Below, in pieces: positions 1 to 64,000 of a stretch of DNA of 64,000 bases (position 1 is the first letter of the stretch; each line of letters opens with the position of its first letter). The stretch is from NCBI GenBank assembly GCA_022360175.1, contig JAKSDI010000100.1, positions 153,037-217,036 of the forward strand, in the 5' to 3' direction. Source of the stretch: Chitinophagales bacterium (GTDB taxonomy: Bacteria; Bacteroidota; Bacteroidia; Chitinophagales; Saprospiraceae). The notes beneath the pieces are model-generated. The model did not search any database and was not told the origin of the DNA. It worked only from the letters and a program-made list of their open reading frames with translations. The position numbers and the translations under genes were made by a program.

Positions 1-517
1 TTTCATGGATGATTTGTGGTTTATCGGTTATCTGTTTGATAAACTGTTCGCAGCGTGTGATTTTCTCATGGTCTTTTAGTGTGACATGGGGGATCGTGAT
101 TTCGATTCCTTCTAAATCGGCGATATTAAATAGGTTGTAATATTTCAGGAAGGCAATGCGTTGGGTTTCTTCTCCCCTCCCATGCAGGGCGGTGGCTTCT
201 TCAGCACTGATATTGTTGCCATATTGGTCTTTATAGTAGCATTTGAAAAAATAGGCACGGGAGGCTTTGGCACCTTTGCGAATGGTTGCCCCTAATTCTT
301 TGGCCTGTTTGAAGCTGACGAAATAGGGAATCGGGTGTGGGGTAAGATTCATTAAAATGGCATTAATGCCGCGATAACGGTGATTGGTGACATAATTACG
401 GGCAAAACCGTAACGGCTCCAGCCGCAGCGCCACGGGGCGGTGCCGGCTTCTAAGAGCTGAATCATTTGTTTGGTAACGTCTTGATAAAAATCTTTCTTT
501 TTAGGATAGTCTGCCAT
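1..517 (-). CDS. ArdC-family antirestriction protein, N-terminal part (cut by window edge)
   Basis: The reading frame starts at the ATG ending at 517 and runs off the left edge without a stop (172 codons seen). The N terminus has the ArdC-type ssDNA-binding domain pattern: a DVTxQMIQLLEAGTAPW-like start, a GINAILM segment, FVSFKQAKELGATIRKGAKAS and a following VFFK-like strand. In this family the missing C-terminal half is a zincin-type metallopeptidase domain. ArdC proteins are carried by conjugative elements and protect incoming DNA from restriction or act on single-stranded DNA during establishment. An AAGGA Shine-Dalgarno sequence lies about 8 bases before the ATG and fixes the start. Its place beside RadC fits an establishment module. 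Confidence 0.8.
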   Translation of the reverse strand, partial: MADYPKKKDFYQDVTKQMIQLLEAGTAPWRCGWSRYGFARNYVTNHRYRGINAILMNLTPHPIPYFVSFKQAKELGATIRKGAKASRAYFFKCYYKDQYGNNISAEEATALHGRGEETQRIAFLKYYNLFNIADLEGIEITIPHVTLKDHEKITRCEQFIKQITDKPQIIHE

Positions 518-699
518 GATAGATTCCTTCTTTTATTGTGATGAAATAAATGACTGGAAAAACCCGTCTTTTTCCGGTCTGTCTTTCTGGCGAAGAATGG
601 GGGGGAGCTGGCAAGGAGGCTCCGAATGAGGGTTCCCGCTTTGCGGGAGACGTTTGGATGCCTTGCCAGCGATGGGGGCAACGCCCCCTTTTCAAGGGG
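518..699. other. Short spacer between ardC and radC with GC-rich hairpins
   Basis: The spacer contains a CCCGCTTTGCGGG dyad near 636-650, a GGGGGC/GCCCCC hairpin near 674-690 and a GGGGCT/AGCCCC hairpin at about 697-714 that overlaps the last codons of radC. The CCCGCTTTGCGGG dyad recurs near 23490-23505 elsewhere in the element. These may stop transcription between the two minus-strand genes; no clear T-run follows. Confidence 0.4.
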
Positions 700-1158
700 C
701 TATAACAGCCCCTCATCAACAAAACTGAAAAAGCCGCCTTCCGGCGAGAGGATAAGGTGATCGAGAATCGGCATATCCAGCAATTCGCCCGCTTGCTGAA
801 GCGTTTGGGTTAATGCTTTATCTGCCGGTGATGGGCGCAACGTGCCGGAGGGGTGATTATGGGCGAGGATTAATGCACTACTGCGGGTTTTCAGTGCGGC
901 AGCGAATACCACTTTGGGATCGACAATCGTGCCGGCCATACTGCCTTGTGAAACCCGATAATGTCCCATGACACGGTTGGAGCGATCAAGCAGCAGAATG
1001 TAGAATTCTTCGATAAAGCCGATTTGTTCACTCCAGTTAGCGAGTAATATTTCATAAGCATCTTGTGAGCTGGTGACTTGAGGGCGGTCTTTGGCTCTGA
1101 TTTTTGTTTCGTAGATCAGTTTAATTTCGGTGACTTCATAAGGGATTTTATAACACAT
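700..1158 (-). CDS. radC: RadC-like JAB-domain protein (DUF2466)
   Basis: A 152-aa protein of the short RadC class carried on mobile elements. It is essentially one JAB/MPN domain: a catalytic Glu in the first third, then the metal-binding motif HNHPSG at about residue 100, followed by SPAD (the S-x-x-D part) and an ILDHLILS strand typical of RadC. The JAMM zinc site looks intact. The biochemical role of RadC is unresolved; in conjugative elements it sits with ArdC and SSB genes and is thought to help establishment of incoming DNA. It lacks the helix-hairpin-helix half of chromosomal RadC, which is normal for the plasmid form. Confidence 0.88.
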   Translation of the reverse strand: MCYKIPYEVTEIKLIYETKIRAKDRPQVTSSQDAYEILLANWSEQIGFIEEFYILLLDRSNRVMGHYRVSQGSMAGTIVDPKVVFAAALKTRSSALILAHNHPSGTLRPSPADKALTQTLQQAGELLDMPILDHLILSPEGGFFSFVDEGLL

Positions 1159-1826
1159 AATGGTGGTGATTTTTGGCGATATGCCTGATGGTTAATAAGG
1201 AAACTCCCTTCTTTTGGGAGCGGCAGGAAAAACTTCAGCCGCCGGCCGCTTTCGACCTGTTTGGCGACATGTTTAATTGAGGTTTCCTCCCTTTTATCCC
1301 GAACTGGACACAGGCTTTACAAAACGCCTGCAAGGGAAAGGCGATGATTATTTTCAGGAGCGACAGAGATGAAAAAAATGATTGCTGAAAGGGAGGCACG
1401 ACCGGCCCTTGCAGGCGTTTTGTAATGCCGTAACTTTGTGGCCAGGTAAAAGGGAGGAACCGCAAGGCTGAAAGGCGGTGTCAAAAAGGCGATGGGGCCG
1501 GGGCCGGCAGAAATTTCGTTAAGTGACCCATTGCCCGGCGGATTATTCCCCTGGTCCCTTGAGCTGGCGACTGGCTTTGTATCAAAGGTGGTGACAGCTT
1601 AGGGGGAATATGAGGCGGGGCAAATCTGGGGAAGGAGTGAGTGCGGGCTAAAAGAAAAAGGAAAGGGCAAGGTTTCTTTTATTTAAGTATGAGCTAACCC
1701 GCATGGGAGGATTGAAGGTAATAGGGATGCGATGTGAGGCAGAGAAGGTGTAATGAAAGGGTTTCTTGATAAACTTCATTAAAAATGGTAGGATAATAGG
1801 GTTAAATAAAGAGGTGTTAAGAGACG
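1159..1826. other. Non-coding region, 668 bases, with a large inverted repeat
   Basis: No convincing gene is present here. The main structure is a 56-bp inverted repeat (listed separately). The rest is GC-rich between about 1460 and 1640 and AT-rich just before the gene at 1827. Reading frames across it are short and hydrophobic or Pro/Ser-rich and look like chance. Confidence 0.5.
1281..1461. repeat. 56-bp imperfect inverted repeat with 69-bp spacer
   Basis: The left arm is 1281-1336 and the right arm 1406-1461. The inner 20 bases (1317-1336 against 1406-1425) are perfectly complementary, and the outer 16 bases (CCTCCCTTTTA core) match with one gap; the middle of the arms has diverged. The spacer 1337-1405 is A/G-rich. 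Possible roles are a transfer or replication origin, a structured RNA, or the ends of a lost small insertion. Confidence 0.75.
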
Positions 1827-2117
1827 ATGGAATTTGCAACCTTACACATGGATACATATCGCATTGTGCAGCTACTGGAAGAAAAAGGCTATTCAAAGGA
1901 TCAGGCGGAAGGCTTTATGCAGGCTGTGCAGGAAATTAGCCTGACGGGCGTGGCAACGAGGCAGGATATCGCAGAGGTTAAGAAAGAAATTGCAGATGTT
2001 GAAGGTAGGGTGAAGCAAGAAATTGCCCAAGTGAAAATTGATCTATTCAAATTTATGTTTATGAATTCTTTAGCCATTGTTGGGCTGACTGTGACATTGA
2101 TTAAGCTTTTAGGGTGA
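1827..2117 (+). CDS. Small CCDC90/DUF1640-like coiled-coil protein with C-terminal membrane anchor
   Basis: A 96-aa protein. The N terminus predicts a short helical region (TYRIVQLLEEKGYSKDQAEGF), the middle is a coiled coil with repeated I/V-A-x-V-K/E heptads (about residues 48-75), and residues about 77-95 form one hydrophobic segment ending in LIKLLG. This layout matches the CCDC90/DUF1640 family, which is found in bacteria and as the mitochondrial calcium uniporter regulator in eukaryotes. The bacterial role is unknown. It stands alone between the inverted repeat and the toxin-antitoxin pair. The order of domains is clear; the function is not. Confidence 0.65.
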   Translation: MEFATLHMDTYRIVQLLEEKGYSKDQAEGFMQAVQEISLTGVATRQDIAEVKKEIADVEGRVKQEIAQVKIDLFKFMFMNSLAIVGLTVTLIKLLG

Positions 2118-2406
2118 CGAAAAGAAATCTTTCATGGAAAGTAGCCTTAATGAGGGAAAGTCTTGGTGTGAAAAGAGAGAGTATCCATTATGTATTTGGG
2201 GTTAATGCAGCAATATTGTTTAAAGTGGCATATTTAAATAGTGAGCGGAAGGCTTATTTTTATCAAAATCCAACTTTAAAGTTGCGATTTATTCCCAAAT
2301 AAAACATCACACTCACAAGTGCAATTTGTTTTTTTAGTAAATAATTCTTATTATTGCAATGAATAACCGAAACTCAACAAAACCCTATTATGATGAACCA
2401 TATTCT

Positions 2407-2414
2407 TAAATTTG
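2407..2414 (+). promoter_or_regulatory. Bacteroidota-type -7 box (TAAATTTG)
   Basis: TAAATTTG matches the TAnnTTTG consensus recognised by the Bacteroidota housekeeping sigma factor and lies 19 bases before the ATG of the toxin gene at 2433. No good TTTG at -33 is seen. It suggests that the cargo is expressed in a Bacteroidota host. Confidence 0.4.
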
Positions 2415-2432
2415 TATATAATTTAAAACTCG

Positions 2433-2798
2433 ATGGTTTTAAAACAGAGCGAACCCCAGCAATTAGTAGAACAAGCGTTACAGGTATTTAAGTTCCGTAT
2501 AGCAAAAGAAAAACTATTCTATCATAGGATTAGTATAGATACTACGAGTTTAATGCTTGAACTTGAGTTATCAACTCAGAAGTTAAGAACAATTTTACAG
2601 CAATTGGATGCTGTTGATTACATAGATGAATGTTATAAGGGAAATGAACATATTATTTTTTTTGGAAAATCAATCCATAAAAAAATACTACTTATAGGTA
2701 TACCGATACCCCATGATCCCACCCACCTATACATCTTTCTGGATGTTATATCGACCCTAGAAACCATTCCTAACTATCTTAAAATGCAGCTATGGTGA
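2433..2798 (+). CDS. Putative MqsR-like toxin of a toxin-antitoxin pair
   Basis: A 121-aa protein. Its pattern resembles the MqsR-like (RelE-fold) toxins: FKFRIAKEKL near the start, a D-T-x-x-L-M-L-E-L-E-L segment, a helix with ILQQLDAVDY, then a FFGKSIHKK strand and an aliphatic IGIPIP strand. The toxin-first order with the antitoxin directly downstream is that of MqsRA operons, and the two frames overlap by 7 bases (2792-2798), which suggests coupled translation. MqsR toxins are ribosome-independent mRNA endonucleases; activity here is an inference. The C-terminal tail is less like the family, so a different toxin type paired with Panacea is possible. Confidence 0.55.
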   Translation: MVLKQSEPQQLVEQALQVFKFRIAKEKLFYHRISIDTTSLMLELELSTQKLRTILQQLDAVDYIDECYKGNEHIIFFGKSIHKKILLIGIPIPHDPTHLYIFLDVISTLETIPNYLKMQLW

Positions 2799-3805
2799 TC
2801 GCAATCAACAAAAACAATCAACCATTAACAAAGCCTGATATACGAGTATTTCGAAAAGAGAAGTATAATATACTCTATCATTATTATCAGGATTCCAAAA
2901 CAGGTAAAGAATTTGAGAGTGATGAACTAATTGCATTTAATCTAGTGCAAGTTCATAATCAATACAGGGAAAAGCATAATCTACCGTTCCCCGGAGAAAT
3001 AAAGGAAATTAGAGAACAATATGGAGTGTCAGCCGCTAGAATGGCTGAAATACTTGGCTTTGGGATTAACCAGTACCGAAACTATGAAAAGGGTGAAATT
3101 CCGAGTATTTCTAATGGGCGACTTATTCAAATGATTCGAAGCCCGAAAGAATTTAAGCGAGTCTTAGAACTTAGCGAAACACTAGGTCCGAAGGAATATA
3201 CTAAGTTACTTAAGAGGACAAATGAGCTTATCCAAAAGAAAAAAGAAAGTAAATGGTATAATATTAGGCTAGCTGATTATTTGATTGGAAGAGATCGTCC
3301 AAATGAAGAGACGGGGTTTGTGAGACCAAACCTTGAGAAGTTATGTAACATGTTGTCTTTTTTTGCAGTTGAAGCAGGGGAGCCACATAAAACAAAAATG
3401 AACAAACTACTCTTCTATTCGGACTTTCTAAACTATAAAACGACATGTTATTCCATTAGTGGATCAAAGTATCGTGCTATACAATATGGGCCTGTACCAC
3501 AAAATTTTGGCAGCCTGTATGAATTTGCAGATCGGGAAGGTTATATACAAATAGAATACAATGAATGTAATGATGGTGTCATTCAGGAAAGGCATTTACC
3601 TGGGGCGACACATACATTTAATGATTCCCTTTTCAGTGAAGTAGAACTTGAGGCAATGAAAAGTGTTGCAAGAAAATTTGGCAAAATGACAACTAGAAAA
3701 ATTGTAGAAAAAAGTCATGAGGAAGATGCGTGGAAGGAAAATGTGAAGGGATATCAGATTATTCGCTATAGTAAAGCATTCACATTAAAAACGATTAGCT
3801 TATAA
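2792..3805 (+). CDS. Panacea (SocA/DUF4065) antitoxin with N-terminal MqsA-like HTH
   Basis: A 337-aa protein in two parts. Residues about 1-120 resemble the MqsA-type antitoxin core without zinc-binding cysteines: YHYYQDSKTGKEF, QYREKHNLPFPGEIKEIRE and an HTH with SAARMAEILGFGINQYRNYEKG. Residues about 180-330 are a Panacea/SocA domain, with KMNKLLFYSDFLNY, RAIQYGPVPQNF and a C-terminal SHEEDAWKE motif. Panacea-domain antitoxins neutralise many unrelated toxins by direct binding, and the HTH part would give operator autoregulation. It overlaps the toxin gene by 7 bases. The family call is strong; the match to this particular toxin comes from gene order. Confidence 0.82.
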   Translation: MVIAINKNNQPLTKPDIRVFRKEKYNILYHYYQDSKTGKEFESDELIAFNLVQVHNQYREKHNLPFPGEIKEIREQYGVSAARMAEILGFGINQYRNYEKGEIPSISNGRLIQMIRSPKEFKRVLELSETLGPKEYTKLLKRTNELIQKKKESKWYNIRLADYLIGRDRPNEETGFVRPNLEKLCNMLSFFAVEAGEPHKTKMNKLLFYSDFLNYKTTCYSISGSKYRAIQYGPVPQNFGSLYEFADREGYIQIEYNECNDGVIQERHLPGATHTFNDSLFSEVELEAMKSVARKFGKMTTRKIVEKSHEEDAWKENVKGYQIIRYSKAFTLKTISL

Positions 3806-4041
3806 GAGTAAAGTAATTAAAACTGTGAAAAGGAGAGGCCAGAAAGCACAATGCTCTCCAGCCCCTAAGTATTTTTAGCACTAACAAAGGTAATATTTTT
3901 TTCATACTCTGGGCAAGGGCATTCTCTTCTTGTCAATCTCCTTACTATTCACGGTTCATTTTTGGTTTATCTCATTTTCAGTAGTAACGACTTCAGCACT
4001 ACTGTGATGAGGGTATTTTTTAATTTTTTAAATCCATTATA

Positions 4042-4749
4042 ATGGACAATTTAAAAAACCGCGAAGGGTATGTAGATGTCGAAGCCCTTGCAAAAGCAGG
4101 CAAACCTATTCCTAAAGGCAGAAAATATCTGCTGCGTATTGATGGTAAAAAATACAAATGGGATAAGGAATGTATTACAGGTCGAGAAATTTTGCTATTG
4201 GCGGGGAAAACTCCCGTCGAACGTTTTCAGGTGAACCAACGATTCCGCTTTGGTCGGGTCGAGGAAGTGCAGCTTGATGAGAAAGTTGATTTAGCAACAT
4301 GTGGCGTTGAACGCTTCATGACACTACCATTAGATCAAACAGAAGGACGCCCTCAGCAGAGGGCGTTCGCGCTTCCGGAGGAAGATGAAGCGTTTTTGAA
4401 TGCAAGTAACTTTAAATGGGAAGCCTTAAGAGAGGGAAATCAGCAATGGTTGATTATTAGAGAATTTCCTATACCAGAAGGATATAGTCATATGCATGCT
4501 GATGTCGCTATCATGATTACGCCTGGCTACCCAACGAGTAAATTGGATATGGTGTATTTTCATCCTGAGCTGCGGCGATCAGATGGTAAGGGTATAAAGG
4601 CATTGAGGAATCAATCAATTGAAGGAAAAACCTATCAGAGGTGGTCACGGCATTATACGAATACAAATCCATGGCGACCAGGCATTGATGATATTTCAAC
4701 CCATTTAAGTCTTGTGAAGCACTGGCTTACAAGAGAATTTATAAAATAA
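4042..4749 (+). CDS. Multiubiquitin-type UBL fused to an E2-like domain (Prok-E2 family E)
   Basis: A 235-aa fusion. Residues about 28-100 form one multiubiquitin-type beta-grasp domain: YLLRIDGKKYKW, ITGREILLLAGK, then VDLATCGVERF, which is close to the Multi_ubiq pattern. After a short linker (TEGRPQQRAF), residues about 110-235 match prokaryotic E2 family E: EFPIPEGYSHMHADVAI, ITPGYPTSKLDMVYFHP, TYQRWSRH and NPWRPGIDDISTHL. The only cysteines are in the UBL part, at about residues 44 and 89; the E2-like part has none, so classical E2 thioester chemistry is not possible there. The gene is 7 bases upstream of the JAB-E1 gene. UBL maturation would need cleavage in the linker. No Shine-Dalgarno is evident. 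Confidence 0.85.
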   Translation: MDNLKNREGYVDVEALAKAGKPIPKGRKYLLRIDGKKYKWDKECITGREILLLAGKTPVERFQVNQRFRFGRVEEVQLDEKVDLATCGVERFMTLPLDQTEGRPQQRAFALPEEDEAFLNASNFKWEALREGNQQWLIIREFPIPEGYSHMHADVAIMITPGYPTSKLDMVYFHPELRRSDGKGIKALRNQSIEGKTYQRWSRHYTNTNPWRPGIDDISTHLSLVKHWLTREFIK

Positions 4750-4756
4750 GCATGCT

Positions 4757-6163
4757 ATGAAAACTTTTTTTTCCTTAAGTGGATCACAGCATGAAACACT
4801 TAAGAATCACTTGTTTCCAGGAGATGGAAAAGAAGCCGTTGCTATTGCACTTTGCGGGAGGAGTAAATTTGCAGACAATCAAGGACTTGTTGTACATGCT
4901 ATATTTCCTATTCCTTATGAAGATTGCTATCATCGAACCCCTGATCAGGTAAAATGGTCAACGACACTTATTAAACCATTTTTAGAGCAGGCAATGAATA
5001 AAAATATGTCAATTGCCAAGATTCATTGTCATCCTGGAGGGGGACGTTTCTTTTCAGACATTGATACCATTTCAGATAAAGAGCTTTTTGACTCAATCTA
5101 TGGATGGATTGGAGATGATGGTCCTCATGCCAGCCTTATTATGCTGCCAGATAAAACGTTGTTTGGACGGTTTATCACCCCTGATATGACATTCACCGAA
5201 ATAGATCGCATCAAAGTCAGTGGAGATGATATTCATATTTGGGATGCACTTTCGAAAAATGAAGAATTTGGAGAATTTGATATTCGAAATATTCAAGCTT
5301 TCGGTGAAGGAACGGTACGCTTATTTAAAAAACTGCGCATTGGTATTATTGGCTGCTCTGGAACGGGAAGCCCTGTAGCTGAATGCCTTACACGGTTGGG
5401 AGTCGGTGAACTCTTTTTAGTTGACCCTGATAGGATTGAAGCGAAAAACCTCAATCGCATTTTGACAACTAAAATACACGATGTTGGCCAGTTAAAGACA
5501 GATGTCCTCAAGCGAGAAATGGAGCAATATGGGAGTGGTACTCGCATTCAGAGTTTCCCTGTTAACCTTTACGATAATATCGATGTCATACGATTACTTT
5601 CAACTTGCGATATTCTCTTTGGGTGTATGGACTCTGTAGACGGGAGACATTTAGTCAATCTGATCGCTACATTTTATCTGATTCCTTATATTGATATTGG
5701 GGTCAAGCTCATGGCAAACGGGAAAGGTGGGATCGATAAAATCTGTTACAGTGTTCATTATCTAAAGCCTGGACAATCTCTCATGGCAAGAAGAGTCTAT
5801 TCTGTTGAAATGTTAACAGCAGCTAGTCTGCAACGGAAAAATCCTGAAGAGTTTGAGGGACGGCTCAACGATGGATATATTCACAATGCTCAGGTAGAAA
5901 GCCCTGCTGTTATTCATGTCAATATGAGTGCTGCAATGAAAGCGGTATCTGAGCTTAAGGCGCGGCTCATTCATTACCGATATGATGAGAATAAGGACTT
6001 TAATATTCAACAATGGGAAGAAGTCGATAATTATTATCTTCATAAAGAAGATGTTACCTCCAACAAATTATTCACCAAATATATTGGACGAGGCGATCTT
6101 GAGCCGTTACTTTCCCTATCTGAATTGAGTCAATTAGTAGCCCATGGTAAAGAGGATTTTTAA
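4757..6163 (+). CDS. JAB deubiquitinase-like domain fused to a ThiF/E1-type activating enzyme
   Basis: A 468-aa fusion. The N-terminal part (about 1-150) is a JAB/MPN domain with HCHPGGGRFFSDID (HxHP...SxxD) near residue 90, so the metal site looks intact. Residues about 190-420 are a ThiF-type Rossmann domain: GIIGCSGTGSP nucleotide loop, FLVDPDRIEAKNLNR, and MDSVDGR. Where many ThiF/E1 proteins have PGxxCxxC, this one reads LKPGQSLMARR, with no cysteines. It would adenylate the UBL C terminus, while the JAB part could cleave UBL conjugates. It sits between the UBL-E2 gene (7-base gap) and the DUF6527 gene (20-base overlap), so the three are one operon. Confidence 0.87.
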   Translation: MKTFFSLSGSQHETLKNHLFPGDGKEAVAIALCGRSKFADNQGLVVHAIFPIPYEDCYHRTPDQVKWSTTLIKPFLEQAMNKNMSIAKIHCHPGGGRFFSDIDTISDKELFDSIYGWIGDDGPHASLIMLPDKTLFGRFITPDMTFTEIDRIKVSGDDIHIWDALSKNEEFGEFDIRNIQAFGEGTVRLFKKLRIGIIGCSGTGSPVAECLTRLGVGELFLVDPDRIEAKNLNRILTTKIHDVGQLKTDVLKREMEQYGSGTRIQSFPVNLYDNIDVIRLLSTCDILFGCMDSVDGRHLVNLIATFYLIPYIDIGVKLMANGKGGIDKICYSVHYLKPGQSLMARRVYSVEMLTAASLQRKNPEEFEGRLNDGYIHNAQVESPAVIHVNMSAAMKAVSELKARLIHYRYDENKDFNIQQWEEVDNYYLHKEDVTSNKLFTKYIGRGDLEPLLSLSELSQLVAHGKEDF

Positions 6164-6491
6164 ACGGCTGACAGGTTGGTTCTTACAGATATTACGGCTC
6201 AAAAGATCGACCTATCGACTTATCAATATTGATGATATTCCCCCTACTATATTGTCAGGTCATCATATATTTTATGTTGGGATTGATGGATATAAATGGT
6301 GCATCTATTTTAGATGCCCATGTGGCTGCGGGGAAACTATTATTCTGAATACATTGACAGAATCAAAGCCTCATTGGCGAATACAGTTTCATTCGAAGAG
6401 AAAGTTTTCTATTTACCCTTCCATTCATCGACAGATAGGGTGTAAATCTCATTTTTTTATTCGTGATAATGAAGTCGTTTTTGTTTTGTGA
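6144..6491 (+). CDS. DUF6527-family protein of the ubiquitin-like operon
   Basis: A 115-aa protein. Visible landmarks are an HIFYVGIDG strand, a CPCGCGE cysteine cluster at about residues 59-65, a WRIQFH strand, PSI near 93 and CKSHFFIRDNEVVFV near the C terminus. This set of Cys, Ser and His residues is the signature of DUF6527 as I know it; such proteins recur beside bacterial UBL/E2/E1 genes. Likely roles are zinc-dependent recognition or proteolytic maturation of the UBL; which one applies cannot be told here. Its start overlaps the end of the JAB-E1 gene by 20 bases, which argues for coupled synthesis. Basic residues dominate the first 20 positions. Confidence 0.75.
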   Translation: MVKRIFKRLTGWFLQILRLKRSTYRLINIDDIPPTILSGHHIFYVGIDGYKWCIYFRCPCGCGETIILNTLTESKPHWRIQFHSKRKFSIYPSIHRQIGCKSHFFIRDNEVVFVL

Positions 6492-6537
6492 CATAGCTTG
6501 ATTCGACAAGATTTTTTTTAATTAAAACTATTGTAAT

Positions 6538-6762
6538 ATGAAAAAGACCACACAGCATGTGGTGCGTCATCCGGAAGGATGGGCGCTCAAACGAGGCGGT
6601 AGCAGTAGAGCTACCAAAGTATTTCCAACACAGGGAGCTGCTATTGAGTATGGTCGTGATGTATCACGCAATCAAGGTGCGGAATTTTTTATTCATGGAC
6701 GTAATGGCCAAATACGGGAACGTAACAGCTATGGAAACGATCCCTACCCACCTCGTGGTTGA
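6538..6762 (+). CDS. DUF2188-family small protein
   Basis: A 74-aa protein with the DUF2188 pattern: HVVRHPEGWALKRGGSSRATKVFPTQGAAIEYGRDVSRNQGAEFFIHGRNGQI in broken form, that is, a pair of strands, a helix and a final strand with GRNGQIR. The family is small, common in phages and accessory DNA, and of unknown function, possibly nucleic-acid binding. It follows the DUF6527 gene by 46 bases in the same direction and may be part of the same transcript. A T-run and AT-rich stretch precede its ATG, with no Shine-Dalgarno, as is usual in Bacteroidota. Confidence 0.72.
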   Translation: MKKTTQHVVRHPEGWALKRGGSSRATKVFPTQGAAIEYGRDVSRNQGAEFFIHGRNGQIRERNSYGNDPYPPRG

Positions 6763-6830
6763 GTAAAAAAGGAGAGATGGCAGGGAGGTCATCTCTCTGA
6801 TTTATTTAAGTATCATAATAACATGAAGTT

Positions 6831-7379
6831 ATGACAACATTAAACTTAGCATGCAATTGGCAGCAAACACAGGCACTTCAAGCCTTTATTTATCAATATC
6901 ACTTGCAACCAGGTGATGCCATTATAGTGAAAGAACATGATAAAGGCTTTGTTCGGAGCCTGCTGGATCATTATGTCATTTATTTGGGGGATACGCTTTT
7001 TATGGCAAATTACCGGGATGGTGTAAAGATTCTGGATTGCCCAACCATTTTTCGCTTTCTGCCTTCGATGAAGGTAGATCGGATTCGTCGCTTTACTGGC
7101 AGTGACCAGGAGCGATGGACAGCTATACAGCGTGCATTCGCTCAACGGGACCGAGAAAGCTATCATTTGATTGCAGATAATTGTGAGCATTTTGCGAATG
7201 AAGTGCAATATGGCATTGCTTATAGCGATCAGGCATTAACCGGAGGTACCGCTGCAACCTTTATTGGTATTGGAATGATGAGCAGCCGTAACAGCTTGGT
7301 TCAATTAATTGGAGGATTACTCACTATCGCTGGAGGAGCAGTGACGGTAGCAGAGGTTATGCGGCGGATGGAGGCATGA
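6831..7379 (+). CDS. LRAT-like (NlpC/P60 superfamily) protein with C-terminal membrane segment
   Basis: A 182-aa protein. Residues about 20-135 are an LRAT-type permuted papain-like domain: QPGDAIIV near 25, the active-site His in DHYVIYLGD near 47, and NCEHFANEVQYG with the nucleophilic Cys near 117. Residues about 140-180 are hydrophobic (GGTAATFIGIGMM ... LIGGLLTIAGGAVTV), giving one or two membrane helices. LRAT-like enzymes move acyl groups between lipids or cleave amide bonds; the bacterial substrate is unknown. It lies 68 bases after the DUF2188 gene and in the same direction, so it may be an effector of the upstream ubiquitin-like operon, but it could also be independent cargo. Confidence 0.75.
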   Translation: MTTLNLACNWQQTQALQAFIYQYHLQPGDAIIVKEHDKGFVRSLLDHYVIYLGDTLFMANYRDGVKILDCPTIFRFLPSMKVDRIRRFTGSDQERWTAIQRAFAQRDRESYHLIADNCEHFANEVQYGIAYSDQALTGGTAATFIGIGMMSSRNSLVQLIGGLLTIAGGAVTVAEVMRRMEA

Positions 7380-7427
7380 CACTGAATTATCTGAATATTT
7401 GATTAGAATACGGATTCACTTTATTAA

Positions 7428-7709
7428 GGTACGGGCCTACAGGAACGTGAGGCGAATGCTTTTCCCGCAGCGTTATTAATGCCGGAAACATTTCTGCGCG
7501 AGGAAATTGATTCTTTGCTGCATCAGGATAGTAAAAAGGGATATTTTGAACTTAGTGGCGGAGTATTGGAGGAATTGAGTCAGAAAAATGGAAGGGATGA
7601 GAAGGATGATTTTGATTCGCTGATTCGGCAGTTAGCCGATATTTTTCAGGTCAGTTCTATGGCGATGACTTATCGCGTGGGGAATCTTAACCTTTTTGAT
7701 GCATTGTAG
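7428..7709 (+). pseudogene. C-terminal remnant of an ImmA/IrrE (peptidase M78) protein
   Basis: The frame opens after a TAA at 7425-7427 and reads GTGLQEREANAFPAALLMPE, then FLREEID and a C-terminal RQLADIFQVSSMAMTYRVGNLNL. That is the end of an ImmA/IrrE metallopeptidase: the EREANAFAAxLLMPE helix with the third zinc ligand, followed by the segment with VSxxAMxxRLxxLGL. The HExxH half is missing and no upstream frame supplies it within 50 bases of the preceding gene. A short ORF starting at the internal ATG 7479 (76 aa) could still be made but would lack the active site. Best read as debris from an older toxin-antitoxin or phage-regulator gene. Confidence 0.7.
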
Positions 7710-7777
7710 ATTTTTATCGTATTTTCAAGTCATGTTAACTTGAAAATACGATAAATTCACCCTTTTCACTACTGATT

Positions 7778-9877
7778 CTAATCGGCTCCACTATTTTTTA
7801 TTGCGGTCAACCTTACTAAGTCATCTTTTCTGAAAAAGAGTGGTGTCTCTTTTGTTACCGGGAAATACTGGCGAATAAAATCTTGAATCTCCGAAGGGAT
7901 AATTGACTTTTGAGCTTTGAAAAAAGCAGTAAGATTGCTTAAAAAGATATGTGGCTTCTGGATGAACTCAAGCACATAATGACAACTTAACGGTTTGTGA
8001 TCCTGACTGATTGATACTCCACCGGTTATTGCCAAATAACGACTTTGGTATGCGATGGGAGAAACACTATCTATTCGAGCGCTACAAAACCACTTTCGTT
8101 TGGAGTAGGTATTACGAAAAATGAAATCCAGTGTATGGGTTGTCATTTCGCATTCTCCGAAAGATCGGTTGCCTTGGGTATCCTCATGTATGGCGGAACC
8201 GTTTTTATGAAGGACCAGAATGCCGTTAATACAAGTGTCTTCTCCTTTCTTGCCATGCATCATATAGATGCCTTCATAGGGATTGTCATGATGATCCTCC
8301 AGTTCTTTTATGTCTGGAACAGGCACCAGAGATTGTTTGCGGTGTGAAAGAAAATTGACAATATTCGCAGGATGGTCAGGATGTTCTTTTTGCGCGTAAA
8401 TCGCATCGGCTTCCATGATTTCTTCTCTGTCTTTGTTGCTATGATTGGCTTTATCCCGCAATGCAATCACGAGGCCTGAACCAAAGACTCCCGTTTGTAG
8501 GTAGCTGATATTAAAAGAACCGGTCAGCATATTTTCACTGGTGACTTTCAGCACCATGTTAATATAACGATGGGCATCCGGCTTTAAATAAACAGAGAGA
8601 ATAATGAAAGAGGAACTGTTAAGCTGATTATTCACCACGGAACCCCTAAATTTGAGAGTTGTACTACTGTTGCGTTTAACATAGAGTTCACATCGTAGTT
8701 TTCCGGTGCTTTTTCCGGTATATATCTGGAGTTTGCCAACACCGACGGAGGAGAAATCTTCATTCTGTTTGGGGAAAAGTTCATTCTCTTTCCAGGGAAA
8801 AAGTTCAGGGAAATAAATATGATAGAAGCCGGTTAACCGGTAGGTACGATTATAAAAAAGAGGGCGATTTGGTAAATTTTCCGTATCAAAGGCGGTTCTC
8901 TTTTGAAAATTAAATGGAAAAATATTGTCAAAGAGCAAAGTCTTCAACGGTTTTGCATATTGAGCCAGAAAGTACTGAATATTCTTGCGAACGGTAAGGT
9001 TTGGAATATTGGTATTGTCTACAGGAACCGGATTAGGGGATGTAGGAATTTCGTTTGCTTCTCTTTCAGCTTTAAAACTTTTAATGAATCTTTCTTCTTC
9101 TTCCCCTTCCTCTGGTTGCTGGGAACAACGTTCAAAAACCACAAGATTGGCGACCATATTACCAAAGCGATTACGGTAAAGAAAAACCCCTTGAAGGAAA
9201 GCGGGGGGAGTGTTTTTTAGATCACCGACATAAATATAGAAGGTTAAGAGGCTGGTTCGGTCAGCATTAGTGACTACCATAGTTTTTGCATCCGCCATTT
9301 CCACTTTGAGCGGGATGTCTCGAAGGTTGTGTGTATCGTCAATATATCGGGTGAAACTTCCCCTTTGTGAACCGGGAATTGCAAATTTATAGAGCGAATA
9401 TTGAAATTTTCCAACTTTATGGGTGGTGCTATGGGTGACGTGCTGATAATAGTAGCCCGCAATATTTCGGTAATGGTCTAGTAGTTCTTTTTCCTGAAGG
9501 GCGATCTTTTTGAAAAGCCGCAGGATGTCCTGGGTAGAGTTGGAGCCTTTCTCACTTTGGATACACCGTTTTAATGTTTTAGCATCGAGTATTTCGGTGG
9601 GGTAAATGCCTTTTTTAAAATCTTCCGCTCCTTGTTTATGTAATTTCGCTTCAATAATTTGATAGGCTTGTTCGTCTTGAGGGTGGTTTTTAATATAGTG
9701 ATAGATTTTTTCATGAATGGTGCGGGCAATACTTTGATATTGCTGGGCCAGAGAATAGGTACTTGGCTCTTGTATGGTGAAGGGGTTATGCCCAAACCCC
9801 TTATATTCCTTTATCGTTTGAATGAGTTCACCGGGAATATTCGGTGCCGGCGTTCTGCCACCCTGTTTATTTTGCAT
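7778..9877 (-). CDS. Large protein of unknown function (699 aa), possibly with repeated beta-rich modules
   Basis: I do not recognise this protein. There is no signal peptide or membrane segment. Residues about 1-150 are helical and charged (several Q/K/E-rich helices). The rest looks like three beta-rich modules of about 100-140 residues, each opening with a G-x-Y/F element and strand pairs: around 195-265 (LLTFYIYVGDL ... GVFLYRNRFGNMVANLVVFER), 340-485 (RLTGFYHIYFP ... FIILSVYLKPD) and 545-645 (YEGIYMMHGKKG ... LEFIQKP). It is transcribed away from the LuxR-type gene at 10164 across a 286-base AT-rich gap, so the two may form a regulator-target pair. It is probably cytoplasmic. No enzyme motif is visible. 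Confidence 0.75.
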   Translation of the reverse strand: MQNKQGGRTPAPNIPGELIQTIKEYKGFGHNPFTIQEPSTYSLAQQYQSIARTIHEKIYHYIKNHPQDEQAYQIIEAKLHKQGAEDFKKGIYPTEILDAKTLKRCIQSEKGSNSTQDILRLFKKIALQEKELLDHYRNIAGYYYQHVTHSTTHKVGKFQYSLYKFAIPGSQRGSFTRYIDDTHNLRDIPLKVEMADAKTMVVTNADRTSLLTFYIYVGDLKNTPPAFLQGVFLYRNRFGNMVANLVVFERCSQQPEEGEEEERFIKSFKAEREANEIPTSPNPVPVDNTNIPNLTVRKNIQYFLAQYAKPLKTLLFDNIFPFNFQKRTAFDTENLPNRPLFYNRTYRLTGFYHIYFPELFPWKENELFPKQNEDFSSVGVGKLQIYTGKSTGKLRCELYVKRNSSTTLKFRGSVVNNQLNSSSFIILSVYLKPDAHRYINMVLKVTSENMLTGSFNISYLQTGVFGSGLVIALRDKANHSNKDREEIMEADAIYAQKEHPDHPANIVNFLSHRKQSLVPVPDIKELEDHHDNPYEGIYMMHGKKGEDTCINGILVLHKNGSAIHEDTQGNRSFGECEMTTHTLDFIFRNTYSKRKWFCSARIDSVSPIAYQSRYLAITGGVSISQDHKPLSCHYVLEFIQKPHIFLSNLTAFFKAQKSIIPSEIQDFIRQYFPVTKETPLFFRKDDLVRLTAIKNSGAD

Positions 9878-10163
9878 AGGCCTATCTATTTGCTATAAAT
9901 AAAAATACAAAAAAAATACGATAATTTCGACATTAATAAGCATAAATCTGTCTATTTTATTTGTGCTGAAAAAATAGATAAAATTTCAGCATAAATATTT
10001 AATGTAAGAAATTAACTGTATTCAAAGTTTGAAAAATAAAGATAATTTCTTAAATTGCTGACTATAAAGCAAATGGAAGGTTTATTTATAGCTTTTACTT
10101 ACCATTTGATATGCAAAGCGAAAAAACCATGACTTGATTTTTTAAAATCAAAATCAAAATTCT

Positions 10164-10952
10164 ATGAGAACTCGACAACGCTATGCTTTTGCTGGATCAC
10201 ATCAAAATCGCTTTTTGCAACAACCTTTTGCCGAACTCACCAAAAGATCAGGAAGTTTCGGTTATGATCAAACGTTTATCATTATCGAAGATGGGGAAAC
10301 GGGTGACATTGTGAAGGCAATCAATACCAAAGCAACGCTTGGATTTGATGAACAAGAAATTACCCATGAGTTATATCACAAGTTGATTTATACGAAATTT
10401 AAACCATGGGTGGAAGGTTATGATTTAACAATGAAAGCCCTCATCGCTCGAAAGGATGCGTTAGGTAATCATGGAAATGGGTACCATTTGCTATTAGCAA
10501 TGGAACATCGTTACCGAAACCTTCTGGATATTAGTCGATATAGTGAAATTAGTGTGTTAGGTAAAGAAAAAAGGACTTGTATTACTCATTGGCATTCTAT
10601 TACTGGAGAATTTACAACAGATTATTTTTTCTTGGAAAAAGCGAGCTTCTATATTGAGCGCGACAAGAGCTTAGAAGCAATGGAGATTTTTCATAAGAAA
10701 GCTGCTACTGATTTTTTTTATCCGCATTTCATAGACGATCAAGCTATTTTCACAGAAAGGCATATTCAAATTATTGATTTGCATTATGACGGATTGACAA
10801 ATCAGGAAATTGCCGAGGAACTTGGTGTGGCAAGAAAAACAATTAATAATCACAATAGTCAAATTCTTGCCAGGGCAAGAAAATATTTTGATCCCTCTTT
10901 AAAGTCCGCGAAAGAAGTAGCTTATTATCTAGATTACATAAATCTAATATAA
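10164..10952 (+). CDS. LuxR/GerE-type HTH transcriptional regulator
   Basis: A 262-aa protein with a C-terminal GerE-type HTH at about residues 195-250: FTERHIQIIDLHYDGLTNQEIAEELG in broken form, then VARKTINNHNSQILARAR. The N-terminal 190 residues resemble the sensor parts common in Bacteroidota LuxR proteins that follow a helper-domain layout, with FIIIEDGETGDIVKAI, a HWHSITGEF strand and an EKASFYIERDKS strand; the ligand is unknown. The AT-rich upstream region, with an AAAATCAAAATCAAAATT run and no Shine-Dalgarno, looks Bacteroidota-like. It is divergent from the 699-aa gene and could control it. The downstream gene at 10954 is convergent and nearly touches it. Confidence 0.8.
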   Translation: MRTRQRYAFAGSHQNRFLQQPFAELTKRSGSFGYDQTFIIIEDGETGDIVKAINTKATLGFDEQEITHELYHKLIYTKFKPWVEGYDLTMKALIARKDALGNHGNGYHLLLAMEHRYRNLLDISRYSEISVLGKEKRTCITHWHSITGEFTTDYFFLEKASFYIERDKSLEAMEIFHKKAATDFFYPHFIDDQAIFTERHIQIIDLHYDGLTNQEIAEELGVARKTINNHNSQILARARKYFDPSLKSAKEVAYYLDYINLI

Positions 10953-10953
10953 A

Positions 10954-11379
10954 TTAGCGAGTTGGACCTTCACCTTCTTTATCATCCTTTTCTTGTCGCT
11001 TCCGTTCATCGATTTCACGGCGCCTTTTAATATCTTCCAGGTAGATTTTAGTCAATACTACTCTAGTATTATCAGGATTGATTGTCTCTACTTTTTCTGT
11101 ATCTTCACTTGCACGTTGATATGCTGTTTCAAGATCTTCCGAATCCTGACGATACTGTTCTTCTTCAGATAATTTTGGCATATGGGCCCTACGCCTCTCC
11201 CGCAAGATGTCTTGTATCTTCTTTTGGGGCTTCTTTTCTATGCTATCTTTCTTTTTCGGTGTTTCCTGATCCTGTGATTCATCATTCTTATCAGTCACTT
11301 TTAGAGGCTCCTCTATCGGTACTAGGTGAAATGCATTACCTGTATTTTTCATGCCTGTTATTGTATCATTTTTTTTCAT
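10954..11379 (-). CDS. Hydrophilic, highly charged protein of unknown function
   Basis: A 141-aa protein made almost only of charged residues: Lys/Glu/Asp-rich runs (DESQDQETPKKKDSIEKK), an arginine-rich helix (LRERRRAHMP) and a C-terminal helix (IKRRREIDERKRQEKDD). It is probably disordered or coiled-coil. No family recognised. Its stop is one base from the end of the LuxR-type gene, so the two converge without a spacer. The frame is well kept over its full length, which supports a real gene, but composition alone can also keep such frames open. Confidence 0.5.
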   Translation of the reverse strand: MKKNDTITGMKNTGNAFHLVPIEEPLKVTDKNDESQDQETPKKKDSIEKKPQKKIQDILRERRRAHMPKLSEEEQYRQDSEDLETAYQRASEDTEKVETINPDNTRVVLTKIYLEDIKRRREIDERKRQEKDDKEGEGPTR

Positions 11380-11619
11380 GGGAATCCAGTTATTTACTAT
11401 GAATGAATAACATGTAGCAGATCAATATATATGACCCCGTTTAACCGGAGTATTTTCACTTTTAAGAATGAGATCGCCATAATTTAAAGATACATGATTC
11501 ATCATGAATAATGAAATAGGTATCCCTACCTAAGGTATCCCTGCCCATAGGAACCCTTTGCGTAAACCGATAAATTGCACCTCATCATTATTGGTTAATC
11601 ATTTAAAAAATAAAGAGAA

Positions 11620-13797
11620 ATGGCAATCTTATCGTCGATCGCTGCTTTATCAAAGCGCGTGGATTTTGGAAAAAAAATTTTAGGGACACTGCGTTCATTT
11701 ATGAAAAATGATCGTCTTCCCAAAGGGGAAAGAGGGGTATCATTACCAGAAAAGGAGGGCTTGGTTAAATCTCCCCATCTATTAAAAGAACCGGTTCATG
11801 CATTGAATCAATTGCTACAGCATTATAAGGAAGAACTTCAGCGACTAGCTGACAGAGGCGGAGTTGAAGGCGCGAAGGGATTACCCCGGGTGGAAGAAGT
11901 TCCGGGATCTACAGAACGGGAAATAATACAAGCAGCCGGGAAAGCGAGACAAGAACTGGACCATCATAATGCGGTGGTGATGCTGGCATTGGAAAGGAAG
12001 ATACAGGAAGCAAAATCAGGCCTTGAAGAGCCACCTGACAAGGAGAAACTGCTACAGGAGCTTAAACCAAAGAAACGCCAGCTTCTTGTTGCAGCCAATC
12101 TTTACTCGCCAACGCAACAAACGGTCGCCGCGAAAATAGCAGAACTAGAAGAAGAAAACAGGCAGTTGGAAGAACGGCTTGATGACTGTAATGCCGAACA
12201 TCACCAGTTGCTAACCACAGATTATGGTGGCATTCCTCCCCGGCGGCACTGGTACCATCGACGGGGAATATTCATTAGTCTGTTGGTGATGCTTTTTATT
12301 GTGGAGATTCAGGTTAATTTCTATTCCTTTATGAGTCAGGGATTTGGCGATACCAATCTAACCGCCTTGTTATTGGGTTTTTTCTTTGCTGCTTTACAGG
12401 GATATTCCGCAGAACGGCTTGGCTTTGCCTGGCAGAATGGACAAAAAATACACATTTGGATTTCCCTGGGCTTTACCATTTTATTTTGCCTTTTGATGAG
12501 TGCCTTCAGGCTTTCAATGGATATTAGTTTTTTCATTAAGATGGTTTACCTGCTGATTAATTTTATTATTGCTGCGATTGCTGTTTATGCGACCAGTCTT
12601 TATTATCAGCATCGCCATTATTTTGCGGTTGCCGAGGAGCGAGCGCAGATACCTAAAAAAATAGTAACAATTACGCAGCAAATAGAGACGATCAAACAAG
12701 ATCATGAAGATCGTTGTACGGCTATTAAGTTAGGGATTGAGCAGGAAGCAGAACAAAAAGTAAGCCATGAAGCACAGCGGCTGCAAGAGCTAAAAATAGA
12801 TGCGGACCATGCCCTAAAAATGTGGAAAACCCATTATGAAGCCGGTTTGGATGAGATTGAGCGAGCAAAGAAAAAAGCACTTGAGCAGTATCGTTTTACC
12901 AATCAACAGGTCAGGAAGAAATACCGGCATCCAGTCATTACGCAGTGGCAGGGATCTGGCAATCATTCTACGGATTCCACTCTCCTCAATGGCATCGCGG
13001 GGCTGCTCCTGGTATGTTGTTTAACATTCAGTATTACTGGCTGTAGCTCGGATGTTTTTCCTGCAAATACCATTGAAATTATACTTGATAAAACGGATGG
13101 CAATAATGTTGATATAGACCATCATGCACTGGCAGATTATATCTGCCAGCTTGCATTGGCCGATGGGAAAAAAGATAGTTGGGGAGCGGTTACGGTTAAT
13201 TTTAGCGAGATCGGGGAGACATCAAATATTCAGGCGGTCTCGATTCATTTATCTGCGAGTGAGGGGTTCTGGCAACGTCAGGAAATCACTCACCAGATAG
13301 CACTGGATCAATTTCATGGCTCGATTGTGCGAATGCTTGACAGTTTGAATCAACCCGGACCGGAAACAGATTTCTCCTTTATTCACCGAAATATTTATCA
13401 TCGGCTCAAATGGTTAGGGCAGCAGCCCGGAAAACGTTACCTGCTATGTTTTTCTGACCTGATTTTAAATACTCCGGAAGTGAATTTCTATCATTATCAG
13501 GATCATCCGGAAATGCTCCATCGTCATCAGGAATCTGTTTTCAGAAGAATGATCGAAAATTATACGCTTGATGGGTTGCCTGAAATTACTCTCATCAATA
13601 TTTATCAGGCAGACAAGCATCATGATGGGCTTCATGAAGCAGCAAAACGTTTTTTTGGATATTACTGGATCAGTTTAGGGATAGATGTTGAGTTTTTGAC
13701 AGGACTTCCCCTTTCTTTTCCTGTAAGCAAGCACAAAAAAATAACCAGTCATTTTCAGGAAACTGAAACATCTCTTTCCAATACGCACAATAATTAA
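11620..13797 (+). CDS. Membrane protein with coiled coils and a C-terminal VWA-like domain (725 aa, unknown function)
   Basis: Residues about 1-200 are coiled-coil (PKGERGVSLPEKE, then long E/Q/R heptads). Residues about 215-330 hold four hydrophobic segments (RGIFISLLVMLFIVEIQ, LLLGFFFAALQGY, IWISLGFTILFCLLMSAF, MVYLLINFIIAAIAVY). Another coiled coil spans 335-440. At about 465-485 a hydrophobic stretch ends in ITGCSSD, which looks like an internal lipobox. The remaining 240 residues begin with TIEIILDKTDGNN (a DxT-like MIDAS position) and later have YLLCFSDLIL, in the manner of a von Willebrand A fold. It lies first in the transfer block, ahead of the coupling ATPase, so a part in a transfer channel or mating pair is possible. 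No named family recognised. Confidence 0.75.
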   Translation: MAILSSIAALSKRVDFGKKILGTLRSFMKNDRLPKGERGVSLPEKEGLVKSPHLLKEPVHALNQLLQHYKEELQRLADRGGVEGAKGLPRVEEVPGSTEREIIQAAGKARQELDHHNAVVMLALERKIQEAKSGLEEPPDKEKLLQELKPKKRQLLVAANLYSPTQQTVAAKIAELEEENRQLEERLDDCNAEHHQLLTTDYGGIPPRRHWYHRRGIFISLLVMLFIVEIQVNFYSFMSQGFGDTNLTALLLGFFFAALQGYSAERLGFAWQNGQKIHIWISLGFTILFCLLMSAFRLSMDISFFIKMVYLLINFIIAAIAVYATSLYYQHRHYFAVAEERAQIPKKIVTITQQIETIKQDHEDRCTAIKLGIEQEAEQKVSHEAQRLQELKIDADHALKMWKTHYEAGLDEIERAKKKALEQYRFTNQQVRKKYRHPVITQWQGSGNHSTDSTLLNGIAGLLLVCCLTFSITGCSSDVFPANTIEIILDKTDGNNVDIDHHALADYICQLALADGKKDSWGAVTVNFSEIGETSNIQAVSIHLSASEGFWQRQEITHQIALDQFHGSIVRMLDSLNQPGPETDFSFIHRNIYHRLKWLGQQPGKRYLLCFSDLILNTPEVNFYHYQDHPEMLHRHQESVFRRMIENYTLDGLPEITLINIYQADKHHDGLHEAAKRFFGYYWISLGIDVEFLTGLPLSFPVSKHKKITSHFQETETSLSNTHNN

Positions 13798-13829
13798 TTG
13801 CAATAAAACAGAGCCATTTTTATTGCAAT
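13797..13829 (+). terminator. Hairpin after the 725-aa gene
   Basis: Arms 13797-13808 and 13818-13829 (ATTGCAATAAAA / TTTTATTGCAAT) are perfectly complementary over 12 bases with a 9-base loop, starting at the last base of the stop codon. No T-run follows, so this may protect or end the transcript rather than be a classic terminator. Confidence 0.5.
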
Positions 13830-13860
13830 GCTCAAACGCCGCGCAGGCTTACGGTGCATA

Positions 13861-13953
13861 GGCGCACAGTTGTGCGCCAGCACCAATTCGGTCATCTGTA
13901 AAAATCAGGTGAATGGGTGATAGAATGATTCAAGCCAGCATACTGGCTGGCTT
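13861..13953. other. Two further dyads before the coupling-protein gene; oriT candidate
   Basis: GGCGCACA-GT-TGTGCGCC at 13861-13878 is a perfect 8-base dyad, and AAGCCAG...CTGGCTT within 13932-13953 is another. Together with the hairpin at 13797 they fill the 219-base gap before the coupling ATPase. Clusters of dyads in a transfer gene cluster are where oriT is often found, but no known nic sequence was recognised. Confidence 0.35.
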
Positions 13954-14001
13954 CTTATGCAGGCTTTCATGACAAAACCGGTATAAGAGGCTGAACCCTG
14001 T

Positions 14002-14009
14002 TAAATTTG
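14002..14009 (+). promoter_or_regulatory. Bacteroidota-type -7 box (TAAATTTG) just before the coupling ATPase
   Basis: TAAATTTG ends 7 bases before the ATG at 14017. If used, transcription would start at or next to the ATG, giving a leaderless or nearly leaderless message, which fits the lack of a Shine-Dalgarno. Confidence 0.4.
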
Positions 14010-14016
14010 AACAATT

Positions 14017-15456
14017 ATGAGCTTTTTCCAGCGTAAGAATAAATTTTCCAGTACTCTGGATCGTCCTTTACTTACTCTTAGCAATCAAAACCACCCTGAT
14101 GATCAGTTCACGGTGAGGGATTTGTTTGAAAATATTTTTATCGCGGGTTCGACGGGGACGGGGAAGACGTCTACGGTGGGGTATTATCTGGCAAAAAACC
14201 TGCTGAATGTGAAGGGAGTTCCTCCCCCGGAGCGGATAGGGATCATTGTATTTTTATATAAGGCGGGGGATATTCACCAATGGATAGAATGGGTAGAGGC
14301 AGCGCATCGGCTAGATGATTTAGTGGTGATTGGGCCGGATGATAAGGATGTGTTTAATATTCTGGAGGCTTATCAGGAAAAGGAGGCGATTACGATTGTG
14401 GATACGCTGATGATTCTGGCGGGATTGACCAGCCAGGGCAATAGCAAGGAGGTGGAAGCCTACTGGGAACAAATGAACCGGCAGAGGCTCCACCGGTTGA
14501 TATGTTTGGCAAAGCTGGCCAGGGAGCCGCTGAATATTTTGACCCTTTACCGTTTACATAGTAGTGCGCCGCAAATGCCGGAACAGATGCGTGATAAGCA
14601 ATTTTGCGCCCATTCCTATTGCTGGCAGATGCTGGCAAAGGCGGCTTCCTTTTGTGGCGAAGAGCATGAAGGCTTTCGTCAGGTGGAGGATTATTTTGTT
14701 CGGGAAATGCCATATATGGCGGATCGCACCCAAAGCTCTATTTTGAGTATGACGGGTTCCATCTTAGAACCTTTTGTTTCGTCAATCATGCTTCGCCAGT
14801 TATTTTGTGGTAAAACCACTTTGAGCCTGGATGAGATGCTTTCAGGGAAGATTGTCCTGATTAATTTACCAATCCAACAATATGATTACGCGGCAAAGCT
14901 GGCACAAATTATGCTGAAGCATGTGCTGCAAAAGCGCATTGAGGAACGGGATGTGACGGTTTTACCCAACCCGGTTTGCTTATGGATTGATGAATATCAG
15001 CATTTTATTTCGCCGTATGACTTTCTTTTTCTTTCAACGGCCCGTTCATCGCGTGCGGGATCCGTCCTGATGACCCAGAATGTGAGTAATCTTTATGCTC
15101 AAATTGGAGGGAGTGGTAAAATGGCGGAAGAACGGGTGAATTCCCTGCTGGCACTGACCAACCACAAGATTTTTCTGGCCCAGAATAACCACATTACCAA
15201 TGAATTTGCCAGTAAGACCATTGGGATGGGAATTCACCGCTTGGGGACCAGTTCGGTCCAGATACAACAATTTGCCGGCAATGCGGGGGTGTCGGAATCT
15301 TACCATTATCAGGTAATGCCCCGTGATTTTACCATGCTTGCCCGTGGTGGTATCCATTATGGCGGCAGAGTTGATGCGATTGTGACAGCCACGGGAAAGA
15401 CATTTAGCAATGGAAGAAATTATCTGAAAGTATCCTTTAAGCAACCCTGGATGTGA
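14017..15456 (+). CDS. VirD4/TraG-type coupling ATPase without its own membrane domain
   Basis: A 479-aa P-loop ATPase. Walker A is AGSTGTGKTST at about residues 43-53, and Walker B is LWIDEYQHF near 321, followed by LSTARSSRAGSVLMTQNVSNLYAQIGG, the TraG/TraD C-terminal recognition pattern. Coupling proteins bring the relaxase-DNA complex to the secretion channel. Typical members have two N-terminal membrane helices; here the protein starts almost at the nucleotide-binding domain. The membrane function may be given by the gene at 15591 directly downstream. It is in the same direction as the relaxase. The family is clear; its substrate is assumed to be the relaxase at 17568. Confidence 0.87.
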   Translation: MSFFQRKNKFSSTLDRPLLTLSNQNHPDDQFTVRDLFENIFIAGSTGTGKTSTVGYYLAKNLLNVKGVPPPERIGIIVFLYKAGDIHQWIEWVEAAHRLDDLVVIGPDDKDVFNILEAYQEKEAITIVDTLMILAGLTSQGNSKEVEAYWEQMNRQRLHRLICLAKLAREPLNILTLYRLHSSAPQMPEQMRDKQFCAHSYCWQMLAKAASFCGEEHEGFRQVEDYFVREMPYMADRTQSSILSMTGSILEPFVSSIMLRQLFCGKTTLSLDEMLSGKIVLINLPIQQYDYAAKLAQIMLKHVLQKRIEERDVTVLPNPVCLWIDEYQHFISPYDFLFLSTARSSRAGSVLMTQNVSNLYAQIGGSGKMAEERVNSLLALTNHKIFLAQNNHITNEFASKTIGMGIHRLGTSSVQIQQFAGNAGVSESYHYQVMPRDFTMLARGGIHYGGRVDAIVTATGKTFSNGRNYLKVSFKQPWM

Positions 15457-15487
15457 GCGACTGATTGATCCATTAGACGATCAAACG

Positions 15488-15549
15488 CTGCTACATGGTA
15501 GCAGAGATGACACGACAAATGATGTGAAGCGGTGCATTTGCACCGCTTC
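15488..15549 (+). terminator. Two hairpins after the coupling ATPase
   Basis: CTGCTAC-ATG-GTAGCAG at 15488-15504 and GAAGCGGTGCA-TT-TGCACCGCTTC at 15526-15549 are perfect dyads of 7 and 11 bases. The second is a very stable hairpin but is followed by AACACTCTATTTT rather than a clean T-run. Confidence 0.5.
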
Positions 15550-15590
15550 AACACTCTATTTTATTAATTAATCCTAAAATACTGATTCTT

Positions 15591-16334
15591 ATGCAATATC
15601 AACCTGATCAAAATAATGAGACCATGTTTCTGGATGACTATAGTGATTATATGTCTAATGGCTGGTACTCTTTTACCAAACGTATTTTTTGGATTCTGGT
15701 AAATGCCAATACCATGTTACTGATGGTTATTCTAAATAAGAATATGGGGTTGCGGGTTGCGAAGAGAAGCGAAAGCATTTTTGCGCTGATCTGGCTGGTG
15801 GTTTTGTTTAATATTTCTATTTTTTCACAGGAACCGGAAACGGGAGTGGTGGATGAGACGTTGAGTGCGCCGATTATTATGATTCACGGGATTCTGTTTG
15901 CCATTTTTGCTATTTGGCGCAAAGTGGGGGCTTGGTGGAATATGCGTAATAGTGGCAAGCCCGGTTTTATCAGACGGCTGGATTATGGCATTGGCGACAG
16001 TGTGGTTTATCCGGTGATTCGTGCCATATTAAAACCATTGCGCCTGGTGGATCATGAAGCGAACCCCAAAACATTATGGAAAATGACAGAAGATCGGTGG
16101 ATGCAGATTTGGCAACCGCTGATGTTACTCGCCATTGGTGTTTATTTCATCTATGCGGGGTATGAAGTCTATGGGAAATTCCTGCTATTGGCAACGGTTT
16201 GTTTTTTTTATGTCACATTCCGTGCCTTTGATAATACCGCAAGAATGAGGCAGGCGCAGGTGGATGCAGAAATCGCCGGCGAAATGATTAACCCCATGCA
16301 GCAGGAGAATAACAGGCATGTGATTGGGGAGTAA
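15591..16334 (+). CDS. Polytopic membrane protein of the transfer block
   Basis: A 247-aa protein with about five hydrophobic segments: near residues 30-48 (FWILVNANTMLLMVIL), 62-79 (IFALIWLVVLFNISIF), 92-111 (IIMIHGILFAIFAIW), 173-192 (LMLLAIGVYFIYAGY) and 195-212 (FLLLATVCFFYVTF), with a basic cytoplasmic loop in the middle. There is no signal sequence and no family I recognise. Its place right after a coupling ATPase that lacks a membrane domain suggests it could supply the anchor or contact the channel; this is inference from order only. Confidence 0.75.
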   Translation: MQYQPDQNNETMFLDDYSDYMSNGWYSFTKRIFWILVNANTMLLMVILNKNMGLRVAKRSESIFALIWLVVLFNISIFSQEPETGVVDETLSAPIIMIHGILFAIFAIWRKVGAWWNMRNSGKPGFIRRLDYGIGDSVVYPVIRAILKPLRLVDHEANPKTLWKMTEDRWMQIWQPLMLLAIGVYFIYAGYEVYGKFLLLATVCFFYVTFRAFDNTARMRQAQVDAEIAGEMINPMQQENNRHVIGE

Positions 16335-16362
16335 TGAAAGAGGTCTGATTAATTTTTTCACC

Positions 16363-16391
16363 CATATCCCGTTGCCAGGCAACGGGATATG
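16363..16391 (+). terminator. Strong hairpin between two transfer-block genes
   Basis: CATATCCCGTTGCC and GGCAACGGGATATG (14 bases each, perfect) are separated by one A. It lies between the stop at 16334 and the next ATG at 16408. The short loop makes a near-complete palindrome, so it could equally be a protein-binding site. Confidence 0.55.
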
Positions 16392-16407
16392 AAAAACATC
16401 AACATCA

Positions 16408-16791
16408 ATGGGATGGACTCGATTAATCCGCCAGGTGGCAAAGAATTTTCAGGAACGAACTAAAAAAGCAACATCTCGCCATACCGCCAAAGCACAAGGC
16501 AAGAGCAAATCGGAAGAGACGCTTCATTCGCAACCGCGAGACAAGACCAATGCGACGGATGGAATGTCTAAGCAAGCAAAGGAAAAAGCGTTGCGGGAAG
16601 GGCAAAATCTGAAAAAGGAGGGCCTGACAACGAAGGAACGATACCAGGCGCCGGATAATACACAGACAGGTGATAATGTGACTTACCGTTCCCGCGAGAT
16701 TGCCAGGGAAAAGCCGGTTTATGATCCGGAAATTCAGCCTTCTCCTACCCCGGCAGTGAGCAAGGGAAAAACGGCGGGCAGAGAGCTGTAA
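16408..16791 (+). CDS. Small hydrophilic basic protein of the transfer block, unknown function
   Basis: A 127-aa, Lys/Arg/Thr-rich protein with no hydrophobic segment, probably disordered: FQERTKKATSRHTAKAQGKS near the start and ERYQAPDNTQTGD and SREIAREKPVYDPEIQPSPTP later. It sits between the membrane gene and the relaxase, the position where small DNA-binding relaxosome helpers often lie, but no ribbon-helix-helix or HTH is visible, so a helper role is only a guess. Confidence 0.55.
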   Translation: MGWTRLIRQVAKNFQERTKKATSRHTAKAQGKSKSEETLHSQPRDKTNATDGMSKQAKEKALREGQNLKKEGLTTKERYQAPDNTQTGDNVTYRSREIAREKPVYDPEIQPSPTPAVSKGKTAGREL

Positions 16792-16943
16792 TCAATTGAT
16801 TTTAATAGCAATTTATGCTATAGTCACTTTAGATGGGGACCATTTGAATATTGGCTGGAAACGGGTTTTATACATACCGGTTTTTTTGCTGTGAAGTGAG
16901 CGGTATCCAGGAATAGTGCGAGCAGAATGAAGAAAGGAATAAT

Positions 16944-17330
16944 ATGCTGGATGTGATTGTTGATGCAGAGATTGCGGATGTGAGAGAGCGGGCAGTGAAT
17001 GGGAATCTGGATTCGATCACCTATTTGGCGACCTGCATTCAAAAAGGGTTCTATACGCCTAAAAATACAGACCGGGCACTGGCGCTTTTTAACTATGTGA
17101 TTGCCCGCAAGGAGGAGATTGTCCATAAGGAAACATACTGGAATGCCCTGTGTCAGAAAACATATATTCATGGAGAAAGGGGGGAAAATGAGGTGATTGA
17201 CCAGCTGGCGCTGGAGCTGATTCGTGACATTGTGAAATATGATCCTTGTGAATGGGATTATGGCCGGTTGAGAAGTTCGGTGCGGTGGCTGGAGGATCGC
17301 TTCAGGCAGGAAAATGATGGGGCAGGTTAG
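16944..17330 (+). CDS. Sel1/TPR-like small protein
   Basis: A 128-aa helical protein. The segment VNGNLDSITYLATCIQKGFYTPKNTDRALALFNYVIAR in broken form resembles a Sel1-type helical repeat (size-and-position pattern A-x-x-x-L-G-x-x-Y-x-x-G). No signal peptide or enzyme motif. A GAAAGGAATAAT stretch just before the ATG may be a ribosome binding site. It precedes the relaxase gene by 237 bases in the same direction. Function unknown; a protein-contact role would fit the repeat type. Confidence 0.6.
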   Translation: MLDVIVDAEIADVRERAVNGNLDSITYLATCIQKGFYTPKNTDRALALFNYVIARKEEIVHKETYWNALCQKTYIHGERGENEVIDQLALELIRDIVKYDPCEWDYGRLRSSVRWLEDRFRQENDGAG

Positions 17331-17567
17331 CGAGCTTTTTATAACGAAATCTTAGGGGTGAGCGGGTGATGTAAGGGATTGGTCTTGAATATTATTGCCC
17401 CTTTTTTCTTCTGGATAGGCCCTGCGAGACAGGCAAGATGGGGCTCTGTTTTTCTCTTTTCTAAATCGGTTTTTTCTCTTTTTGCATGGGCTGTTTTTCT
17501 TTTAAGCATTGCTTAGACGAGATGCCTGTAGGAATTAAAAAAGAGGGGGCTTTGAAGCTTATATAAT

Positions 17568-20267
17568 ATGCTACGGATAACGCAAAGCAAGAATGCGGCG
17601 GGGGCTGCGAAATATTTTGATGAAGGGTTGCAGCGGGCCGATTACTTTGCCAAAGAGGAGCAGACCGTTGGCGCGTGGGGCGGGAAGGCGGCGGCGAGGC
17701 TGGGGCTTTCCGGCAAGGTACAAAAGGAGGATTTTGTCGCCCTTTGCCATAATAAGGCACCGGATGGGGGGCGATTAAATCCTCGCCATAGTGTGGACCG
17801 GAAAGTGGGGTATGATTTTACATTTTCCGTTCCCAAGTCGGTGAGTGTGGTTTATGCGGTGACCGGGGATGCGCGCATTTTGCAGGCGTTTGAACAATCG
17901 GTCGAACGCACCATGAAAGAGATTGAAAGGCGGATATGCACGCAGACGGGGCAGGGAAAGGACAAGCATTATCAACCAACGGGTGAAATGATGTGGGCTT
18001 CCTTTACCCACCGGACCAGCCGGCCCGTTGACGGGGTGCCGGATCCGCATTTGCACCGCCATTGTTTTGCAATAAATTCAACCTGGAATGAAAAGGCACA
18101 GCGATTTCAGGCGGGGGAGTTTGGACCGATCAAGCAGCAGGCACCCTATTATGAAGCGGCCTTTGAATCCCGCATGGCGGCGGCGATGGTGCAGCTTGGA
18201 TATTCCGTGCAGCGGCGAGGCCTTAGTTGGGAAGTGGCGAATATTGCGGATCAGACCTTGCAGAAATTTTCCCGTCGGACGGTGGCGATTGAAGCACGTG
18301 CCCGGCGGGAGCAACAGGAACATGGCGTGATTTCTGCCCGGCAGAAAGATCAGCTTGGAGCCTTAACCCGCGCCCAAAAACAGGCGGGACAGCCCTGGAG
18401 TCGTTTATGTGATCGCTGGCGTCGTTGGTTAACGGATGAGGAGCGCGAAGCACTGGCACAATCATCTGCCAGTGACAAAGCGGCTGAAAAGAAGAAGGGT
18501 GTGAGCGCAGAAGAGGCGGTGGCGCGCGCCGGCCGGCATTTATTTGAAAGAAAAACGGTGGTAAAGGAGTATCAGCTCAAGGCGGAAGCATTGCGGCGAG
18601 GTTATGGGGAGATTCTGCCGCGCGAGCTGGAGCCTGCGCTGCAACAGGGCGAATATTACCGGCGAGAGATCAAAAATCAATGTTACATTACGACCCGCGA
18701 AGCTGTGGCGGAGGAATATCGCCTGTTGCGGTATGTGCGCGAAGGGATGGGCAAACAGGAACCTTTAAACCCGCAATATCAGCCGCAGGCAATTTATTTA
18801 AATGCGGGGCAGAAAGCGGCGATAGAACATGCGCTGACAGACCGGAATCAGGTAACCATTATTGCTGGCGGTGCCGGCACCGGGAAAACCACCCTGATGA
18901 AGGAAGTCCGTGACGGGATAGAGGCAGGGGGGAAAAAACTAATGGGATTTGCCCCGTCGGCCGCTGCGTCCAGAGGGGTGCTTCGCTCAGAAGGGTTTAG
19001 CGGGGCGGATACACTTGCTCAGCTATTACATAACCCCAAAATGCAGGAGCAATGTAAGGGGAATGTGATTTGGGTTGATGAGGCAGGATTAGTGGGAAAT
19101 AAGGATATGAATGCCCTTTTTGACATTGCCCGGCAACAAAATGCCCGGCTGTTACTGACCGGAGATATTCGCCAGCATAGTGCGGTGGCTGCCGGTGATG
19201 CGTTGCGTATTCTGGAACAGGAAGCGGGGATCCCCGTAGCACGGGTGCATAAAATTCAGCGCCAGAAAAACAGCCAGCTTTATAAACAGGCGGTACGGCT
19301 GGCGGCGCAGGGCAAAGGCGATGCCGCCCTGTTTCAACTGGACCGAATGGGAGCAGTGATTGAGGAGGCGGATGGGAAAAAGCGGCGGGACCGGCTAGTG
19401 GAGGATTATGTGCAGCACCGGTCAAAAGGGAAAAGGCTGTTGATTATTGCCCCTACCCATAAAGAGGGGCGAGAGGTGACCGATTGCCTGCGCCAGCGGC
19501 TGAAGCAGGAAGAACAGCTTGGCAAGGCGGGGCAGGCCTATGATGTCTTAAAGAACCTGAATTGGACCGGGGAGCATAAAAGCGATGCGTTTCATTATCA
19601 ACAAACAGGGCTGGTATTGGAATTTCACCAGAATGCGCAAGGGCACCGTAAGGGAGAGCGTTGGCAAGTGGTGGAAGGGACGGTTCAAAATGGTACCATA
19701 ATGGCCGTGTCGGAAACGGGCCAACCGGAGCGCATTAACCTGCAACAGTCAGAGCGTTTTACGATCTACCGACAGGAAAAACTCGAACTGGCCCAAGGGG
19801 ATGTGATTCGAGTGACGAAGGGAGGCAGGACCAATGAGGGAACCCGAATCAATAATGGGGACATTTTCACTATTCATGGCTTTACCGAAGAGGGGCATTT
19901 GCGTTTGCATACAGGGAAAACGCTGGCAAAATCCTTTGGGCATGTCACTTATGGCTATGTGACCACATCGCACAGTTCACAGGGTAAGACGGTGGACCAT
20001 ATTCTGATTGCGCAGTCAGGTGATTCATTCCCGGCATCGAACCAGCAACAATTTTATGTTTCTATTTCCCGGGGGCGTGAAGCCTGCCGGATTTATACCG
20101 ATGATAAAAAGGCATTGGAACAGGCGGTGAAACAAAATGGGCAGCGAATGACTGCCAGGGAGGTTTCAGAAATTGACCGCCAGCGGCAACAATCTATGAT
20201 GCCGCCGGCAGGGCAAGGGCTGACTAAAGAAAAAGAACAACATCATGGACCAAACCTATCATTATAG
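17568..20267 (+). CDS. MobF-family conjugative relaxase-helicase (TrwC/TraI type)
   Basis: An 899-aa protein. Residues about 1-290 are the TrwC relaxase domain: LRITQSKNAAGAAKYF start, a tyrosine at about residue 26 (RADYFAKEE) in the place of the catalytic Tyr, VGYDFTFSVPKSVSV, and the three-His motif PHLHRHCFAIN near 160-170. From about 400 on it is a RecD-like helicase: Walker A AGGAGTGKTTL near 432, DEAG Walker B, and late motifs TTSHSSQGKTVDHI and FYVSISRGRE. It nicks oriT, stays on the 5' end and unwinds the strand. It is shorter than F TraI, about TrwC size. It is followed with a 23-base overlap by the gene at 20245. Confidence 0.95.
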   Translation: MLRITQSKNAAGAAKYFDEGLQRADYFAKEEQTVGAWGGKAAARLGLSGKVQKEDFVALCHNKAPDGGRLNPRHSVDRKVGYDFTFSVPKSVSVVYAVTGDARILQAFEQSVERTMKEIERRICTQTGQGKDKHYQPTGEMMWASFTHRTSRPVDGVPDPHLHRHCFAINSTWNEKAQRFQAGEFGPIKQQAPYYEAAFESRMAAAMVQLGYSVQRRGLSWEVANIADQTLQKFSRRTVAIEARARREQQEHGVISARQKDQLGALTRAQKQAGQPWSRLCDRWRRWLTDEEREALAQSSASDKAAEKKKGVSAEEAVARAGRHLFERKTVVKEYQLKAEALRRGYGEILPRELEPALQQGEYYRREIKNQCYITTREAVAEEYRLLRYVREGMGKQEPLNPQYQPQAIYLNAGQKAAIEHALTDRNQVTIIAGGAGTGKTTLMKEVRDGIEAGGKKLMGFAPSAAASRGVLRSEGFSGADTLAQLLHNPKMQEQCKGNVIWVDEAGLVGNKDMNALFDIARQQNARLLLTGDIRQHSAVAAGDALRILEQEAGIPVARVHKIQRQKNSQLYKQAVRLAAQGKGDAALFQLDRMGAVIEEADGKKRRDRLVEDYVQHRSKGKRLLIIAPTHKEGREVTDCLRQRLKQEEQLGKAGQAYDVLKNLNWTGEHKSDAFHYQQTGLVLEFHQNAQGHRKGERWQVVEGTVQNGTIMAVSETGQPERINLQQSERFTIYRQEKLELAQGDVIRVTKGGRTNEGTRINNGDIFTIHGFTEEGHLRLHTGKTLAKSFGHVTYGYVTTSHSSQGKTVDHILIAQSGDSFPASNQQQFYVSISRGREACRIYTDDKKALEQAVKQNGQRMTAREVSEIDRQRQQSMMPPAGQGLTKEKEQHHGPNLSL

Positions 20268-20646
20268 ACCGGAGAAAAAATGGCAGGAGCATGCCGCACC
20301 AGAGCCGGAATCAAAGGCGTTATTTTATACGGAAATTCGCCAGCATGGAGCGGTGGCGCATTCCATACGTTTTGTGCTGAAGACCCAGTGCCAGCATTGC
20401 CTGCCAGTGCATGAAATACTGGAGATTTATTTTGATCCAACGGAAGGAATTCGCCTGTTTTTTCGTTCGGCCACGGTGATGATAAAGGGGCGTCATCTGG
20501 AGATACTTTACCGCTTGCTTTCAGAGCGGCGCATTATTGAGATTCGGGAGTTCAGTGAGGAAAGCAGTGTGTTTTTTGAGAAGGAAATATTGTTTATCAG
20601 CGCGATTCATTATGAATCGGAGCATTTATTGAAAGCGGGACTGTAA
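20245..20646 (+). CDS. Small protein downstream of the relaxase, unknown function
   Basis: A 133-aa protein whose start overlaps the relaxase end by 23 bases, so it is likely translated together with it. It has a CQHCLP pair of cysteines at about residues 49-52, and alternating strands (HSIRFVLKTQ, ILEIYFDPTEGIRLFFRSATVMIKG) and a helix (LEILYRLLSERRIIEIREF). No family recognised. The tight link to the relaxase suggests an accessory role in transfer. Confidence 0.65.
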   Translation: MDQTYHYRPEKKWQEHAAPEPESKALFYTEIRQHGAVAHSIRFVLKTQCQHCLPVHEILEIYFDPTEGIRLFFRSATVMIKGRHLEILYRLLSERRIIEIREFSEESSVFFEKEILFISAIHYESEHLLKAGL

Positions 20647-20699
20647 TAAAGAGCAATCCATAAAAGGCGGTGCATCCGGTGAATGGCGGTGGGAAATAA

Positions 20700-20724
20700 G
20701 GGGGGAGCTTGAGCCCCCCCTTTT
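20700..20724 (+). terminator. Rho-independent terminator of the transfer block
   Basis: A GGGGGG(A)GC / GCCCCCC stem with a TTGA loop is followed by TTTT. It lies 54 bases after the gene ending at 20646 and before the convergent ssb gene. Confidence 0.7.
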
Positions 20725-20757
20725 CCTTGTCAGGATTCGTTATTCTTCCTGACAAGG
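20725..20757 (-). terminator. Dyad across the ssb stop codon
   Basis: Arms 20725-20735 and 20747-20757 (CCTTGTCAGGA / TCCTGACAAGG) are perfect over 11 bases and include the last codons of ssb. It may serve as the end of the ssb message; on the minus strand no T-run follows. Confidence 0.45.
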
Positions 20758-21098
20758 GGTGCCTGTTCTACTTTATAAGCGATGATAGAGGCCTCTTTCT
20801 TGGTAATGACGTCTCCTTCACCATTGACAACATCATAGGGACGATAAGATAAACTGCCTTCTATTTTGATACGTGTTCCTTTCTTAAGGTTTTTAAGCAT
20901 TGCAATAACGGTAGGGCTGAAGGCTACCACATTATGCCAGATCGTTTCTTTATCGACCCATTCACCGGCATCATTCTGATAGCTGTCTGTTGTGGCGATG
21001 GACAGGGCGGTAAATTCTTTTCCGTCTTTTTGACTGGTTAAAAGATGGGCGTCTGATCCCATATTTCCGATAAGTGTTACCATGTTCGTAAGAGCCAT
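20730..21098 (-). CDS. ssb: Single-stranded DNA-binding protein
   Basis: A 122-aa OB-fold protein: NMVTLIGNMGSDAHLLTS at the start, FTALSIATTDSYQ, the WHNVVAF motif near 55-61 and LKKGTRIKIEGSLSYRPYD near 72-90. This covers the whole DNA-binding core. It ends VRKNNES and lacks both the Gly/Pro-rich linker and the acidic DDxIPF tip that chromosomal SSB uses to recruit other replication proteins. Likely to protect the transferred strand in the recipient. A GGAGGAAAA stretch before the ATG is a strong ribosome binding site. The gene faces the relaxase cluster. Confidence 0.92.
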   Translation of the reverse strand: MALTNMVTLIGNMGSDAHLLTSQKDGKEFTALSIATTDSYQNDAGEWVDKETIWHNVVAFSPTVIAMLKNLKKGTRIKIEGSLSYRPYDVVNGEGDVITKKEASIIAYKVEQAPLVRKNNES

Positions 21099-21554
21099 GT
21101 TGTTTTCCTCCTGATTGGGTTAATTTCTGACATTCGACCGCCTTACGTGATTCGCATTGTCACAAGAAGGAATTAGCAGTTTTTTGCCCTTTAGGGACAA
21201 AAAATGCAATTCTTTACCCCGCCAGGGGCTTCGCCATTGACCATGCGAAGAAGGAAGGCAGAATGCAAGAAGAAATTTTCCAACAGGAGAAAACGGATTG
21301 CCCGCTCTGGAAGGCAGGGTGACACGGAGTTGAAGCAGTGGGATAGCTTATATTGGAGATACAGCAGGAAAACGGTGAAGAAAGGGCTATTGTGCTTTAT
21401 TTTTCGCCATTTCAGCGAAAGTAGGGATGTGAATGGTAGGGAGATTTTTGGGAGAATCGGCTGATAGGGGCTTTTGGGTGTCCTACCACAATGCTCTGAA
21501 CTTTAAAGAGGCGGAGTGGATAGGCGGTAAAAGAATAGAAATAATGGTCAATGA
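21099..21554. other. 456-base spacer before ssb
   Basis: No gene is supported. A hairpin at 21176-21207 (GCA..TTTTTTGCCCT / AGGG-CAAAAAA..TGC) has T-runs on both strands and could end transcription from either side, including from the M48 gene upstream on the minus strand. A basic 86-codon frame on the plus strand overlaps it and looks like chance. Confidence 0.45.
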
Positions 21555-22385
21555 TCACCAGAAACGGCTGATTCGAGAATGATCCAGTTTGCCATCATCA
21601 ATTTGCTGTTGAACATGTTCCAGGTAGCTTATTCGTTCTCTCTTTGAAAGATGGGGAGCGGATTCCGTTCTCTCTTCTTTTACAAGGGGAATATCAGATT
21701 TTAATTCTATTTCTGATCTTTTTCTTTCAACATATTTTGCATGACTTTCCAATTCTCTTTTTGCTGCATCTAAATTCCCTGATAATAGAAGCCCTCCTCG
21801 GTCAGCGTCCTGTTCTAGCATACGATCTACTATTCTTTGAGGGTACCCCAAAAGACTATTTGATAGATTGGCAATCATTTCAAATAGGGCAATGGTTTTG
21901 AATAGCCCCCAGATGCTTTTTCCGTCCAGAAAGCCATTTTTGCCAGCGATACCAACTGCTGCCAGAGCTGTTAAGACAGAAGTGGATGACCGGAAAATTT
22001 CATTAATATTTAGAGTGCGACGTTGTAAATGGTGAGTGATTTCATGACTTAGCAAGAACCCCAGTTCATCTTCCTTTAAATCTTTCAGAGCGGCAGTCGT
22101 CACGGCAATAATACCCGTGTAAAAACGAGTAGCATTCATTATTTCACTCTCAACTACTGCAAGTTTAGGGCATTTGTTGATTCCTGCTTTATTGCATAAA
22201 TTAGTGAATTGTGCATATAGTGCAGGATATCCTTCAGAGGCAAGTATATAGCGAGAAGAGTATCTTGTGCTAATCAATTGTGCTTCGACAGAAGTAATTT
22301 TAGCATCATTATTTGCGATTAATGAATAGCAAAAATCAGAGACACTTCTATAGAGATATCGTAACATGAATAAGTTGTAGCACAT
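21555..22385 (-). CDS. M48-family zinc metallopeptidase
   Basis: A 276-aa protein. The zinc site is HEITHH (HExxH) at about residues 114-119, in LGFLLSHEITHHLQRR, with the third ligand in MLEQDADRGG near 190. ATRFYTGIIAVTTAAL matches the strand and helix that come before the site in M48 enzymes. A hydrophobic patch (VLTALAAVGIAG) lies between the two ligand motifs, as in HtpX/Oma1-type members, but there is no clear signal peptide. The C-terminal 60 residues are charged. Start at 22385 or, six codons later, at 22367 (MLRYLYR). Role on the element unknown; such peptidases occur in conjugative elements and could act in surface remodelling. Confidence 0.82.
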   Translation of the reverse strand: MCYNLFMLRYLYRSVSDFCYSLIANNDAKITSVEAQLISTRYSSRYILASEGYPALYAQFTNLCNKAGINKCPKLAVVESEIMNATRFYTGIIAVTTAALKDLKEDELGFLLSHEITHHLQRRTLNINEIFRSSTSVLTALAAVGIAGKNGFLDGKSIWGLFKTIALFEMIANLSNSLLGYPQRIVDRMLEQDADRGGLLLSGNLDAAKRELESHAKYVERKRSEIELKSDIPLVKEERTESAPHLSKRERISYLEHVQQQIDDGKLDHSRISRFW

Positions 22386-22456
22386 TGATGTTACGATATG
22401 ATGACAAGAAAGAGCGCCTTAAACGCTCTTTCGGATGCATGATTGAGAACTATGGA

Positions 22457-22633
22457 TTATCTATGATTCCCGTGAACATCTGTATCCGTTCGTTTCCCGT
22501 GGATATCTCTGTTTTTATGATTTCCATGGATATCCTTATCCTGGTTACGATTACGGATATCCGTAAGATGTTTTGTTCTTCCTCCCATACGTCCGATTGA
22601 CTTTGAAACTGATTTGATTTTGATTTTCAACAT
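22457..22633 (-). CDS. Very small basic peptide with DIHGN repeats (tentative)
   Basis: A 58-aa frame starting at the ATG ending at 22633. The first 20 residues are basic (LKIKIKSVSKSIGRMGGR), and the rest repeats a D-I/V-H-G-N/K pattern three times with R/K-rich spacing (QDKDIHGNHKNRDIHGKRTDTDVHGNHR in broken form). The DNA shows the matching direct repeats (GGATATC / GAACATC steps). No family recognised. The repeat could make a metal- or nucleic-acid-binding tail, or the frame may be open by chance in a short DNA repeat. Confidence 0.35.
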   Translation of the reverse strand: MLKIKIKSVSKSIGRMGGRTKHLTDIRNRNQDKDIHGNHKNRDIHGKRTDTDVHGNHR

Positions 22634-22731
22634 GATAAAAGTTTTAGGTTTGGAATAATAACAAAGCTGAAACGGCAATGAGGGAAAGATTATTTTGAAG
22701 AAATGATTTTTTTTAAAATAAACGGAAGTTG

Positions 22732-23013
22732 TTAAAACAAAGAAAGCTGCTTTTGATCTCGCCAGTAAGCCTGCCATTGTGGGGATTGCGCCATTTCATC
22801 CAATAGTCCTGTTGCAAAGGCGACGGGACCTCCTCTTTTTATTACCGATTCTTTGGAAAGGTATAGACTGCGATAACCTGTTTCAGAGTAGGGGAGTTTT
22901 TGGTTTGCTTTCAGTTGCAGATGACTGCACAGGCCGAGCCAATCTGCTTCATAGGTGATTGTGACAGGAATCTCCTGCCACATCATTTGGTAGATTTCTA
23001 AATTATTCGCCAT
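22732..23013 (-). CDS. Small protein translated with the DUF6876 gene
   Basis: The likely start is the ATG at 23013, one base after the stop of the gene upstream (TAA-C-ATG), so it is probably made by translational coupling; this gives 93 aa. An in-frame ATG further upstream exists but would overlap the neighbour. The sequence has IPVTITYEADWLGLCSHL, a Tyr/Leu/Ser stretch and a C-terminal PQWQAYWRDQKQLSLF. No known family recognised. It is a plasmid-type accessory gene whose partner is the gene at 23015. Confidence 0.65.
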   Translation of the reverse strand: MANNLEIYQMMWQEIPVTITYEADWLGLCSHLQLKANQKLPYSETGYRSLYLSKESVIKRGGPVAFATGLLDEMAQSPQWQAYWRDQKQLSLF

Positions 23014-23014
23014 G

Positions 23015-23380
23015 TTAATATTCACGGGGTAAGAGAATGGTTTGATTGACCAGCCAGAGAGAAAACTCTTTGAGAGGAAAGTCTGTATAGTCAAGCCTGA
23101 AGGAAGTTAGTTTTTGTTTATTCCCATCTTCTACCGTAATATGAGCACTTTGATTTTCATACACGGTGATTCGCCAAAGCTGAAAAGGCTGATCTTTTAG
23201 TATTTTCAATGTTTGATTGAAGATGATATGATCCAGTAACCAATAACATTCAGCATGTCTGGCGAGATAGCGTACTCCTTCGGTATAGTGATATTGCTTC
23301 CATATATGCTGATAAATGGTTTCGCTTCCTGTAAATTGATCCAATTCAGCCTTTAATGCTCTGATTTCCTGATTATCCAT
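23015..23380 (-). CDS. DUF6876-family protein
   Basis: The start is set at the ATG at 23380, where AAGGAG lies 7 bases upstream; a longer frame from 23458 has no such site. The product is 121 aa with LKAELDQFTGSETIYQHIW, then YTEGVRYLARHAECYWLLDHI and a final FSLWLVNQTILLPREY. This is the DUF6876 pattern found on plasmids and integrative elements; the function is not known. Its stop is one base before the ATG of the next gene. Confidence 0.75.
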   Translation of the reverse strand: MDNQEIRALKAELDQFTGSETIYQHIWKQYHYTEGVRYLARHAECYWLLDHIIFNQTLKILKDQPFQLWRITVYENQSAHITVEDGNKQKLTSFRLDYTDFPLKEFSLWLVNQTILLPREY

Positions 23381-23562
23381 GATTTTCTCCTTCATAGTGA
23401 TTCGGGTTGGAAAGCTGCTGCTTTCAACCCTTGCCACGTGGCGAACGGGGGTGTGCAAACGGAAATCAGAATCTTTTACATGGTGCGGGCGGGCCCGCTT
23501 TGCGGGACAACACGGTGCTGAAAGATTGTGATTGTAGTGCGCGGAGGGCGCAGCCCTAAGTT

Positions 23563-23862
23563 TTAAGAGGTATTGGACTGGAAGACTTCTATAATGGTTT
23601 TGATAGATACATAGAAAAGGACCAGCCCTGCGACTGCGATCTGAACACTTAAATTTTGAATTTGCGCCTGTAAATCGGGCTTAAAGACAAAGGTTAATAA
23701 GAGACAGGCGGTGGGAATCATTGATGCGGAAAGGGCCGCTTTAATGAGATTGGGAAGGTCAATTTTTTGCCCTTGATAATATTTGTAGATAATAATGCTA
23801 ACAAAGACAAGAACCGCTAAGATGACGGATATTTGATTGATCATGCCGAAAAATTGAATCAA
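23563..23862 (-). CDS. Small membrane protein with three helices
   Basis: A 99-aa protein with hydrophobic segments at about residues 7-26 (INQISVILAVLVFVSIIIY), 40-62 (LIKAALSASMIPTACLLLTFVF) and 73-90 (VQIAVAGLVLFYVSIKTII), joined by short polar loops. It has no signal peptidase site. No family recognised. It lies alone between the DUF6876 pair and the primase, all on the minus strand. Confidence 0.6.
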   Translation of the reverse strand: MIQFFGMINQISVILAVLVFVSIIIYKYYQGQKIDLPNLIKAALSASMIPTACLLLTFVFKPDLQAQIQNLSVQIAVAGLVLFYVSIKTIIEVFQSNTS

Positions 23863-24157
23863 TTAAATAGAACTCTATTATTCTATTTTTTTTTCGGCGC
23901 GGGTGCCTTAAATATATTAATTCATTTTCTAAGTGCAAAATAAAACGAGGAGAAGTTTTCCATAGTGATGAAAAAGCTTAGAATTAACAATGCATAAATA
24001 TTTCACTATCAATTAAGATGGGTGTTTTTTTATGTCATAATATTCTACACAATAGGTTCCTTTTATAGAGTGATTGTAGATGCTGTCGCATTATACTTTG
24101 ATTATGTTTTTTACATTTTTAATTAGCTTTTTCAGGTTTGATGATAATTCAATCTTT

Positions 24158-25075
24158 TTACATCTTCGCCCGCAGTGCATCATTTAAATCTGTATGCGGG
24201 GCAAATTGCTGACTTTGGGGAATGACTATTTTGCCAAAACCTTGCTGGAATTGTTGGGTGCCTTCCTTGCCTGCCCGGTTATTGTCAAAAAAGGTATGAA
24301 TTTCATGGTAGTTTTTTTGGCGGATTATTGCTGCTGCACGATGGGAGGAGGAAAGAGAATGCAGGATAATGGCATCCCCAGCGAGGATGGGATGATGTTG
24401 CAGGGCGAGCAGAGAAAGAAAGTCAAGCATGCCTTCAAAAAGAAAAACGCGGTTTATCGGGCAGGCTTTTGGGGAGGGAATGAGGGTGATATCTCTGCCG
24501 CCCAGTGCGGATTTGAAAGCGTGTTTGTCAGACGCAGCCCGGACTTCAAAGCCACCGCTCTTATTTTTCATGCCAAAAGCGAAATATTGCCGATTGGTTT
24601 GGCGGTTTTCATAGGTGATTTGATAAAGATATTGCTGGATCAATGATATGGGGATCTGGCGCTGGCGGGTGAGATAGGTTAGAATCACCGGGTGGGTGAG
24701 AGGTTGCTGTGCCGATAGCAAGGCTAATGCCGGTGCATGGGCGGGCTGCGCCCGCTGCTGACTAAAAGAAAAAGAAGGGGTAGGCCCCTGCCCTATCATT
24801 GTTTGTAACCATGCCAGCGCATCTTTTACTTGAGAGGGTTGCCCGTGGCTACGCAGATAATGAATGGCAAAATCGAGACTATTGCCCCCCTGCCCTGCCC
24901 CGAAGTCGAACCAGGCATTTTTGAGCTGGTTGACATTGAAGGAGGGTTCTTTTTCCTCCCTAAAAGGGGAGAGATATTTATATTCCTGCCCGCCGCGTTC
25001 CTGAAGCTGTGGGGTATAGCCAAGCCGCTCCATGATCGTGGTAAGGCGGATTTGTTTGGCTTGTTGTGCGTTCAT
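24158..25075 (-). CDS. Toprim-domain DNA primase (CHC2-like N terminus, plasmid type)
   Basis: A 305-aa protein. The first 90 residues follow the CHC2 primase layout (YKYLSPFREEKEPSFNV, NAWFDFGAGQGGNSLDFAIHYL), but the zinc-binding cysteines and histidine are absent. The C-terminal half (about 195-305) is a Toprim domain: RVFLFEGMLDFLSLLAL with the catalytic Glu, then DAIILHSLSS and a HTFFDNNRAGKEG strand (DxN in place of DxD). Such proteins are common in Bacteroidota mobile elements and may prime the transferred strand. Its upstream region has the CTATTTAG/CTAAATAG pair. Activity without the zinc site is uncertain. Confidence 0.82.
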   Translation of the reverse strand: MNAQQAKQIRLTTIMERLGYTPQLQERGGQEYKYLSPFREEKEPSFNVNQLKNAWFDFGAGQGGNSLDFAIHYLRSHGQPSQVKDALAWLQTMIGQGPTPSFSFSQQRAQPAHAPALALLSAQQPLTHPVILTYLTRQRQIPISLIQQYLYQITYENRQTNRQYFAFGMKNKSGGFEVRAASDKHAFKSALGGRDITLIPSPKACPINRVFLFEGMLDFLSLLALQHHPILAGDAIILHSLSSSHRAAAIIRQKNYHEIHTFFDNNRAGKEGTQQFQQGFGKIVIPQSQQFAPHTDLNDALRAKM

Positions 25076-25110
25076 GATGCATCTTTCACCGTATGAATAG
25101 ATGGTAATTG

Positions 25111-25145
25111 CTATTTAGATAGTGATTGCTATATATGCTAAATAG
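25111..25145. promoter_or_regulatory. CTATTTAG / CTAAATAG inverted pair upstream of the primase gene
   Basis: CTATTTAG at 25111-25118 and its reverse complement CTAAATAG at 25138-25145 form a dyad in the gap before the primase gene. The same octamer occurs at 28629-28636 before the HTH gene. It may be an operator for a backbone repressor such as the ribbon-helix-helix protein at 25153. Confidence 0.35.
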
Positions 25146-25152
25146 ATATGGA

Positions 25153-25413
25153 TTAGACTTCCGGTTTGTCCTGGGTGATGAGCCAGCCAATATAGTCCCG
25201 CAGGGTCATCTCTCGGATCGAGGCGTTAATTTTGGCTTGTTTATGATGCGATGGCTCGACATAAATATGGGCCAGTTTGAGCGGTTTGTCAGATGATTTT
25301 GCATGGGTCTGATCTTCTGTTCCAAGGAGATGTTGCTGAAGCTGTTTTGCATCCTTGCGGAGTTGGTTTTCAGATAAGGGAGATTCAAAAATACTTTTGG
25401 GAGGTTTGGTCAT
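25153..25413 (-). CDS. Ribbon-helix-helix partition partner of ParA
   Basis: An 86-aa protein. The first 45 residues are polar and probably flexible. The C-terminal half has a ribbon-helix-helix pattern: a short strand (LKLAHIYVE), a helix (PSHHKQAKINASIREM), and a second helix (TLRDYIGWLITQ). This matches the small CopG/ParG-type centromere-binding partners of ParA. Its ATG shares one base with the ParA stop (TGATG), so the two are co-translated. It would bind a centromere site and probably repress the par promoter. Confidence 0.75.
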   Translation of the reverse strand: MTKPPKSIFESPLSENQLRKDAKQLQQHLLGTEDQTHAKSSDKPLKLAHIYVEPSHHKQAKINASIREMTLRDYIGWLITQDKPEV

Positions 25414-26093
25414 CAGGCGTTCTCTGGTTGAAATTTTTGCAGGAATTCTTCGTAAAAAGGGGCAAATCGCTGGTTACCCTCTTTATGGTTGAGGATTGAT
25501 TCAAAACTATGGGGTTTGGACAAGGCTTTGACATCGGATAAGGAGGTTTCAAACATGGGGACATCCTGTTGTTTCATGAAAGCGATTGCCTGATCATTTT
25601 CGCTGCGGCGATTGCGTTTATTTAATACACCGTGATAGCTGAAATGATATCCTTTTTTGGCTTTATAGGTTTGGATTCCCCGGATGAGTTTGATAAAACC
25701 AAGGGTGCTTAGCCCTTCCAGCTCACCGGCAACGACAGGGATAAGCACGGCATCGCAATAGGTAAGGGCAATGGTAAGCTGGCTGTCTTCATTGGCTTCG
25801 GTCACACGCGGGACATCGATAAAGATAATGTCATATTCGGTCCGTTTTTGTTTGATTTGCTCATAAAGCTGTTCGGGACGGACGGCTTCGATGGGATAAG
25901 GAGGGGCTTGATTTGGGTAGAGATGTTGCTGTTCATAAGCCCGGTATTGGGTGGCACTTTGCTGGCTGTCCGTATCCAGAATAATGACTTTTTTATGTTG
26001 CCGGGTCGCCAGTGCGGTTGCCAGATGCAGGGTGAGGCAGGTTTTCCCTACCCCGCCCTTACGATGGGCAATTGAGAGAATGGTTGCATGCAT
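25413..26093 (-). CDS. parA: ParA-family partition ATPase
   Basis: A 226-aa protein of the short ParA class without an N-terminal HTH. The deviant Walker A is KGGVGKTCLTLHLA at about residues 11-23, Walker A' is LDTDSQQSATQYRAYEQQ near 38-55, and the Walker B strand is YDIIFIDVPRV near 88-98. It moves plasmid copies to daughter cells together with the ribbon-helix-helix partner directly downstream (one-base overlap). AGGAGG lies 7 bases before the ATG. The gene points away from the iteron region, which may hold the centromere. Confidence 0.92.
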   Translation of the reverse strand: MHATILSIAHRKGGVGKTCLTLHLATALATRQHKKVIILDTDSQQSATQYRAYEQQHLYPNQAPPYPIEAVRPEQLYEQIKQKRTEYDIIFIDVPRVTEANEDSQLTIALTYCDAVLIPVVAGELEGLSTLGFIKLIRGIQTYKAKKGYHFSYHGVLNKRNRRSENDQAIAFMKQQDVPMFETSLSDVKALSKPHSFESILNHKEGNQRFAPFYEEFLQKFQPENA

Positions 26094-26931
26094 ATGATGG
26101 CCTCCTGCGATAGAATAGCCATAGCATGGGGAGGATGCGCTGTAAACCTTCTAAAGAGAGAGTTTAGGAGGAAAAGAAGGAAAAGGGGAAATAGGGGGTA
26201 TTCTCTATAAGGAATGGAATATCTATAAATGCTAAAACAGCTAAATGGCAAGAATAAGTAGAGTAGACAGTAATGTCTATATAGAAAGGGTACAGCTTAT
26301 AGCAAGAAATTTCTAGATAGATACTTTAGTAGAAAGGGAAAGGATAGATGTAATAGTAATAATATACTATAAAGCAGGATATAGCTATAGAGAAGAATTA
26401 GCTAAAGTAGAATAAGCCATCTATAGGGATGAAATTATCTATAGAGAACGAATACTCTAAAGAGAAGCAACGCATCCCATAGAATATTTTTATTTAGTCA
26501 GCAATGCTCGATCAAGAGCATAATGAAATGGGGTGAGCCGAAGGCGAACACTTTTTATCGTTCTTTTAGTAAGCAATGCGCCGTTATCCACAGGGGGGCG
26601 AGTGTTAACACTGACGTTAAAAAGTGTTAGAGTAGTGTTACGGGGTGGACATAGCTTTTTAAGTGATTGATATTAAATATTTATTCGGTTTGGGGGATTC
26701 CCGAACATGCGAACGTCTGTTCCCGAACATGCGAACGAATATTCCTGAACATGCGAGCGCCGGTTCCCGAAATATCGACCCGAATCAGAGGGGTAAATGA
26801 GACTTATCCACCGCCAATAAAGGGTGTTTTGGGGGTGGCGAGGGGGAATTTATTCCTGAAATATCGAAAAAAACGCTTGTTTCCGGGCGTTGTGGGGATA
26901 TATTGGTTCCTGAAATAGCGAAGAGGGCAGG
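26094..26931. other. Replication origin / partition region, 838 bases without genes
   Basis: The left part, about 26150-26470, is strongly A/T-rich and full of variants of CTATAGAGA (for example near 26395, 26438 and 26459), which may be a DNA unwinding element or a par centromere. The part from about 26560 to 26931 is GC-richer and holds the iterons. This lay-out (AT-rich block, iterons, rep gene) is that of an iteron plasmid origin. Confidence 0.7.
26698..26923 (+). repeat. Iterons of the plasmid origin (six copies)
   Basis: Four 17-base repeats with a fixed 22-base period start at 26698, 26720, 26742 and 26764 (consensus TTCCYGAACATGCGAAC; the fourth reads TTCCCGAAATATCGACC). Two further copies of the TTCCTGAAATAtCGAA type are at 26853-26869 and 26907-26923; the last ends 8 bases before the rep start codon, so Rep probably also represses its own promoter. 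Confidence 0.85.
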
Positions 26932-27969
26932 GTGAGTCAGAAGCAGGAAGAGTTGGCATTATTGCCAGAGCGCCATCCGACGAAGGATTTTTTCATTGCG
27001 GATATTTTTGATAATCTTCCCTTTAAGGATGATATGGCGTCGATGGAGCATCCGATGTTCAGCCTTTCCAAGAACAGGGATTTACGGCAGTTGGAGTATG
27101 TGAAGGGGGATATCCGGATTACGGTGGCGCCCAGTACCTATGGCTTGCCGACGATATTTGATAAGGATGTGCTGCTTTATTGCGGGTCGTTATTGATGGA
27201 TCAGATTAATAAGGGGCAGATTCCACCGCGAACCTTGCGGATTTCCAGCCATGATTTGCTGGTGGCGACTAATCGGCCGACCAATGGGCAGGGCTATCAG
27301 CTATTGAAGAAGGCACTGGATCGGCTGAAAGGGGTGAGTATCAAGACCAATATTAAGACGAATAAGCGTGAAGTGACACAGGCTTTTGGTTTGATTGAGA
27401 GTTACCATATTGTGGAGAGTAATCGGGTAAAGAACCGGATGATTCGTTTGGAGATTACGCTTTCGGAATGGTTTTATCAGTCCATTCTTGGGAAGGAGGT
27501 GCTGACGATTAACAAGGATTATTTTCGTTTGGGCAAGGCATTGGAGCGCCGGTTATATGAAATTGCCCGCAAACATTGCGGGCGCAGTGCTTCCTGGCAG
27601 ATTCATTTAAAAGGGCTGAAGGAGAAGGTGGGGTCTACTTCTTCCTTGGTCAAGTTTCGTTATTTTATTCGTGAAATTACCCGAACCAATTATCTGCCGG
27701 ATTATACGATTGCGATAGATGCGGAGGATCGGGTGACATTTCGTAATCGGGAGACGGGTGCGCTATATGTGGAGGTGGAAGATTTGCCGGCAATTCGGCC
27801 GGATACGATCAAGCGGGGAGCGCAGCTTGTGGCTGAAGCCGGAACCGGATGGGATTATGAGGCAATCAGGGAACAATTTACCCTGCAAGTAATGAAAGGC
27901 TTTCGCCCGGATAATATAGACGGGGCATTTATCGGCTTTGTGAGAAAAAAGGTGGCGGCGACGCCTTAG
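26932..27969 (+). CDS. repA: Plasmid replication initiator, RPA family
   Basis: A 345-aa protein starting with GTG at 26932. It has the RPA (replication initiator protein A) pattern: FFIADIFDNLPFKDDMASMEHPMF at the start in broken form, the strand ITVAPSTYGLPTIFDKDVLLYC, ISSHDLLVATNRPTNGQGYQLLKKALDRL, and SEWFYQSILGKEVLTINKDYF. These are two winged-helix units like other iteron initiators. It binds the iterons just upstream. The RPA family is best known from proteobacterial plasmids, so its presence beside a Bacteroidota chromosome is notable. A convergent hairpin follows the stop. Confidence 0.9.
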   Translation: MSQKQEELALLPERHPTKDFFIADIFDNLPFKDDMASMEHPMFSLSKNRDLRQLEYVKGDIRITVAPSTYGLPTIFDKDVLLYCGSLLMDQINKGQIPPRTLRISSHDLLVATNRPTNGQGYQLLKKALDRLKGVSIKTNIKTNKREVTQAFGLIESYHIVESNRVKNRMIRLEITLSEWFYQSILGKEVLTINKDYFRLGKALERRLYEIARKHCGRSASWQIHLKGLKEKVGSTSSLVKFRYFIREITRTNYLPDYTIAIDAEDRVTFRNRETGALYVEVEDLPAIRPDTIKRGAQLVAEAGTGWDYEAIREQFTLQVMKGFRPDNIDGAFIGFVRKKVAATP

Positions 27970-28054
27970 AAGCGATCCAATCATTCATTTACGGCGCTAT
28001 TTGGGTGCTTTTTCGCTCCAAATCCCACTCGCAAAGAATGATTGAATCGCTTCT
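27968..28054. terminator. Large dyad between convergent repA and the small gene at 28054
   Basis: The 19-base arms 27968-27986 and 28036-28054 match with one mismatch (AGAAGCGAT-C/T-CAATCATTC), and an inner ATTTGG/CCAAAT pair lies in the loop. The arms touch the stop codons on both sides, so this may end both transcripts. Confidence 0.55.
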
Positions 28055-28296
28055 TAGAGGTCAATTTCTTTACCTTTATCTTTGGAAAGGTCGGTTGATT
28101 TTTGAGGGGGGAGCGTCGGGGAATAGCTGGCGGTGCGTTCTTTTTCAAATTGCTGGACGCCTGCATGGAAGCCTTTGGCATAGGGGGTATCCTGCGGTTG
28201 CAGGCAATGTTGAAAATGGGTGGTGAGTTCAGAATCAAGCTGGCTCATTTTATAGCCGGCGTTAAACCCTCTTTGGAGCAGATCGGTAGCATTCAT
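28054..28296 (-). CDS. Small protein co-translated with the excisionase-like gene
   Basis: An 80-aa protein whose ATG overlaps the stop of the upstream HTH gene by four bases (ATGA), a strong sign of coupled translation. It has a helical first part (ATDLLQRGFNAGYKMSQLDSEL), a KGFHAGVQQFEKER segment and a polar, Lys/Asp-rich tail. No known family recognised. Its role probably goes with the HTH protein, for example in excision or copy control. Confidence 0.6.
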   Translation of the reverse strand: MNATDLLQRGFNAGYKMSQLDSELTTHFQHCLQPQDTPYAKGFHAGVQQFEKERTASYSPTLPPQKSTDLSKDKGKEIDL

Positions 28297-28586
28297 GAGA
28301 AAGTGTCTTTACTATGTGTATCAATAAATTCGAGGATGGAAGCCCGGTCATAGAGAATGACTTTCCGGCTGGGTTGTGAGAAGCGGATTTTTCCTTCGTC
28401 CCGGTATTTTTGTAAGGTGGTTTTAGAGGTGATGCGCAGCAGTTGCATCGCTTCCTGATCACTGATCCATTGATCCGGTGTTGGGGCGGTGTTTTTTTCT
28501 AGCCGTGCAATGACCTGGTCGATGAGTTGATAAAAGGCTTCCGATTCAAGGCAGATTACTTGCAGGTTACTTTCAACAGGTGCCAT
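28293..28586 (-). CDS. Excisionase-type HTH protein (MerR/HTH_17-like)
   Basis: A 97-aa protein. Residues about 1-40 are a helical lead (YQLIDQVIARLEKN), and residues about 41-90 a winged HTH of the excisionase type: WISDQEAMQLLRITSKTTLQKYRDEGKI in broken form followed by RKVILYDRASILEFI. Bacteroidota integrative elements often carry such a gene; it can act as recombination directionality factor or as a regulator. It is the last gene before the tRNA-Asp gene, consistent with an element end. The CTAAATAG motif lies about 43 bases before its start. Confidence 0.82.
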   Translation of the reverse strand: MAPVESNLQVICLESEAFYQLIDQVIARLEKNTAPTPDQWISDQEAMQLLRITSKTTLQKYRDEGKIRFSQPSRKVILYDRASILEFIDTHSKDTFS

Positions 28587-28774
28587 GGAGAATTGAGATG
28601 TTTTAGCTAAAATAGTAAAGAATTTCTACTAAATAGAAAGAATGTATCTTTGAGGTCTTGAGACGGGATTTAGATATGCGTTAATGAAATGTTAAAACCT
28701 GGATCGAGAAGGGTCCAAAAGACAAGAGAGTAAAGCAAGTAAAAAGAGATGATTGTATGCAAATGGCATGCAAA
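28587..28774. other. Junction region between element and chromosome
   Basis: No gene. Includes CTAAATAG at 28629-28636 and a short direct repeat ATGCAAAT (twice, within about 28757-28775). The exact element boundary must lie here or inside the tRNA 3' end, but cannot be seen without the other att copy. Confidence 0.45.
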
Positions 28775-28812
28775 TAAAAAAAGAGCTACGAAACAAATTC
28801 TCGTAACTCTTT
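28775..28812 (-). terminator. Rho-independent terminator of the tRNA-Asp gene
   Basis: Read on the minus strand, the arms AAAGAGTTACGA and TCGTAGCTCTTT (one G-T pair) at 28801-28812 and 28780-28791 are followed by a T-run, 12 bases after the end of tRNA-Asp. Confidence 0.75.
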
Positions 28813-28823
28813 GATTGTTAAAG

Positions 28824-28897
28824 CGGTCCGGACGGGACTCGAACCCGCGACCCCCTGCGTGACAGGCAGGTATTCTAACCAGCTGAACTACCGGACC
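28824..28897 (-). tRNA. tRNA-Asp (GTC)
   Basis: The 74-nt minus-strand gene folds as a full cloverleaf: acceptor stem GGTCCGG/CCGGACC, discriminator G, a D arm with AGCTGGTTAGA, an anticodon stem CTGCC/GGCAG-type with loop CTGTCAC (anticodon GTC), and a T arm GCGGGTTCGAGTCCCGT. CCA is not encoded, which is usual in Bacteroidota. The intact 3' end faces the mobile element, so it is a plausible attachment site. Confidence 0.95.
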
Positions 28898-29234
28898 TTT
28901 TTATTTTAAAGCTAAAATCGCTTTCATTTTAAACGGAAAAACTCTCATTTGAGTTTTATTGTGTGTGTCTATTTCCGTTCGGCGAGTGCAAATTTATAAC
29001 AGTTTTTTATTTCTTGCAACCCTTTCTCAAAAAAAAATAAAAAAAAAATTTCAAGCCTCGTTTCTTCTGGGCTTTGTACTACTTTTGCACAACCATTTAA
29101 TAGGGTACCTCAAAAACCGAAAAAATAAAGTAAGTTTGTAAACTGCTTTATATAAATCAAATCGTTCTTATACATCACCTGTTCTTTATGAATCTACCAA
29201 GAGTGGATTAAAGAAAGAGGAAAACCGAACAACT
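28898..29234. other. Upstream region of accA, 337 bases
   Basis: AT-rich, with a poly-A stretch near 29030-29050. It includes TACTTTTG at 29080-29087, a good match to the Bacteroidota -7 box (TAnnTTTG), about 150 bases before the accA start. No gene or strong hairpin seen. Confidence 0.5.
29080..29087 (+). promoter_or_regulatory. Bacteroidota-type -7 box before accA
   Basis: TACTTTTG followed by CA. No convincing TTTG at the expected -33 distance. Confidence 0.45.
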
Positions 29235-30215
29235 ATGGTTTTTTTGGACTTTGAACAGCCTTTAGAAAGCTTATACGAGCAACTGGAAAAAATTCAGCAA
29301 GTTGGAGAAGAAGGAGAAGTAGATGTAAGCAATGCCATAAAGGAGCTAGAAAATAAGATCAAGAATAAACGTAAAGAGATCTATAGCAACCTGACTGGCT
29401 GGCAAAAGGTACAACTCTCCCGCCACCCTGAACGCCCTTATACGCTATACTACATCAATCAGATGTGCCGTAAATTCACTGAATTGCATGGTGACCGTTA
29501 TTATGCTGATGATAAGGCTATTGTCGGCGGTTTAGGTTCTCTGGATGGGCAAACAGTAATGATTATAGGCCATCAGAAGGGAGTAAATACTAAAATGCGA
29601 CAATATCGCAATTTTGGTATGGCTAATCCAGAAGGTTATCGCAAGGCATTACGCCTGATGAAAATGGCTGAGCGTTTTGGCTATCCTGTTGTTTGCCTAA
29701 TCGATACTCCGGGTGCATACCCTGGTTTGGAAGCGGAGGAAAGAGGCCAGGCAGAAGCTATTGCCCGCAACCTATTCGAAATGGCCAAACTGGAAGTACC
29801 CATCATATGTGCAGTAATTGGTGAAGGAGCATCCGGTGGTGCAATTGGGATCGGCCTTGGTGACAAGGTCTTCATGCTCGAAAACACCTGGTATTCTGTT
29901 ATTTCACCCGAATCCTGCTCTTCCATTCTCTGGCGCAGTTGGGATTATAAGGAGCGAGCAGCAGAAGCCTTGAAACTCACAGCAGATCACATGTATGATT
30001 TTGGCTTAATTGATGACATCATCAAAGAACCGCTGGGTGGAGCTCATAATGCTCCTGAAGAGATGGCCAAAATACTAAAGCGACAAATAAAGAAAGCAAT
30101 TGCAGAAGTACAGGAAATGAGTGTCGAGGAAATGTTGGATGCACGTATCAATAAATATGCTAAAATGGGCGTTTTTGATACGACACAAGCAATAGTGGAA
30201 GAAGAAGATAACTAA
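29235..30215 (+). CDS. accA: Acetyl-CoA carboxylase carboxyltransferase, alpha subunit
   Basis: A 326-aa protein of normal length. It begins with [17 protein letters not shown], then [77 protein letters not shown] and [31 protein letters not shown] in broken form, the oxyanion-forming GGA site of the crotonase-like fold. It transfers the carboxyl group from carboxybiotin to acetyl-CoA, the first committed step of fatty acid synthesis. It ends with TAATG, so the next gene begins on its last base. First gene of an accA-DUF6913-dapA run. Confidence 0.97.
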
Positions 30216-30772
30216 TGGGATTATTGCAACAACTACGCCAAATGGTTTATCAAAGGAGTTTGCAAAAGGGAATTAAAGCCCGCAAGACTCCTTCTGGAAA
30301 AAGTAGTGTCAACCTAAAGAATGCAAAAAACATAGGCATTCTTTTTGATGCCACGGAAATTAATCAGCGTAATAAGGTATTAAAATATGCCGAGCAGTTC
30401 CGCAAGCAAGGCAAAAAGGTACGCCTACTTGGTTTTGTCGGTGAGCAAGCGGAATTAGAAGGCCTTGCCTTTAGTGCTTACAACAACAAAGGTATCAATT
30501 GGGCTTCCATACCCAAAAGTGAAGAAGTCCTTGAGTTTATACAACAGCCCTTCGAATTATTGCTCAATATCGAGACTGTACCTAATCAATATTCTGAATA
30601 TATTGCCGCCCTTTCTAAAGCTCAACTAAGAGTTGGGCCATCTACAGAAAATACGGACTGCTATGATTTGATGATCGGCTTGAATGCCAAAGCTGGAGTT
30701 GACCAATTTATACAGCAAATGGAATCTCTTCTTGGGAAAACTAATATCGAAAATGAGGCAGCAAAACTTTAA
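30215..30772 (+). CDS. DUF6913-family protein
   Basis: A 185-aa protein. The first 35 residues are basic and helical (LRQMVYQRSLQKGIKARK), then comes an alpha/beta part with NIGILFDATEINQRNKVLKYAEQFRKQGKKVRLLGF in broken form and LLLNIETVPNQYSEYIAALSKAQLRVG. This is the DUF6913 pattern that recurs directly upstream of dapA in Bacteroidota. It overlaps accA by one base and dapA by 20 bases, so the three are co-translated. Function unknown. Confidence 0.78.
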   Translation: MGLLQQLRQMVYQRSLQKGIKARKTPSGKSSVNLKNAKNIGILFDATEINQRNKVLKYAEQFRKQGKKVRLLGFVGEQAELEGLAFSAYNNKGINWASIPKSEEVLEFIQQPFELLLNIETVPNQYSEYIAALSKAQLRVGPSTENTDCYDLMIGLNAKAGVDQFIQQMESLLGKTNIENEAAKL

Positions 30773-31655
30773 CGGCACAGGGGTTGCTCTTGTCACTCCT
30801 TTCAATACAGATAAAACAATTGATTATCCAGCTCTCCACCGGCTGATTGAACATGTGATAGAAGGAGGAGTAGATTTTATTGTTTCACTTGGTACAACAG
30901 GAGAAGCAATCACTCTAACTACAGAAGAATGCCGTGCTGTAGTTGATTTCACTATCAAAAAAGTTGCTGGGCGCAAACCCATTGTAGCAGGTTTGTTTGG
31001 TGGTAATTACACGGATAAAGTGGTGGCAGCTTTAAAACGGTACAATTTCGATGGTATCGACGCCATCATGTCTAGCAGCCCTGCCTATAGTAAACCCTCC
31101 CAAGAAGGAATTTTCCAGCATTATATGGCTATTGCTGAAGCATCTCCCCTACCCATTATCATTTATAATGTACCGGGCAGAACCTCCTCTAATATAACAG
31201 CAGCAACCACTCTTCGCTTAGCTAATGCCAGTGAAAAATTTATTGCTATCAAGGAAGCTTCTGGCGACCTTACTCAGGCAATCAGCATATTAAAAGATAA
31301 ACCTGAAGGTTTTGAGGTTTGGTCTGGTGATGACCCAATCACTATGCCAATGATTGCAGCAGGTGCCACAGGTGGTATATCTGTTATTGCCAATGCTTAT
31401 CCAAAGCAGTTTTCTGATATGGTAAGAGCAGCAATGACCGGAGATATGGCTACTGCTCGTCTACTCAATAATGAAATGCATGATATCCACCCCTGGTTAT
31501 ATGTTGATAGCAACCCACCTGGCATCAAATCTGCACTAAGTATTCTTGGAATTTGCGAAGCTGATGTACGCATCCCTCTTACCAAGGTGTCTGAGCATAC
31601 TTTTACGCAACTGAAAAAGGAAATGGATAAAGTAGGTAGAGGGGTGAAGGTGTAG
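30753..31655 (+). CDS. dapA: 4-hydroxy-tetrahydrodipicolinate synthase
   Basis: A 300-aa (beta/alpha)8 enzyme, starting at the ATG at 30753 (MRQQNFNGTGVALVTPF); a longer frame from 30684 would run through the gene upstream and is not needed. Key residues: GTTGEAITL near 48, YNVPGRTS with the catalytic Tyr near 135-142, and the Schiff-base Lys in FIAIKEASGD near 165. It condenses pyruvate with aspartate semialdehyde in lysine and diaminopimelate synthesis. It overlaps the DUF6913 gene by 20 bases. Confidence 0.96.
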   Translation: MRQQNFNGTGVALVTPFNTDKTIDYPALHRLIEHVIEGGVDFIVSLGTTGEAITLTTEECRAVVDFTIKKVAGRKPIVAGLFGGNYTDKVVAALKRYNFDGIDAIMSSSPAYSKPSQEGIFQHYMAIAEASPLPIIIYNVPGRTSSNITAATTLRLANASEKFIAIKEASGDLTQAISILKDKPEGFEVWSGDDPITMPMIAAGATGGISVIANAYPKQFSDMVRAAMTGDMATARLLNNEMHDIHPWLYVDSNPPGIKSALSILGICEADVRIPLTKVSEHTFTQLKKEMDKVGRGVKV

Positions 31656-31767
31656 ATAGATGATGTACGATGGGGATGATGTTTGATGTACGGTGGTTTG
31701 CGCGGTATACGTATAGTGGATGATGTACGATGGACGTTGTGTGGTATACGGTGGGAGATGTACGATG
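31655..31767 (+). repeat. Degenerate GATGATGTACGATGG repeats after dapA
   Basis: The unit occurs exactly at 31659-31673 and 31719-31733, and in partial form at about 31685-31696 (GATGTACGGTGG) and 31755-31767 (GAGATGTACGATG). A second element GGTATACG occurs near 31703 and 31744. The repeats start directly after the dapA stop. No CRISPR-like spacing and no coding role. Confidence 0.65.
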
Positions 31768-31955
31768 TAAAGCACAAGGTATAGGTAAAAACTAATCTAA
31801 TACGCGGTCATTTTTATTACTCTGTCACTTCAGAAGGGATAAACCTTGAAGTATAGTTTTTTGGGTAAGGTTGATAATATCCTGAAAATAGAAAGCCGTT
31901 TTTTACTATCAACTACAAATGCTTCAAAAGCTCCTAACTTCCCATTCCCAATTTC
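31768..31955. other. Spacer with no visible feature
   Basis: AT-rich, between the dapA repeats and a small minus-strand gene. No hairpin or promoter box that I would defend. Confidence 0.4.
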
Positions 31956-32168
31956 CTAAAAAGGATTAAATACTTCATCAATATCACTTTGTAGGTCTAG
32001 TGTCGAATCATTTTGAGGGGCCGTTTCAAAAGAAAAGGGAGGAAATCTGCCATCTTGAGAGGTCGTCTCTTCCATATTCAATAATTTGGCAATGGTTTGA
32101 AGTATCGCTTCATCCTCCAATTCTATAATTTTATTGATCAGGTGTAATTTCAGTTGTTGTTTATCCAT
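31956..32168 (-). CDS. Small antitoxin-like protein (tentative)
   Basis: A 70-aa protein from the ATG at 32168 (MDKQQLKLHLINKIIELEDEA); a further ATG three codons upstream is possible. The first 30 residues form a helix pattern seen in many Bacteroidota addiction-module proteins (K-x-x-L-I-N-K-I-x-x-L-E-D-E-x-L), and the tail is acidic (DLQSDIDEVFNPF). No toxin gene is beside it, so it may be an orphan or unrelated. Confidence 0.45.
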   Translation of the reverse strand: MDKQQLKLHLINKIIELEDEAILQTIAKLLNMEETTSQDGRFPPFSFETAPQNDSTLDLQSDIDEVFNPF

Positions 32169-32229
32169 AATCGTCATATTTTGGTTTTGACGTTGTTTAA
32201 GAAATCATCTAAATATAGAAATAAGCATA

Positions 32230-34059
32230 ATGAAAATTAGCCTCTTATTCAGTGCTGTTTTCTTCAGCCTCAGCATTTTTGCACAAACAAGCACTCCTTT
32301 TGGTACTCCTGGCCCAGATTATTGGCAAAACCGTGCTGATTATAATATCAACGCTCAATTAGACACCAATCTTCATCTCATCACGGGTAAAGTAAGCATC
32401 ACTTTCTACAATAAGAGCCCCTATGCCCTCGACTTTCTATGGCTCCAGTTAGAACAAAATAAATATAGAGAAGATGCACGAGGTACCAAAGTACTTCAGG
32501 GGGGTAGTCGCCATGATGGTAGCATTACAGAAGGCATGCAAGTAAAGAACGTAAACGTCAATGGAGCTTCAGCTAATTATACCATAGAGGATACCCGTAT
32601 GCGCATCGAAATGGACACTCCATTAATTCCTCAAAATGGGAAAGTAGAAATAACAATGGATTATAGCTTTACCATTCCCGAAAAGGGAGCTGACCGTATG
32701 GGGCGCATACAACTAGAAAACGGATGGGTATACGAAATTGCACAATGGTACCCCCGTATGACAGTACTGGATCAATACGGCTGGAATAACCTACCCTACC
32801 TTGGCCCTGGCGAATTCTATGCCGACTATGGCAATTATGACTACACCATCACTGTTCCTTCCAATATGGTGGTGGCTGGCTCTGGTGAATTACAAAACAC
32901 CAAAGATATCCTCCCTAAGACAGTAGGTAAAAGGTTAAACAAAGCGACCAAAGCAGATAGTGCAATGCATATTGTCAGTCCGGAAGAAGTAGGGACATTT
33001 ACTTTCGGCAACAAAGCAATGACTTCCTGGCATTTTACCATGGAAGACACCCGCGATGTAGCCTGGGCATGCGCCAGTCACTTTATCTGGGATGCTGCGC
33101 CTGCAAAATTATCAAACAATCAAAAAGTATTGGTACAATCCTTTTATCCACCTGAAAGCATAGAAGGGTGGAGCCGTGCTACGGAATATGCGATCGCTTC
33201 TATAGAGCACTATTCTGAGATGTGGTTTGAATACCCCTACCCTAGCCTATGCAATGTGGCTGGTATCGTGGGCGGAATGGAATACCCAGGCCTTCATTTT
33301 ACAGGATATAGCAAAAAGGGAAATGCCCTTTGGGTAACCCTCGACCACGAAGTGGCACACAACTGGTTTCCTATGATTGTAGGAAGTAATGAGCGTGTAC
33401 ATGCCTGGATGGATGAAAGTTTTGTCACCTTCATGGGTTACTATGCCGCTAAAGCATTTGAAGGAGCAGATTACAACTCTTATATATCAGATCATCGCAG
33501 TATGTTAAACCGGTATAAAACGGATAATTTTGCTCCTGTTATGACTCCGCCACGTAGGATTAATAATGGATTTAGCGATGTAGTTTATTTCAAACCTGCA
33601 ATCGCTCTACTGCTCTTAAGAGAGTATGTGCTGGGACCTGAGCGTTTTGATTTTGCTTTCCGTTATTATCTGAATCAATGGGCTTATAAGCATCCTCAAC
33701 CCGAAGATTTTTTCAACTGCATGGAAAATGCAAGTGGGGAGCAATTGGATTGGTTTTGGGATAGTTGGTTTTATCACAATGAAAAACTGGATCAGGAAAT
33801 TACTACTGCATCTCAGGTAAAAGAGGGCAGTATAAGGCTTAGTATTAAAAACAAGTTGGATATGCCAATGCCTGTAGAACTTAAGATCACCTTTGCTGAT
33901 GGCAGCACTACTCGCGAACGATTGCCGGTAGATATCTGGAATACAGGTGATACTTTCCAATTATTGTTGCAGTATGATCAACCAATAAAGGAGCTGCGCC
34001 TGGATCCTGATGGATGGTTGCCGGATGTGGAGCGGAGGAATAATGTTTGGGAGTTTTAG
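32230..34059 (+). CDS. Secreted M1-family zinc aminopeptidase
   Basis: A 609-aa protein with a signal peptide (KISLLFSAVFFSLSIFAQ, cleavage near residue 19). An N-terminal beta domain (NAQLDTNLHLITGKVSITFYN) is followed by the catalytic part with GGMEYPG (the substrate N-terminus binding loop) near 347 and the zinc site HEVAHNW with the third ligand in AWMDESFVTFM about 20 residues on (near 376-400). The last 100 residues form an extra domain. M1 enzymes remove N-terminal residues from peptides. There is no T9SS tail, so it is likely periplasmic or outer-membrane associated. Single gene. Confidence 0.92.
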   Translation: MKISLLFSAVFFSLSIFAQTSTPFGTPGPDYWQNRADYNINAQLDTNLHLITGKVSITFYNKSPYALDFLWLQLEQNKYREDARGTKVLQGGSRHDGSITEGMQVKNVNVNGASANYTIEDTRMRIEMDTPLIPQNGKVEITMDYSFTIPEKGADRMGRIQLENGWVYEIAQWYPRMTVLDQYGWNNLPYLGPGEFYADYGNYDYTITVPSNMVVAGSGELQNTKDILPKTVGKRLNKATKADSAMHIVSPEEVGTFTFGNKAMTSWHFTMEDTRDVAWACASHFIWDAAPAKLSNNQKVLVQSFYPPESIEGWSRATEYAIASIEHYSEMWFEYPYPSLCNVAGIVGGMEYPGLHFTGYSKKGNALWVTLDHEVAHNWFPMIVGSNERVHAWMDESFVTFMGYYAAKAFEGADYNSYISDHRSMLNRYKTDNFAPVMTPPRRINNGFSDVVYFKPAIALLLLREYVLGPERFDFAFRYYLNQWAYKHPQPEDFFNCMENASGEQLDWFWDSWFYHNEKLDQEITTASQVKEGSIRLSIKNKLDMPMPVELKITFADGSTTRERLPVDIWNTGDTFQLLLQYDQPIKELRLDPDGWLPDVERRNNVWEF

Positions 34060-34064
34060 AGCAC

Positions 34065-34406
34065 TTAGTCTATTCCTTCTATTCTATCTGAAAATACATT
34101 AACAAGTTTGTATTCTTTACTCAGTTCACATATATCGTCCCATCGATATGCTATTAACTCATAAAATTGCTTCATTTTCACATTCCCTATTTTAATGTGA
34201 ATAACTCGTGGTGGTGGAATATGAAATAAAATTTTATCAGAGAAGTCACTGTCCTTTGTAACTATTGTCAAATTATTTTCTTTTGCATACTCCCAAATTA
34301 CTTCATCTTCCCATTCATCATTTAAATCTTTCATGTGTATATAGTCCTGATCATTCCAAATCGAGAAGTAATAAGGTAAATTAACATCAATGATATACTT
34401 TTTCAT
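34065..34406 (-). CDS. DUF5615-family PIN-like toxin
   Basis: A 113-aa protein with IDVNLPYYF at the start (a PIN-like Asp), DEVIWEYAKENNLTIVTKDSDF and PPPRVIHIKIGNV, the DUF5615 pattern. These are VapC-like RNases in type II systems. Its start overlaps the stop of the antitoxin gene by four bases, antitoxin first. Confidence 0.82.
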   Translation of the reverse strand: MKKYIIDVNLPYYFSIWNDQDYIHMKDLNDEWEDEVIWEYAKENNLTIVTKDSDFSDKILFHIPPPRVIHIKIGNVKMKQFYELIAYRWDDICELSKEYKLVNVFSDRIEGID

Positions 34407-34636
34407 GCAGATGCTTTTATCACATAGCGACGATTCATCAACTCAATCGCGAATTTCAGGCATGCATCGATATCTTCAGCTTCTAAAGAAGGATATTGTC
34501 GTAGAATTTCTTCCTTTGACTCTCCTGCTTGCAGAAATTCCAAAATTGTTTGAACCGTTATCCGCTTACCTCTGATAGTTGGTTTACCATTACAAATTTT
34601 ATCATTAACTGTTATCCGATCTGCTATATACAACAT
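34403..34636 (-). CDS. DUF433-family antitoxin
   Basis: A 77-aa protein with the DUF433 HTH: ITVNDKICNGKPTIRGKRITVQTILEFL in broken form, AGESKEEILRQYPSLEAEDIDACLKFA. It pairs with the DUF5615 protein downstream by a four-base overlap. It is expected to bind the operator and to neutralise the toxin. Confidence 0.85.
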   Translation of the reverse strand: MLYIADRITVNDKICNGKPTIRGKRITVQTILEFLQAGESKEEILRQYPSLEAEDIDACLKFAIELMNRRYVIKASA

Positions 34637-34802
34637 GCTTATAAATTTATTTGACAGCCAAATTGATAAAAAACATTTTACTTTAAATAACTTCTATACT
34701 ATTGATCAACAATATATATTAAACTTCCGTTCTAATCAGTATTAAGCCAGAATAAGCTTTAATTGCAAAAAGATAGGCCGCATATCCAAAAGCCATGTAT
34801 TT

Positions 34803-35561
34803 TTACGAATAATTCCCTCCCATCATCTGCTCCAAAAAGTGCTGTTTTTTGGATTGAGCTACAGCCAATTCCTGTCCGCTTTTAAGTATTACAGTGCCGC
34901 CTTTACCTTTAATATATCGCTGTACATATGTCATATTAATAAGCGTAGAACGGTGGATGCGACAAAAACCTTGCTCACTAAGCAATGTATCATAGAATTT
35001 CAGATTGCGACAAATGAGGTGTTTTTGTCCTGACTGAAGATAAAAGCAGGTAAAATTATCAGCGGCCTCGCAGTAAAGTATGTTTTCTATTTCTATTACT
35101 TCAAAACCATCGATTAAAGGAAGTACCAGGCGATGATGTTTGCCTTTCAGGTGCTCTTTGAGTACTGCGACCCTTTCTGTTTGTCCTTGTTCTTCTATTT
35201 GTTCTTTTACTTTATTCACAGCAGCAATCAGCTCATCAATATCAACTGGTTTTAGAATATAATAGGTTGCACTTAAATTGAGCGCAGGAATAGCATATTG
35301 ACTAAAAGCCGTAACAAAAACAATTTCAAAATTGACCTCCTCCAACTGATCTAACAAATCAAACGCATTGCCATAAGGCATTTCAATATCTAGAAATACC
35401 AGTTGGGGTTGATGTTGTTTTATAGCTAATCTTGCTTCTTGTATGTTCGCACAAGTATCCACCACTTCTACCTCCGGACAGTACTTGCCAAGATAATTTT
35501 GCAAGCTTTCCCTGCTATCTTTCTCATCATCAACCAGTATAGTGATAATCTTATTTATCAT
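34803..35561 (-). CDS. LytTR-type response regulator
   Basis: A 252-aa protein. The receiver domain (1-125) has DDE near residue 12, the phosphoacceptor Asp in LVFLDIEMPYG near 58 and the K in YILKPVD near 107. The LytTR DNA-binding domain (about 145-248) has LPLIDGFEVIEIENILYCEA, GQKHLICRNLKFYDTLL, and FCRIHRSTLINM. It is followed upstream on the same strand by the TPR sensor kinase gene, 15 bases away, so the two form one signalling operon. Target genes unknown. Confidence 0.93.
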   Translation of the reverse strand: MINKIITILVDDEKDSRESLQNYLGKYCPEVEVVDTCANIQEARLAIKQHQPQLVFLDIEMPYGNAFDLLDQLEEVNFEIVFVTAFSQYAIPALNLSATYYILKPVDIDELIAAVNKVKEQIEEQGQTERVAVLKEHLKGKHHRLVLPLIDGFEVIEIENILYCEAADNFTCFYLQSGQKHLICRNLKFYDTLLSEQGFCRIHRSTLINMTYVQRYIKGKGGTVILKSGQELAVAQSKKQHFLEQMMGGNYS

Positions 35562-35576
35562 ATGGAATCACAAAAT

Positions 35577-37487
35577 TTACGCTTCTTTAGCAGTGAGAGG
35601 GATTATTAAAGTGACTAAAGTACCTACATCTTCTTCCTGATCATTATTATTAGTTATTTCTAGTTGATACTGCTTATCATATAATTCATTGATCAATTCA
35701 ATACGATGATTCACATTATTCACGCCAGTGCTCTTGTACCGTGATTGCTGGTCCGTTTTTGCGGCTATAGACCGAGTTCTACCGATTCCATTATCTGCTA
35801 TTTTTATAATCAGCTCCTCCTCTTTTTCCTTTTGAATATGGAGGCTTAAAGCCCCTTTTGATGTTTTATAACGCAAGCCATGCCACACAGCATTTTCCAC
35901 AAACGGCTGGATCAACATAGGTGGGATTTCGATTTCAGCCAGGTGCAAACCTGCATCCTTATGTATCTTATAATCAAACTTCTCTTCAAAACGGGCATGT
36001 TCTAGTTTCAGATACAACTCCAGTAGGCGGAGTTCCTCTTCCAGGCTAATAAATTCTTTTTGATTATGTTCTAGTACCAGGCGCATTAGTCGGGCAAAAT
36101 CAGATAGGTATTTATTTGCAGAACGTTCATCCTGACGAGATATAAAGTTATTAATACTGTTCAATGCATTGAAGATGAAGTGGGGATTCATCTGTGCTCG
36201 TAGTGATTTGATTTCAAGCATATTATTTGCCCGTCGACGCTTGTGTTCCTTTCTCCTTACCAATATGTACGCTATACCTACTGCCAGTAACAATAAGGCT
36301 AAAAGCGCAATATATAAACGCTGTGCTTTAATCTGATTGTGTAGCAAATTTTGCTCTGTTTGCTGTAGCAGATAATCTTTTATTGCAAGGTCTACAGCTC
36401 CCTGTTCGCGTAAGATATTTGCCTGCTGAGCCAATTCAGCTTCCTGTCGGGCTAGTGCTTCATCATTTTCGCTGATATACTGCTGATACTCCTCAATAGC
36501 TCCTTTATAGTCTCCTTTTTCCAACTTTACTGAAGAGCTCAACTTATGAACATTGGCCTTTTTAATTGGCTCAATATCAAACGTCAAGTTGTTTTTCAAA
36601 GCACTCAAGACTTCCTCCGCCTCTTCTACCCTACCACTATTGAGGCTTAACTCTGCCAACTGCATCTGTTCATTAAGCTGAGCAACAGGAGGTACAAAAC
36701 GCTTCTCCTGCTCCAGGAGTGTATTTTGAGATAAATTGTACTTCGCATCTTCTCCTTCCAAAGCATCTATCAAGGCCCGATTAGCTTCTTCAATGGGTTG
36801 GTAATCTTCATAATTCTGTACCTTTTCAGGTAACAATTGAATAGAATTAGAATAATACCCTTGTGCATTATTAAAATCTTGATTGGAAAGGTAATTCTGT
36901 GAACGTTTCGCAGAAACTCTTGCCATGCCTATACTGTCGCGTTGCTGAGTCAATACTTCGTCAATCGTATCATAGATAGCTTCACTTTGTTCAAAAGCTC
37001 CTTGCTTGCGTTTTGCATCTGCCAATCCTTCCTTGCATTTCACCCAGGTGGAATTGTTGATTCCTTCCATATTAAGGCAGTACTGAAAATTGCGCTCCGC
37101 TTCAGCATACAAGCCAAGCTCTACTTGCAGATTACCAATACGCGTATAATTCTCAGCCTGTAAGGAAGGTTGTTTAAAAGTATCTAAAAACTGCCCTGCT
37201 TGTTGGTATCTCTGTAACGCTAAATCCTTCTGCCCTATATCTTCATAGATTTCTCCCAACAGTATATAAGCATCTGCCACCGTAGTGTAATCTCCTTTTT
37301 TCAAACCTTGTTGAAGTGCCTGATTTAAAAGGCGAATGGCTTTTTCTGGTTTTTCCGATTTTATGCTACGGGCCTGGCTGATGGGGTCTGTTTGCCTGCC
37401 ATACTTTTTACTTACAGGTTGCCCTATTAGCCTTACGGCAAATAGCAACATGCACAAAAGGATAATATACCGTTGATATCCATTCAT
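35577..37487 (-). CDS. TPR-containing LytS/YehU-type sensor histidine kinase
   Basis: A 636-aa protein. It has a signal sequence (YIILLCMLLFAVRLIGQP), about six tetratricopeptide repeats over residues 40-370 (AYILLGEIYEDIGQKDLALQRYQQA and kin), a coiled coil, one membrane helix near 390-410 (LYIALLALLLLAVGIAYILV) and a His_kinase domain with the phospho-His in LRAQMNPHFIFNALNSI near 440. The ATPase has PMLIQPFVENAVWHGL and DNGIG. The TPR part would be periplasmic. It is the usual Bacteroidota partner of a LytTR regulator, which follows directly. Confidence 0.93.
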   Translation of the reverse strand: MNGYQRYIILLCMLLFAVRLIGQPVSKKYGRQTDPISQARSIKSEKPEKAIRLLNQALQQGLKKGDYTTVADAYILLGEIYEDIGQKDLALQRYQQAGQFLDTFKQPSLQAENYTRIGNLQVELGLYAEAERNFQYCLNMEGINNSTWVKCKEGLADAKRKQGAFEQSEAIYDTIDEVLTQQRDSIGMARVSAKRSQNYLSNQDFNNAQGYYSNSIQLLPEKVQNYEDYQPIEEANRALIDALEGEDAKYNLSQNTLLEQEKRFVPPVAQLNEQMQLAELSLNSGRVEEAEEVLSALKNNLTFDIEPIKKANVHKLSSSVKLEKGDYKGAIEEYQQYISENDEALARQEAELAQQANILREQGAVDLAIKDYLLQQTEQNLLHNQIKAQRLYIALLALLLLAVGIAYILVRRKEHKRRRANNMLEIKSLRAQMNPHFIFNALNSINNFISRQDERSANKYLSDFARLMRLVLEHNQKEFISLEEELRLLELYLKLEHARFEEKFDYKIHKDAGLHLAEIEIPPMLIQPFVENAVWHGLRYKTSKGALSLHIQKEKEEELIIKIADNGIGRTRSIAAKTDQQSRYKSTGVNNVNHRIELINELYDKQYQLEITNNNDQEEDVGTLVTLIIPLTAKEA

Positions 37488-37658
37488 ATAACAAATATAA
37501 GGGAAAGCATTTTAACACTTTTTCCACAAAAACGCCATTTCTGCCACTTTACCAAGCCACTCGTCGCATTTACGGACTCCGCCTTCCAGCTAGCCAAGTA
37601 CCGCTTTTTTCTCTTCTTTTTTTACTCCACTTTTGATTTGAAATCAAGCGAAACATCT

Positions 37659-38369
37659 ATGACAAAATATACTTACATCTTATTAGCATTCTTTTCATCA
37701 ATGATGTGCTCTTTTTCCCAAACCACTGATGAAAATGGACAACGATTCATTACAGTCACTGGCAGCGCTGAAATGAGCATTGCTCCTGACATAATAGAAC
37801 TGGAAATTTGGCTAAAAGAGTATGGCTCTAACAAAGAAAAAAACAAACTACAGGAAATTGAAAACGCATTTTTCAAAACCTTAAACACTCATGGCATTGC
37901 CAAAGATCAAATAACTTTTCAACACAACAACACCTACTGGTACTATTGGTGGAGCCATCGCAAAGAAGCAAACAGAAGCCAGCGATACAATGTCCAACTT
38001 ACAACTGCTACCAATCTCCTTGCATTAATGAAAGACCTTGACATGAGAGGTATCCATTCCATCAAAGTATCCAATTCGACTCACAGTGAACTTCAGAAAT
38101 TTAGAAAGCAGGTCAAGATTGAAGCAGTCAAAGCAGCTAAAGAGAAAGCGATCTATTTACTGGAAAGTATAGAGGAAGAAGTTGGAGGAATAATTTCGTT
38201 GGAAGAAGTTACTCAAAATACGAATCCTTACTGGTCTCGAGGATTAGACAATTTAACATTTGCCAGCAATAGCGTCTTATATGCCGACAAAAAATCTGGT
38301 GGCATGGAGAACATCTCAGATATCCGTTTGCGATATGAAATCAAAGCAAAGTTTGAAATAAAATCCTAA
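37659..38369 (+). CDS. SIMPL-domain (DUF541) secreted protein
   Basis: A 236-aa protein starting at the ATG at 37659, where a signal peptide begins (YTYILLAFFSSMMCSFSQ); a longer frame from 37473 lacks a sensible start. The SIMPL domain is shown by FITVTGSAEMSIAPDIIELEIWL near residue 28 in broken form, a Tyr/Trp-rich middle (TYWYYWWSHR) and the helix VKIEAVKAAKEKAIYLLESIEEEVG near 150. The family is periplasmic or outer-membrane associated with unclear function. It is followed 10 bases later by the VWA gene. Confidence 0.85.
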   Translation: MTKYTYILLAFFSSMMCSFSQTTDENGQRFITVTGSAEMSIAPDIIELEIWLKEYGSNKEKNKLQEIENAFFKTLNTHGIAKDQITFQHNNTYWYYWWSHRKEANRSQRYNVQLTTATNLLALMKDLDMRGIHSIKVSNSTHSELQKFRKQVKIEAVKAAKEKAIYLLESIEEEVGGIISLEEVTQNTNPYWSRGLDNLTFASNSVLYADKKSGGMENISDIRLRYEIKAKFEIKS

Positions 38370-38379
38370 AGTAAATATT

Positions 38380-39570
38380 ATGAAAGCATTTAAATTTTCA
38401 CCCACAAAAGGAGTACTAAGCCTATTGATTGCTACTGCTTTCCTTATTCAGGTTTATGCCTCAGCACATGGTATTACAAGCTTACTGACTCATTTTAAAA
38501 CCCAGGAAAACCAAATGGCCAGTAGTAATGCTCAAAGCATTCAGGTAGCACTCTTACTGGATACCAGCAACTCTATGGATGGCCTTATTGAGCAAGCAAA
38601 ATCACAACTATGGAATATACTGGTATCACTCAGCAAAACTCATAAAAACGGGACCCCTCCTAACTTAGAAATTGCGCTCTACGAATATGGAAATGACAAT
38701 ATAGCTGCCCTTAAAGGCCATGTGAGACAAGTTCTCCCCTTTACGACCGATATGGATGCTATTTCTGCAGCCTTATTCGCTTTAACAACCAATGGCGGCA
38801 ATGAATATTGTGCTCAGGTGATTGACCATTCTATCAAAAATCTTGATTGGGATACCCACTCAAAAGCCATGCGCCTGATATTCATAGCAGGTAATGAAAA
38901 CTTCAATCAGGGGACACTCGCTTATCAGCAGGTTTGTTCTTTTGCCAAGAAAAATGACATCGTAGTCAACACCATTTTTTGCGGCCTTTGTGAAGAAGGT
39001 ATCCGTATCTTATGGAAAGATGGCGCAGATATAACCGGAGGAAATTACAGCTGCATCAATCAGAATGAAGCAACGGCTTACATCGAAACGCCTTATGATG
39101 ATAAGTTATCTACCCTAAATACTCAACTCAATGATACCTATATTGCTTATGGCAAAATGGGAACCAGCAAACTTCAGCAGCAACGCACCCAGGACCAAAA
39201 TGCATCAGGCTATAGCAAAGCTAATATGGCTGACAGAGCCCGCTTTAAAGCTTCTGCCAATTACATGAATGCATCATGGGATTTAGTGGATGCTTACAAA
39301 CAAGATTCTGCTATCTTAAAAACATCGAGTTATTTACCTGAAGAACTCAAGGGAAAATCAGAAACCGAAGCTGCAGAATACATTGAGCAAATTGGCCAGC
39401 AACGTTCTTCCATCCAAAAAGAAATCAAAGAACTAAGCGAACAACGCGCTCAATATATTCAAAAAGAACGAGCAGCAAATGCAAAAAAAGGAGAGACCGA
39501 TTTACAATCTACAGTCATCAAAGCTATTGAAAAACAAGCCAAGCAAAAGGGCTTTGAAATAGAAGAATAG
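38380..39570 (+). CDS. VWA-domain protein
   Basis: A 396-aa protein with a hydrophobic N terminus (VLSLLIATAFLIQVYA) that is a signal peptide or anchor. The von Willebrand A domain (about 52-230) has the intact metal-site motif LLDTSNSMDGL, with the later TTNGG and FIAGNENF parts. Residues about 335-396 form a basic coiled coil (IQKEIKELSEQRAQYIQKERAANAKK). It probably works as an adhesin-like or scaffold protein in the periplasm. It shares direction with the SIMPL gene and is likely in one operon with it. Confidence 0.85.
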   Translation: MKAFKFSPTKGVLSLLIATAFLIQVYASAHGITSLLTHFKTQENQMASSNAQSIQVALLLDTSNSMDGLIEQAKSQLWNILVSLSKTHKNGTPPNLEIALYEYGNDNIAALKGHVRQVLPFTTDMDAISAALFALTTNGGNEYCAQVIDHSIKNLDWDTHSKAMRLIFIAGNENFNQGTLAYQQVCSFAKKNDIVVNTIFCGLCEEGIRILWKDGADITGGNYSCINQNEATAYIETPYDDKLSTLNTQLNDTYIAYGKMGTSKLQQQRTQDQNASGYSKANMADRARFKASANYMNASWDLVDAYKQDSAILKTSSYLPEELKGKSETEAAEYIEQIGQQRSSIQKEIKELSEQRAQYIQKERAANAKKGETDLQSTVIKAIEKQAKQKGFEIEE

Positions 39571-39653
39571 TTTGATTAAATGCGTACCTGCCTCAAAATC
39601 CAATGAATTTAAATCTCTCTGCTATTATTTTTGAATACAGGTACATTTAAGGT

Positions 39654-39730
39654 GGGTCCACAAATGGCACTTATATCACGAATTCTAAAGGTTTTCGTGT
39701 AATTTGAGCCATTCGTGGGCCCCTTTTTCC
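39654..39730 (+). terminator. Terminator of the SIMPL-VWA operon
   Basis: Arms 39654-39668 (GGGTCCACAAATGGC) and 39708-39722 (GCCATTCGTGGGCCC) pair with two mismatches, an inner CACGAA/TTCGTG stem lies within, and a T-rich run (CTTTTTCCTTT) follows. Confidence 0.65.
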
Positions 39731-39812
39731 TTTATAACCGTACTAGCCCATAGCCAACATTCGGCGGCTAATTACTTAACCACTATTCACTATAGCTATT
39801 ATACATCAATCT

Positions 39813-42800
39813 TTATCTCATCAATATCACATCGCCCTTGTATAAGACCACTTCTCCATCCACAAATTCCAGCTCAGCCATATAGACGTATACACCGCCG
39901 TTCATCAACTCACCTCGGTGTGAACCATCCCAACCATAAAGAGGATCATTAGGTGGGAAATCGAAGTATTCAAACATAGGTTCTCCCCAGCGATTGAAAA
40001 TATAGAAAGATTTAATCTTTACTACTTCATTGCCTGCAAATATGTAGAAGATATCGTTTTGTCCATCATTATTAGGAGAGAATACATTTGGAATGTATAC
40101 ATCTCGTTTCTTATTGACAAATACGGTGATGCGATCCGTTGCTTCACAATTATTAGAATCTACTACTGTTACAGCAAAAGCCATAGATTGCTGAGGGTAT
40201 GCTGTCACTTCTTCACAATCAATACAGTCAGGGGATGCATCGGGATTGATTTGCCAGATATATTGCTCTACATCATAGGAAGTTTGAGCATATATGTTCA
40301 CTGGTTCTCCTAATTCTATTTCCTGATCTTCGCCTAGAACTACTATCAATTCATCCGGTTGATTAATTGTCAGGCTCTCTTCCATTTCACAGCCATTTGC
40401 ATCCTGTATGGCCAGGTCATAATTGCCTATACCAAGACTACCAAACTGAGGCGTACCAATAAATGGTGCATCATTCAAGCTGTATAAATAAGGCCCTACT
40501 CCTCCATTTACTTCATTTACCAATATAAGCCCTTGTTCATCACCAAAACACAATGGATCAACCGTAGCAACACTAGCAATCATAGGTGGCGGAGCATTCA
40601 GTAGTGCACTGGCAGAATCTAAACAAGCATTTGCATCTGTAACCGTGAGGAAATATTGGCCTACTCCCAATTCATCAACATCTTCTTCTCGACTACCTGT
40701 ATTCCATTCGTACTGATAAGGAGGAGTACCACCACTTGTTGTCACATCAATCGCACCATCCATTTCCTGATCACAACTTATATTGAAGTTGCTATACTGC
40801 GATAGTAACATTTCTATATCAATTGGCTCTGGTTGACCAACACTCACTGTAAAGCTGGTTGTTACTGCAAATGGGGAGCTATCAACAATTTCTATCTGAT
40901 AAGTGCCCACTGGCAGGTTCTCTACAAATGCATCTATATTATTACCATCAATGGTGCCTGTTCCATTCATACCCGGAGTGGTCAGCGATTCCCAATCAAA
41001 GGCATAAGGTGGTGTTCCTGTTTGTAATTCAAATGTGAAATAACCATCTGAATAACCAAAGCAGCTTGCATCCTGAGGCTCAGAAGTCAATTCCAGCTCA
41101 CATGGGAACACAGATAGATTTAAAGTAACGATACTATCGCAACCATTGACAGAGGATAAGTTAACTGTATAAGTTCCTGTAGCCGAGAAAGATTCTGTGC
41201 CTACAGGGAATTCATCCCCTTCACAAATATTTTCATCCAGCACCACATCATAAACGGGATGTACTGTAAGACTTAACATAACAATACTGTCACAAGCTGT
41301 CACTACTGAAGTCAGCGTATCTACATAATTACCCGTTGTCGTATAAATAGAATTATTGCCTACGATAAAGCTTTCTCCATCGCATATCTCCTCCGTCAAA
41401 GTCGTCATCGGAATTGGATGTACGGTCAAATCAAGGGTTACAATACTATCACAGCCCGTTACTACAGAAGTCAAGGTATCTACAAAAGTACCGCTTACGG
41501 TGTAGATCGAACTACTACCCACTGTAAAGCTTTCCCCATCACATATCTCCTCTGTTAAAGTCGTCATCGGAATCGGATGTACCGTCAAGTCAAGGGTTAC
41601 AATGCTATCACAGCCTGTTATTACAGAGGTCAGCGTATCCACAAAAGTACCACTTACGGTGTAGATAGAATTACTACCCACTGTAAAGCTTTCTCCATCA
41701 CATATCTCCTCCGTCAAAGTCGTCATCGGAATCGGATGCACCGTCAAGTTAAGGGTTACGATACTATCACAGCCTGTTACTTCAGAGGTCAAAACATCCA
41801 TAAAAGTGCCACTTACGGTATAAGAACTGCTACCTACTGTGAAGCTTTCTCCATCACATATTTCCTCCGTCAAAGTCGTCATCGGAATCGGATGCACCGT
41901 TAAATTAAGGGTTACGATGCTATCACAGTCTGTTGCTATCGAAGTTAGTGTATCCACAAAAGTACCGCTCACTGTGTATGCAGAATTACCGCCTATAATA
42001 AAGCTTTCTCCATCACATATCTCCTCTGTCAGTTCTGTACGAATTTCATCGCGTACAGTTAGATTGAGAGTAACAACACTATCACAGCCTGTTGTCACTG
42101 AAGTAAGTGTATCTACAAAAGTGCCTGTAGCATTATACGTGGAAGTACCTACCGTAAAGTCATCACCAAAGCAAACAATTTCTGTTAGTGTTGTCATTGG
42201 GATTGGATGTACTGTAAGATTAAGGTTTACAATACTATCACAGCCTGTAAGGCTAGAAGTTAAAGTATCTACAAAAATACCACTAACTGTATAGATCGAA
42301 CTATTACCCACCGTAAAGCTTTCCCCATCGCATATCTCTTCCGTTAAAGTGGTCATCGGAATTGGGTGCACTGCCAAATCCAGATTTACAATGCTATCAC
42401 AGCCTGTTGCCAGAGACGTAAGTGTATCAGCATAAATACCACTCACGGTATAAACAGATGTTCCTCCAACACCAAAACTTTCTCCATCACATATCTCTTC
42501 GGTCAAGTTGGTAACAATTTCATCCCGTACGGTCAAATTCAAGGTAACGGTACTATCACAACCATTTATATCTGTTAATATATCTACGAAGGTGCCAGTT
42601 GTATTATATGTAGATGCACCCACGGTGAAATCATCGCCATAACAGATTATTTCTGTCAGACTGGTAGTAACCTCCGGGCGAACAAATAAGTCGAGCATAA
42701 TAATACTATCACACCCTGTCACTACTGAAGGTAAAATATCTGTATATATTCCGGTGCTATTATAAGTCGAAAATCCTACCGTGTAACTATCTCCAAAACA

Positions 42801-45800
42801 GATTGTATCTATCAGGCTAGTCATCAAGATCGGGTGTACCGTCAAGTCAAGATTTACGACACTATCGCAACCATTACTAGCTGTTAGTGTATTTTGATAA
42901 ATACCACTGGTATCATAAACAAAGGTGCCCACAGGGAAGCTTTCTCCATCGCAGATTTCCTCTACCAGGAAGGTTTCAAAAACTTCATTTACGGTAAGGT
43001 TTAAGGTTACGATACTATCACAGCCAGAAATAAAAGAGGTAAGTGTATCTACAAAAGTGCCTGTATCTGTATAATCTATCATACCAATTGTAACAGACTC
43101 TCCATCGCAAATTGTAGAGTCAATAGTATTACGCGGTAGAGGAATAACTGTTAAATCGAGATTTACAATGCTATCACAACCATCAGATGAAATAAACATC
43201 TGTGAATACATTCCCGAACTAGTATATGGAGTGGTGCCTACAGTATATGATTCCCCTTCACAAATATCTATATCAAGATTAATTTCATAAAAGTCTGTCA
43301 CCATAAGATTTAGCGTTACGATGCTATCGCAACCAGTCAATGAGGAAGAAAGCGTATCTACGTAAGTCCCCTGGTCAGTATATAATGAATCTCCAACTGG
43401 GTAAGATGATCCATTACAAATACTAATATCTAGCGTAGTAGACTTTTCTGGAAATACGGTTAGATTGAGATAAACGATGCTGTCACAACCATTGGCAGCT
43501 ATTAAGGTATCTGTATAATCTCCTGTTAAGGTATAGGAAGAGCTCCCTACTTCATAAGTTTCAAACTGGCATATACTTTCTGTAAGGAAAGTTTCCGGAA
43601 CATTCAACACGATCAGGTCTGTATACACAATACTATCACAACCATTGGCTGCCACTAAGATATCCGTATAATTTCCCGTAAGGGTGTATACAGAAGTACC
43701 AACTTCATAATCCTCCCCATCACAAATAGACGGAGTCAGGAAAGTTTCCGGAACATCCAGTACGGTCAAATCCAGATTAACTATACTATCACAACCATTG
43801 GCCGCTACTAAGGTATCTACATAAATTCCTGTAAGAGTATAATCAGAAGTCCCCACTTCATAAGTTTCTCCATCACAAATGGATTCTACTAAATCAGTCA
43901 CAGGTACATTAAGTACTATCAAATTAAGGGTCACTATACTATCACAAGCCGTTTCTATAGACATCATTACTTCTTCATAGTTACCGCTTGTAGTATAGGT
44001 GTTAGATCCTACCGTCACACTTTCGCCATCGCAAATCGTACTATCTATCGTTGTGTAGCGAATTGGAATCACCGTTAAATCCAAAGAAAATACACTATCG
44101 CAGCCTGAAGCAGTGACAAAAGGATGATCATAAAAGCCAGTCATATCGTAGGTATTTCCAGCTACCGTATAAGTTTCTCCCTCACAAATAGAAGTAGTAA
44201 GAGTATCTCTGATTACATCTTCAATGGTCAGTGTCAAATTAACAATACTGTCACAACCTATATAATTAGCAAGCGTGTCAGTATAACTACCTGCCTGATC
44301 ATAAACACTAGTACCTACTGTATATGTCTGACCAGTACATATTTTTCCTACTATATCATTAATAATAGGTTCCTGTACAGTAAGATTGAGTGTGATGATA
44401 CTATCACATCCATTGGCAGCAGCCAAGGTATCCATATAAGTACCCATAACAGAATAAGATGAGCTACCTACGGTATAGCTTTCTCCCTGGCAAATAATTT
44501 CATCCAGTATAGTCATTGGATGTTCAAGAATAGACAGATTAAGTGTTACAGTACTATCACAGCCATCTGCAGCTGTTAGTACCACATCATAAGTACCTGC
44601 TGAATCAAAAGCCATACTTCCTACAGTAAAAGAATCACCATCACATACAGCCTCATTCAAAGTAGTAAGAATGGGTGCTTTAACAGTAAAGTCTAGATAT
44701 ACAGTACTATCACAACCCTGTGCACTTAATAAACCTACAGTATAGTTGCCTGAAGCCGTAAATGTGGAATCACCAACCATATAGGCGTCTCCAAAGCAAA
44801 CTTCCTCTACAAGAGTTGTAATCACATCTGGAAACACTGTCAAATCCAGATTGACCGTACTATCACAATTATTAGCAGCCTGGAGAACCACTGTATACAT
44901 TCCCGATGTTGTAAAGGTAGAATCTCCTACCATAAAGCTTTCTCCTTCACAAATGGACTCTTCCAAATTAGTGATAATTGGATCAATGACTGTTAGGTTA
45001 AGATTGATTACGCTATCACATCCCAGCCCCATAAATAAAGCAGGAACAATTTCGGTATGCATGCCAGTTGTGGAATAAGCCACTCCACCAATGGTAACAC
45101 TCTCTCCTGGGCAGATTATCGTGTCAATAGTTGTTACCGGGTCATACATATCAATATCTACCTGGAAAGAACTTTCACAGCCTCCAGGTTCAATATAGGT
45201 TTCATTATAAGATCCTTCTTCTGTATAAATAAATGTACCGATCTCTACTGAACCTCCTGGGCATATGATTGTATCCAGGAAGTAGATATCTGGTGTTGTA
45301 AGGTTGAGGTAACCATTAACTATACTATCACATCCCAGGTAAGTTTGTAATTCAACACTAAAATCTCCTGCTGTTGTAATAGCTGTACCTCCAACATAAT
45401 AAGGACCAAGCAATTCACAATGATCTATAAAACCTAGCTGGGTAAATGCTGGAGGTTGAGCATTTAGATTAAGGTTAACAATACTATCGCAACCATCAGC
45501 AGATTGTAGAGTGGCCGTGTAAAAACCTGTTTGAGTATAAGTATTTCCATTAAAGATATAGGCTTCTTCACCAAAGCAAATATCTGCATTAACGGTTGTT
45601 TCAGGAATAGGGCCTACTACATTCAACGTGAGGTTGACTGGTTGTTCACATCCATCAGGACGGAAATAAGAAAAATCATAATTCCCTGGTGATGAAAAAG
45701 TGAATCCCTGATAGGAATAAGGCATATCTTCAAAACAAACATTTTCAATTAATATTTCTGTAGGAAGAGGCCCTACATCGATAGTGATACAGGTTTGTTG

Positions 45801-46526
45801 CCCATCTCCATAACAAGAGTTACCGGGAGTTACACAAAGCTCATATTGCCCTTCATTAGGAAAATCAATATCTACAAACTGCTCTCCGCTAATGAAGACA
45901 CCATCTAGCGTCCAGTTGTAATAACCTGCTCCATCTATCTGGTTTACCCAATAAGAGGCCGTCCCTCCTGTGCACAGACTAGTAGGCCCCATAATTACGG
46001 GTGTACCGACTACATCAGGAGCAACGGTTGAGCCACTGGTTACATTAATTTCAAATGAACAGAAGTCACCCGCATTACCATCTACTACAAAGAAATAAGT
46101 ACCTCCCACTGTCAAACCGGATGCATCCAATGTAATTGTTGATCCTTCTGGCACATCAGGGTCACAATTGGAAGCAAGTTGCCATTCCTGGCAATCCATA
46201 CTACCATAAATAGCCACCTGTAAGCCTGTACCATTATCACAATCAAAAGGCGTAAAATCGAAACTAATACTCGGTGTGCCTGCTACAAATGCCAGCCACT
46301 GAACAGCATGAAATTGAGGCGCACAGAAATCGGGAGGAGCCTCCCAATCTGATGTAGGAACATTCATTCCGACATATCCATCAATACCATCATCACATAA
46401 AGTACAGGTTTGAGAACAAAATGGTGCTACTGGTGGGGTTGTACCTGGGGCACATTCTCCCGGTAGCTGTGCATTAATTGCTGTACATAAAAATAGCAAA
46501 GGCAAAAAAAGTAGATTTCTCTTCAT
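39813..46526 (-). CDS. Giant secreted repeat protein with T9SS type B (gliding-motility-associated) C terminus
   Basis: A 2237-aa protein with signal peptide (RNLLFLPLLFLCTAINAQ), a short Cys-rich N-terminal part, a lectin-like jelly-roll stretch, and about 30 tandem repeats of 51-53 residues covering roughly residues 280-1830. Each has a core of the kind ICDGESFTVG ... YTVSGTF ... TGCDSIVTLNLTV, with two cysteines that may pair. Next come three SprB-type repeats (about 1830-2110), and the end (about 2140-2237) is the type B sorting domain: VFSPNNDGQNDIFYIF, YIFNRWGEPMFE, and GVYVYMAELEFVDG. It would be exported by the type IX system and displayed at the surface. The repeats from about 41300 to 42500 are nearly identical in DNA, so copy number probably varies. 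Confidence 0.93.
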   Translation of the reverse strand: MKRNLLFLPLLFLCTAINAQLPGECAPGTTPPVAPFCSQTCTLCDDGIDGYVGMNVPTSDWEAPPDFCAPQFHAVQWLAFVAGTPSISFDFTPFDCDNGTGLQVAIYGSMDCQEWQLASNCDPDVPEGSTITLDASGLTVGGTYFFVVDGNAGDFCSFEINVTSGSTVAPDVVGTPVIMGPTSLCTGGTASYWVNQIDGAGYYNWTLDGVFISGEQFVDIDFPNEGQYELCVTPGNSCYGDGQQTCITIDVGPLPTEILIENVCFEDMPYSYQGFTFSSPGNYDFSYFRPDGCEQPVNLTLNVVGPIPETTVNADICFGEEAYIFNGNTYTQTGFYTATLQSADGCDSIVNLNLNAQPPAFTQLGFIDHCELLGPYYVGGTAITTAGDFSVELQTYLGCDSIVNGYLNLTTPDIYFLDTIICPGGSVEIGTFIYTEEGSYNETYIEPGGCESSFQVDIDMYDPVTTIDTIICPGESVTIGGVAYSTTGMHTEIVPALFMGLGCDSVINLNLTVIDPIITNLEESICEGESFMVGDSTFTTSGMYTVVLQAANNCDSTVNLDLTVFPDVITTLVEEVCFGDAYMVGDSTFTASGNYTVGLLSAQGCDSTVYLDFTVKAPILTTLNEAVCDGDSFTVGSMAFDSAGTYDVVLTAADGCDSTVTLNLSILEHPMTILDEIICQGESYTVGSSSYSVMGTYMDTLAAANGCDSIITLNLTVQEPIINDIVGKICTGQTYTVGTSVYDQAGSYTDTLANYIGCDSIVNLTLTIEDVIRDTLTTSICEGETYTVAGNTYDMTGFYDHPFVTASGCDSVFSLDLTVIPIRYTTIDSTICDGESVTVGSNTYTTSGNYEEVMMSIETACDSIVTLNLIVLNVPVTDLVESICDGETYEVGTSDYTLTGIYVDTLVAANGCDSIVNLDLTVLDVPETFLTPSICDGEDYEVGTSVYTLTGNYTDILVAANGCDSIVYTDLIVLNVPETFLTESICQFETYEVGSSSYTLTGDYTDTLIAANGCDSIVYLNLTVFPEKSTTLDISICNGSSYPVGDSLYTDQGTYVDTLSSSLTGCDSIVTLNLMVTDFYEINLDIDICEGESYTVGTTPYTSSGMYSQMFISSDGCDSIVNLDLTVIPLPRNTIDSTICDGESVTIGMIDYTDTGTFVDTLTSFISGCDSIVTLNLTVNEVFETFLVEEICDGESFPVGTFVYDTSGIYQNTLTASNGCDSVVNLDLTVHPILMTSLIDTICFGDSYTVGFSTYNSTGIYTDILPSVVTGCDSIIMLDLFVRPEVTTSLTEIICYGDDFTVGASTYNTTGTFVDILTDINGCDSTVTLNLTVRDEIVTNLTEEICDGESFGVGGTSVYTVSGIYADTLTSLATGCDSIVNLDLAVHPIPMTTLTEEICDGESFTVGNSSIYTVSGIFVDTLTSSLTGCDSIVNLNLTVHPIPMTTLTEIVCFGDDFTVGTSTYNATGTFVDTLTSVTTGCDSVVTLNLTVRDEIRTELTEEICDGESFIIGGNSAYTVSGTFVDTLTSIATDCDSIVTLNLTVHPIPMTTLTEEICDGESFTVGSSSYTVSGTFMDVLTSEVTGCDSIVTLNLTVHPIPMTTLTEEICDGESFTVGSNSIYTVSGTFVDTLTSVITGCDSIVTLDLTVHPIPMTTLTEEICDGESFTVGSSSIYTVSGTFVDTLTSVVTGCDSIVTLDLTVHPIPMTTLTEEICDGESFIVGNNSIYTTTGNYVDTLTSVVTACDSIVMLSLTVHPVYDVVLDENICEGDEFPVGTESFSATGTYTVNLSSVNGCDSIVTLNLSVFPCELELTSEPQDASCFGYSDGYFTFELQTGTPPYAFDWESLTTPGMNGTGTIDGNNIDAFVENLPVGTYQIEIVDSSPFAVTTSFTVSVGQPEPIDIEMLLSQYSNFNISCDQEMDGAIDVTTSGGTPPYQYEWNTGSREEDVDELGVGQYFLTVTDANACLDSASALLNAPPPMIASVATVDPLCFGDEQGLILVNEVNGGVGPYLYSLNDAPFIGTPQFGSLGIGNYDLAIQDANGCEMEESLTINQPDELIVVLGEDQEIELGEPVNIYAQTSYDVEQYIWQINPDASPDCIDCEEVTAYPQQSMAFAVTVVDSNNCEATDRITVFVNKKRDVYIPNVFSPNNDGQNDIFYIFAGNEVVKIKSFYIFNRWGEPMFEYFDFPPNDPLYGWDGSHRGELMNGGVYVYMAELEFVDGEVVLYKGDVILMR
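41330..42420 (-). repeat. Near-identical 159-bp coding repeats in the giant protein gene
   Basis: Consecutive units here share long identical stretches (for example the ...CATATCTCCTCCGTC... boundary recurs about every 156-159 bases). The older units to the right have drifted much more. This marks recent tandem expansion. Confidence 0.8.
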
Positions 46527-47290
46527 GTTATATTTATTGCGCTCTCGAATGATTCTTTTCTTCCTCTATCTTTGGAGCGCTCATTTATGGCAAATGCCTC
46601 CCATTACCATAAATGACAATTGCTTGTATGGGTAGAATAATACTTTAGCTAGAGTCCTATGCTTTTGTTTTTGGGGTTGTAATAATACAATTAGGTTAGA
46701 TGCCTGTTAAATGTCGAGGGTGCTCGGTTTCCCCTATTCTTTGAAGTACTTGCTATACATTTTCGTTGACTAAAGATTCCTGGAGCATACTTGAATTTTT
46801 TCTTCAGGTAAAGGAAAGAAATTTGACATTTTCTGTATAGCTATCAATACGCGCAAATATACCAAATATGATCACGAGTAAAAAATCTTTTTCATATCAC
46901 CGAAATAATGAAAAAATTACATTTTTTGCATTGAAAAGAGCTTGCTTATTGCAATAATGTCAACTCTGTTGACAATGAGGTATGAATAGAAATTATATTT
47001 TCTTTATACTTTTTGTTCAGAATATTGTTTCAGAAATGATGTTAATTATCTTGTAGAGCCTTTCTTTTAGCAATAAAAAAAGTGTAGTTATGTATTCCAG
47101 GCGTCAAAACTGAAGCGTATCCCAAACGCTTATGCGAAAACGCATTAAACTTTTAACAATAGATAACTCTTTTTATAGCAAAGGGCAAGGTATTCTAGAT
47201 TGAAGTTAAAAGACTGTTAAACTCAACCTTAGCGTACTCCAAATACATAACTTTGGGTGTAATAATAAGGACTATACTAAGAAGAAAAAG
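46527..47290. other. 764-base region between divergent genes
   Basis: AT-rich, no gene. It includes a short dyad GTCAAC-TCT-GTTGAC at 46959-46973 and TAACTTTG at 47248-47255, which fits the Bacteroidota -7 box and lies 36 bases before the kinase start. No other structure seen. Confidence 0.45.
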
Positions 47291-48796
47291 ATGAATAAAA
47301 AGGCCATTTGGGTTATCATAGGTTTAATGGGAGCTGCTCTTATCGGCATTGTGGTCTTGCAAATGGACTTAATCCGTACAGCGGTTCGTGTCAATGAAGA
47401 ACGTTTTGAGCGTAATGTATATGCGGCTCTAAATGCCGTCAACCGGCGTTTAGTAGATAGAGAAAACCAGGAAGTGATTAACCAAACCCTCAATGGCTAT
47501 CAGAAAGCATACTGGGAGTCCCAATCTGTTAATGGCAATGGATTTTCAGTAGATGTAACACTTGGAGTGCAAACTGCGACTATTAATTCAAGTGCTTTAC
47601 TTGACCAAATGCTAAGTGAATTCTCGAATCCGTGTACTTGTCAGCAATGCATGGAACGCAAGGATAGTACCTACCGTATTTTAATGACCCACTTTGATCA
47701 AAGCACCCAAGAATTTCCTCTTGATCAAAGGGTTAACCTGAAGCACCTAAAAAATGTATTGCGTCAGGAGTTGTCCAACAGAGGTATTGATACAGACTAT
47801 AACTATGGCATTTATTCTCGAAATAAAAAGAGCTTTATTATACTTGATGGGCATTATGTAGTAGAAGATGCTCAGCCAAAAGAAATTCTTCCTGGTTATA
47901 AAACCATATACAATTCGCGATATAAAATAGATCTCTTCCCTGAGGATATGTCCTCTCCGGGTATGCTCATGATTCATTTCCCGGCCAGGACGAGTTTTGT
48001 GTGGAGATCACTGTGGATGAATTTCCTTGGTTCTATTTTATTTACAGCCATCATACTCTTTTCATTTGCCTATACTATTCATGTTATTTTCCGACAGAAG
48101 AAAATTTCTGAAATGAAAACGGATTTTATTAATAACATGACTCACGAGTTCAAAACACCTATTGCGACTATATCTTTGGCTGCTGATTCAATCTCCAGTC
48201 CGATGATTTCTGGCAAGCCAGATAAAGTTCAACGCTTCGCCAACATAATAAAACAAGAAAATAAACGTATGAATAGTCAGGTAGAAAAAGTTTTGCAGAT
48301 GGCCCTCATCGATAAACAGGACTTTTCTCTCAACCTGTCGAATGTCAATCTAAACGATATTGTCAATAGTGCAGTTGAAAATATAGGACTACAGGTGGAG
48401 CCTAAAAATGGTATTGCAAAGGCAGTACTTGAAGCAAGTGAATATATTGTAGAAGGAGATATGACTCACATTTCTAACATCATCAACAACTTGTTGGACA
48501 ATGCAAATAAATATTCTCCCGAAGCACCTGAAATCACCGTTTATACCCGTAATGTTCCTAATGGAGTAGAAATTACCATAGAAGATAAAGGTATAGGAAT
48601 GAATAAAGAACAGCGAAAGCATATCTTTGATAAATTCTATCGTGTGCATACAGGCAACATTCACGATGTAAAAGGCTTTGGACTTGGCCTTAGCTATGTA
48701 AAAGCAATGATGACTGCTCATAAAGGCCAGGTAGATGTAAAAAGTGAATTGGGGAAAGGCAGTAAATTTATTCTGACCTTTCCATTTAAACAATAG
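47291..48796 (+). CDS. Sensor histidine kinase
   Basis: A 501-aa protein. One membrane helix at about 6-25 (VIIGLMGAALIGIVVLQ) and a second near 235-260 (FLGSILFTAIILFSFAYTI) frame a periplasmic sensor part that contains a CTCQQC pair (near 118). The HisKA box is NNMTHEFKTPIATISLAAD near 285, and the ATPase has NNLLDNANKYS, DKGIGM and GFGLGLSYV. It is followed after 24 bases by an OmpR-type regulator, so it forms a pair with it. The CxC pattern in the sensor part may sense redox or metals; this is a guess. Confidence 0.92.
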   Translation: MNKKAIWVIIGLMGAALIGIVVLQMDLIRTAVRVNEERFERNVYAALNAVNRRLVDRENQEVINQTLNGYQKAYWESQSVNGNGFSVDVTLGVQTATINSSALLDQMLSEFSNPCTCQQCMERKDSTYRILMTHFDQSTQEFPLDQRVNLKHLKNVLRQELSNRGIDTDYNYGIYSRNKKSFIILDGHYVVEDAQPKEILPGYKTIYNSRYKIDLFPEDMSSPGMLMIHFPARTSFVWRSLWMNFLGSILFTAIILFSFAYTIHVIFRQKKISEMKTDFINNMTHEFKTPIATISLAADSISSPMISGKPDKVQRFANIIKQENKRMNSQVEKVLQMALIDKQDFSLNLSNVNLNDIVNSAVENIGLQVEPKNGIAKAVLEASEYIVEGDMTHISNIINNLLDNANKYSPEAPEITVYTRNVPNGVEITIEDKGIGMNKEQRKHIFDKFYRVHTGNIHDVKGFGLGLSYVKAMMTAHKGQVDVKSELGKGSKFILTFPFKQ

Positions 48797-48820
48797 TTTT
48801 TCCCCGGTGAAAGAAAACAG

Positions 48821-49552
48821 ATGACTATGTCAGAAAATAAGATTTTACTTGTTGAAGATGATCAGAATTTTGGTGACGTGTTGCGCTCCTACTTGGAAAT
48901 GCATGAATATGATGTCACATTAGCTACCGATGGCGAGAAGGGCCTGGAAAGTTATAACAAAGGGAGCTACAACCTCTGCATCTTTGACGTAATGATGCCT
49001 AAAAAAGATGGTTTTACCCTGGCTAAAGAAATCCGTGAGAAGGATAAAGATATGCCCATCATTTTTCTCACTGCCAAAACGATGAAAGATGATGTATTGA
49101 AAGGCTTTAAAATTGGTGCGGATGATTACATCACCAAGCCCTTTAATTCTGAAGAGTTATTGTATCGCATCCAGGCTATATTAAAAAGAAGCCAAACTAA
49201 AGCGGACCCACGAGAAGAGATTAAAGAATTTATTATTGGTAAATATCATTTTAACTATCCTCTCCGTATTCTTACGTTTGATCCAGGTGGAGCGGAAGAA
49301 AATAAGAACAAGCTATCTCCTAAAGAAGCCCAGCTCTTACGCATGTTCGCAATCTATATCAATGATATATTACCTCGTTCGGAAGCTTTGACCAAAATCT
49401 GGGGTGAAGACAACTATTTTACTGCTCGTTCAATGGATGTTTTTGTTACTAAACTCAGAAAATATTTGAAGCAGGATGATAATATCGAGATTGTAAATAT
49501 CCACGGTAATGGATTTCAGCTTTTGGTTAAAACTGAAGAAACAAGTAATTAA
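48821..49552 (+). CDS. OmpR/PhoB-type response regulator
   Basis: A 243-aa protein starting at ATG 48821; a second ATG two codons on is also possible. The receiver domain has VEDDQNFG near 12, phosphoacceptor Asp in LCIFDVMMPKKDG near 55 and K in YITKPF near 105. The C-terminal winged HTH (about 150-240) has LSPKEAQLLRMF, ARSMDVFVTKLRKYL and INIHGNGFQLL-like ends. It is the partner of the kinase directly upstream. Confidence 0.93.
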   Translation: MTMSENKILLVEDDQNFGDVLRSYLEMHEYDVTLATDGEKGLESYNKGSYNLCIFDVMMPKKDGFTLAKEIREKDKDMPIIFLTAKTMKDDVLKGFKIGADDYITKPFNSEELLYRIQAILKRSQTKADPREEIKEFIIGKYHFNYPLRILTFDPGGAEENKNKLSPKEAQLLRMFAIYINDILPRSEALTKIWGEDNYFTARSMDVFVTKLRKYLKQDDNIEIVNIHGNGFQLLVKTEETSN

Positions 49553-49616
49553 ATACACTGAATTGGTGCAGAATTTAGCATTTTTTTGATATTTTTATAT
49601 CCAAAATTGCAATAAG

Positions 49617-49648
49617 TTTTGCATTAAATGCACAATTAAGTATATTTG
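49617..49648 (+). promoter_or_regulatory. Strong Bacteroidota promoter (TTTTG - 19 bases - TATATTTG)
   Basis: TTTTG at 49617-49621 and TATATTTG at 49641-49648 are 19 bases apart, which is the ideal form of the Bacteroidota -33/-7 promoter. It lies 89 bases after the response regulator gene and 240 before pyrD. Confidence 0.65.
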
Positions 49649-49654
49649 TCAAAA

Positions 49655-49756
49655 GAAAATGTGTTGACAAGCATTTCCGCTATAAGGAATTTCTATAAGA
49701 ATAGTTTTTGGGATTATGATTCCGGCTGGGTAGTAAGTTCTACCTGGCCTTTTTTC
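49655..49756 (+). ncRNA. Candidate small RNA between promoter and terminator
   Basis: A near-consensus promoter at 49617-49648 is followed by about 75 bases and then a clear terminator (stem GGCTGGGTAG / CTACCTGGCC at 49724-49733 and 49740-49749, all pairs allowed with two G-T, and TTTTTTC). The spacing would give a transcript of about 100 nt with no reading frame of note. It could also be a leader of pyrD that ends early. Confidence 0.45.
49724..49756 (+). terminator. Rho-independent terminator upstream of pyrD
   Basis: Ten-base stem with a six-base loop followed by six T. It would end either the candidate small RNA or read-through from the two-component operon. Confidence 0.7.
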
Positions 49757-49868
49757 TTTATGGCCTGACGCTCTACTATACAGATAAATTTTCCTCTTTT
49801 ATTGCTGTATCTCCTTGCTTAAGTAATTTCCTATAAAGAAGTTGTTCAGAATTTATTTCAGAAGGTTG

Positions 49869-49876
49869 TACATTTG
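49869..49876 (+). promoter_or_regulatory. Bacteroidota-type -7 box before pyrD (TACATTTG)
   Basis: TACATTTG lies 11 bases before the pyrD ATG at 49888, so the leader would be very short. A TTG at 49842-49844 is a possible but too distant -33 element. Confidence 0.45.
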
Positions 49877-49887
49877 CTGGCAAAAAG

Positions 49888-50919
49888 ATGTACAAACATC
49901 TCCTCAAGCCGTTCCTGTTTTTATTTCAGCCTGAAAAAGCACATCATCTTACACTTAGCCTCTTGCGAATTGCACTGGCAATACCGGGCATTAGCCAGCT
50001 GATGAAAGCTGGTTTTCAATATGAGTCTTCCAAATTAGAAAGAACGCTCTTTGGCCTGCATTTTAAAAACCCGGTGGGCTTAGCAGCTGGTTTCGATAAA
50101 GATGGTAAATATTACCAATTGATGAACACACTTGGTTTTGGCTTTATCGAGTTAGGGACTGTCACCCCTAAACCTCAAAAAGGCAATCCACTCCCTCGAT
50201 TATTCAGGCTTCCTCAGGATGAAGCACTTATCAATCGCATGGGTTTTAATAATGATGGAGTCGAAGCATTAGTAGAACGCCTGAAAAGAGGAGGAAAACC
50301 AGAAGGACTTATTATAGGCGGCAACATAGGTAAAAACAAATGGACGCCCAATGAAGAAGCTGAACAAGATTACTTCATTTGCTTCGAAGCTCTTTTCCCT
50401 TACGTAGATTACTTTGTTGTTAATGTCAGCTCTCCTAATACCCCCAACCTGAGAGACCTTCAAGAAAAAGAACCACTGTCTCGTTTACTAAATGGCTTAC
50501 AGGCCCTTAACAAACAAAAAGATGCTCCAAAGCCTATCTTTTTGAAAATTGCCCCAGATCTCACTGATGGCCAGCTGGATGATATCCTAGACATCGTAAA
50601 AGATACTCAAATTACAGGAGTAATTGCTACCAATACAACTATCAGTCGAGCCAATCTAGCCACACCAGATGCACAAGTAGAACAAATTGGTGCAGGTGGA
50701 TTAAGCGGCAAGCCAGTAACTGACCGATCGACCGAAGTCATTCGATACCTCTATGATAAATCTGGCAAGCAACTTACTATTATAGGAGTAGGTGGTATTG
50801 CCAGCCCTGAAGATGCTATTGAAAAGTTGAACGCGGGAGCTGTATTGGTACAGGTATATTCAGGAATGGTATACGAAGGACCAAAATTGGTGAAGAACAT
50901 TAAAAAGGCACTGGTTTAG
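49888..50919 (+). CDS. pyrD: Quinone-dependent dihydroorotate dehydrogenase (class 2)
   Basis: A 343-aa protein of normal class 2 length. It opens with a short amphipathic N-terminal part ([22 protein letters not shown]) that anchors the enzyme at the membrane, then [67 protein letters not shown] with the catalytic Ser, and [21 protein letters not shown] and [14 protein letters not shown] for FMN binding. It oxidises dihydroorotate to orotate in pyrimidine synthesis. Its stop codon is the first of nine tandem copies of a 9-base repeat. Confidence 0.96.
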
Positions 50920-50995
50920 TGGGTTTAGTGGGTTTAGTGGGTTTAGTGGGTTTAGTGGGTTTAGTGGGTTTAGTGGGTTTAGTGGGTTTAGTGGG
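50915..50995 (+). repeat. Nine tandem 9-bp repeats TTTAGTGGG beginning at the pyrD stop codon
   Basis: Perfect copies start at 50915, 50924, 50933 and so on to 50987. The unit is a multiple of three and starts inside the last pyrD codon, so each copy holds an in-frame TAG. Copy-number change therefore cannot extend the protein. Confidence 0.95.
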
Positions 50996-51454
50996 AAATT
51001 ACTAAATGCTTATCTATCACCCTAAGGTAGGGGCAAAGTCCTTTTTGCCCAGGCTGGTTCGATTTCTCCGAGATCAGTGTCTCAATAGTACTCGTTTTTT
51101 TTATCCTATCAGCTCCTATAGCTCAAACTTGAAAAAGCATAATATTGCTCCTTCTCCTAAACTTCTTATGCCCTCTTTTCACGATTATTATCTACAAAAT
51201 AAACTTCCAAAACTGCATTCAGCGACTATACCTTTCTCTCAATCATATTAAAGAAAAATGCTATGGCATCCTTTTTGCTAAAAAAAAGATGACAGAATTA
51301 GGCTAACTACATACCAAGTAGCTTAAGGTTCAACGAAGTTGTTCAAAAACGTTTAATGAGGTGATCTAAATAAGGCTTTTGTACCCATTGAATGTTTAAA
51401 AACACTTCAATGTAAACAAACTACTTTTTTGATCAAGTGAGAGAAAGGATAGCA
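50996..51454. other. 459-base region with no clear gene
   Basis: An 81-codon frame from 51006 has no ribosome binding site and an odd composition; I do not call it. The rest is AT-rich without visible signals. Confidence 0.4.
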
Positions 51455-51610
51455 ATGTCCTCTCTTTATTCATCAAAAAAGAAAACTTATCAAACACTAA
51501 AAATGATTGAAGAGAAAACCAACGAAACCATCCGTGATGTACGCTTATGGATGGCACTAGCCTCCATGGCATTGCTTATCTGGCTAACGATTCGGCATTA
51601 TCCGATGTAG
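51455..51610 (+). CDS. Short protein with one membrane helix (51 aa)
   Basis: The frame starts at 51455 (ATG) with AAAGGAT about 8 bases upstream. The product has a charged N-terminal half (YSSKKKTYQTLKMIEEKTNETIRD) and a C-terminal membrane helix (LWMALASMALLIWLTI). Directly after the stop comes a strong terminator, which supports a real transcript. No family recognised. Small single-helix proteins of this form often tune larger membrane complexes. Confidence 0.5.
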   Translation: MSSLYSSKKKTYQTLKMIEEKTNETIRDVRLWMALASMALLIWLTIRHYPM

Positions 51611-51612
51611 GA

Positions 51613-51665
51613 AAAAGTCAAGCCTATTAGATGAATAACTTTATCTTCTATTAGGCTTGACTTTT
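51613..51665. terminator. Bidirectional terminator between convergent genes
   Basis: Arms 51613-51626 and 51652-51665 (AAAAGTCAAGCCTA / TAGGCTTGACTTTT) are perfect over 14 bases, with A and T runs at the ends so that both strands can end here. Confidence 0.75.
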
Positions 51666-51696
51666 AAACTAAAAATCAGGAATACTTTTTATAGTT

Positions 51697-54468
51697 CTAA
51701 TGCACTATTAATTTTCCGCTTGCTAGATATCGTTGGCCTGACAAAATTTGATAAAAATAAATGCCTGGCTGAAGATTATTCCTCTCTATTATAACTTCGT
51801 TTGCAGAAAAAGTCTGTTTACGTACCAACTGCCCAGAAGCATCGAACAAACGAAAATGTCCTTGCTGAAGATCATATCCCTGAACTCGTAAAGTAGCTAC
51901 ATCATTAACCGGATTGGGAAATAACTGAATTTGAATTGTTTCCTCCAATGTATTTAGGCTACCAACCACTTGCTCCAGAAACATTTCTTTCACCTTCAAC
52001 TGACTGATATTAGTAATAATTGGATCATTGAAATCAAAGTAAATAGCGGCACTGTTTTCAATTAAGGTTTCATCGGGCAGATCTGCTTGTTGGTCAATCT
52101 GGAATTTGACAAATCCATGTGAAGCCGCTTCATTAGCACTACTATCTGGTAAATTGATATCTTCAAAAACAAACTGAATGACACCATCCTCTAATACCTG
52201 ATATTCAAATTTGTGGCTACTCGCCCCCACTCTAATGCTAGCCCAGTTAAGATGAGGAGAAATGGTATCTACCACAACCACTTTATGGGCAGGAGCTGTC
52301 CCCGTATTCTGGAATCGAATAAGATAATCTATAGGCCGATTAGGGTAGATATAGTGCTGTTCGCTTACACCAACAGGAAAGGATTGTTTATCGTTAGGAT
52401 CAAAAGAGCCTGTATTAGATCGACAATCAATAGAGGTAAATGCAGGAGTAATATTAGTGGGAAACTGTAACACAATTCCTGTATTATTAATTCCGCCGCA
52501 ACCTTCTATCCACGAAGCAGGATAAGGCCAATGGGGGTAACCGGGTTCTTGCATAGCTTCTATACGCCAGGTTGATCCATTAGCAGGGACTTTTAAAGTA
52601 TGAACTCCTCCTACATCTAAATCAAACTCCTCTTCCATCAGCATAACCAAATCTTCTACTACTGTAAATAAAAGCGGCCCACTCATATCACCTGTGCCTT
52701 CATTTATAATAGAGAGGCGGACAGAATCACCTTCACAAGATGCAGCGGTTTGAATAATTGCTCCTGACCAGTTGGGATCGGGATCAATGCAGTCATTGTT
52801 TGGAAATATATTAGCTTCCACACAATGGGTTTGTCCCAATTGTGCATCACAACTTACAGTAACATCTAATTCAAAATTGAGGCATTCGCCAGGAAGCAGG
52901 CTATCTAAAAAGAAGGTGTATTTATTACTATCTACGGCTATCCAGGGCAAGGTACTAGAGTTGACCTGTAGAAAGGTGTCCAGTTGAATTTCAAGGTAAA
53001 CATTTTCGGCAAGAGAATCACTATAGTTACAATTGAAGCTATAATAGGTTGTGTTAAAGCATCGCTCCATATTTGGAGTACTGATATCTGTGATAAGGAA
53101 AGGACAACCTCCTACCAATTGAGTACCAAAGTCGTGGCCAGTCAGTAACGAATCTCCTATAAAGGAAACCGCAGCCATACTACCACAGCTAAGTGCCGTA
53201 CTAGGCATATTGCGTACTTCCAATATCCATGGCGAGGTATCTCCGACCAGGCGATTAATGTGATACAAGCCGTTCGAGTCGGTTTGGGTAACTATAGTAG
53301 AACTGCCATTTGGGTAAAACTGAGTCGCACTGACAGAAATTCCAACTATTCCTGCTTCTGAAGTATCAAAAACACAATTTGAATTTTCATCGTAAAAGAC
53401 ATAACCTGTTAGGATATGAGGGAGTACTGGAAAATCATGCATTACTGTAAATCCTCCCGACGGAAAGTTTATCGTTGCAGTATCTCCACAAGGAAAAGAG
53501 CCTGGGAGTATATCTACACCGATTAGTACCTCTTCATGAACGATTTCCAAAAAATAGTTAGATGTTGTATCGTAAGGAAGTAAAAACTGATAGTTTGAAG
53601 AATTATCAAAGCGGGTTTCATAAACAATGCTGCTATCATTAAGATTACTGGCCCTAACACTTATAAAACCGGGACCTGTTTCATTATCATTCGTGCAATT
53701 TTCATTTTCATCCCAGAATAATGTTCCGGAAATTTCCTTAAAAAAAACAGGGATGTCCTGTACTAGCATACTGGTAGATAAAGGAATTGAGAATACGCTT
53801 TGCATCCCACACGGATAAGTGGCCGATTGCAAATTAGAATTGAGAATAGATATGCTATAATCACTCCCATCATGATAAGGTAAGATAAACTCATAATGGC
53901 CAGCAGAATCGGTTGTTGTAGTGAGATAGAGTGCTCCATCAGGAATCCGCTGGAGTTGAAGTTCTACACCAGCCAGCCCTGCCTCCTGATCATTGATGCA
54001 ATTGACATTAGCATCTACAAAAACTTTCCCACTAATAATTGGACTAAAACACGTAATGGAAGAAGTATCACAAACTGACAAATAATCTTGCAAATACAAA
54101 GTAGTATGACAAGTGTCCCAGTTACCAGAGGAATCAATGACCCATGCCGTAAGTTTATTGACACCTTCATAACAGCAATTGAGGGTAAATTCAGTAGCTG
54201 CAGGCGGTTGTGCAAGATGACTCACACCATCTTGTACTGCAATTCGGTAGGAGGCAATACCACAATTGTCCGTACTCTGCGAAGCAATATATAGCGGATC
54301 AAAAGTAAAAAGGCCATCAGAAAACAAACTAGTACTAATCGCCTGTGAGCAGACAGCGACTGGTGATATCGTATCGTTAAGGCAATCTTGCGCACTCAGA
54401 GAAAATGAGTTGATTAGGAATATAATGAACGGGCCTAGCAAACGTCTTATTGATCTCGAATAATTCAT
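51697..54468 (-). CDS. Secreted T9SS type A protein with SdrD_B/Cna_B-like repeats
   Basis: A 923-aa protein with signal peptide (LLGPFIIFLINSFSLSAQ). Residues about 140-440 have three Cna_B/SdrD_B-type modules, each with a form of GxVFxDxNxNCIxDxxEAGLAG (for example SGKVFVDANVNCINDQEAGLAG in broken form). Residues about 690-830 are a DUF7619-like domain (GSFDPNDKQSFPVG ... IDYLIRFQNTGTAPAHKVVVVDTI). The end (about 845-923) is a type A sorting domain: LFPNPVNDVATL, GIYFYQILSGQRYLASGKLIVH in broken form. It is exported by the type IX system and surface-bound. Single gene behind a shared terminator. Confidence 0.92.
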   Translation of the reverse strand: MNYSRSIRRLLGPFIIFLINSFSLSAQDCLNDTISPVAVCSQAISTSLFSDGLFTFDPLYIASQSTDNCGIASYRIAVQDGVSHLAQPPAATEFTLNCCYEGVNKLTAWVIDSSGNWDTCHTTLYLQDYLSVCDTSSITCFSPIISGKVFVDANVNCINDQEAGLAGVELQLQRIPDGALYLTTTTDSAGHYEFILPYHDGSDYSISILNSNLQSATYPCGMQSVFSIPLSTSMLVQDIPVFFKEISGTLFWDENENCTNDNETGPGFISVRASNLNDSSIVYETRFDNSSNYQFLLPYDTTSNYFLEIVHEEVLIGVDILPGSFPCGDTATINFPSGGFTVMHDFPVLPHILTGYVFYDENSNCVFDTSEAGIVGISVSATQFYPNGSSTIVTQTDSNGLYHINRLVGDTSPWILEVRNMPSTALSCGSMAAVSFIGDSLLTGHDFGTQLVGGCPFLITDISTPNMERCFNTTYYSFNCNYSDSLAENVYLEIQLDTFLQVNSSTLPWIAVDSNKYTFFLDSLLPGECLNFELDVTVSCDAQLGQTHCVEANIFPNNDCIDPDPNWSGAIIQTAASCEGDSVRLSIINEGTGDMSGPLLFTVVEDLVMLMEEEFDLDVGGVHTLKVPANGSTWRIEAMQEPGYPHWPYPASWIEGCGGINNTGIVLQFPTNITPAFTSIDCRSNTGSFDPNDKQSFPVGVSEQHYIYPNRPIDYLIRFQNTGTAPAHKVVVVDTISPHLNWASIRVGASSHKFEYQVLEDGVIQFVFEDINLPDSSANEAASHGFVKFQIDQQADLPDETLIENSAAIYFDFNDPIITNISQLKVKEMFLEQVVGSLNTLEETIQIQLFPNPVNDVATLRVQGYDLQQGHFRLFDASGQLVRKQTFSANEVIIERNNLQPGIYFYQILSGQRYLASGKLIVH

Positions 54469-54655
54469 AGGAGTATAATTTAGATGTTATGAGTTTATTC
54501 TCACTACAAAAATGAAGTTTGCAACAGGGAAAGGCAAAAACATATTTTATCAATTCTAGTTTTTTTTTTCAAGTTTTTATTTTCAATAAATTGATTTACA
54601 ATATTTTAATCATACATTTAATAGCAAAAAAATGACTACTATCTAAACATAGCGC

Positions 54656-56071
54656 ATGCAAAATTCCAAGCTGGTTCAACTAATGCGAGTATTGCAGAAA
54701 AAAGAGATTATCCGATTGCGTAAGTTTCTTCGTTCTCCTTTATACAATCGACGAGAAGAAATTTCGCAACTATTTGAGCATCTCCTTCACTTACTAAAGA
54801 AGAAAAAAATTAGCTTGGAAAAGCAAGCTATTTTTGCCCATATATATCCTGAAACGCCTTATTCTGATGCCCAATTACACCTTTTATTTAGTGGTCTTTT
54901 ACAACTCCTGGAGCGTTTTTTAATGATAGATCAATACCTGCATGAGCAAGCTGAAGGGCAGATACGCCTTCTACAATGGTATCGACAACGTGGGCTGGAG
55001 CAACATTTTAAACAGGTATACCAGAAACTCGAACAACAATTGGATCAACAAGAGTTCAGAGATATCGAATATCTCGAGTTGCGCAATCGAATGATATGGG
55101 AAGCATATCAGTGGGATGTTGTTAGCAAGCCAAGTGGAGAATTGCCTTTAGAACAAATGACTCAGCTCACTGATATTGTCTACTTCTCACAAAAACTAAG
55201 ACAACTGTCTTTAATGAAATCCCAGCAGGCCATTTATAAACAAGATTATAACATTCAACATCAAGCTTTTATATTCGATAGTCTAAAACACTATAAACTC
55301 TCCGATTATCCCGCATTAGAAATATATGTATTAGTTAATCAATTACTGGATGGTGTTTTTGACCGGCAAGGTTTTCTGTCATTTATAAATAAGCTTATTA
55401 CCAGTGCGGCTTATTTTAAAGAATTAGAGATACGTGAATTATATTTCATTGCCATCAATTGGTGCATCAAACAGGTAAACAACGGTGCGTATGATTACTT
55501 TGAAGAAATGTTATATCTGTATAAGACTGGGTTCTCCAAGGGATTTTTATTGGAAAATGGTAAGATTTCCCGTTTTGCATATTACAATGTTGTTGCCGCT
55601 GCTTTATACTCCAAAGATTTTGAATGGGGTGAATCTTTTATCCATACTTTTAAAGATAAGCTGGAAGAACCATACAGAGAAAGCGCTTATAATCACAATC
55701 TAGCATTATTTGAGTACAAGCAAGGGCATTATGATCATGCTCAGCGATTACTGCAAAATGCCAATTATCAGGACGTACTGTTCAACCTATCTGCCAAAAC
55801 ACTACTGTTAAAAAGATACTACGAAACAGCAGAATTTGATCTGTTAGAAGCTCATTTGGATGCCATGAAGAACTTTATTCGACGAAAAAAAGTGATCGGA
55901 TACCATCAAAACAACTATTTCAACCTGATCAAATTCACACAAAAGCTAATCCGCGTCAACTGGTTTGATAAAGCAGCAGTGGAACAGCTTCGGCAGGAAA
56001 TCAATGATGTAGATATACTCACCGAACGCCCCTGGGTGCTGGAGCAGTTGATCAATATAAAATCCTCCTAA
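54656..56071 (+). CDS. Long helical protein of unknown function
   Basis: A 471-aa protein, all helical, rich in Leu, Gln, Lys and Tyr, without a signal peptide or membrane helices. It begins with LMRVLQKKEIIRLRKFLRSPLYNRREEISQLFEHL in broken form and goes on in helical pairs much like TPR or HAT repeats. Similar proteins appear to be common in Saprospiria; no function is known to me. A role as an intracellular scaffold is possible. The nearest signal is an AT-rich upstream region with no clear promoter. Confidence 0.7.
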   Translation: MQNSKLVQLMRVLQKKEIIRLRKFLRSPLYNRREEISQLFEHLLHLLKKKKISLEKQAIFAHIYPETPYSDAQLHLLFSGLLQLLERFLMIDQYLHEQAEGQIRLLQWYRQRGLEQHFKQVYQKLEQQLDQQEFRDIEYLELRNRMIWEAYQWDVVSKPSGELPLEQMTQLTDIVYFSQKLRQLSLMKSQQAIYKQDYNIQHQAFIFDSLKHYKLSDYPALEIYVLVNQLLDGVFDRQGFLSFINKLITSAAYFKELEIRELYFIAINWCIKQVNNGAYDYFEEMLYLYKTGFSKGFLLENGKISRFAYYNVVAAALYSKDFEWGESFIHTFKDKLEEPYRESAYNHNLALFEYKQGHYDHAQRLLQNANYQDVLFNLSAKTLLLKRYYETAEFDLLEAHLDAMKNFIRRKKVIGYHQNNYFNLIKFTQKLIRVNWFDKAAVEQLRQEINDVDILTERPWVLEQLINIKSS

Positions 56072-56100
56072 AATTTATCCGTACCTGCTGCTTAGGCCTT

Positions 56101-56964
56101 TTATTTAATGATCTTAAGACTCAGATCAAGGCTATGAGCAGAATGAGTTAAAGCACCTACAGAAATATAATCTACTCCCGTTTGAGCAACTGCCCGCACA
56201 TTATGAATATTGACCCCACCTGAAGCCTCCGTTTCAAAACGGCGCCCGATAGTAGCTACAGCTTCTCCAAGCAATGGTAGTTCGAAATTATCCAACATAA
56301 TACGCGTGATCTTCCCTGCAGTAAGCACTTCGTGCAATTCTACCAGGTTTCGTACTTCTACCGTTATCCCAAGATTGAGTCCATTTTCTTTCTGATATTC
56401 ATTCACTCGCTCAATAGCCTGTGTAATTCCACCACAAGCATCAATATGATTATCCTTAATCATGACCCAATCATACAATCCGAAGCGATAGTTGGTACAA
56501 CCTCCCAAACGTACTGCCCACTTTTCCAGCAGACGGATCAGAGGAGTAGTTTTGCGAGTATCTAGTATTTTAACAGGAAGATCTTCTACCTCAAACTTAA
56601 ATCGATTGCTAAGTGTTGCAATACCCGTCATTCGCTGCATTGTATTGAGTACTAGGCGTTCTGCTTTCAATAGAGCCCTTGTATTACACTCCACTTCAAA
56701 AGCAATATCTCCCAGGCTTACAGCTTGCCCATCCTCAATCATTACGTTGAACTCCACATCCGGGTCCACTCTCTTAAATATACGCCTTGCCACTTCTACT
56801 CCTGCTATTACAGCCGGGTCTTTCACCAACAATTTGGCACGACTACGTGCATCCGCCGGGATACAAGCTTGTGAAGTATGGTCTCCGTCTCCAACATCCT
56901 CTTTAAGTGCTCTTTCTACAAACTCATCCAGGTATGCTTTGATAGTAGATTCTTCAGCAATCAT
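56101..56964 (-). CDS. nadC: Nicotinate-nucleotide diphosphorylase (carboxylating)
   Basis: A 287-aa protein of typical length: EDVGDGDHTSQACIPADARSRAKLLVKDPAVIAGVEVA at the N terminus in broken form, LKAERLVLNTMQRMTGIATL, ILDTRKTTPLIRLLEKWAVRLGGCTNYRFGLYD in broken form with the quinolinate-binding Arg and Lys residues, and MIKDNHID. It makes NaMN from quinolinate and PRPP in NAD synthesis. A TACTTTTG box on the minus strand (56987-56994) is 23 bases before the start, a fitting promoter. Confidence 0.96.
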   Translation of the reverse strand: MIAEESTIKAYLDEFVERALKEDVGDGDHTSQACIPADARSRAKLLVKDPAVIAGVEVARRIFKRVDPDVEFNVMIEDGQAVSLGDIAFEVECNTRALLKAERLVLNTMQRMTGIATLSNRFKFEVEDLPVKILDTRKTTPLIRLLEKWAVRLGGCTNYRFGLYDWVMIKDNHIDACGGITQAIERVNEYQKENGLNLGITVEVRNLVELHEVLTAGKITRIMLDNFELPLLGEAVATIGRRFETEASGGVNIHNVRAVAQTGVDYISVGALTHSAHSLDLSLKIIK

Positions 56965-57286
56965 AATTTATTGTTTTTTGGCAGCGCAAAAGTAGGCATT
57001 TTCTTTTAATATAGAGGAGGTTAGGTACAGGCTTTTAGGTATAATTAAACCTTTGGTGCAAGGTATAAAGGTTTTCGTGTTGCAGTAATGTATAATTGAA
57101 GATAAAACAACAAGCAATCACAGCTCCCTAATCACCTTATCAAGTGCAATTCTCAAATGCAAAATCAAATCGCAAGCGTACTCAAGGATGCTTTGAGCTG
57201 AAACTAAATTTCTTCTCTTCATCACTAATCATCCTTTGTCCGACGTAGCTTGGGGCATCACTCACCATATCACTATATGGACCTCG
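56965..57286. other. Region between nadC and rsmI, 322 bases
   Basis: The right-hand -7 box TACTTTTG (minus strand, 56994 to 56987) serves nadC. Beyond that I see no gene, hairpin or repeat that stands out. Confidence 0.45.
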
Positions 57287-57958
57287 TCACTTCTCCTTCC
57301 CCGCTACCACTATTGCAATTTCCCCTTTTACTTTGTCTTGAGTTTCATAGTATTCTAGTAGAGCTTGCAATTTATCTGTACGTACTTCCTCATGTAGCTT
57401 GGTCAATTCACGAGCCACACAGGCTGTTCGTTCGGGGCCGCAATGTTCAATGAGTTGGCCAAGACATTTGACCAATCTGTAGGGAGACTCATACAATACA
57501 AAGGTCACAGGAAGAGAGGCTAAATAAGTAAGTCGCGTTTGCCGTCCTTTTTTATGAGGAAGAAAACCTTCGTAATGAAACTTATCGCAAGGAATACCTG
57601 AGGCTACCAGAGCCGGAACAAAAGCAGTTGCTCCTGGAAGGCATTCTACCTTTACATCTGCTTCCACACAGGCTCTCACCAATAAAAATCCAGGATCCGA
57701 AATACCTGGCATCCCTGCATCTGATATCAAGGCCATTTGAGTCCCTCCATCCAATTCTGCCACTAGATTCTGTACAATAGAATGTTCATTATGTGCATGA
57801 TAAGAACGAAGAGACGTCTCTATCTCATAATGATTAAGCAGTTTTCGGGAAGTACGGGTATCTTCTGCAAGTATCACATCCACCTCTTTCAGGACATTCA
57901 ACGCTCGCAGTGTGATGTCTTCCAAATTACCAATAGGTGTAGGTACAAGGTAGAGCAA
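57287..57958 (-). CDS. rsmI: 16S rRNA 2'-O-methyltransferase RsmI
   Basis: A 223-aa protein of the tetrapyrrole methylase family: LYLVPTPIGNLEDITLRAL at the start, VILAEDTRTSRKLLNHY, ALISDAGMPGISDPGFLLVR, CLPGATAFVPALVASG and FLPHKKGRQTRL. It methylates the 2'-OH of C1402 in 16S rRNA. Slightly shorter than the E. coli protein, as it lacks the C-terminal extension, which is normal in Bacteroidota. A large hairpin separates it from purS upstream. Confidence 0.95.
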   Translation of the reverse strand: MLYLVPTPIGNLEDITLRALNVLKEVDVILAEDTRTSRKLLNHYEIETSLRSYHAHNEHSIVQNLVAELDGGTQMALISDAGMPGISDPGFLLVRACVEADVKVECLPGATAFVPALVASGIPCDKFHYEGFLPHKKGRQTRLTYLASLPVTFVLYESPYRLVKCLGQLIEHCGPERTACVARELTKLHEEVRTDKLQALLEYYETQDKVKGEIAIVVAGKEK

Positions 57959-57990
57959 ATCAGGTAGTTTAGAATAGAAATGTTTGAAGG

Positions 57991-58055
57991 AGGTTTAGAG
58001 TAGTTTAATTGGTTTAGGACTAAACTTCCCTAAACCAATCAAACCTTCTAAACCT
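57991..58055. terminator. Long imperfect hairpin between purS and rsmI
   Basis: Arms 57991-58018 and 58029-58055 pair with few mismatches (AGGTTTAGA...ATTGGTTTAGG against its complement), leaving a 10-base loop. The arms are built from GGTTTAG steps. It sits directly after the purS stop and may end or weaken transcription toward rsmI. Confidence 0.5.
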
Positions 58056-58056
58056 T

Positions 58057-58311
58057 TTATTCTGCTGCTTTCAGCTCAAAGCTATAGGTTTCCATAATAA
58101 CATTAGCCAGCAGTTTCTTGCAAGCCAAATCTACTTTTTCTTTAGCCTGTTCTTCAGAATCTGCTTCTAGTGCCATATGGATATGCTTACCAATCCGTAC
58201 ATCTTGCACGCCATTGATATCTAGATTTCCCATGTTGTTAGCTACCGTTTTCCCCTGAGGGTCTAGCAATTCTTTATGAGGCATTATGTTAATCTCCGCT
58301 ACGAATTTCAT
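58057..58311 (-). CDS. purS: Phosphoribosylformylglycinamidine synthase, PurS subunit
   Basis: An 84-aa protein: FVAEINIMPHKELLDPQGKTVANNMGNLDINGVQDVRIGKHIHMALEA in broken form, with the PurS dimer strands and the DPQGKTV motif, then a helix and the strand VIMETYSFEL. It bridges PurL and PurQ in purine synthesis. Its ATG overlaps the stop of pssA by four bases (ATGA), so the two are co-translated. Confidence 0.92.
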   Translation of the reverse strand: MKFVAEINIMPHKELLDPQGKTVANNMGNLDINGVQDVRIGKHIHMALEADSEEQAKEKVDLACKKLLANVIMETYSFELKAAE

Positions 58312-59024
58312 ATCGTTTTATTCCGGTTTAAAAAATGGCTAAAAATAGAAAATAGCACATACAAGAGTACGACTATTGAAAAAGCGGCTTCTCTGGTCAA
58401 AATGAGCAGAATTAGCGCTATGCCCGCAAAGATAAATTTTATCTCATTGCCTTTCCATGTAAAAGTCTTGAATTTCAAACTAAACATTGGGATTTCAGCA
58501 ACCAACAGGTAGGAAAAGGCTGCGATGCACGTAAATAAAAAAGCAGGATGTATGATCCAATCCCTCAATCCAAAGGTATCAAAAACATACATGAGCATTA
58601 AGCCTACGGCAAACATCGTACTGGATGGTGTTGGCAATCCGATAAAGCCATCTGCTTGTCGGGTATCTAAATTAAACTTTGCCAGGCGCAGACAGGAAAA
58701 AGCAGTCACTAAAAATCCCACAACGGCTATATAATGAATACTATGTATTACCTGACTATCAAAAGTTCTGCTCAGTAAGCTGTAATATATTACCCCTGGC
58801 ACTACTCCAAAAGTGACCATATCAGCCAGAGAATCCAGCTCTTTCCCCATTTCAGAACTAACACTCAAGAGACGAGCTACCAGGCCATCCGCAAAATCGG
58901 CCACCACTCCAGCAAGCACGAGCCAGAATCCCATTACATAATCGCCATGCAAAATAGCGATAATGGCACAACAGCCCAATACGAGATTGAGTAAGGTAAT
59001 ACTATTAGGAATATAACTTTTCAT
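58308..59024 (-). CDS. pssA: CDP-diacylglycerol-serine O-phosphatidyltransferase
   Basis: A 238-aa membrane protein. The CDP-alcohol phosphotransferase signature DFADGLVARLLSVSSEMGKELDSLADMVTFG (broken here as DFADGLVAR and GKELDSLADM, the DG-x2-AR-x8-G-x3-D-x3-D motif) lies at about residues 43-72. There are about seven hydrophobic segments, as in the family. It makes phosphatidylserine for phosphatidylethanolamine. It overlaps purS downstream by four bases. Confidence 0.93.
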   Translation of the reverse strand: MKSYIPNSITLLNLVLGCCAIIAILHGDYVMGFWLVLAGVVADFADGLVARLLSVSSEMGKELDSLADMVTFGVVPGVIYYSLLSRTFDSQVIHSIHYIAVVGFLVTAFSCLRLAKFNLDTRQADGFIGLPTPSSTMFAVGLMLMYVFDTFGLRDWIIHPAFLFTCIAAFSYLLVAEIPMFSLKFKTFTWKGNEIKFIFAGIALILLILTREAAFSIVVLLYVLFSIFSHFLNRNKTI

Positions 59025-59349
59025 ATATGCAGCAATTTTTCTGCGGCTGAAAGTTGGCAGTATCCCGATAACTATTGGGACTGCACATATGCAACCGCTA
59101 CGCTTTTACCTGCTCGCCAACTCGCTTGGCAGGCAGGCTTTCATGATATTGATTAATCATACCATGTATGTTAATTTATGATTAATCCATATCATGCTCG
59201 TTTCATTTAGATACAAGGCTTTACATAAAGTAACTGACAATCCAATGCTATATTTGTGTTAAATCCACATAAATACTGGCACCATTAATGGCAGCTTTTT
59301 ATTTTCAGCAAAGGTAACCGTTTTCTATCGCAATCTAATCCCTACTCTT
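59025..59349. other. Upstream region of the first T9SS type B gene, 325 bases
   Basis: Holds a 20-base inverted repeat (listed separately) and TATATTTG at 59249-59256, a fair -7 box about 100 bases before the start. pssA diverges on the other side. No gene. Confidence 0.5.
59142..59196. repeat. 20-base inverted repeat between pssA and the T9SS gene
   Basis: Arms 59142-59161 and 59177-59196 (CATGATAT-T/G-GATTAATCATA) match at 19 of 20 positions with a 15-base spacer. No T-run follows, so a protein-binding site or mobile remnant is as likely as a terminator. Confidence 0.6.
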
Positions 59350-62301
59350 ATGACACTTATGCGCACCAGCATAATTTTTAGCTTATTGCTACTAAGTGTT
59401 CAGTTTTTAACTGGACAACCAATGAATGACGACTGCAATCAGGCCATCCATATTGAAGAGCCTGGTAGTTGGTGCTCAGAATTAGGTGCCTTCTCCATAG
59501 AAGATGCCACTCCTTCGGGTATTAATGGTAGCTGTCTTAACAATTCAGATAATGATGTATGGTTTTCTTTTGTCCCTGCTGAAACCAGTGTTGCAATTTT
59601 GGCCATTGGTTCGGGTGTAGGGCTGCCTTTAACAGCTCCTGCCATAGCTCTTTACGAAGGAAATTGTAACAATCTGACAGAGCTTGACTGCCGGTCAACT
59701 TTTCCCTTCAGTCAAATTGTTGAATTATTATACGATGGCTTAACACCAGGGCAAACTTATTACATCCAGGTACAAGGCCAGGCAAATGAAGGTTCTTTTC
59801 AACTCTGCACCTTTACCTTTAATGCTCCAGCTATAGCCACATCCGACTGCCCGGAAGCTGCTATTCTATGTGATAAAGAACCATTCATCGTGCCTAAAAT
59901 ATTTGGAGGTGGGGATGATCCTACCGAAGCTAATGATGCTCCCTGTCTTGGTGGTTTCGGTGGTAATGTAGAGTCAAGTTCTACCTGGTTTGTCTGGACA
60001 GCAGCCGAAGATGGAACCCTCACTTTCACCCTCAACCCTCTCAACCCAACTGATGATATTGATTTCGTTGTATATGAATTCCCTAATGGCCCTCAGGATT
60101 GTAGCAATAAAGAACCAATCAGATGTATGGCATCTTCTTGCGAGGGAGCTACAGGCCTGGATGAAGGTTCTACTGATTTCGAAGAACCGCCTAATTGTTC
60201 ATTACCAACTCAGGATAACTTCCTTGCTGCTCTCAATATGACCGAAGGAACGACCTATGGCCTGATGGTCAATAATTTTTCAGTGACCGGCATTGGCTTT
60301 CAACTTAGCTTTGGAGGAACTGCCGGTTTTACAGGTCCAGAAGGAGATATTGCTGTCCAGCCTGCTAATGGAGCTTGCATTAATGAACCATTTACCCTTA
60401 CTGATGCAAGCTTCTACCCTGAGGGAGATATAGTTGGCTGGGAATGGGATTTCGGAGCAGATGCAAGCATAGGCCCAAGCATTTCAGCAGGCCCTCATTA
60501 TCCTAGTTATAGTACTCCAGGCACCAAACTTATCACACTTCGCCTTACAACAGCGCAGGGATGTATCATCACACATATCGAAGAAGTAGAAGTTATTTGT
60601 TGTCAAGGTTTTTTCGAGGTGGATGCAGATATTATGGATACCTCTTGTCCTGACACCAATGATGGTAGTATCAATTTGAATGTAAGCAATCCTACAGGGC
60701 CTCCCTATGACTTTCTATGGGATGGAGGTGCTACCACTTCATTCATCGACCAACTTGCTATCGGTGATTATACCGTAACCATTACAGATGAAAATGCCTG
60801 TGATACTACCATTACACTTAGTGTAGGCAGCCCTCCTATACCTTCATTTGATACATTGATTACGATGCCAAGCTGTAATGGAGGTATGAATGGGGCAATC
60901 AGCCTGGAACCTATAACAGGGGATTTACCTCTTATGTACAGCTGGGATGGAGCTCCCTTTACGGGAAATAATAGCTTGTCTGGTTTAGGCGTAGGTGATT
61001 ATGAAGTTAGCATACAGGATGCTAATGGTTGCATTAGTGAACTGATCATTCCTCTTAATGAATTGGAACTCATTCTTTCACCCAATGTGGCTTCCATTCA
61101 GCCTCCGTCTTGTACAGGAGATAGTGATGCCCAAATCACGGTTATTATAGCCAATGGGCTTCCCCCATATCAGTACGATTTCAATGATGGCAATGGTTAT
61201 GTTAGTGAAAACATCCTCTCTCAACTCACTGCCGGTAGTTATACTGTAAATGTACTGGATGCCAATCTTTGTATGGGCAATTTTATTTTTGACATAGAAG
61301 ACCCAGCACCTATTTCCTTTTCATTTACAGAAATCCCCATTTCGTGTTTTGGAGATACAGATGGAGGTATTTCAGTGGATGTAAGTGGTGGAACAGGTTC
61401 CTATGAATATCAGTGGAGCAATGGAAGTATGGAGAGCGAATTATCCAATCTTCCTGCTGGCACTTATACTCTAAGTATTACAGATGATAATGACTGCATG
61501 GCAAGTAATAGCTTTGAATTGATAGCACCTCCTTTACTAGAAGTAAGTATTGAGGCACTTCAACATATATTATGCTATGGCGAAACCAATGGCCAAATTA
61601 CGTTATTGGCTCAGGGAGGCCGTAGTCCTTACTTCTATTCGATTGAAGGACAAGCCTTGCAAAATGAACCAATATTCAGCAACCTATCTGCCGGACAATA
61701 CACACTAGTACTTACTGACGATAGTGGATGTCAGGCCAGTATTGATGCCAATATTACTCAGCCTCCTGCCTTATGGGTAGATATTACGCCTGTTGATCCA
61801 ATTGCCCTCGGTTATGACGCACTCTTGCGCACACAAGCCAGCATACCAGCACTCCAATACCAATGGTCTCCACCAGTAGGCCTGAGCTGTGATGATTGCC
61901 CTCAGCCAATAGTGAGCCCTTTTCAGGAAAATTGGTATACGGTAGAAGTGATGGATGAATCTGGATGTACTGCCTCTGATTCTATACTAATAGAGGTGGA
62001 TTACGAACGCCCTGTATTTATTCCCAATGCCTTTTCACCAAATGATGATGGCAGAAACGATCTTTTCCAACTATTTCATGGGCCAGCAGTCAAACAGGTA
62101 CTTGCACTTGATGTATTTGATCGCTGGGGCAGCCTAATCTTTCAGGGAGAAAATTTGTCGGGAACTACCGACGTTATTAAATGGGATGGAATGGCAGGCA
62201 ACAGGAAAGCTCCATCTGGCGTCTATACATATACATTGGAAGTAGAATTTATTGATGGCTACAAAAAAATATATAGCGGGAATGTTCATCTAGTCAGATA
62301 A
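59350..62301 (+). CDS. Secreted T9SS type B protein with PKD and SprB repeats
   Basis: A 983-aa protein with a signal peptide (TSIIFSLLLLSVQFLTGQP); the start is the ATG at 59350, or the one three codons on at 59359. Two pre-peptidase C-like beta domains come first (DDCNQAIHI ... NDVWFSFVPAET; then SSTWFVWTAAEDG), next a PKD domain near 365-410 (GWEWDFGADAS), then about five SprB repeats (SCNGGMNGAISLEPITG type), and the C-terminal type B sorting domain (VFIPNAFSPNDDGRNDLFQLF, YTYTLEVEFIDGYKKIYSG in broken form). It is likely a surface adhesin or gliding-related protein. It is followed after 49 bases by a paralogue. Confidence 0.92.
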   Translation: MTLMRTSIIFSLLLLSVQFLTGQPMNDDCNQAIHIEEPGSWCSELGAFSIEDATPSGINGSCLNNSDNDVWFSFVPAETSVAILAIGSGVGLPLTAPAIALYEGNCNNLTELDCRSTFPFSQIVELLYDGLTPGQTYYIQVQGQANEGSFQLCTFTFNAPAIATSDCPEAAILCDKEPFIVPKIFGGGDDPTEANDAPCLGGFGGNVESSSTWFVWTAAEDGTLTFTLNPLNPTDDIDFVVYEFPNGPQDCSNKEPIRCMASSCEGATGLDEGSTDFEEPPNCSLPTQDNFLAALNMTEGTTYGLMVNNFSVTGIGFQLSFGGTAGFTGPEGDIAVQPANGACINEPFTLTDASFYPEGDIVGWEWDFGADASIGPSISAGPHYPSYSTPGTKLITLRLTTAQGCIITHIEEVEVICCQGFFEVDADIMDTSCPDTNDGSINLNVSNPTGPPYDFLWDGGATTSFIDQLAIGDYTVTITDENACDTTITLSVGSPPIPSFDTLITMPSCNGGMNGAISLEPITGDLPLMYSWDGAPFTGNNSLSGLGVGDYEVSIQDANGCISELIIPLNELELILSPNVASIQPPSCTGDSDAQITVIIANGLPPYQYDFNDGNGYVSENILSQLTAGSYTVNVLDANLCMGNFIFDIEDPAPISFSFTEIPISCFGDTDGGISVDVSGGTGSYEYQWSNGSMESELSNLPAGTYTLSITDDNDCMASNSFELIAPPLLEVSIEALQHILCYGETNGQITLLAQGGRSPYFYSIEGQALQNEPIFSNLSAGQYTLVLTDDSGCQASIDANITQPPALWVDITPVDPIALGYDALLRTQASIPALQYQWSPPVGLSCDDCPQPIVSPFQENWYTVEVMDESGCTASDSILIEVDYERPVFIPNAFSPNDDGRNDLFQLFHGPAVKQVLALDVFDRWGSLIFQGENLSGTTDVIKWDGMAGNRKAPSGVYTYTLEVEFIDGYKKIYSGNVHLVR

Positions 62302-62350
62302 TACTTAACTTGAGTAAAGCCATCAGAAAACTAGTTAATGTCATTATAAT

Positions 62351-64000
62351 ATGAAAAAAATACTACTGAGAAAACTAACAACTATTGGCTTAATACTCTC
62401 TCCTATATTGCTATTGGCACAACCCGTTAATGATGATTGTACTGGAGCGATTGTACTGAATGATCTTTCAAGTTGGTGCTCCAATTCAGGAGAATTTACC
62501 AATATTAATGCAGATGACTCAGGCCTTTCTGCCAGTTGTTTCCCCAATAATCAAACGAATAATGATGTATGGTTTTCCTTCACTGCTGAAGCAACAACCG
62601 TCAATGTCAGCGTTACAGGTGATACAGGACCTAATGGAGGAGGAAGTTTGGATAATCCTCAATTTGCCATTTACACTGGTAGCTGCGGTAGTTTAACTCA
62701 AGTAGCCTGTATATCTGATGCGGTAGGCATAAATACGATTGAATTATTTGAAACTGGCCTGCAAATTGGTACCACTTATTATATACAAGTAGGAGCTCGT
62801 AATGGTAATACTGGAACCTTCCAACTTTGTATCAACAATTTTAATCAGATTCCAGATCCTTCTAGTGATTGTGAAACAGGAGTAATTCTGTGTGACAAAT
62901 CTCCTTTTACCGTATCTAATGTAACAGGGGTAGGCAACAATACCAACGAAATTGGTGATGTCGGTTGCAATTCGATAGGTTGTCAACTTACAGAATCGGG
63001 TTCGGCCTGGTATAAATGGACCTGTGACCAATCTGGTACGCTTACTTTTACGCTCACCCCTTTAAACCCTGTTGACGACCTGGATTTCATTGTTTATGAA
63101 TTGCCCAATGGTGTCAACGATTGTAATGATAAATTTGATATTCGCTGTATGGCTTCTGGTGAAGTGGTTGGAGCTCCATTTCCCCAATGGGAACCTTGCA
63201 CCGGAGCGACAGGCCTTGCAACAGGCGACCCTGACGTTAATGAAAGCTGTGGCTGCGATGCCGGAGATAATAACTTTGTAGATGAGATCGAAATGGTTAG
63301 TGGTAGAAGCTATGCATTGGTGATCAATAATTTCAGCCAATCAGGCAGTGGTTTTTCTATGGAGTTTGGAGGCACAGGTACTTTTCTTGGACCAGAAGCA
63401 GCCTTCACTACCAATCCGGTTGCAGATACGCTTTGCCTGGAAAACAGCATCACTTTTACCGATGCATCGTCCTTCTCTGGCGGAATTGTTGCCTGGGAAT
63501 GGAACTTCGGGCAAGGCGCTACACCTACTTCTGCTAACACACAGGGACCTCATACTGTAAACTATAGTACTCCAGGATTGAAATCCATAGTATTAGCCGT
63601 AGAAACAGAGGATGGGTGCATCGTTACTGAAATTTCTACTATTTATGTAGAATGCTGTGATGGCATGTTTGATGTAAATGCTGCAATCACCAATTTACTT
63701 TGCCCAGGTGAACCTATAGGAGCGATTGACCTGACTGTAAATAATGATCAACCTCCGTATGACTTTCTATGGGATGATGGCAACATGAATGAAGATCTTT
63801 CCGGACTCGAACCCGGAAATTATACCGTTACTATCACTGATGATTTTACCTGCGATACTATTCTTACCTATGAGGTGATTGGCCCTGATGATTTTGATAT
63901 AGATACTATCATTGGAATGCCTACCTGTAATGGTGGTACAGACGGCTCAATCACACTGAATGTTACAGGTGGTACTCAGCCATATGAATATAGTTTTGAA
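62351..64000 (+). CDS. Paralogous secreted protein, N-terminal part (cut by right window edge)
   Basis: Starts at ATG 62351 with signal peptide (LLRKLTTIGLILSPILLLAQP); 550 codons are seen without a stop. The layout repeats that of the gene upstream: NDDCTGAIVLNDLSSWC ... NNDVWFSFTAEATT, a second beta domain with SAWYKWTCDQSGTLTFTL, LNPVDDLDFIVYELPNGVNDC, a PKD domain (WEWNFGQGA) and the start of SprB repeats (TCNGGTDGSITLNVTGG). It is a tandem duplicate of the gene at 59350; a type B sorting domain is expected beyond the window. Confidence 0.9.
   Translation, partial: MKKILLRKLTTIGLILSPILLLAQPVNDDCTGAIVLNDLSSWCSNSGEFTNINADDSGLSASCFPNNQTNNDVWFSFTAEATTVNVSVTGDTGPNGGGSLDNPQFAIYTGSCGSLTQVACISDAVGINTIELFETGLQIGTTYYIQVGARNGNTGTFQLCINNFNQIPDPSSDCETGVILCDKSPFTVSNVTGVGNNTNEIGDVGCNSIGCQLTESGSAWYKWTCDQSGTLTFTLTPLNPVDDLDFIVYELPNGVNDCNDKFDIRCMASGEVVGAPFPQWEPCTGATGLATGDPDVNESCGCDAGDNNFVDEIEMVSGRSYALVINNFSQSGSGFSMEFGGTGTFLGPEAAFTTNPVADTLCLENSITFTDASSFSGGIVAWEWNFGQGATPTSANTQGPHTVNYSTPGLKSIVLAVETEDGCIVTEISTIYVECCDGMFDVNAAITNLLCPGEPIGAIDLTVNNDQPPYDFLWDDGNMNEDLSGLEPGNYTVTITDDFTCDTILTYEVIGPDDFDIDTIIGMPTCNGGTDGSITLNVTGGTQPYEYSFE

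Follow-up and report, generated by a model that had tools for sequence, protein, structure and literature searches.

Judging by its genes and domains, the operon at positions 4042 to 6491 of the window (the whole stretch of 64,000 nucleotides that we analysed) is a cassette of the Bub type (bacterial ubiquitination-like, operon type 6e); it is well formed and an unremarkable example of a family already known. Its ubiquitin-like protein (UBL) is encoded in one frame with an E2-like domain. We consider it probable that the second protein of this cassette, through its JAMM protease half, cuts the UBL-E2 protein after residue Gly102, and that its E1 half then adenylates the freed UBL for transfer to targets. 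The features on which this reading is based are the following:

4042..4749, + strand, UBL-E2 fusion gene of the BubA-BubB type, 235 aa (Pfam, PDB matches, AlphaFold2 model)
4123..4347, + strand, ubiquitin-like beta-grasp domain, residues 28-102
4345..4347, + strand, codon of Gly102, where the UBL putatively ends and cleavage is predicted, TEG|RPQQ (column conservation, ends of free UBLs)
4366..4746, + strand, Cys-less E2-fold domain of the BubB type, residues 109-235 (Ser202 codon at 4645-4647)
4757..6163, + strand, JAB-E1 fusion gene of the BubCD type, 468 aa (ThiF; match to BubCD 9ea4)
5024..5065, + strand, JAMM motif H90-x-H92-x7-S100-x2-D103 (Glu26 codon at 4832-4834)
5267..6160, + strand, E1-like adenylation domain, residues 171-468 (ThiF)
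6144..6491, + strand, DUF6527 gene, 115 aa, predicted metal-binding protein, CPCGC ... C-x2-H (PF20137)
6538..6762, + strand, DUF2188 gene (PADLOC PDC-S16), possible accessory (PF09954 E 1.6e-25; PDC-S16 E 6.5e-36)

The three open reading frames of the operon were confirmed on the + strand and, as the preliminary description had it, they overlap or nearly touch, with a gap of 7 nt between the first and second gene and an overlap of 20 nt between the second and third. In the 235-aa protein, Pfam profiles recognised Multi_ubiq at residues 31-95 (E 3.8e-14) and Prok-E2_E at residues 111-231 (E 1.7e-39), which agrees with the claim of a multiubiquitin-type UBL joined to an E2-like domain. The same protein matched the PDB entries of BubB (9eav/9eae) and BubA (9ea8). 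Its AlphaFold2 model (pLDDT 93) matched solved structures of beta-grasp UBLs as well as of E2 folds, the two folds that had been proposed, and the block of residues 101-110 had a pLDDT of 69, below the blocks within both domains.

In the 468-aa protein, ThiF was found at residues 177-316 (E 5.1e-29), and the adenylation signatures of E1 are conserved (GCSGTGS, D223, N231/N233/R234, D292/R297). The Prok-JAB hit at residues 23-118 (E 0.001, 19.4 bits) was under the Pfam cut-off of 25. The JAB assignment is nevertheless supported by the full JAMM set and by an alignment of residues 9-458 to Citrobacter BubCD (9ea4, E 1.4e-71), the best match by far. Residues E26, H90, H92, S100 and D103 of this set are kept in 81/81 JAB-E1 proteins (80 loci and the window), and D103 corresponds in the alignment to D104 of Citrobacter BubCD, which is mutated in the D104A structures. 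The claimed union of E1 and JAB in one protein was thus upheld.

The third gene does encode a DUF6527 protein (PF20137, E 7.8e-21, 74.2 bits, cut-off 23.6). Among 56 sequences, C58, P59, C62, W78, P92, S93, C100 and H103 are invariant, and the spacing of the cysteines and histidine, C58-x3-C62-x37-C100-x2-H103, looks like metal binding. The predicted structure (pLDDT 91) starts with an N-terminal helix and continues mostly in beta strands; the protein had no match among PDB profiles and structure comparison gave no convincing fold match. The gene lies directly 3′ of JAB-E1 in 80/80 loci, and its product probably binds metal and may serve as an adaptor or in the choice of targets. All parts of the compact UBL/E2/E1/JAB module described earlier were therefore found in the Pfam scan and the BubCD alignment, with Multi_ubiq, Prok-E2_E, ThiF and DUF6527 significant and Prok-JAB as the one profile below its cut-off.

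Among the closest known systems is the Citrobacter Bub operon (BubA, BubB, BubCD; PDB 9EA4, 9EA5, 9EA8, 9EAE, 9EAV). It shares with the window a JAB-E1 in one protein, an E2 with QRWSRH and a UBL ending in Gly, and the Citrobacter plasmid copy also has UBL and E2 fused and DUF6527 downstream. However, the window has one UBL domain and the Citrobacter copy three, the junction reads DQTEG|R here and DVNNG|E there, and the upstream gene is of the HTH-Panacea type here but a winged-HTH in Citrobacter. For operon type 6e it was described that JAB is fused to E1 in most cases and that, in a subset, the UBL is fused to a Cys-less E2-like domain (Iyer 2006, PMC1779556, section 14). The likeness to that description (PMC1779556) extends to the UBL repeats (one to three there), which may or may not carry a Cys-less E2/RWD-like domain fused at their C-terminus, to the JAB fused N-terminally to E1 and to the small Cys/His protein. 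The last two candidate metal ligands of DUF6527 are C-x2-H here, whereas H-x2-C is printed for type 6e (PMC1779556); we noticed no further difference from section 14 of that paper. The Bub/type 6e features found in the window are a JAB N-terminal on E1, a Multi_ubiq UBL with the conserved Gly (internal in the fusion), an E2 fold without catalytic Cys and the small Cys-His protein DUF6527 within the operon.

Two other systems were considered and rejected. The Bil operon (BilABCD) likewise encodes UBL, E2, JAB and E1 together; however, BilB carries a catalytic Cys (CEHH motif) and four genes are named in passages of PMC11354881, while the E2 here is without Cys. The Bil assignment was dropped because the E2 domain here lacks Cys altogether and 120 homologues have no conserved one. 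Type II CBASS combines an E1-E2 fusion with a cGAS-like enzyme. Its Cap2/Cap3 proteins share E1-, E2- and JAB-like parts with the window, and the PADLOC E1-E2 models cover the E1 of the window only in part (about residues 183-305 in the best matches). It was rejected since the E2 is joined to the UBL instead of the E1, and no nucleotidyltransferase family was seen among the scanned neighbour proteins.

The preliminary description took such parts to be usually separate genes and their fusion to be unusual, and this is contradicted both by Iyer 2006 (PMC1779556) and by our survey of loci. When one genome per species was scanned with a JAB-E1 alignment, 509 stretches matched, 432 of which were relatives; the best 80 were kept, and these loci are the nearest relatives. 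Profile search of the locus ORFs found JAB-E1 as one ORF in 80/80, a figure that is biased because JAB and E1 patterns had been used to retrieve the loci. All 79 loci with upstream sequence (L057 lacks it and was excluded) have UBL and E2 on that side of JAB-E1, as one fused ORF in 44 and as separate ORFs in 35. In a tree built from 81 JAB-E1 proteins (among them the window and 44 fused loci; quick method, SH-aLRT support only), the fused and split states need 10 changes by parsimony, at least six of which are forced by well-supported branches. Fusion of JAB with E1 and of UBL with E2 is thus ordinary for type 6e, and the idea of an exceptional fusion has to be corrected.

The plasmid survey found the E2 domain in 98 plasmid records, 54 of them predicted to be conjugative, and a fused UBL-E2 ORF in 5/12 regions examined. 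Citrobacter plasmid pOZ181 encodes a 362-aa fusion of three UBLs and an E2, in which the Gly of the last UBL is residue 229. This plasmid protein is closely related to the crystallised Citrobacter protein, although identity of the two is not established. The PDB construct is Citrobacter BubA(155-229) and the PDB BubB is numbered 234-361, so the numbering fits a fused precursor. As the Citrobacter system agrees with the fused form, the fusion is not peculiar to the window, and it may already have been discussed in the literature. A Bub subgroup on rhizobial and Methylocystis plasmids (L096, L097, L100) has a divergent JAB spacing and UBLs that end in ...INPG plus a short tail. All three of these loci carry an extra downstream gene, in which the stretch LMLHTPGGDVDAA resembles, by eye, a ClpP/SDH-type serine protease.

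At the junction of the two domains, Gly102 is invariant in 120/120 fused homologues (the best 120 of 336; another search gave the best 120 of 4279), and Gly occupies the column in 165/165 fused sequences, that is, the 120 homologues and 45 fused locus ORFs, sets that may share proteins and of which the second includes a partial second operon in L013. The residues ahead of it are conserved (LPLDQTEG) and the eight behind far less so. Column entropy is 0 at the Gly, 2.7-3.5 bits at +1 to +8, at most 1.5 bits at -8 to -1, 2.6 bits at -9 and 0.05 bits at -10. The distance from Gly102 to the first Phe of the E2 varies from 5 to 22 residues among the 120 fused homologues. In split operons, the UBL ends exactly at this Gly in 24/35 cases and carries a tail of 1-13 residues in 11/35 (one tail, in L045, was read by eye). 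On plasmids the situation was less uniform. The junction Gly is kept in 5/5 fused ORFs examined, but the residues ahead of it differ in the more distant copies (DVNNG, TTTEG, QTTEG, QTTAG), and only two of six split plasmid UBLs end exactly in TTEG, the other four ending in PG plus 1-3 residues; both observations count against the pattern.

A processing site predicts a kept Gly, a free linker and repeated switching between fused and split forms, all of which are seen, and Gly102 as such a site is a well-supported prediction. Part of the conservation could be due to folding at the end of the UBL. One junction residue would in this way predict how Bub UBLs become active, which turns a curiosity of domain architecture into a simple test on Gly102.

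The E2 domain encoded in the window lacks Cys and is therefore not a canonical E2, which is a correction to the preliminary description, although the E2 fold itself stands. No conserved Cys column exists in this domain among the 120 fused homologues or in the locus set of 81 sequences. It is free of Cys in 72/120 homologues and 39/81 of the locus set (window included); the remaining 48/120 and 42/81 have some Cys at no conserved place, which counts against a chemistry without Cys. In turn, Q199, W201, S202, R203 and H204 are invariant in 120/120 and 81/81, the latter including 35 free-standing E2s. Canonical E2s have their catalytic Cys about 8 residues ahead of W-S-P, and S202 stands 9 residues ahead of W211-R-P213, so that Ser202 may occupy the position of the catalytic Cys, in the W-x-P register with canonical E2s. 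In the E1, the conserved cysteines C200, C284 and C290 lie close to the nucleotide-binding part; beyond residue 290 no Cys column reaches 70 %, the highest being C330 (71/120, and 54/81 with the window included). We infer a serine (oxyester) relay through the E2 as a simple reading, because of the missing conserved E2 Cys, the invariant Q199 and W201-H204, the position of S202 and this pattern of E1 cysteines. A thioester step would still be conceivable, as the E1 keeps Cys 200, 284 and 290 and often 330.

In the mechanism that we propose, the UBL would be made as a fusion with the Cys-less E2-fold domain, which would give UBL and E2 at 1:1 and keep the UBL inactive until cut. The JAMM half of JAB-E1 is predicted to cut after Gly102, the E1 half would then likely adenylate the freed UBL, and the UBL would be transferred to target proteins, perhaps via Ser202. 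The fuller version, a conjugation machine of two polypeptides in which the JAMM half frees the UBL from a UBL-E2 proprotein and transfer runs without catalytic Cys via Ser202-Arg-His204, is tentative, and we give it somewhat less than an even chance. If it is true, the fusion is a reversible and repeatedly switched state equivalent to separate genes, it fixes the stoichiometry of UBL and E2, and the tag is off until JAB-E1 is made. The fused and split pairs in the tree would then be natural controls for asking whether the primary task of a Bub JAB is to release the UBL by proteolysis.

The protein could alternatively stay uncut, with the UBL as a docking or regulatory module in cis (RWD-like) that is not itself conjugated. 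Whole clades of the tree are fused, and the Cys-less E2-like domain was considered a likely inactive E2 fold, probably UBL-binding (Iyer 2006, PMC1779556). However, an invariant Gly followed by a variable linker, free-standing UBLs that end at that Gly and the repeated fused/split changes on the tree all argue against it. E1 enzymes require a UBL with a free carboxylate, and we regard the uncut protein as quite unlikely. Cleavage at Gly102 by another enzyme, DUF6527 or a host protease, with JAB left to remove conjugates only, is also unlikely. It would be in line with DUF6527 adjoining in 80/80 loci, with its invariant C58/C62/S93/C100/H103 and with its lack of a known fold match. Yet those Cys and His residues resemble metal binding, and UBL processing is what one expects of a JAMM protease, BilC (a JAMM protease) processing BilA according to passages of a review (PMC11354881). 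A sulfur-carrier system (ThiS/MoaD-like) instead of protein tagging appears highly improbable: the E1 is similar to ThiF/MoeB/MccB, but an E2-fold domain and a JAMM protease are present, BubCD is the best match by far and no thiamine or molybdenum cofactor family was seen among the neighbour proteins scanned. Cleavage after Gly102 by the JAMM half thus remains the preferred reading.

The operon was said to lie on a transferable element, and the flanking sequence bears this out. Two features within the window belong here:

17568..20267, + strand, TrwC-family relaxase (PF08751 E 3.2e-61)
28823..28897, - strand, tRNA-Asp, right end of the element (tRNA search and repeat)

The 45 bp of the tRNA-Asp 3′ end (28823-28867) recur exactly as a direct repeat at about 143,940 of the contig, about 9.1 kb left of the window, and a tyrosine integrase lies beside this left copy (L084:6083-7291). 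The integrated element between the repeats is about 38 kb long (window -9096 to 28867) and carries ArdC, RadC, a TraG/VirD4-like ATPase, the TrwC relaxase, ParA and an RPA replication initiator. As no mating-pair ATPase was seen among the subset of element ORFs scanned, a mobilizable element is judged equally probable as a conjugative one. None of the 36 genomes sampled from the same family had Prok-E2_E, which occurred in 2/23 other genomes of the order and in 9/395 genomes of the phylum sample (own genome included). This patchy spread fits mobility.

Regarding the neighbouring genes, the DUF2188 gene starts 46 nt behind the DUF6527 gene. Its homologues occur in 5/80 related loci, adjoining the operon in three (L008:4908-5192, L010:4875-5192, L066:7676-7945), and a fused PF07411 domain, which we take to be the YegP family, is found in 6 of 120 UBL-E2 proteins (the best 120 of 336). 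Based on these cases, a small partner of the DUF2188 type may be part of some Bub systems. Immediately 5′ of the operon and in the same orientation, a gene for 121 aa overlaps an HTH and SocA/Panacea antitoxin-like gene (2433-3805) in a toxin-antitoxin-like arrangement. Downstream of the DUF2188 gene we noticed an LRAT-domain protein (6831-7379; NCEHF motif, hydrophobic C-terminal part) and a remnant-like short frame (about 7431-7709) similar to part of the M78 (ImmA/IrrE-type) peptidases of other Bub operons.

The DNA-damage regulators CapW, CapH+CapP and CapK+CapS stand beside many, not all, Bub operons, 219/544 having CapW or CapH+CapP according to passages of PMC13373217. The window operon has the HTH-Panacea gene upstream and only the M78-peptidase-like fragment (about 7431-7697) downstream. 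Of the roles in defence or competition that the preliminary description suggested, defence is plausible for Bub, for which PMC13373217 states that anti-phage protection is not demonstrated. The biological role probably lies in a function of the mobile element that is linked to stress or phage. In 39/80 loci the upstream gene belongs to one cluster and is divergent in 38 of them; both members scanned have an M78 peptidase domain and one also an HTH. Another 80-locus count concerns a divergent upstream sigma-70-like gene of one cluster, seen in 28 loci (L002:4369-5106, L021:4284-5024, L046:4439-5233 and 25 more). Five members were scanned, of which two (L021, L046) have Sigma70 region 2 or 4 above the Pfam cut-off, two are sub-threshold and one (L043) had no match. 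This could be a regulatory cassette besides CapW, CapHP and CapKS. The same small protein adjoins the sigma-70-like gene in 22 loci, and a gene of the M78-peptidase cluster is also present in 17.
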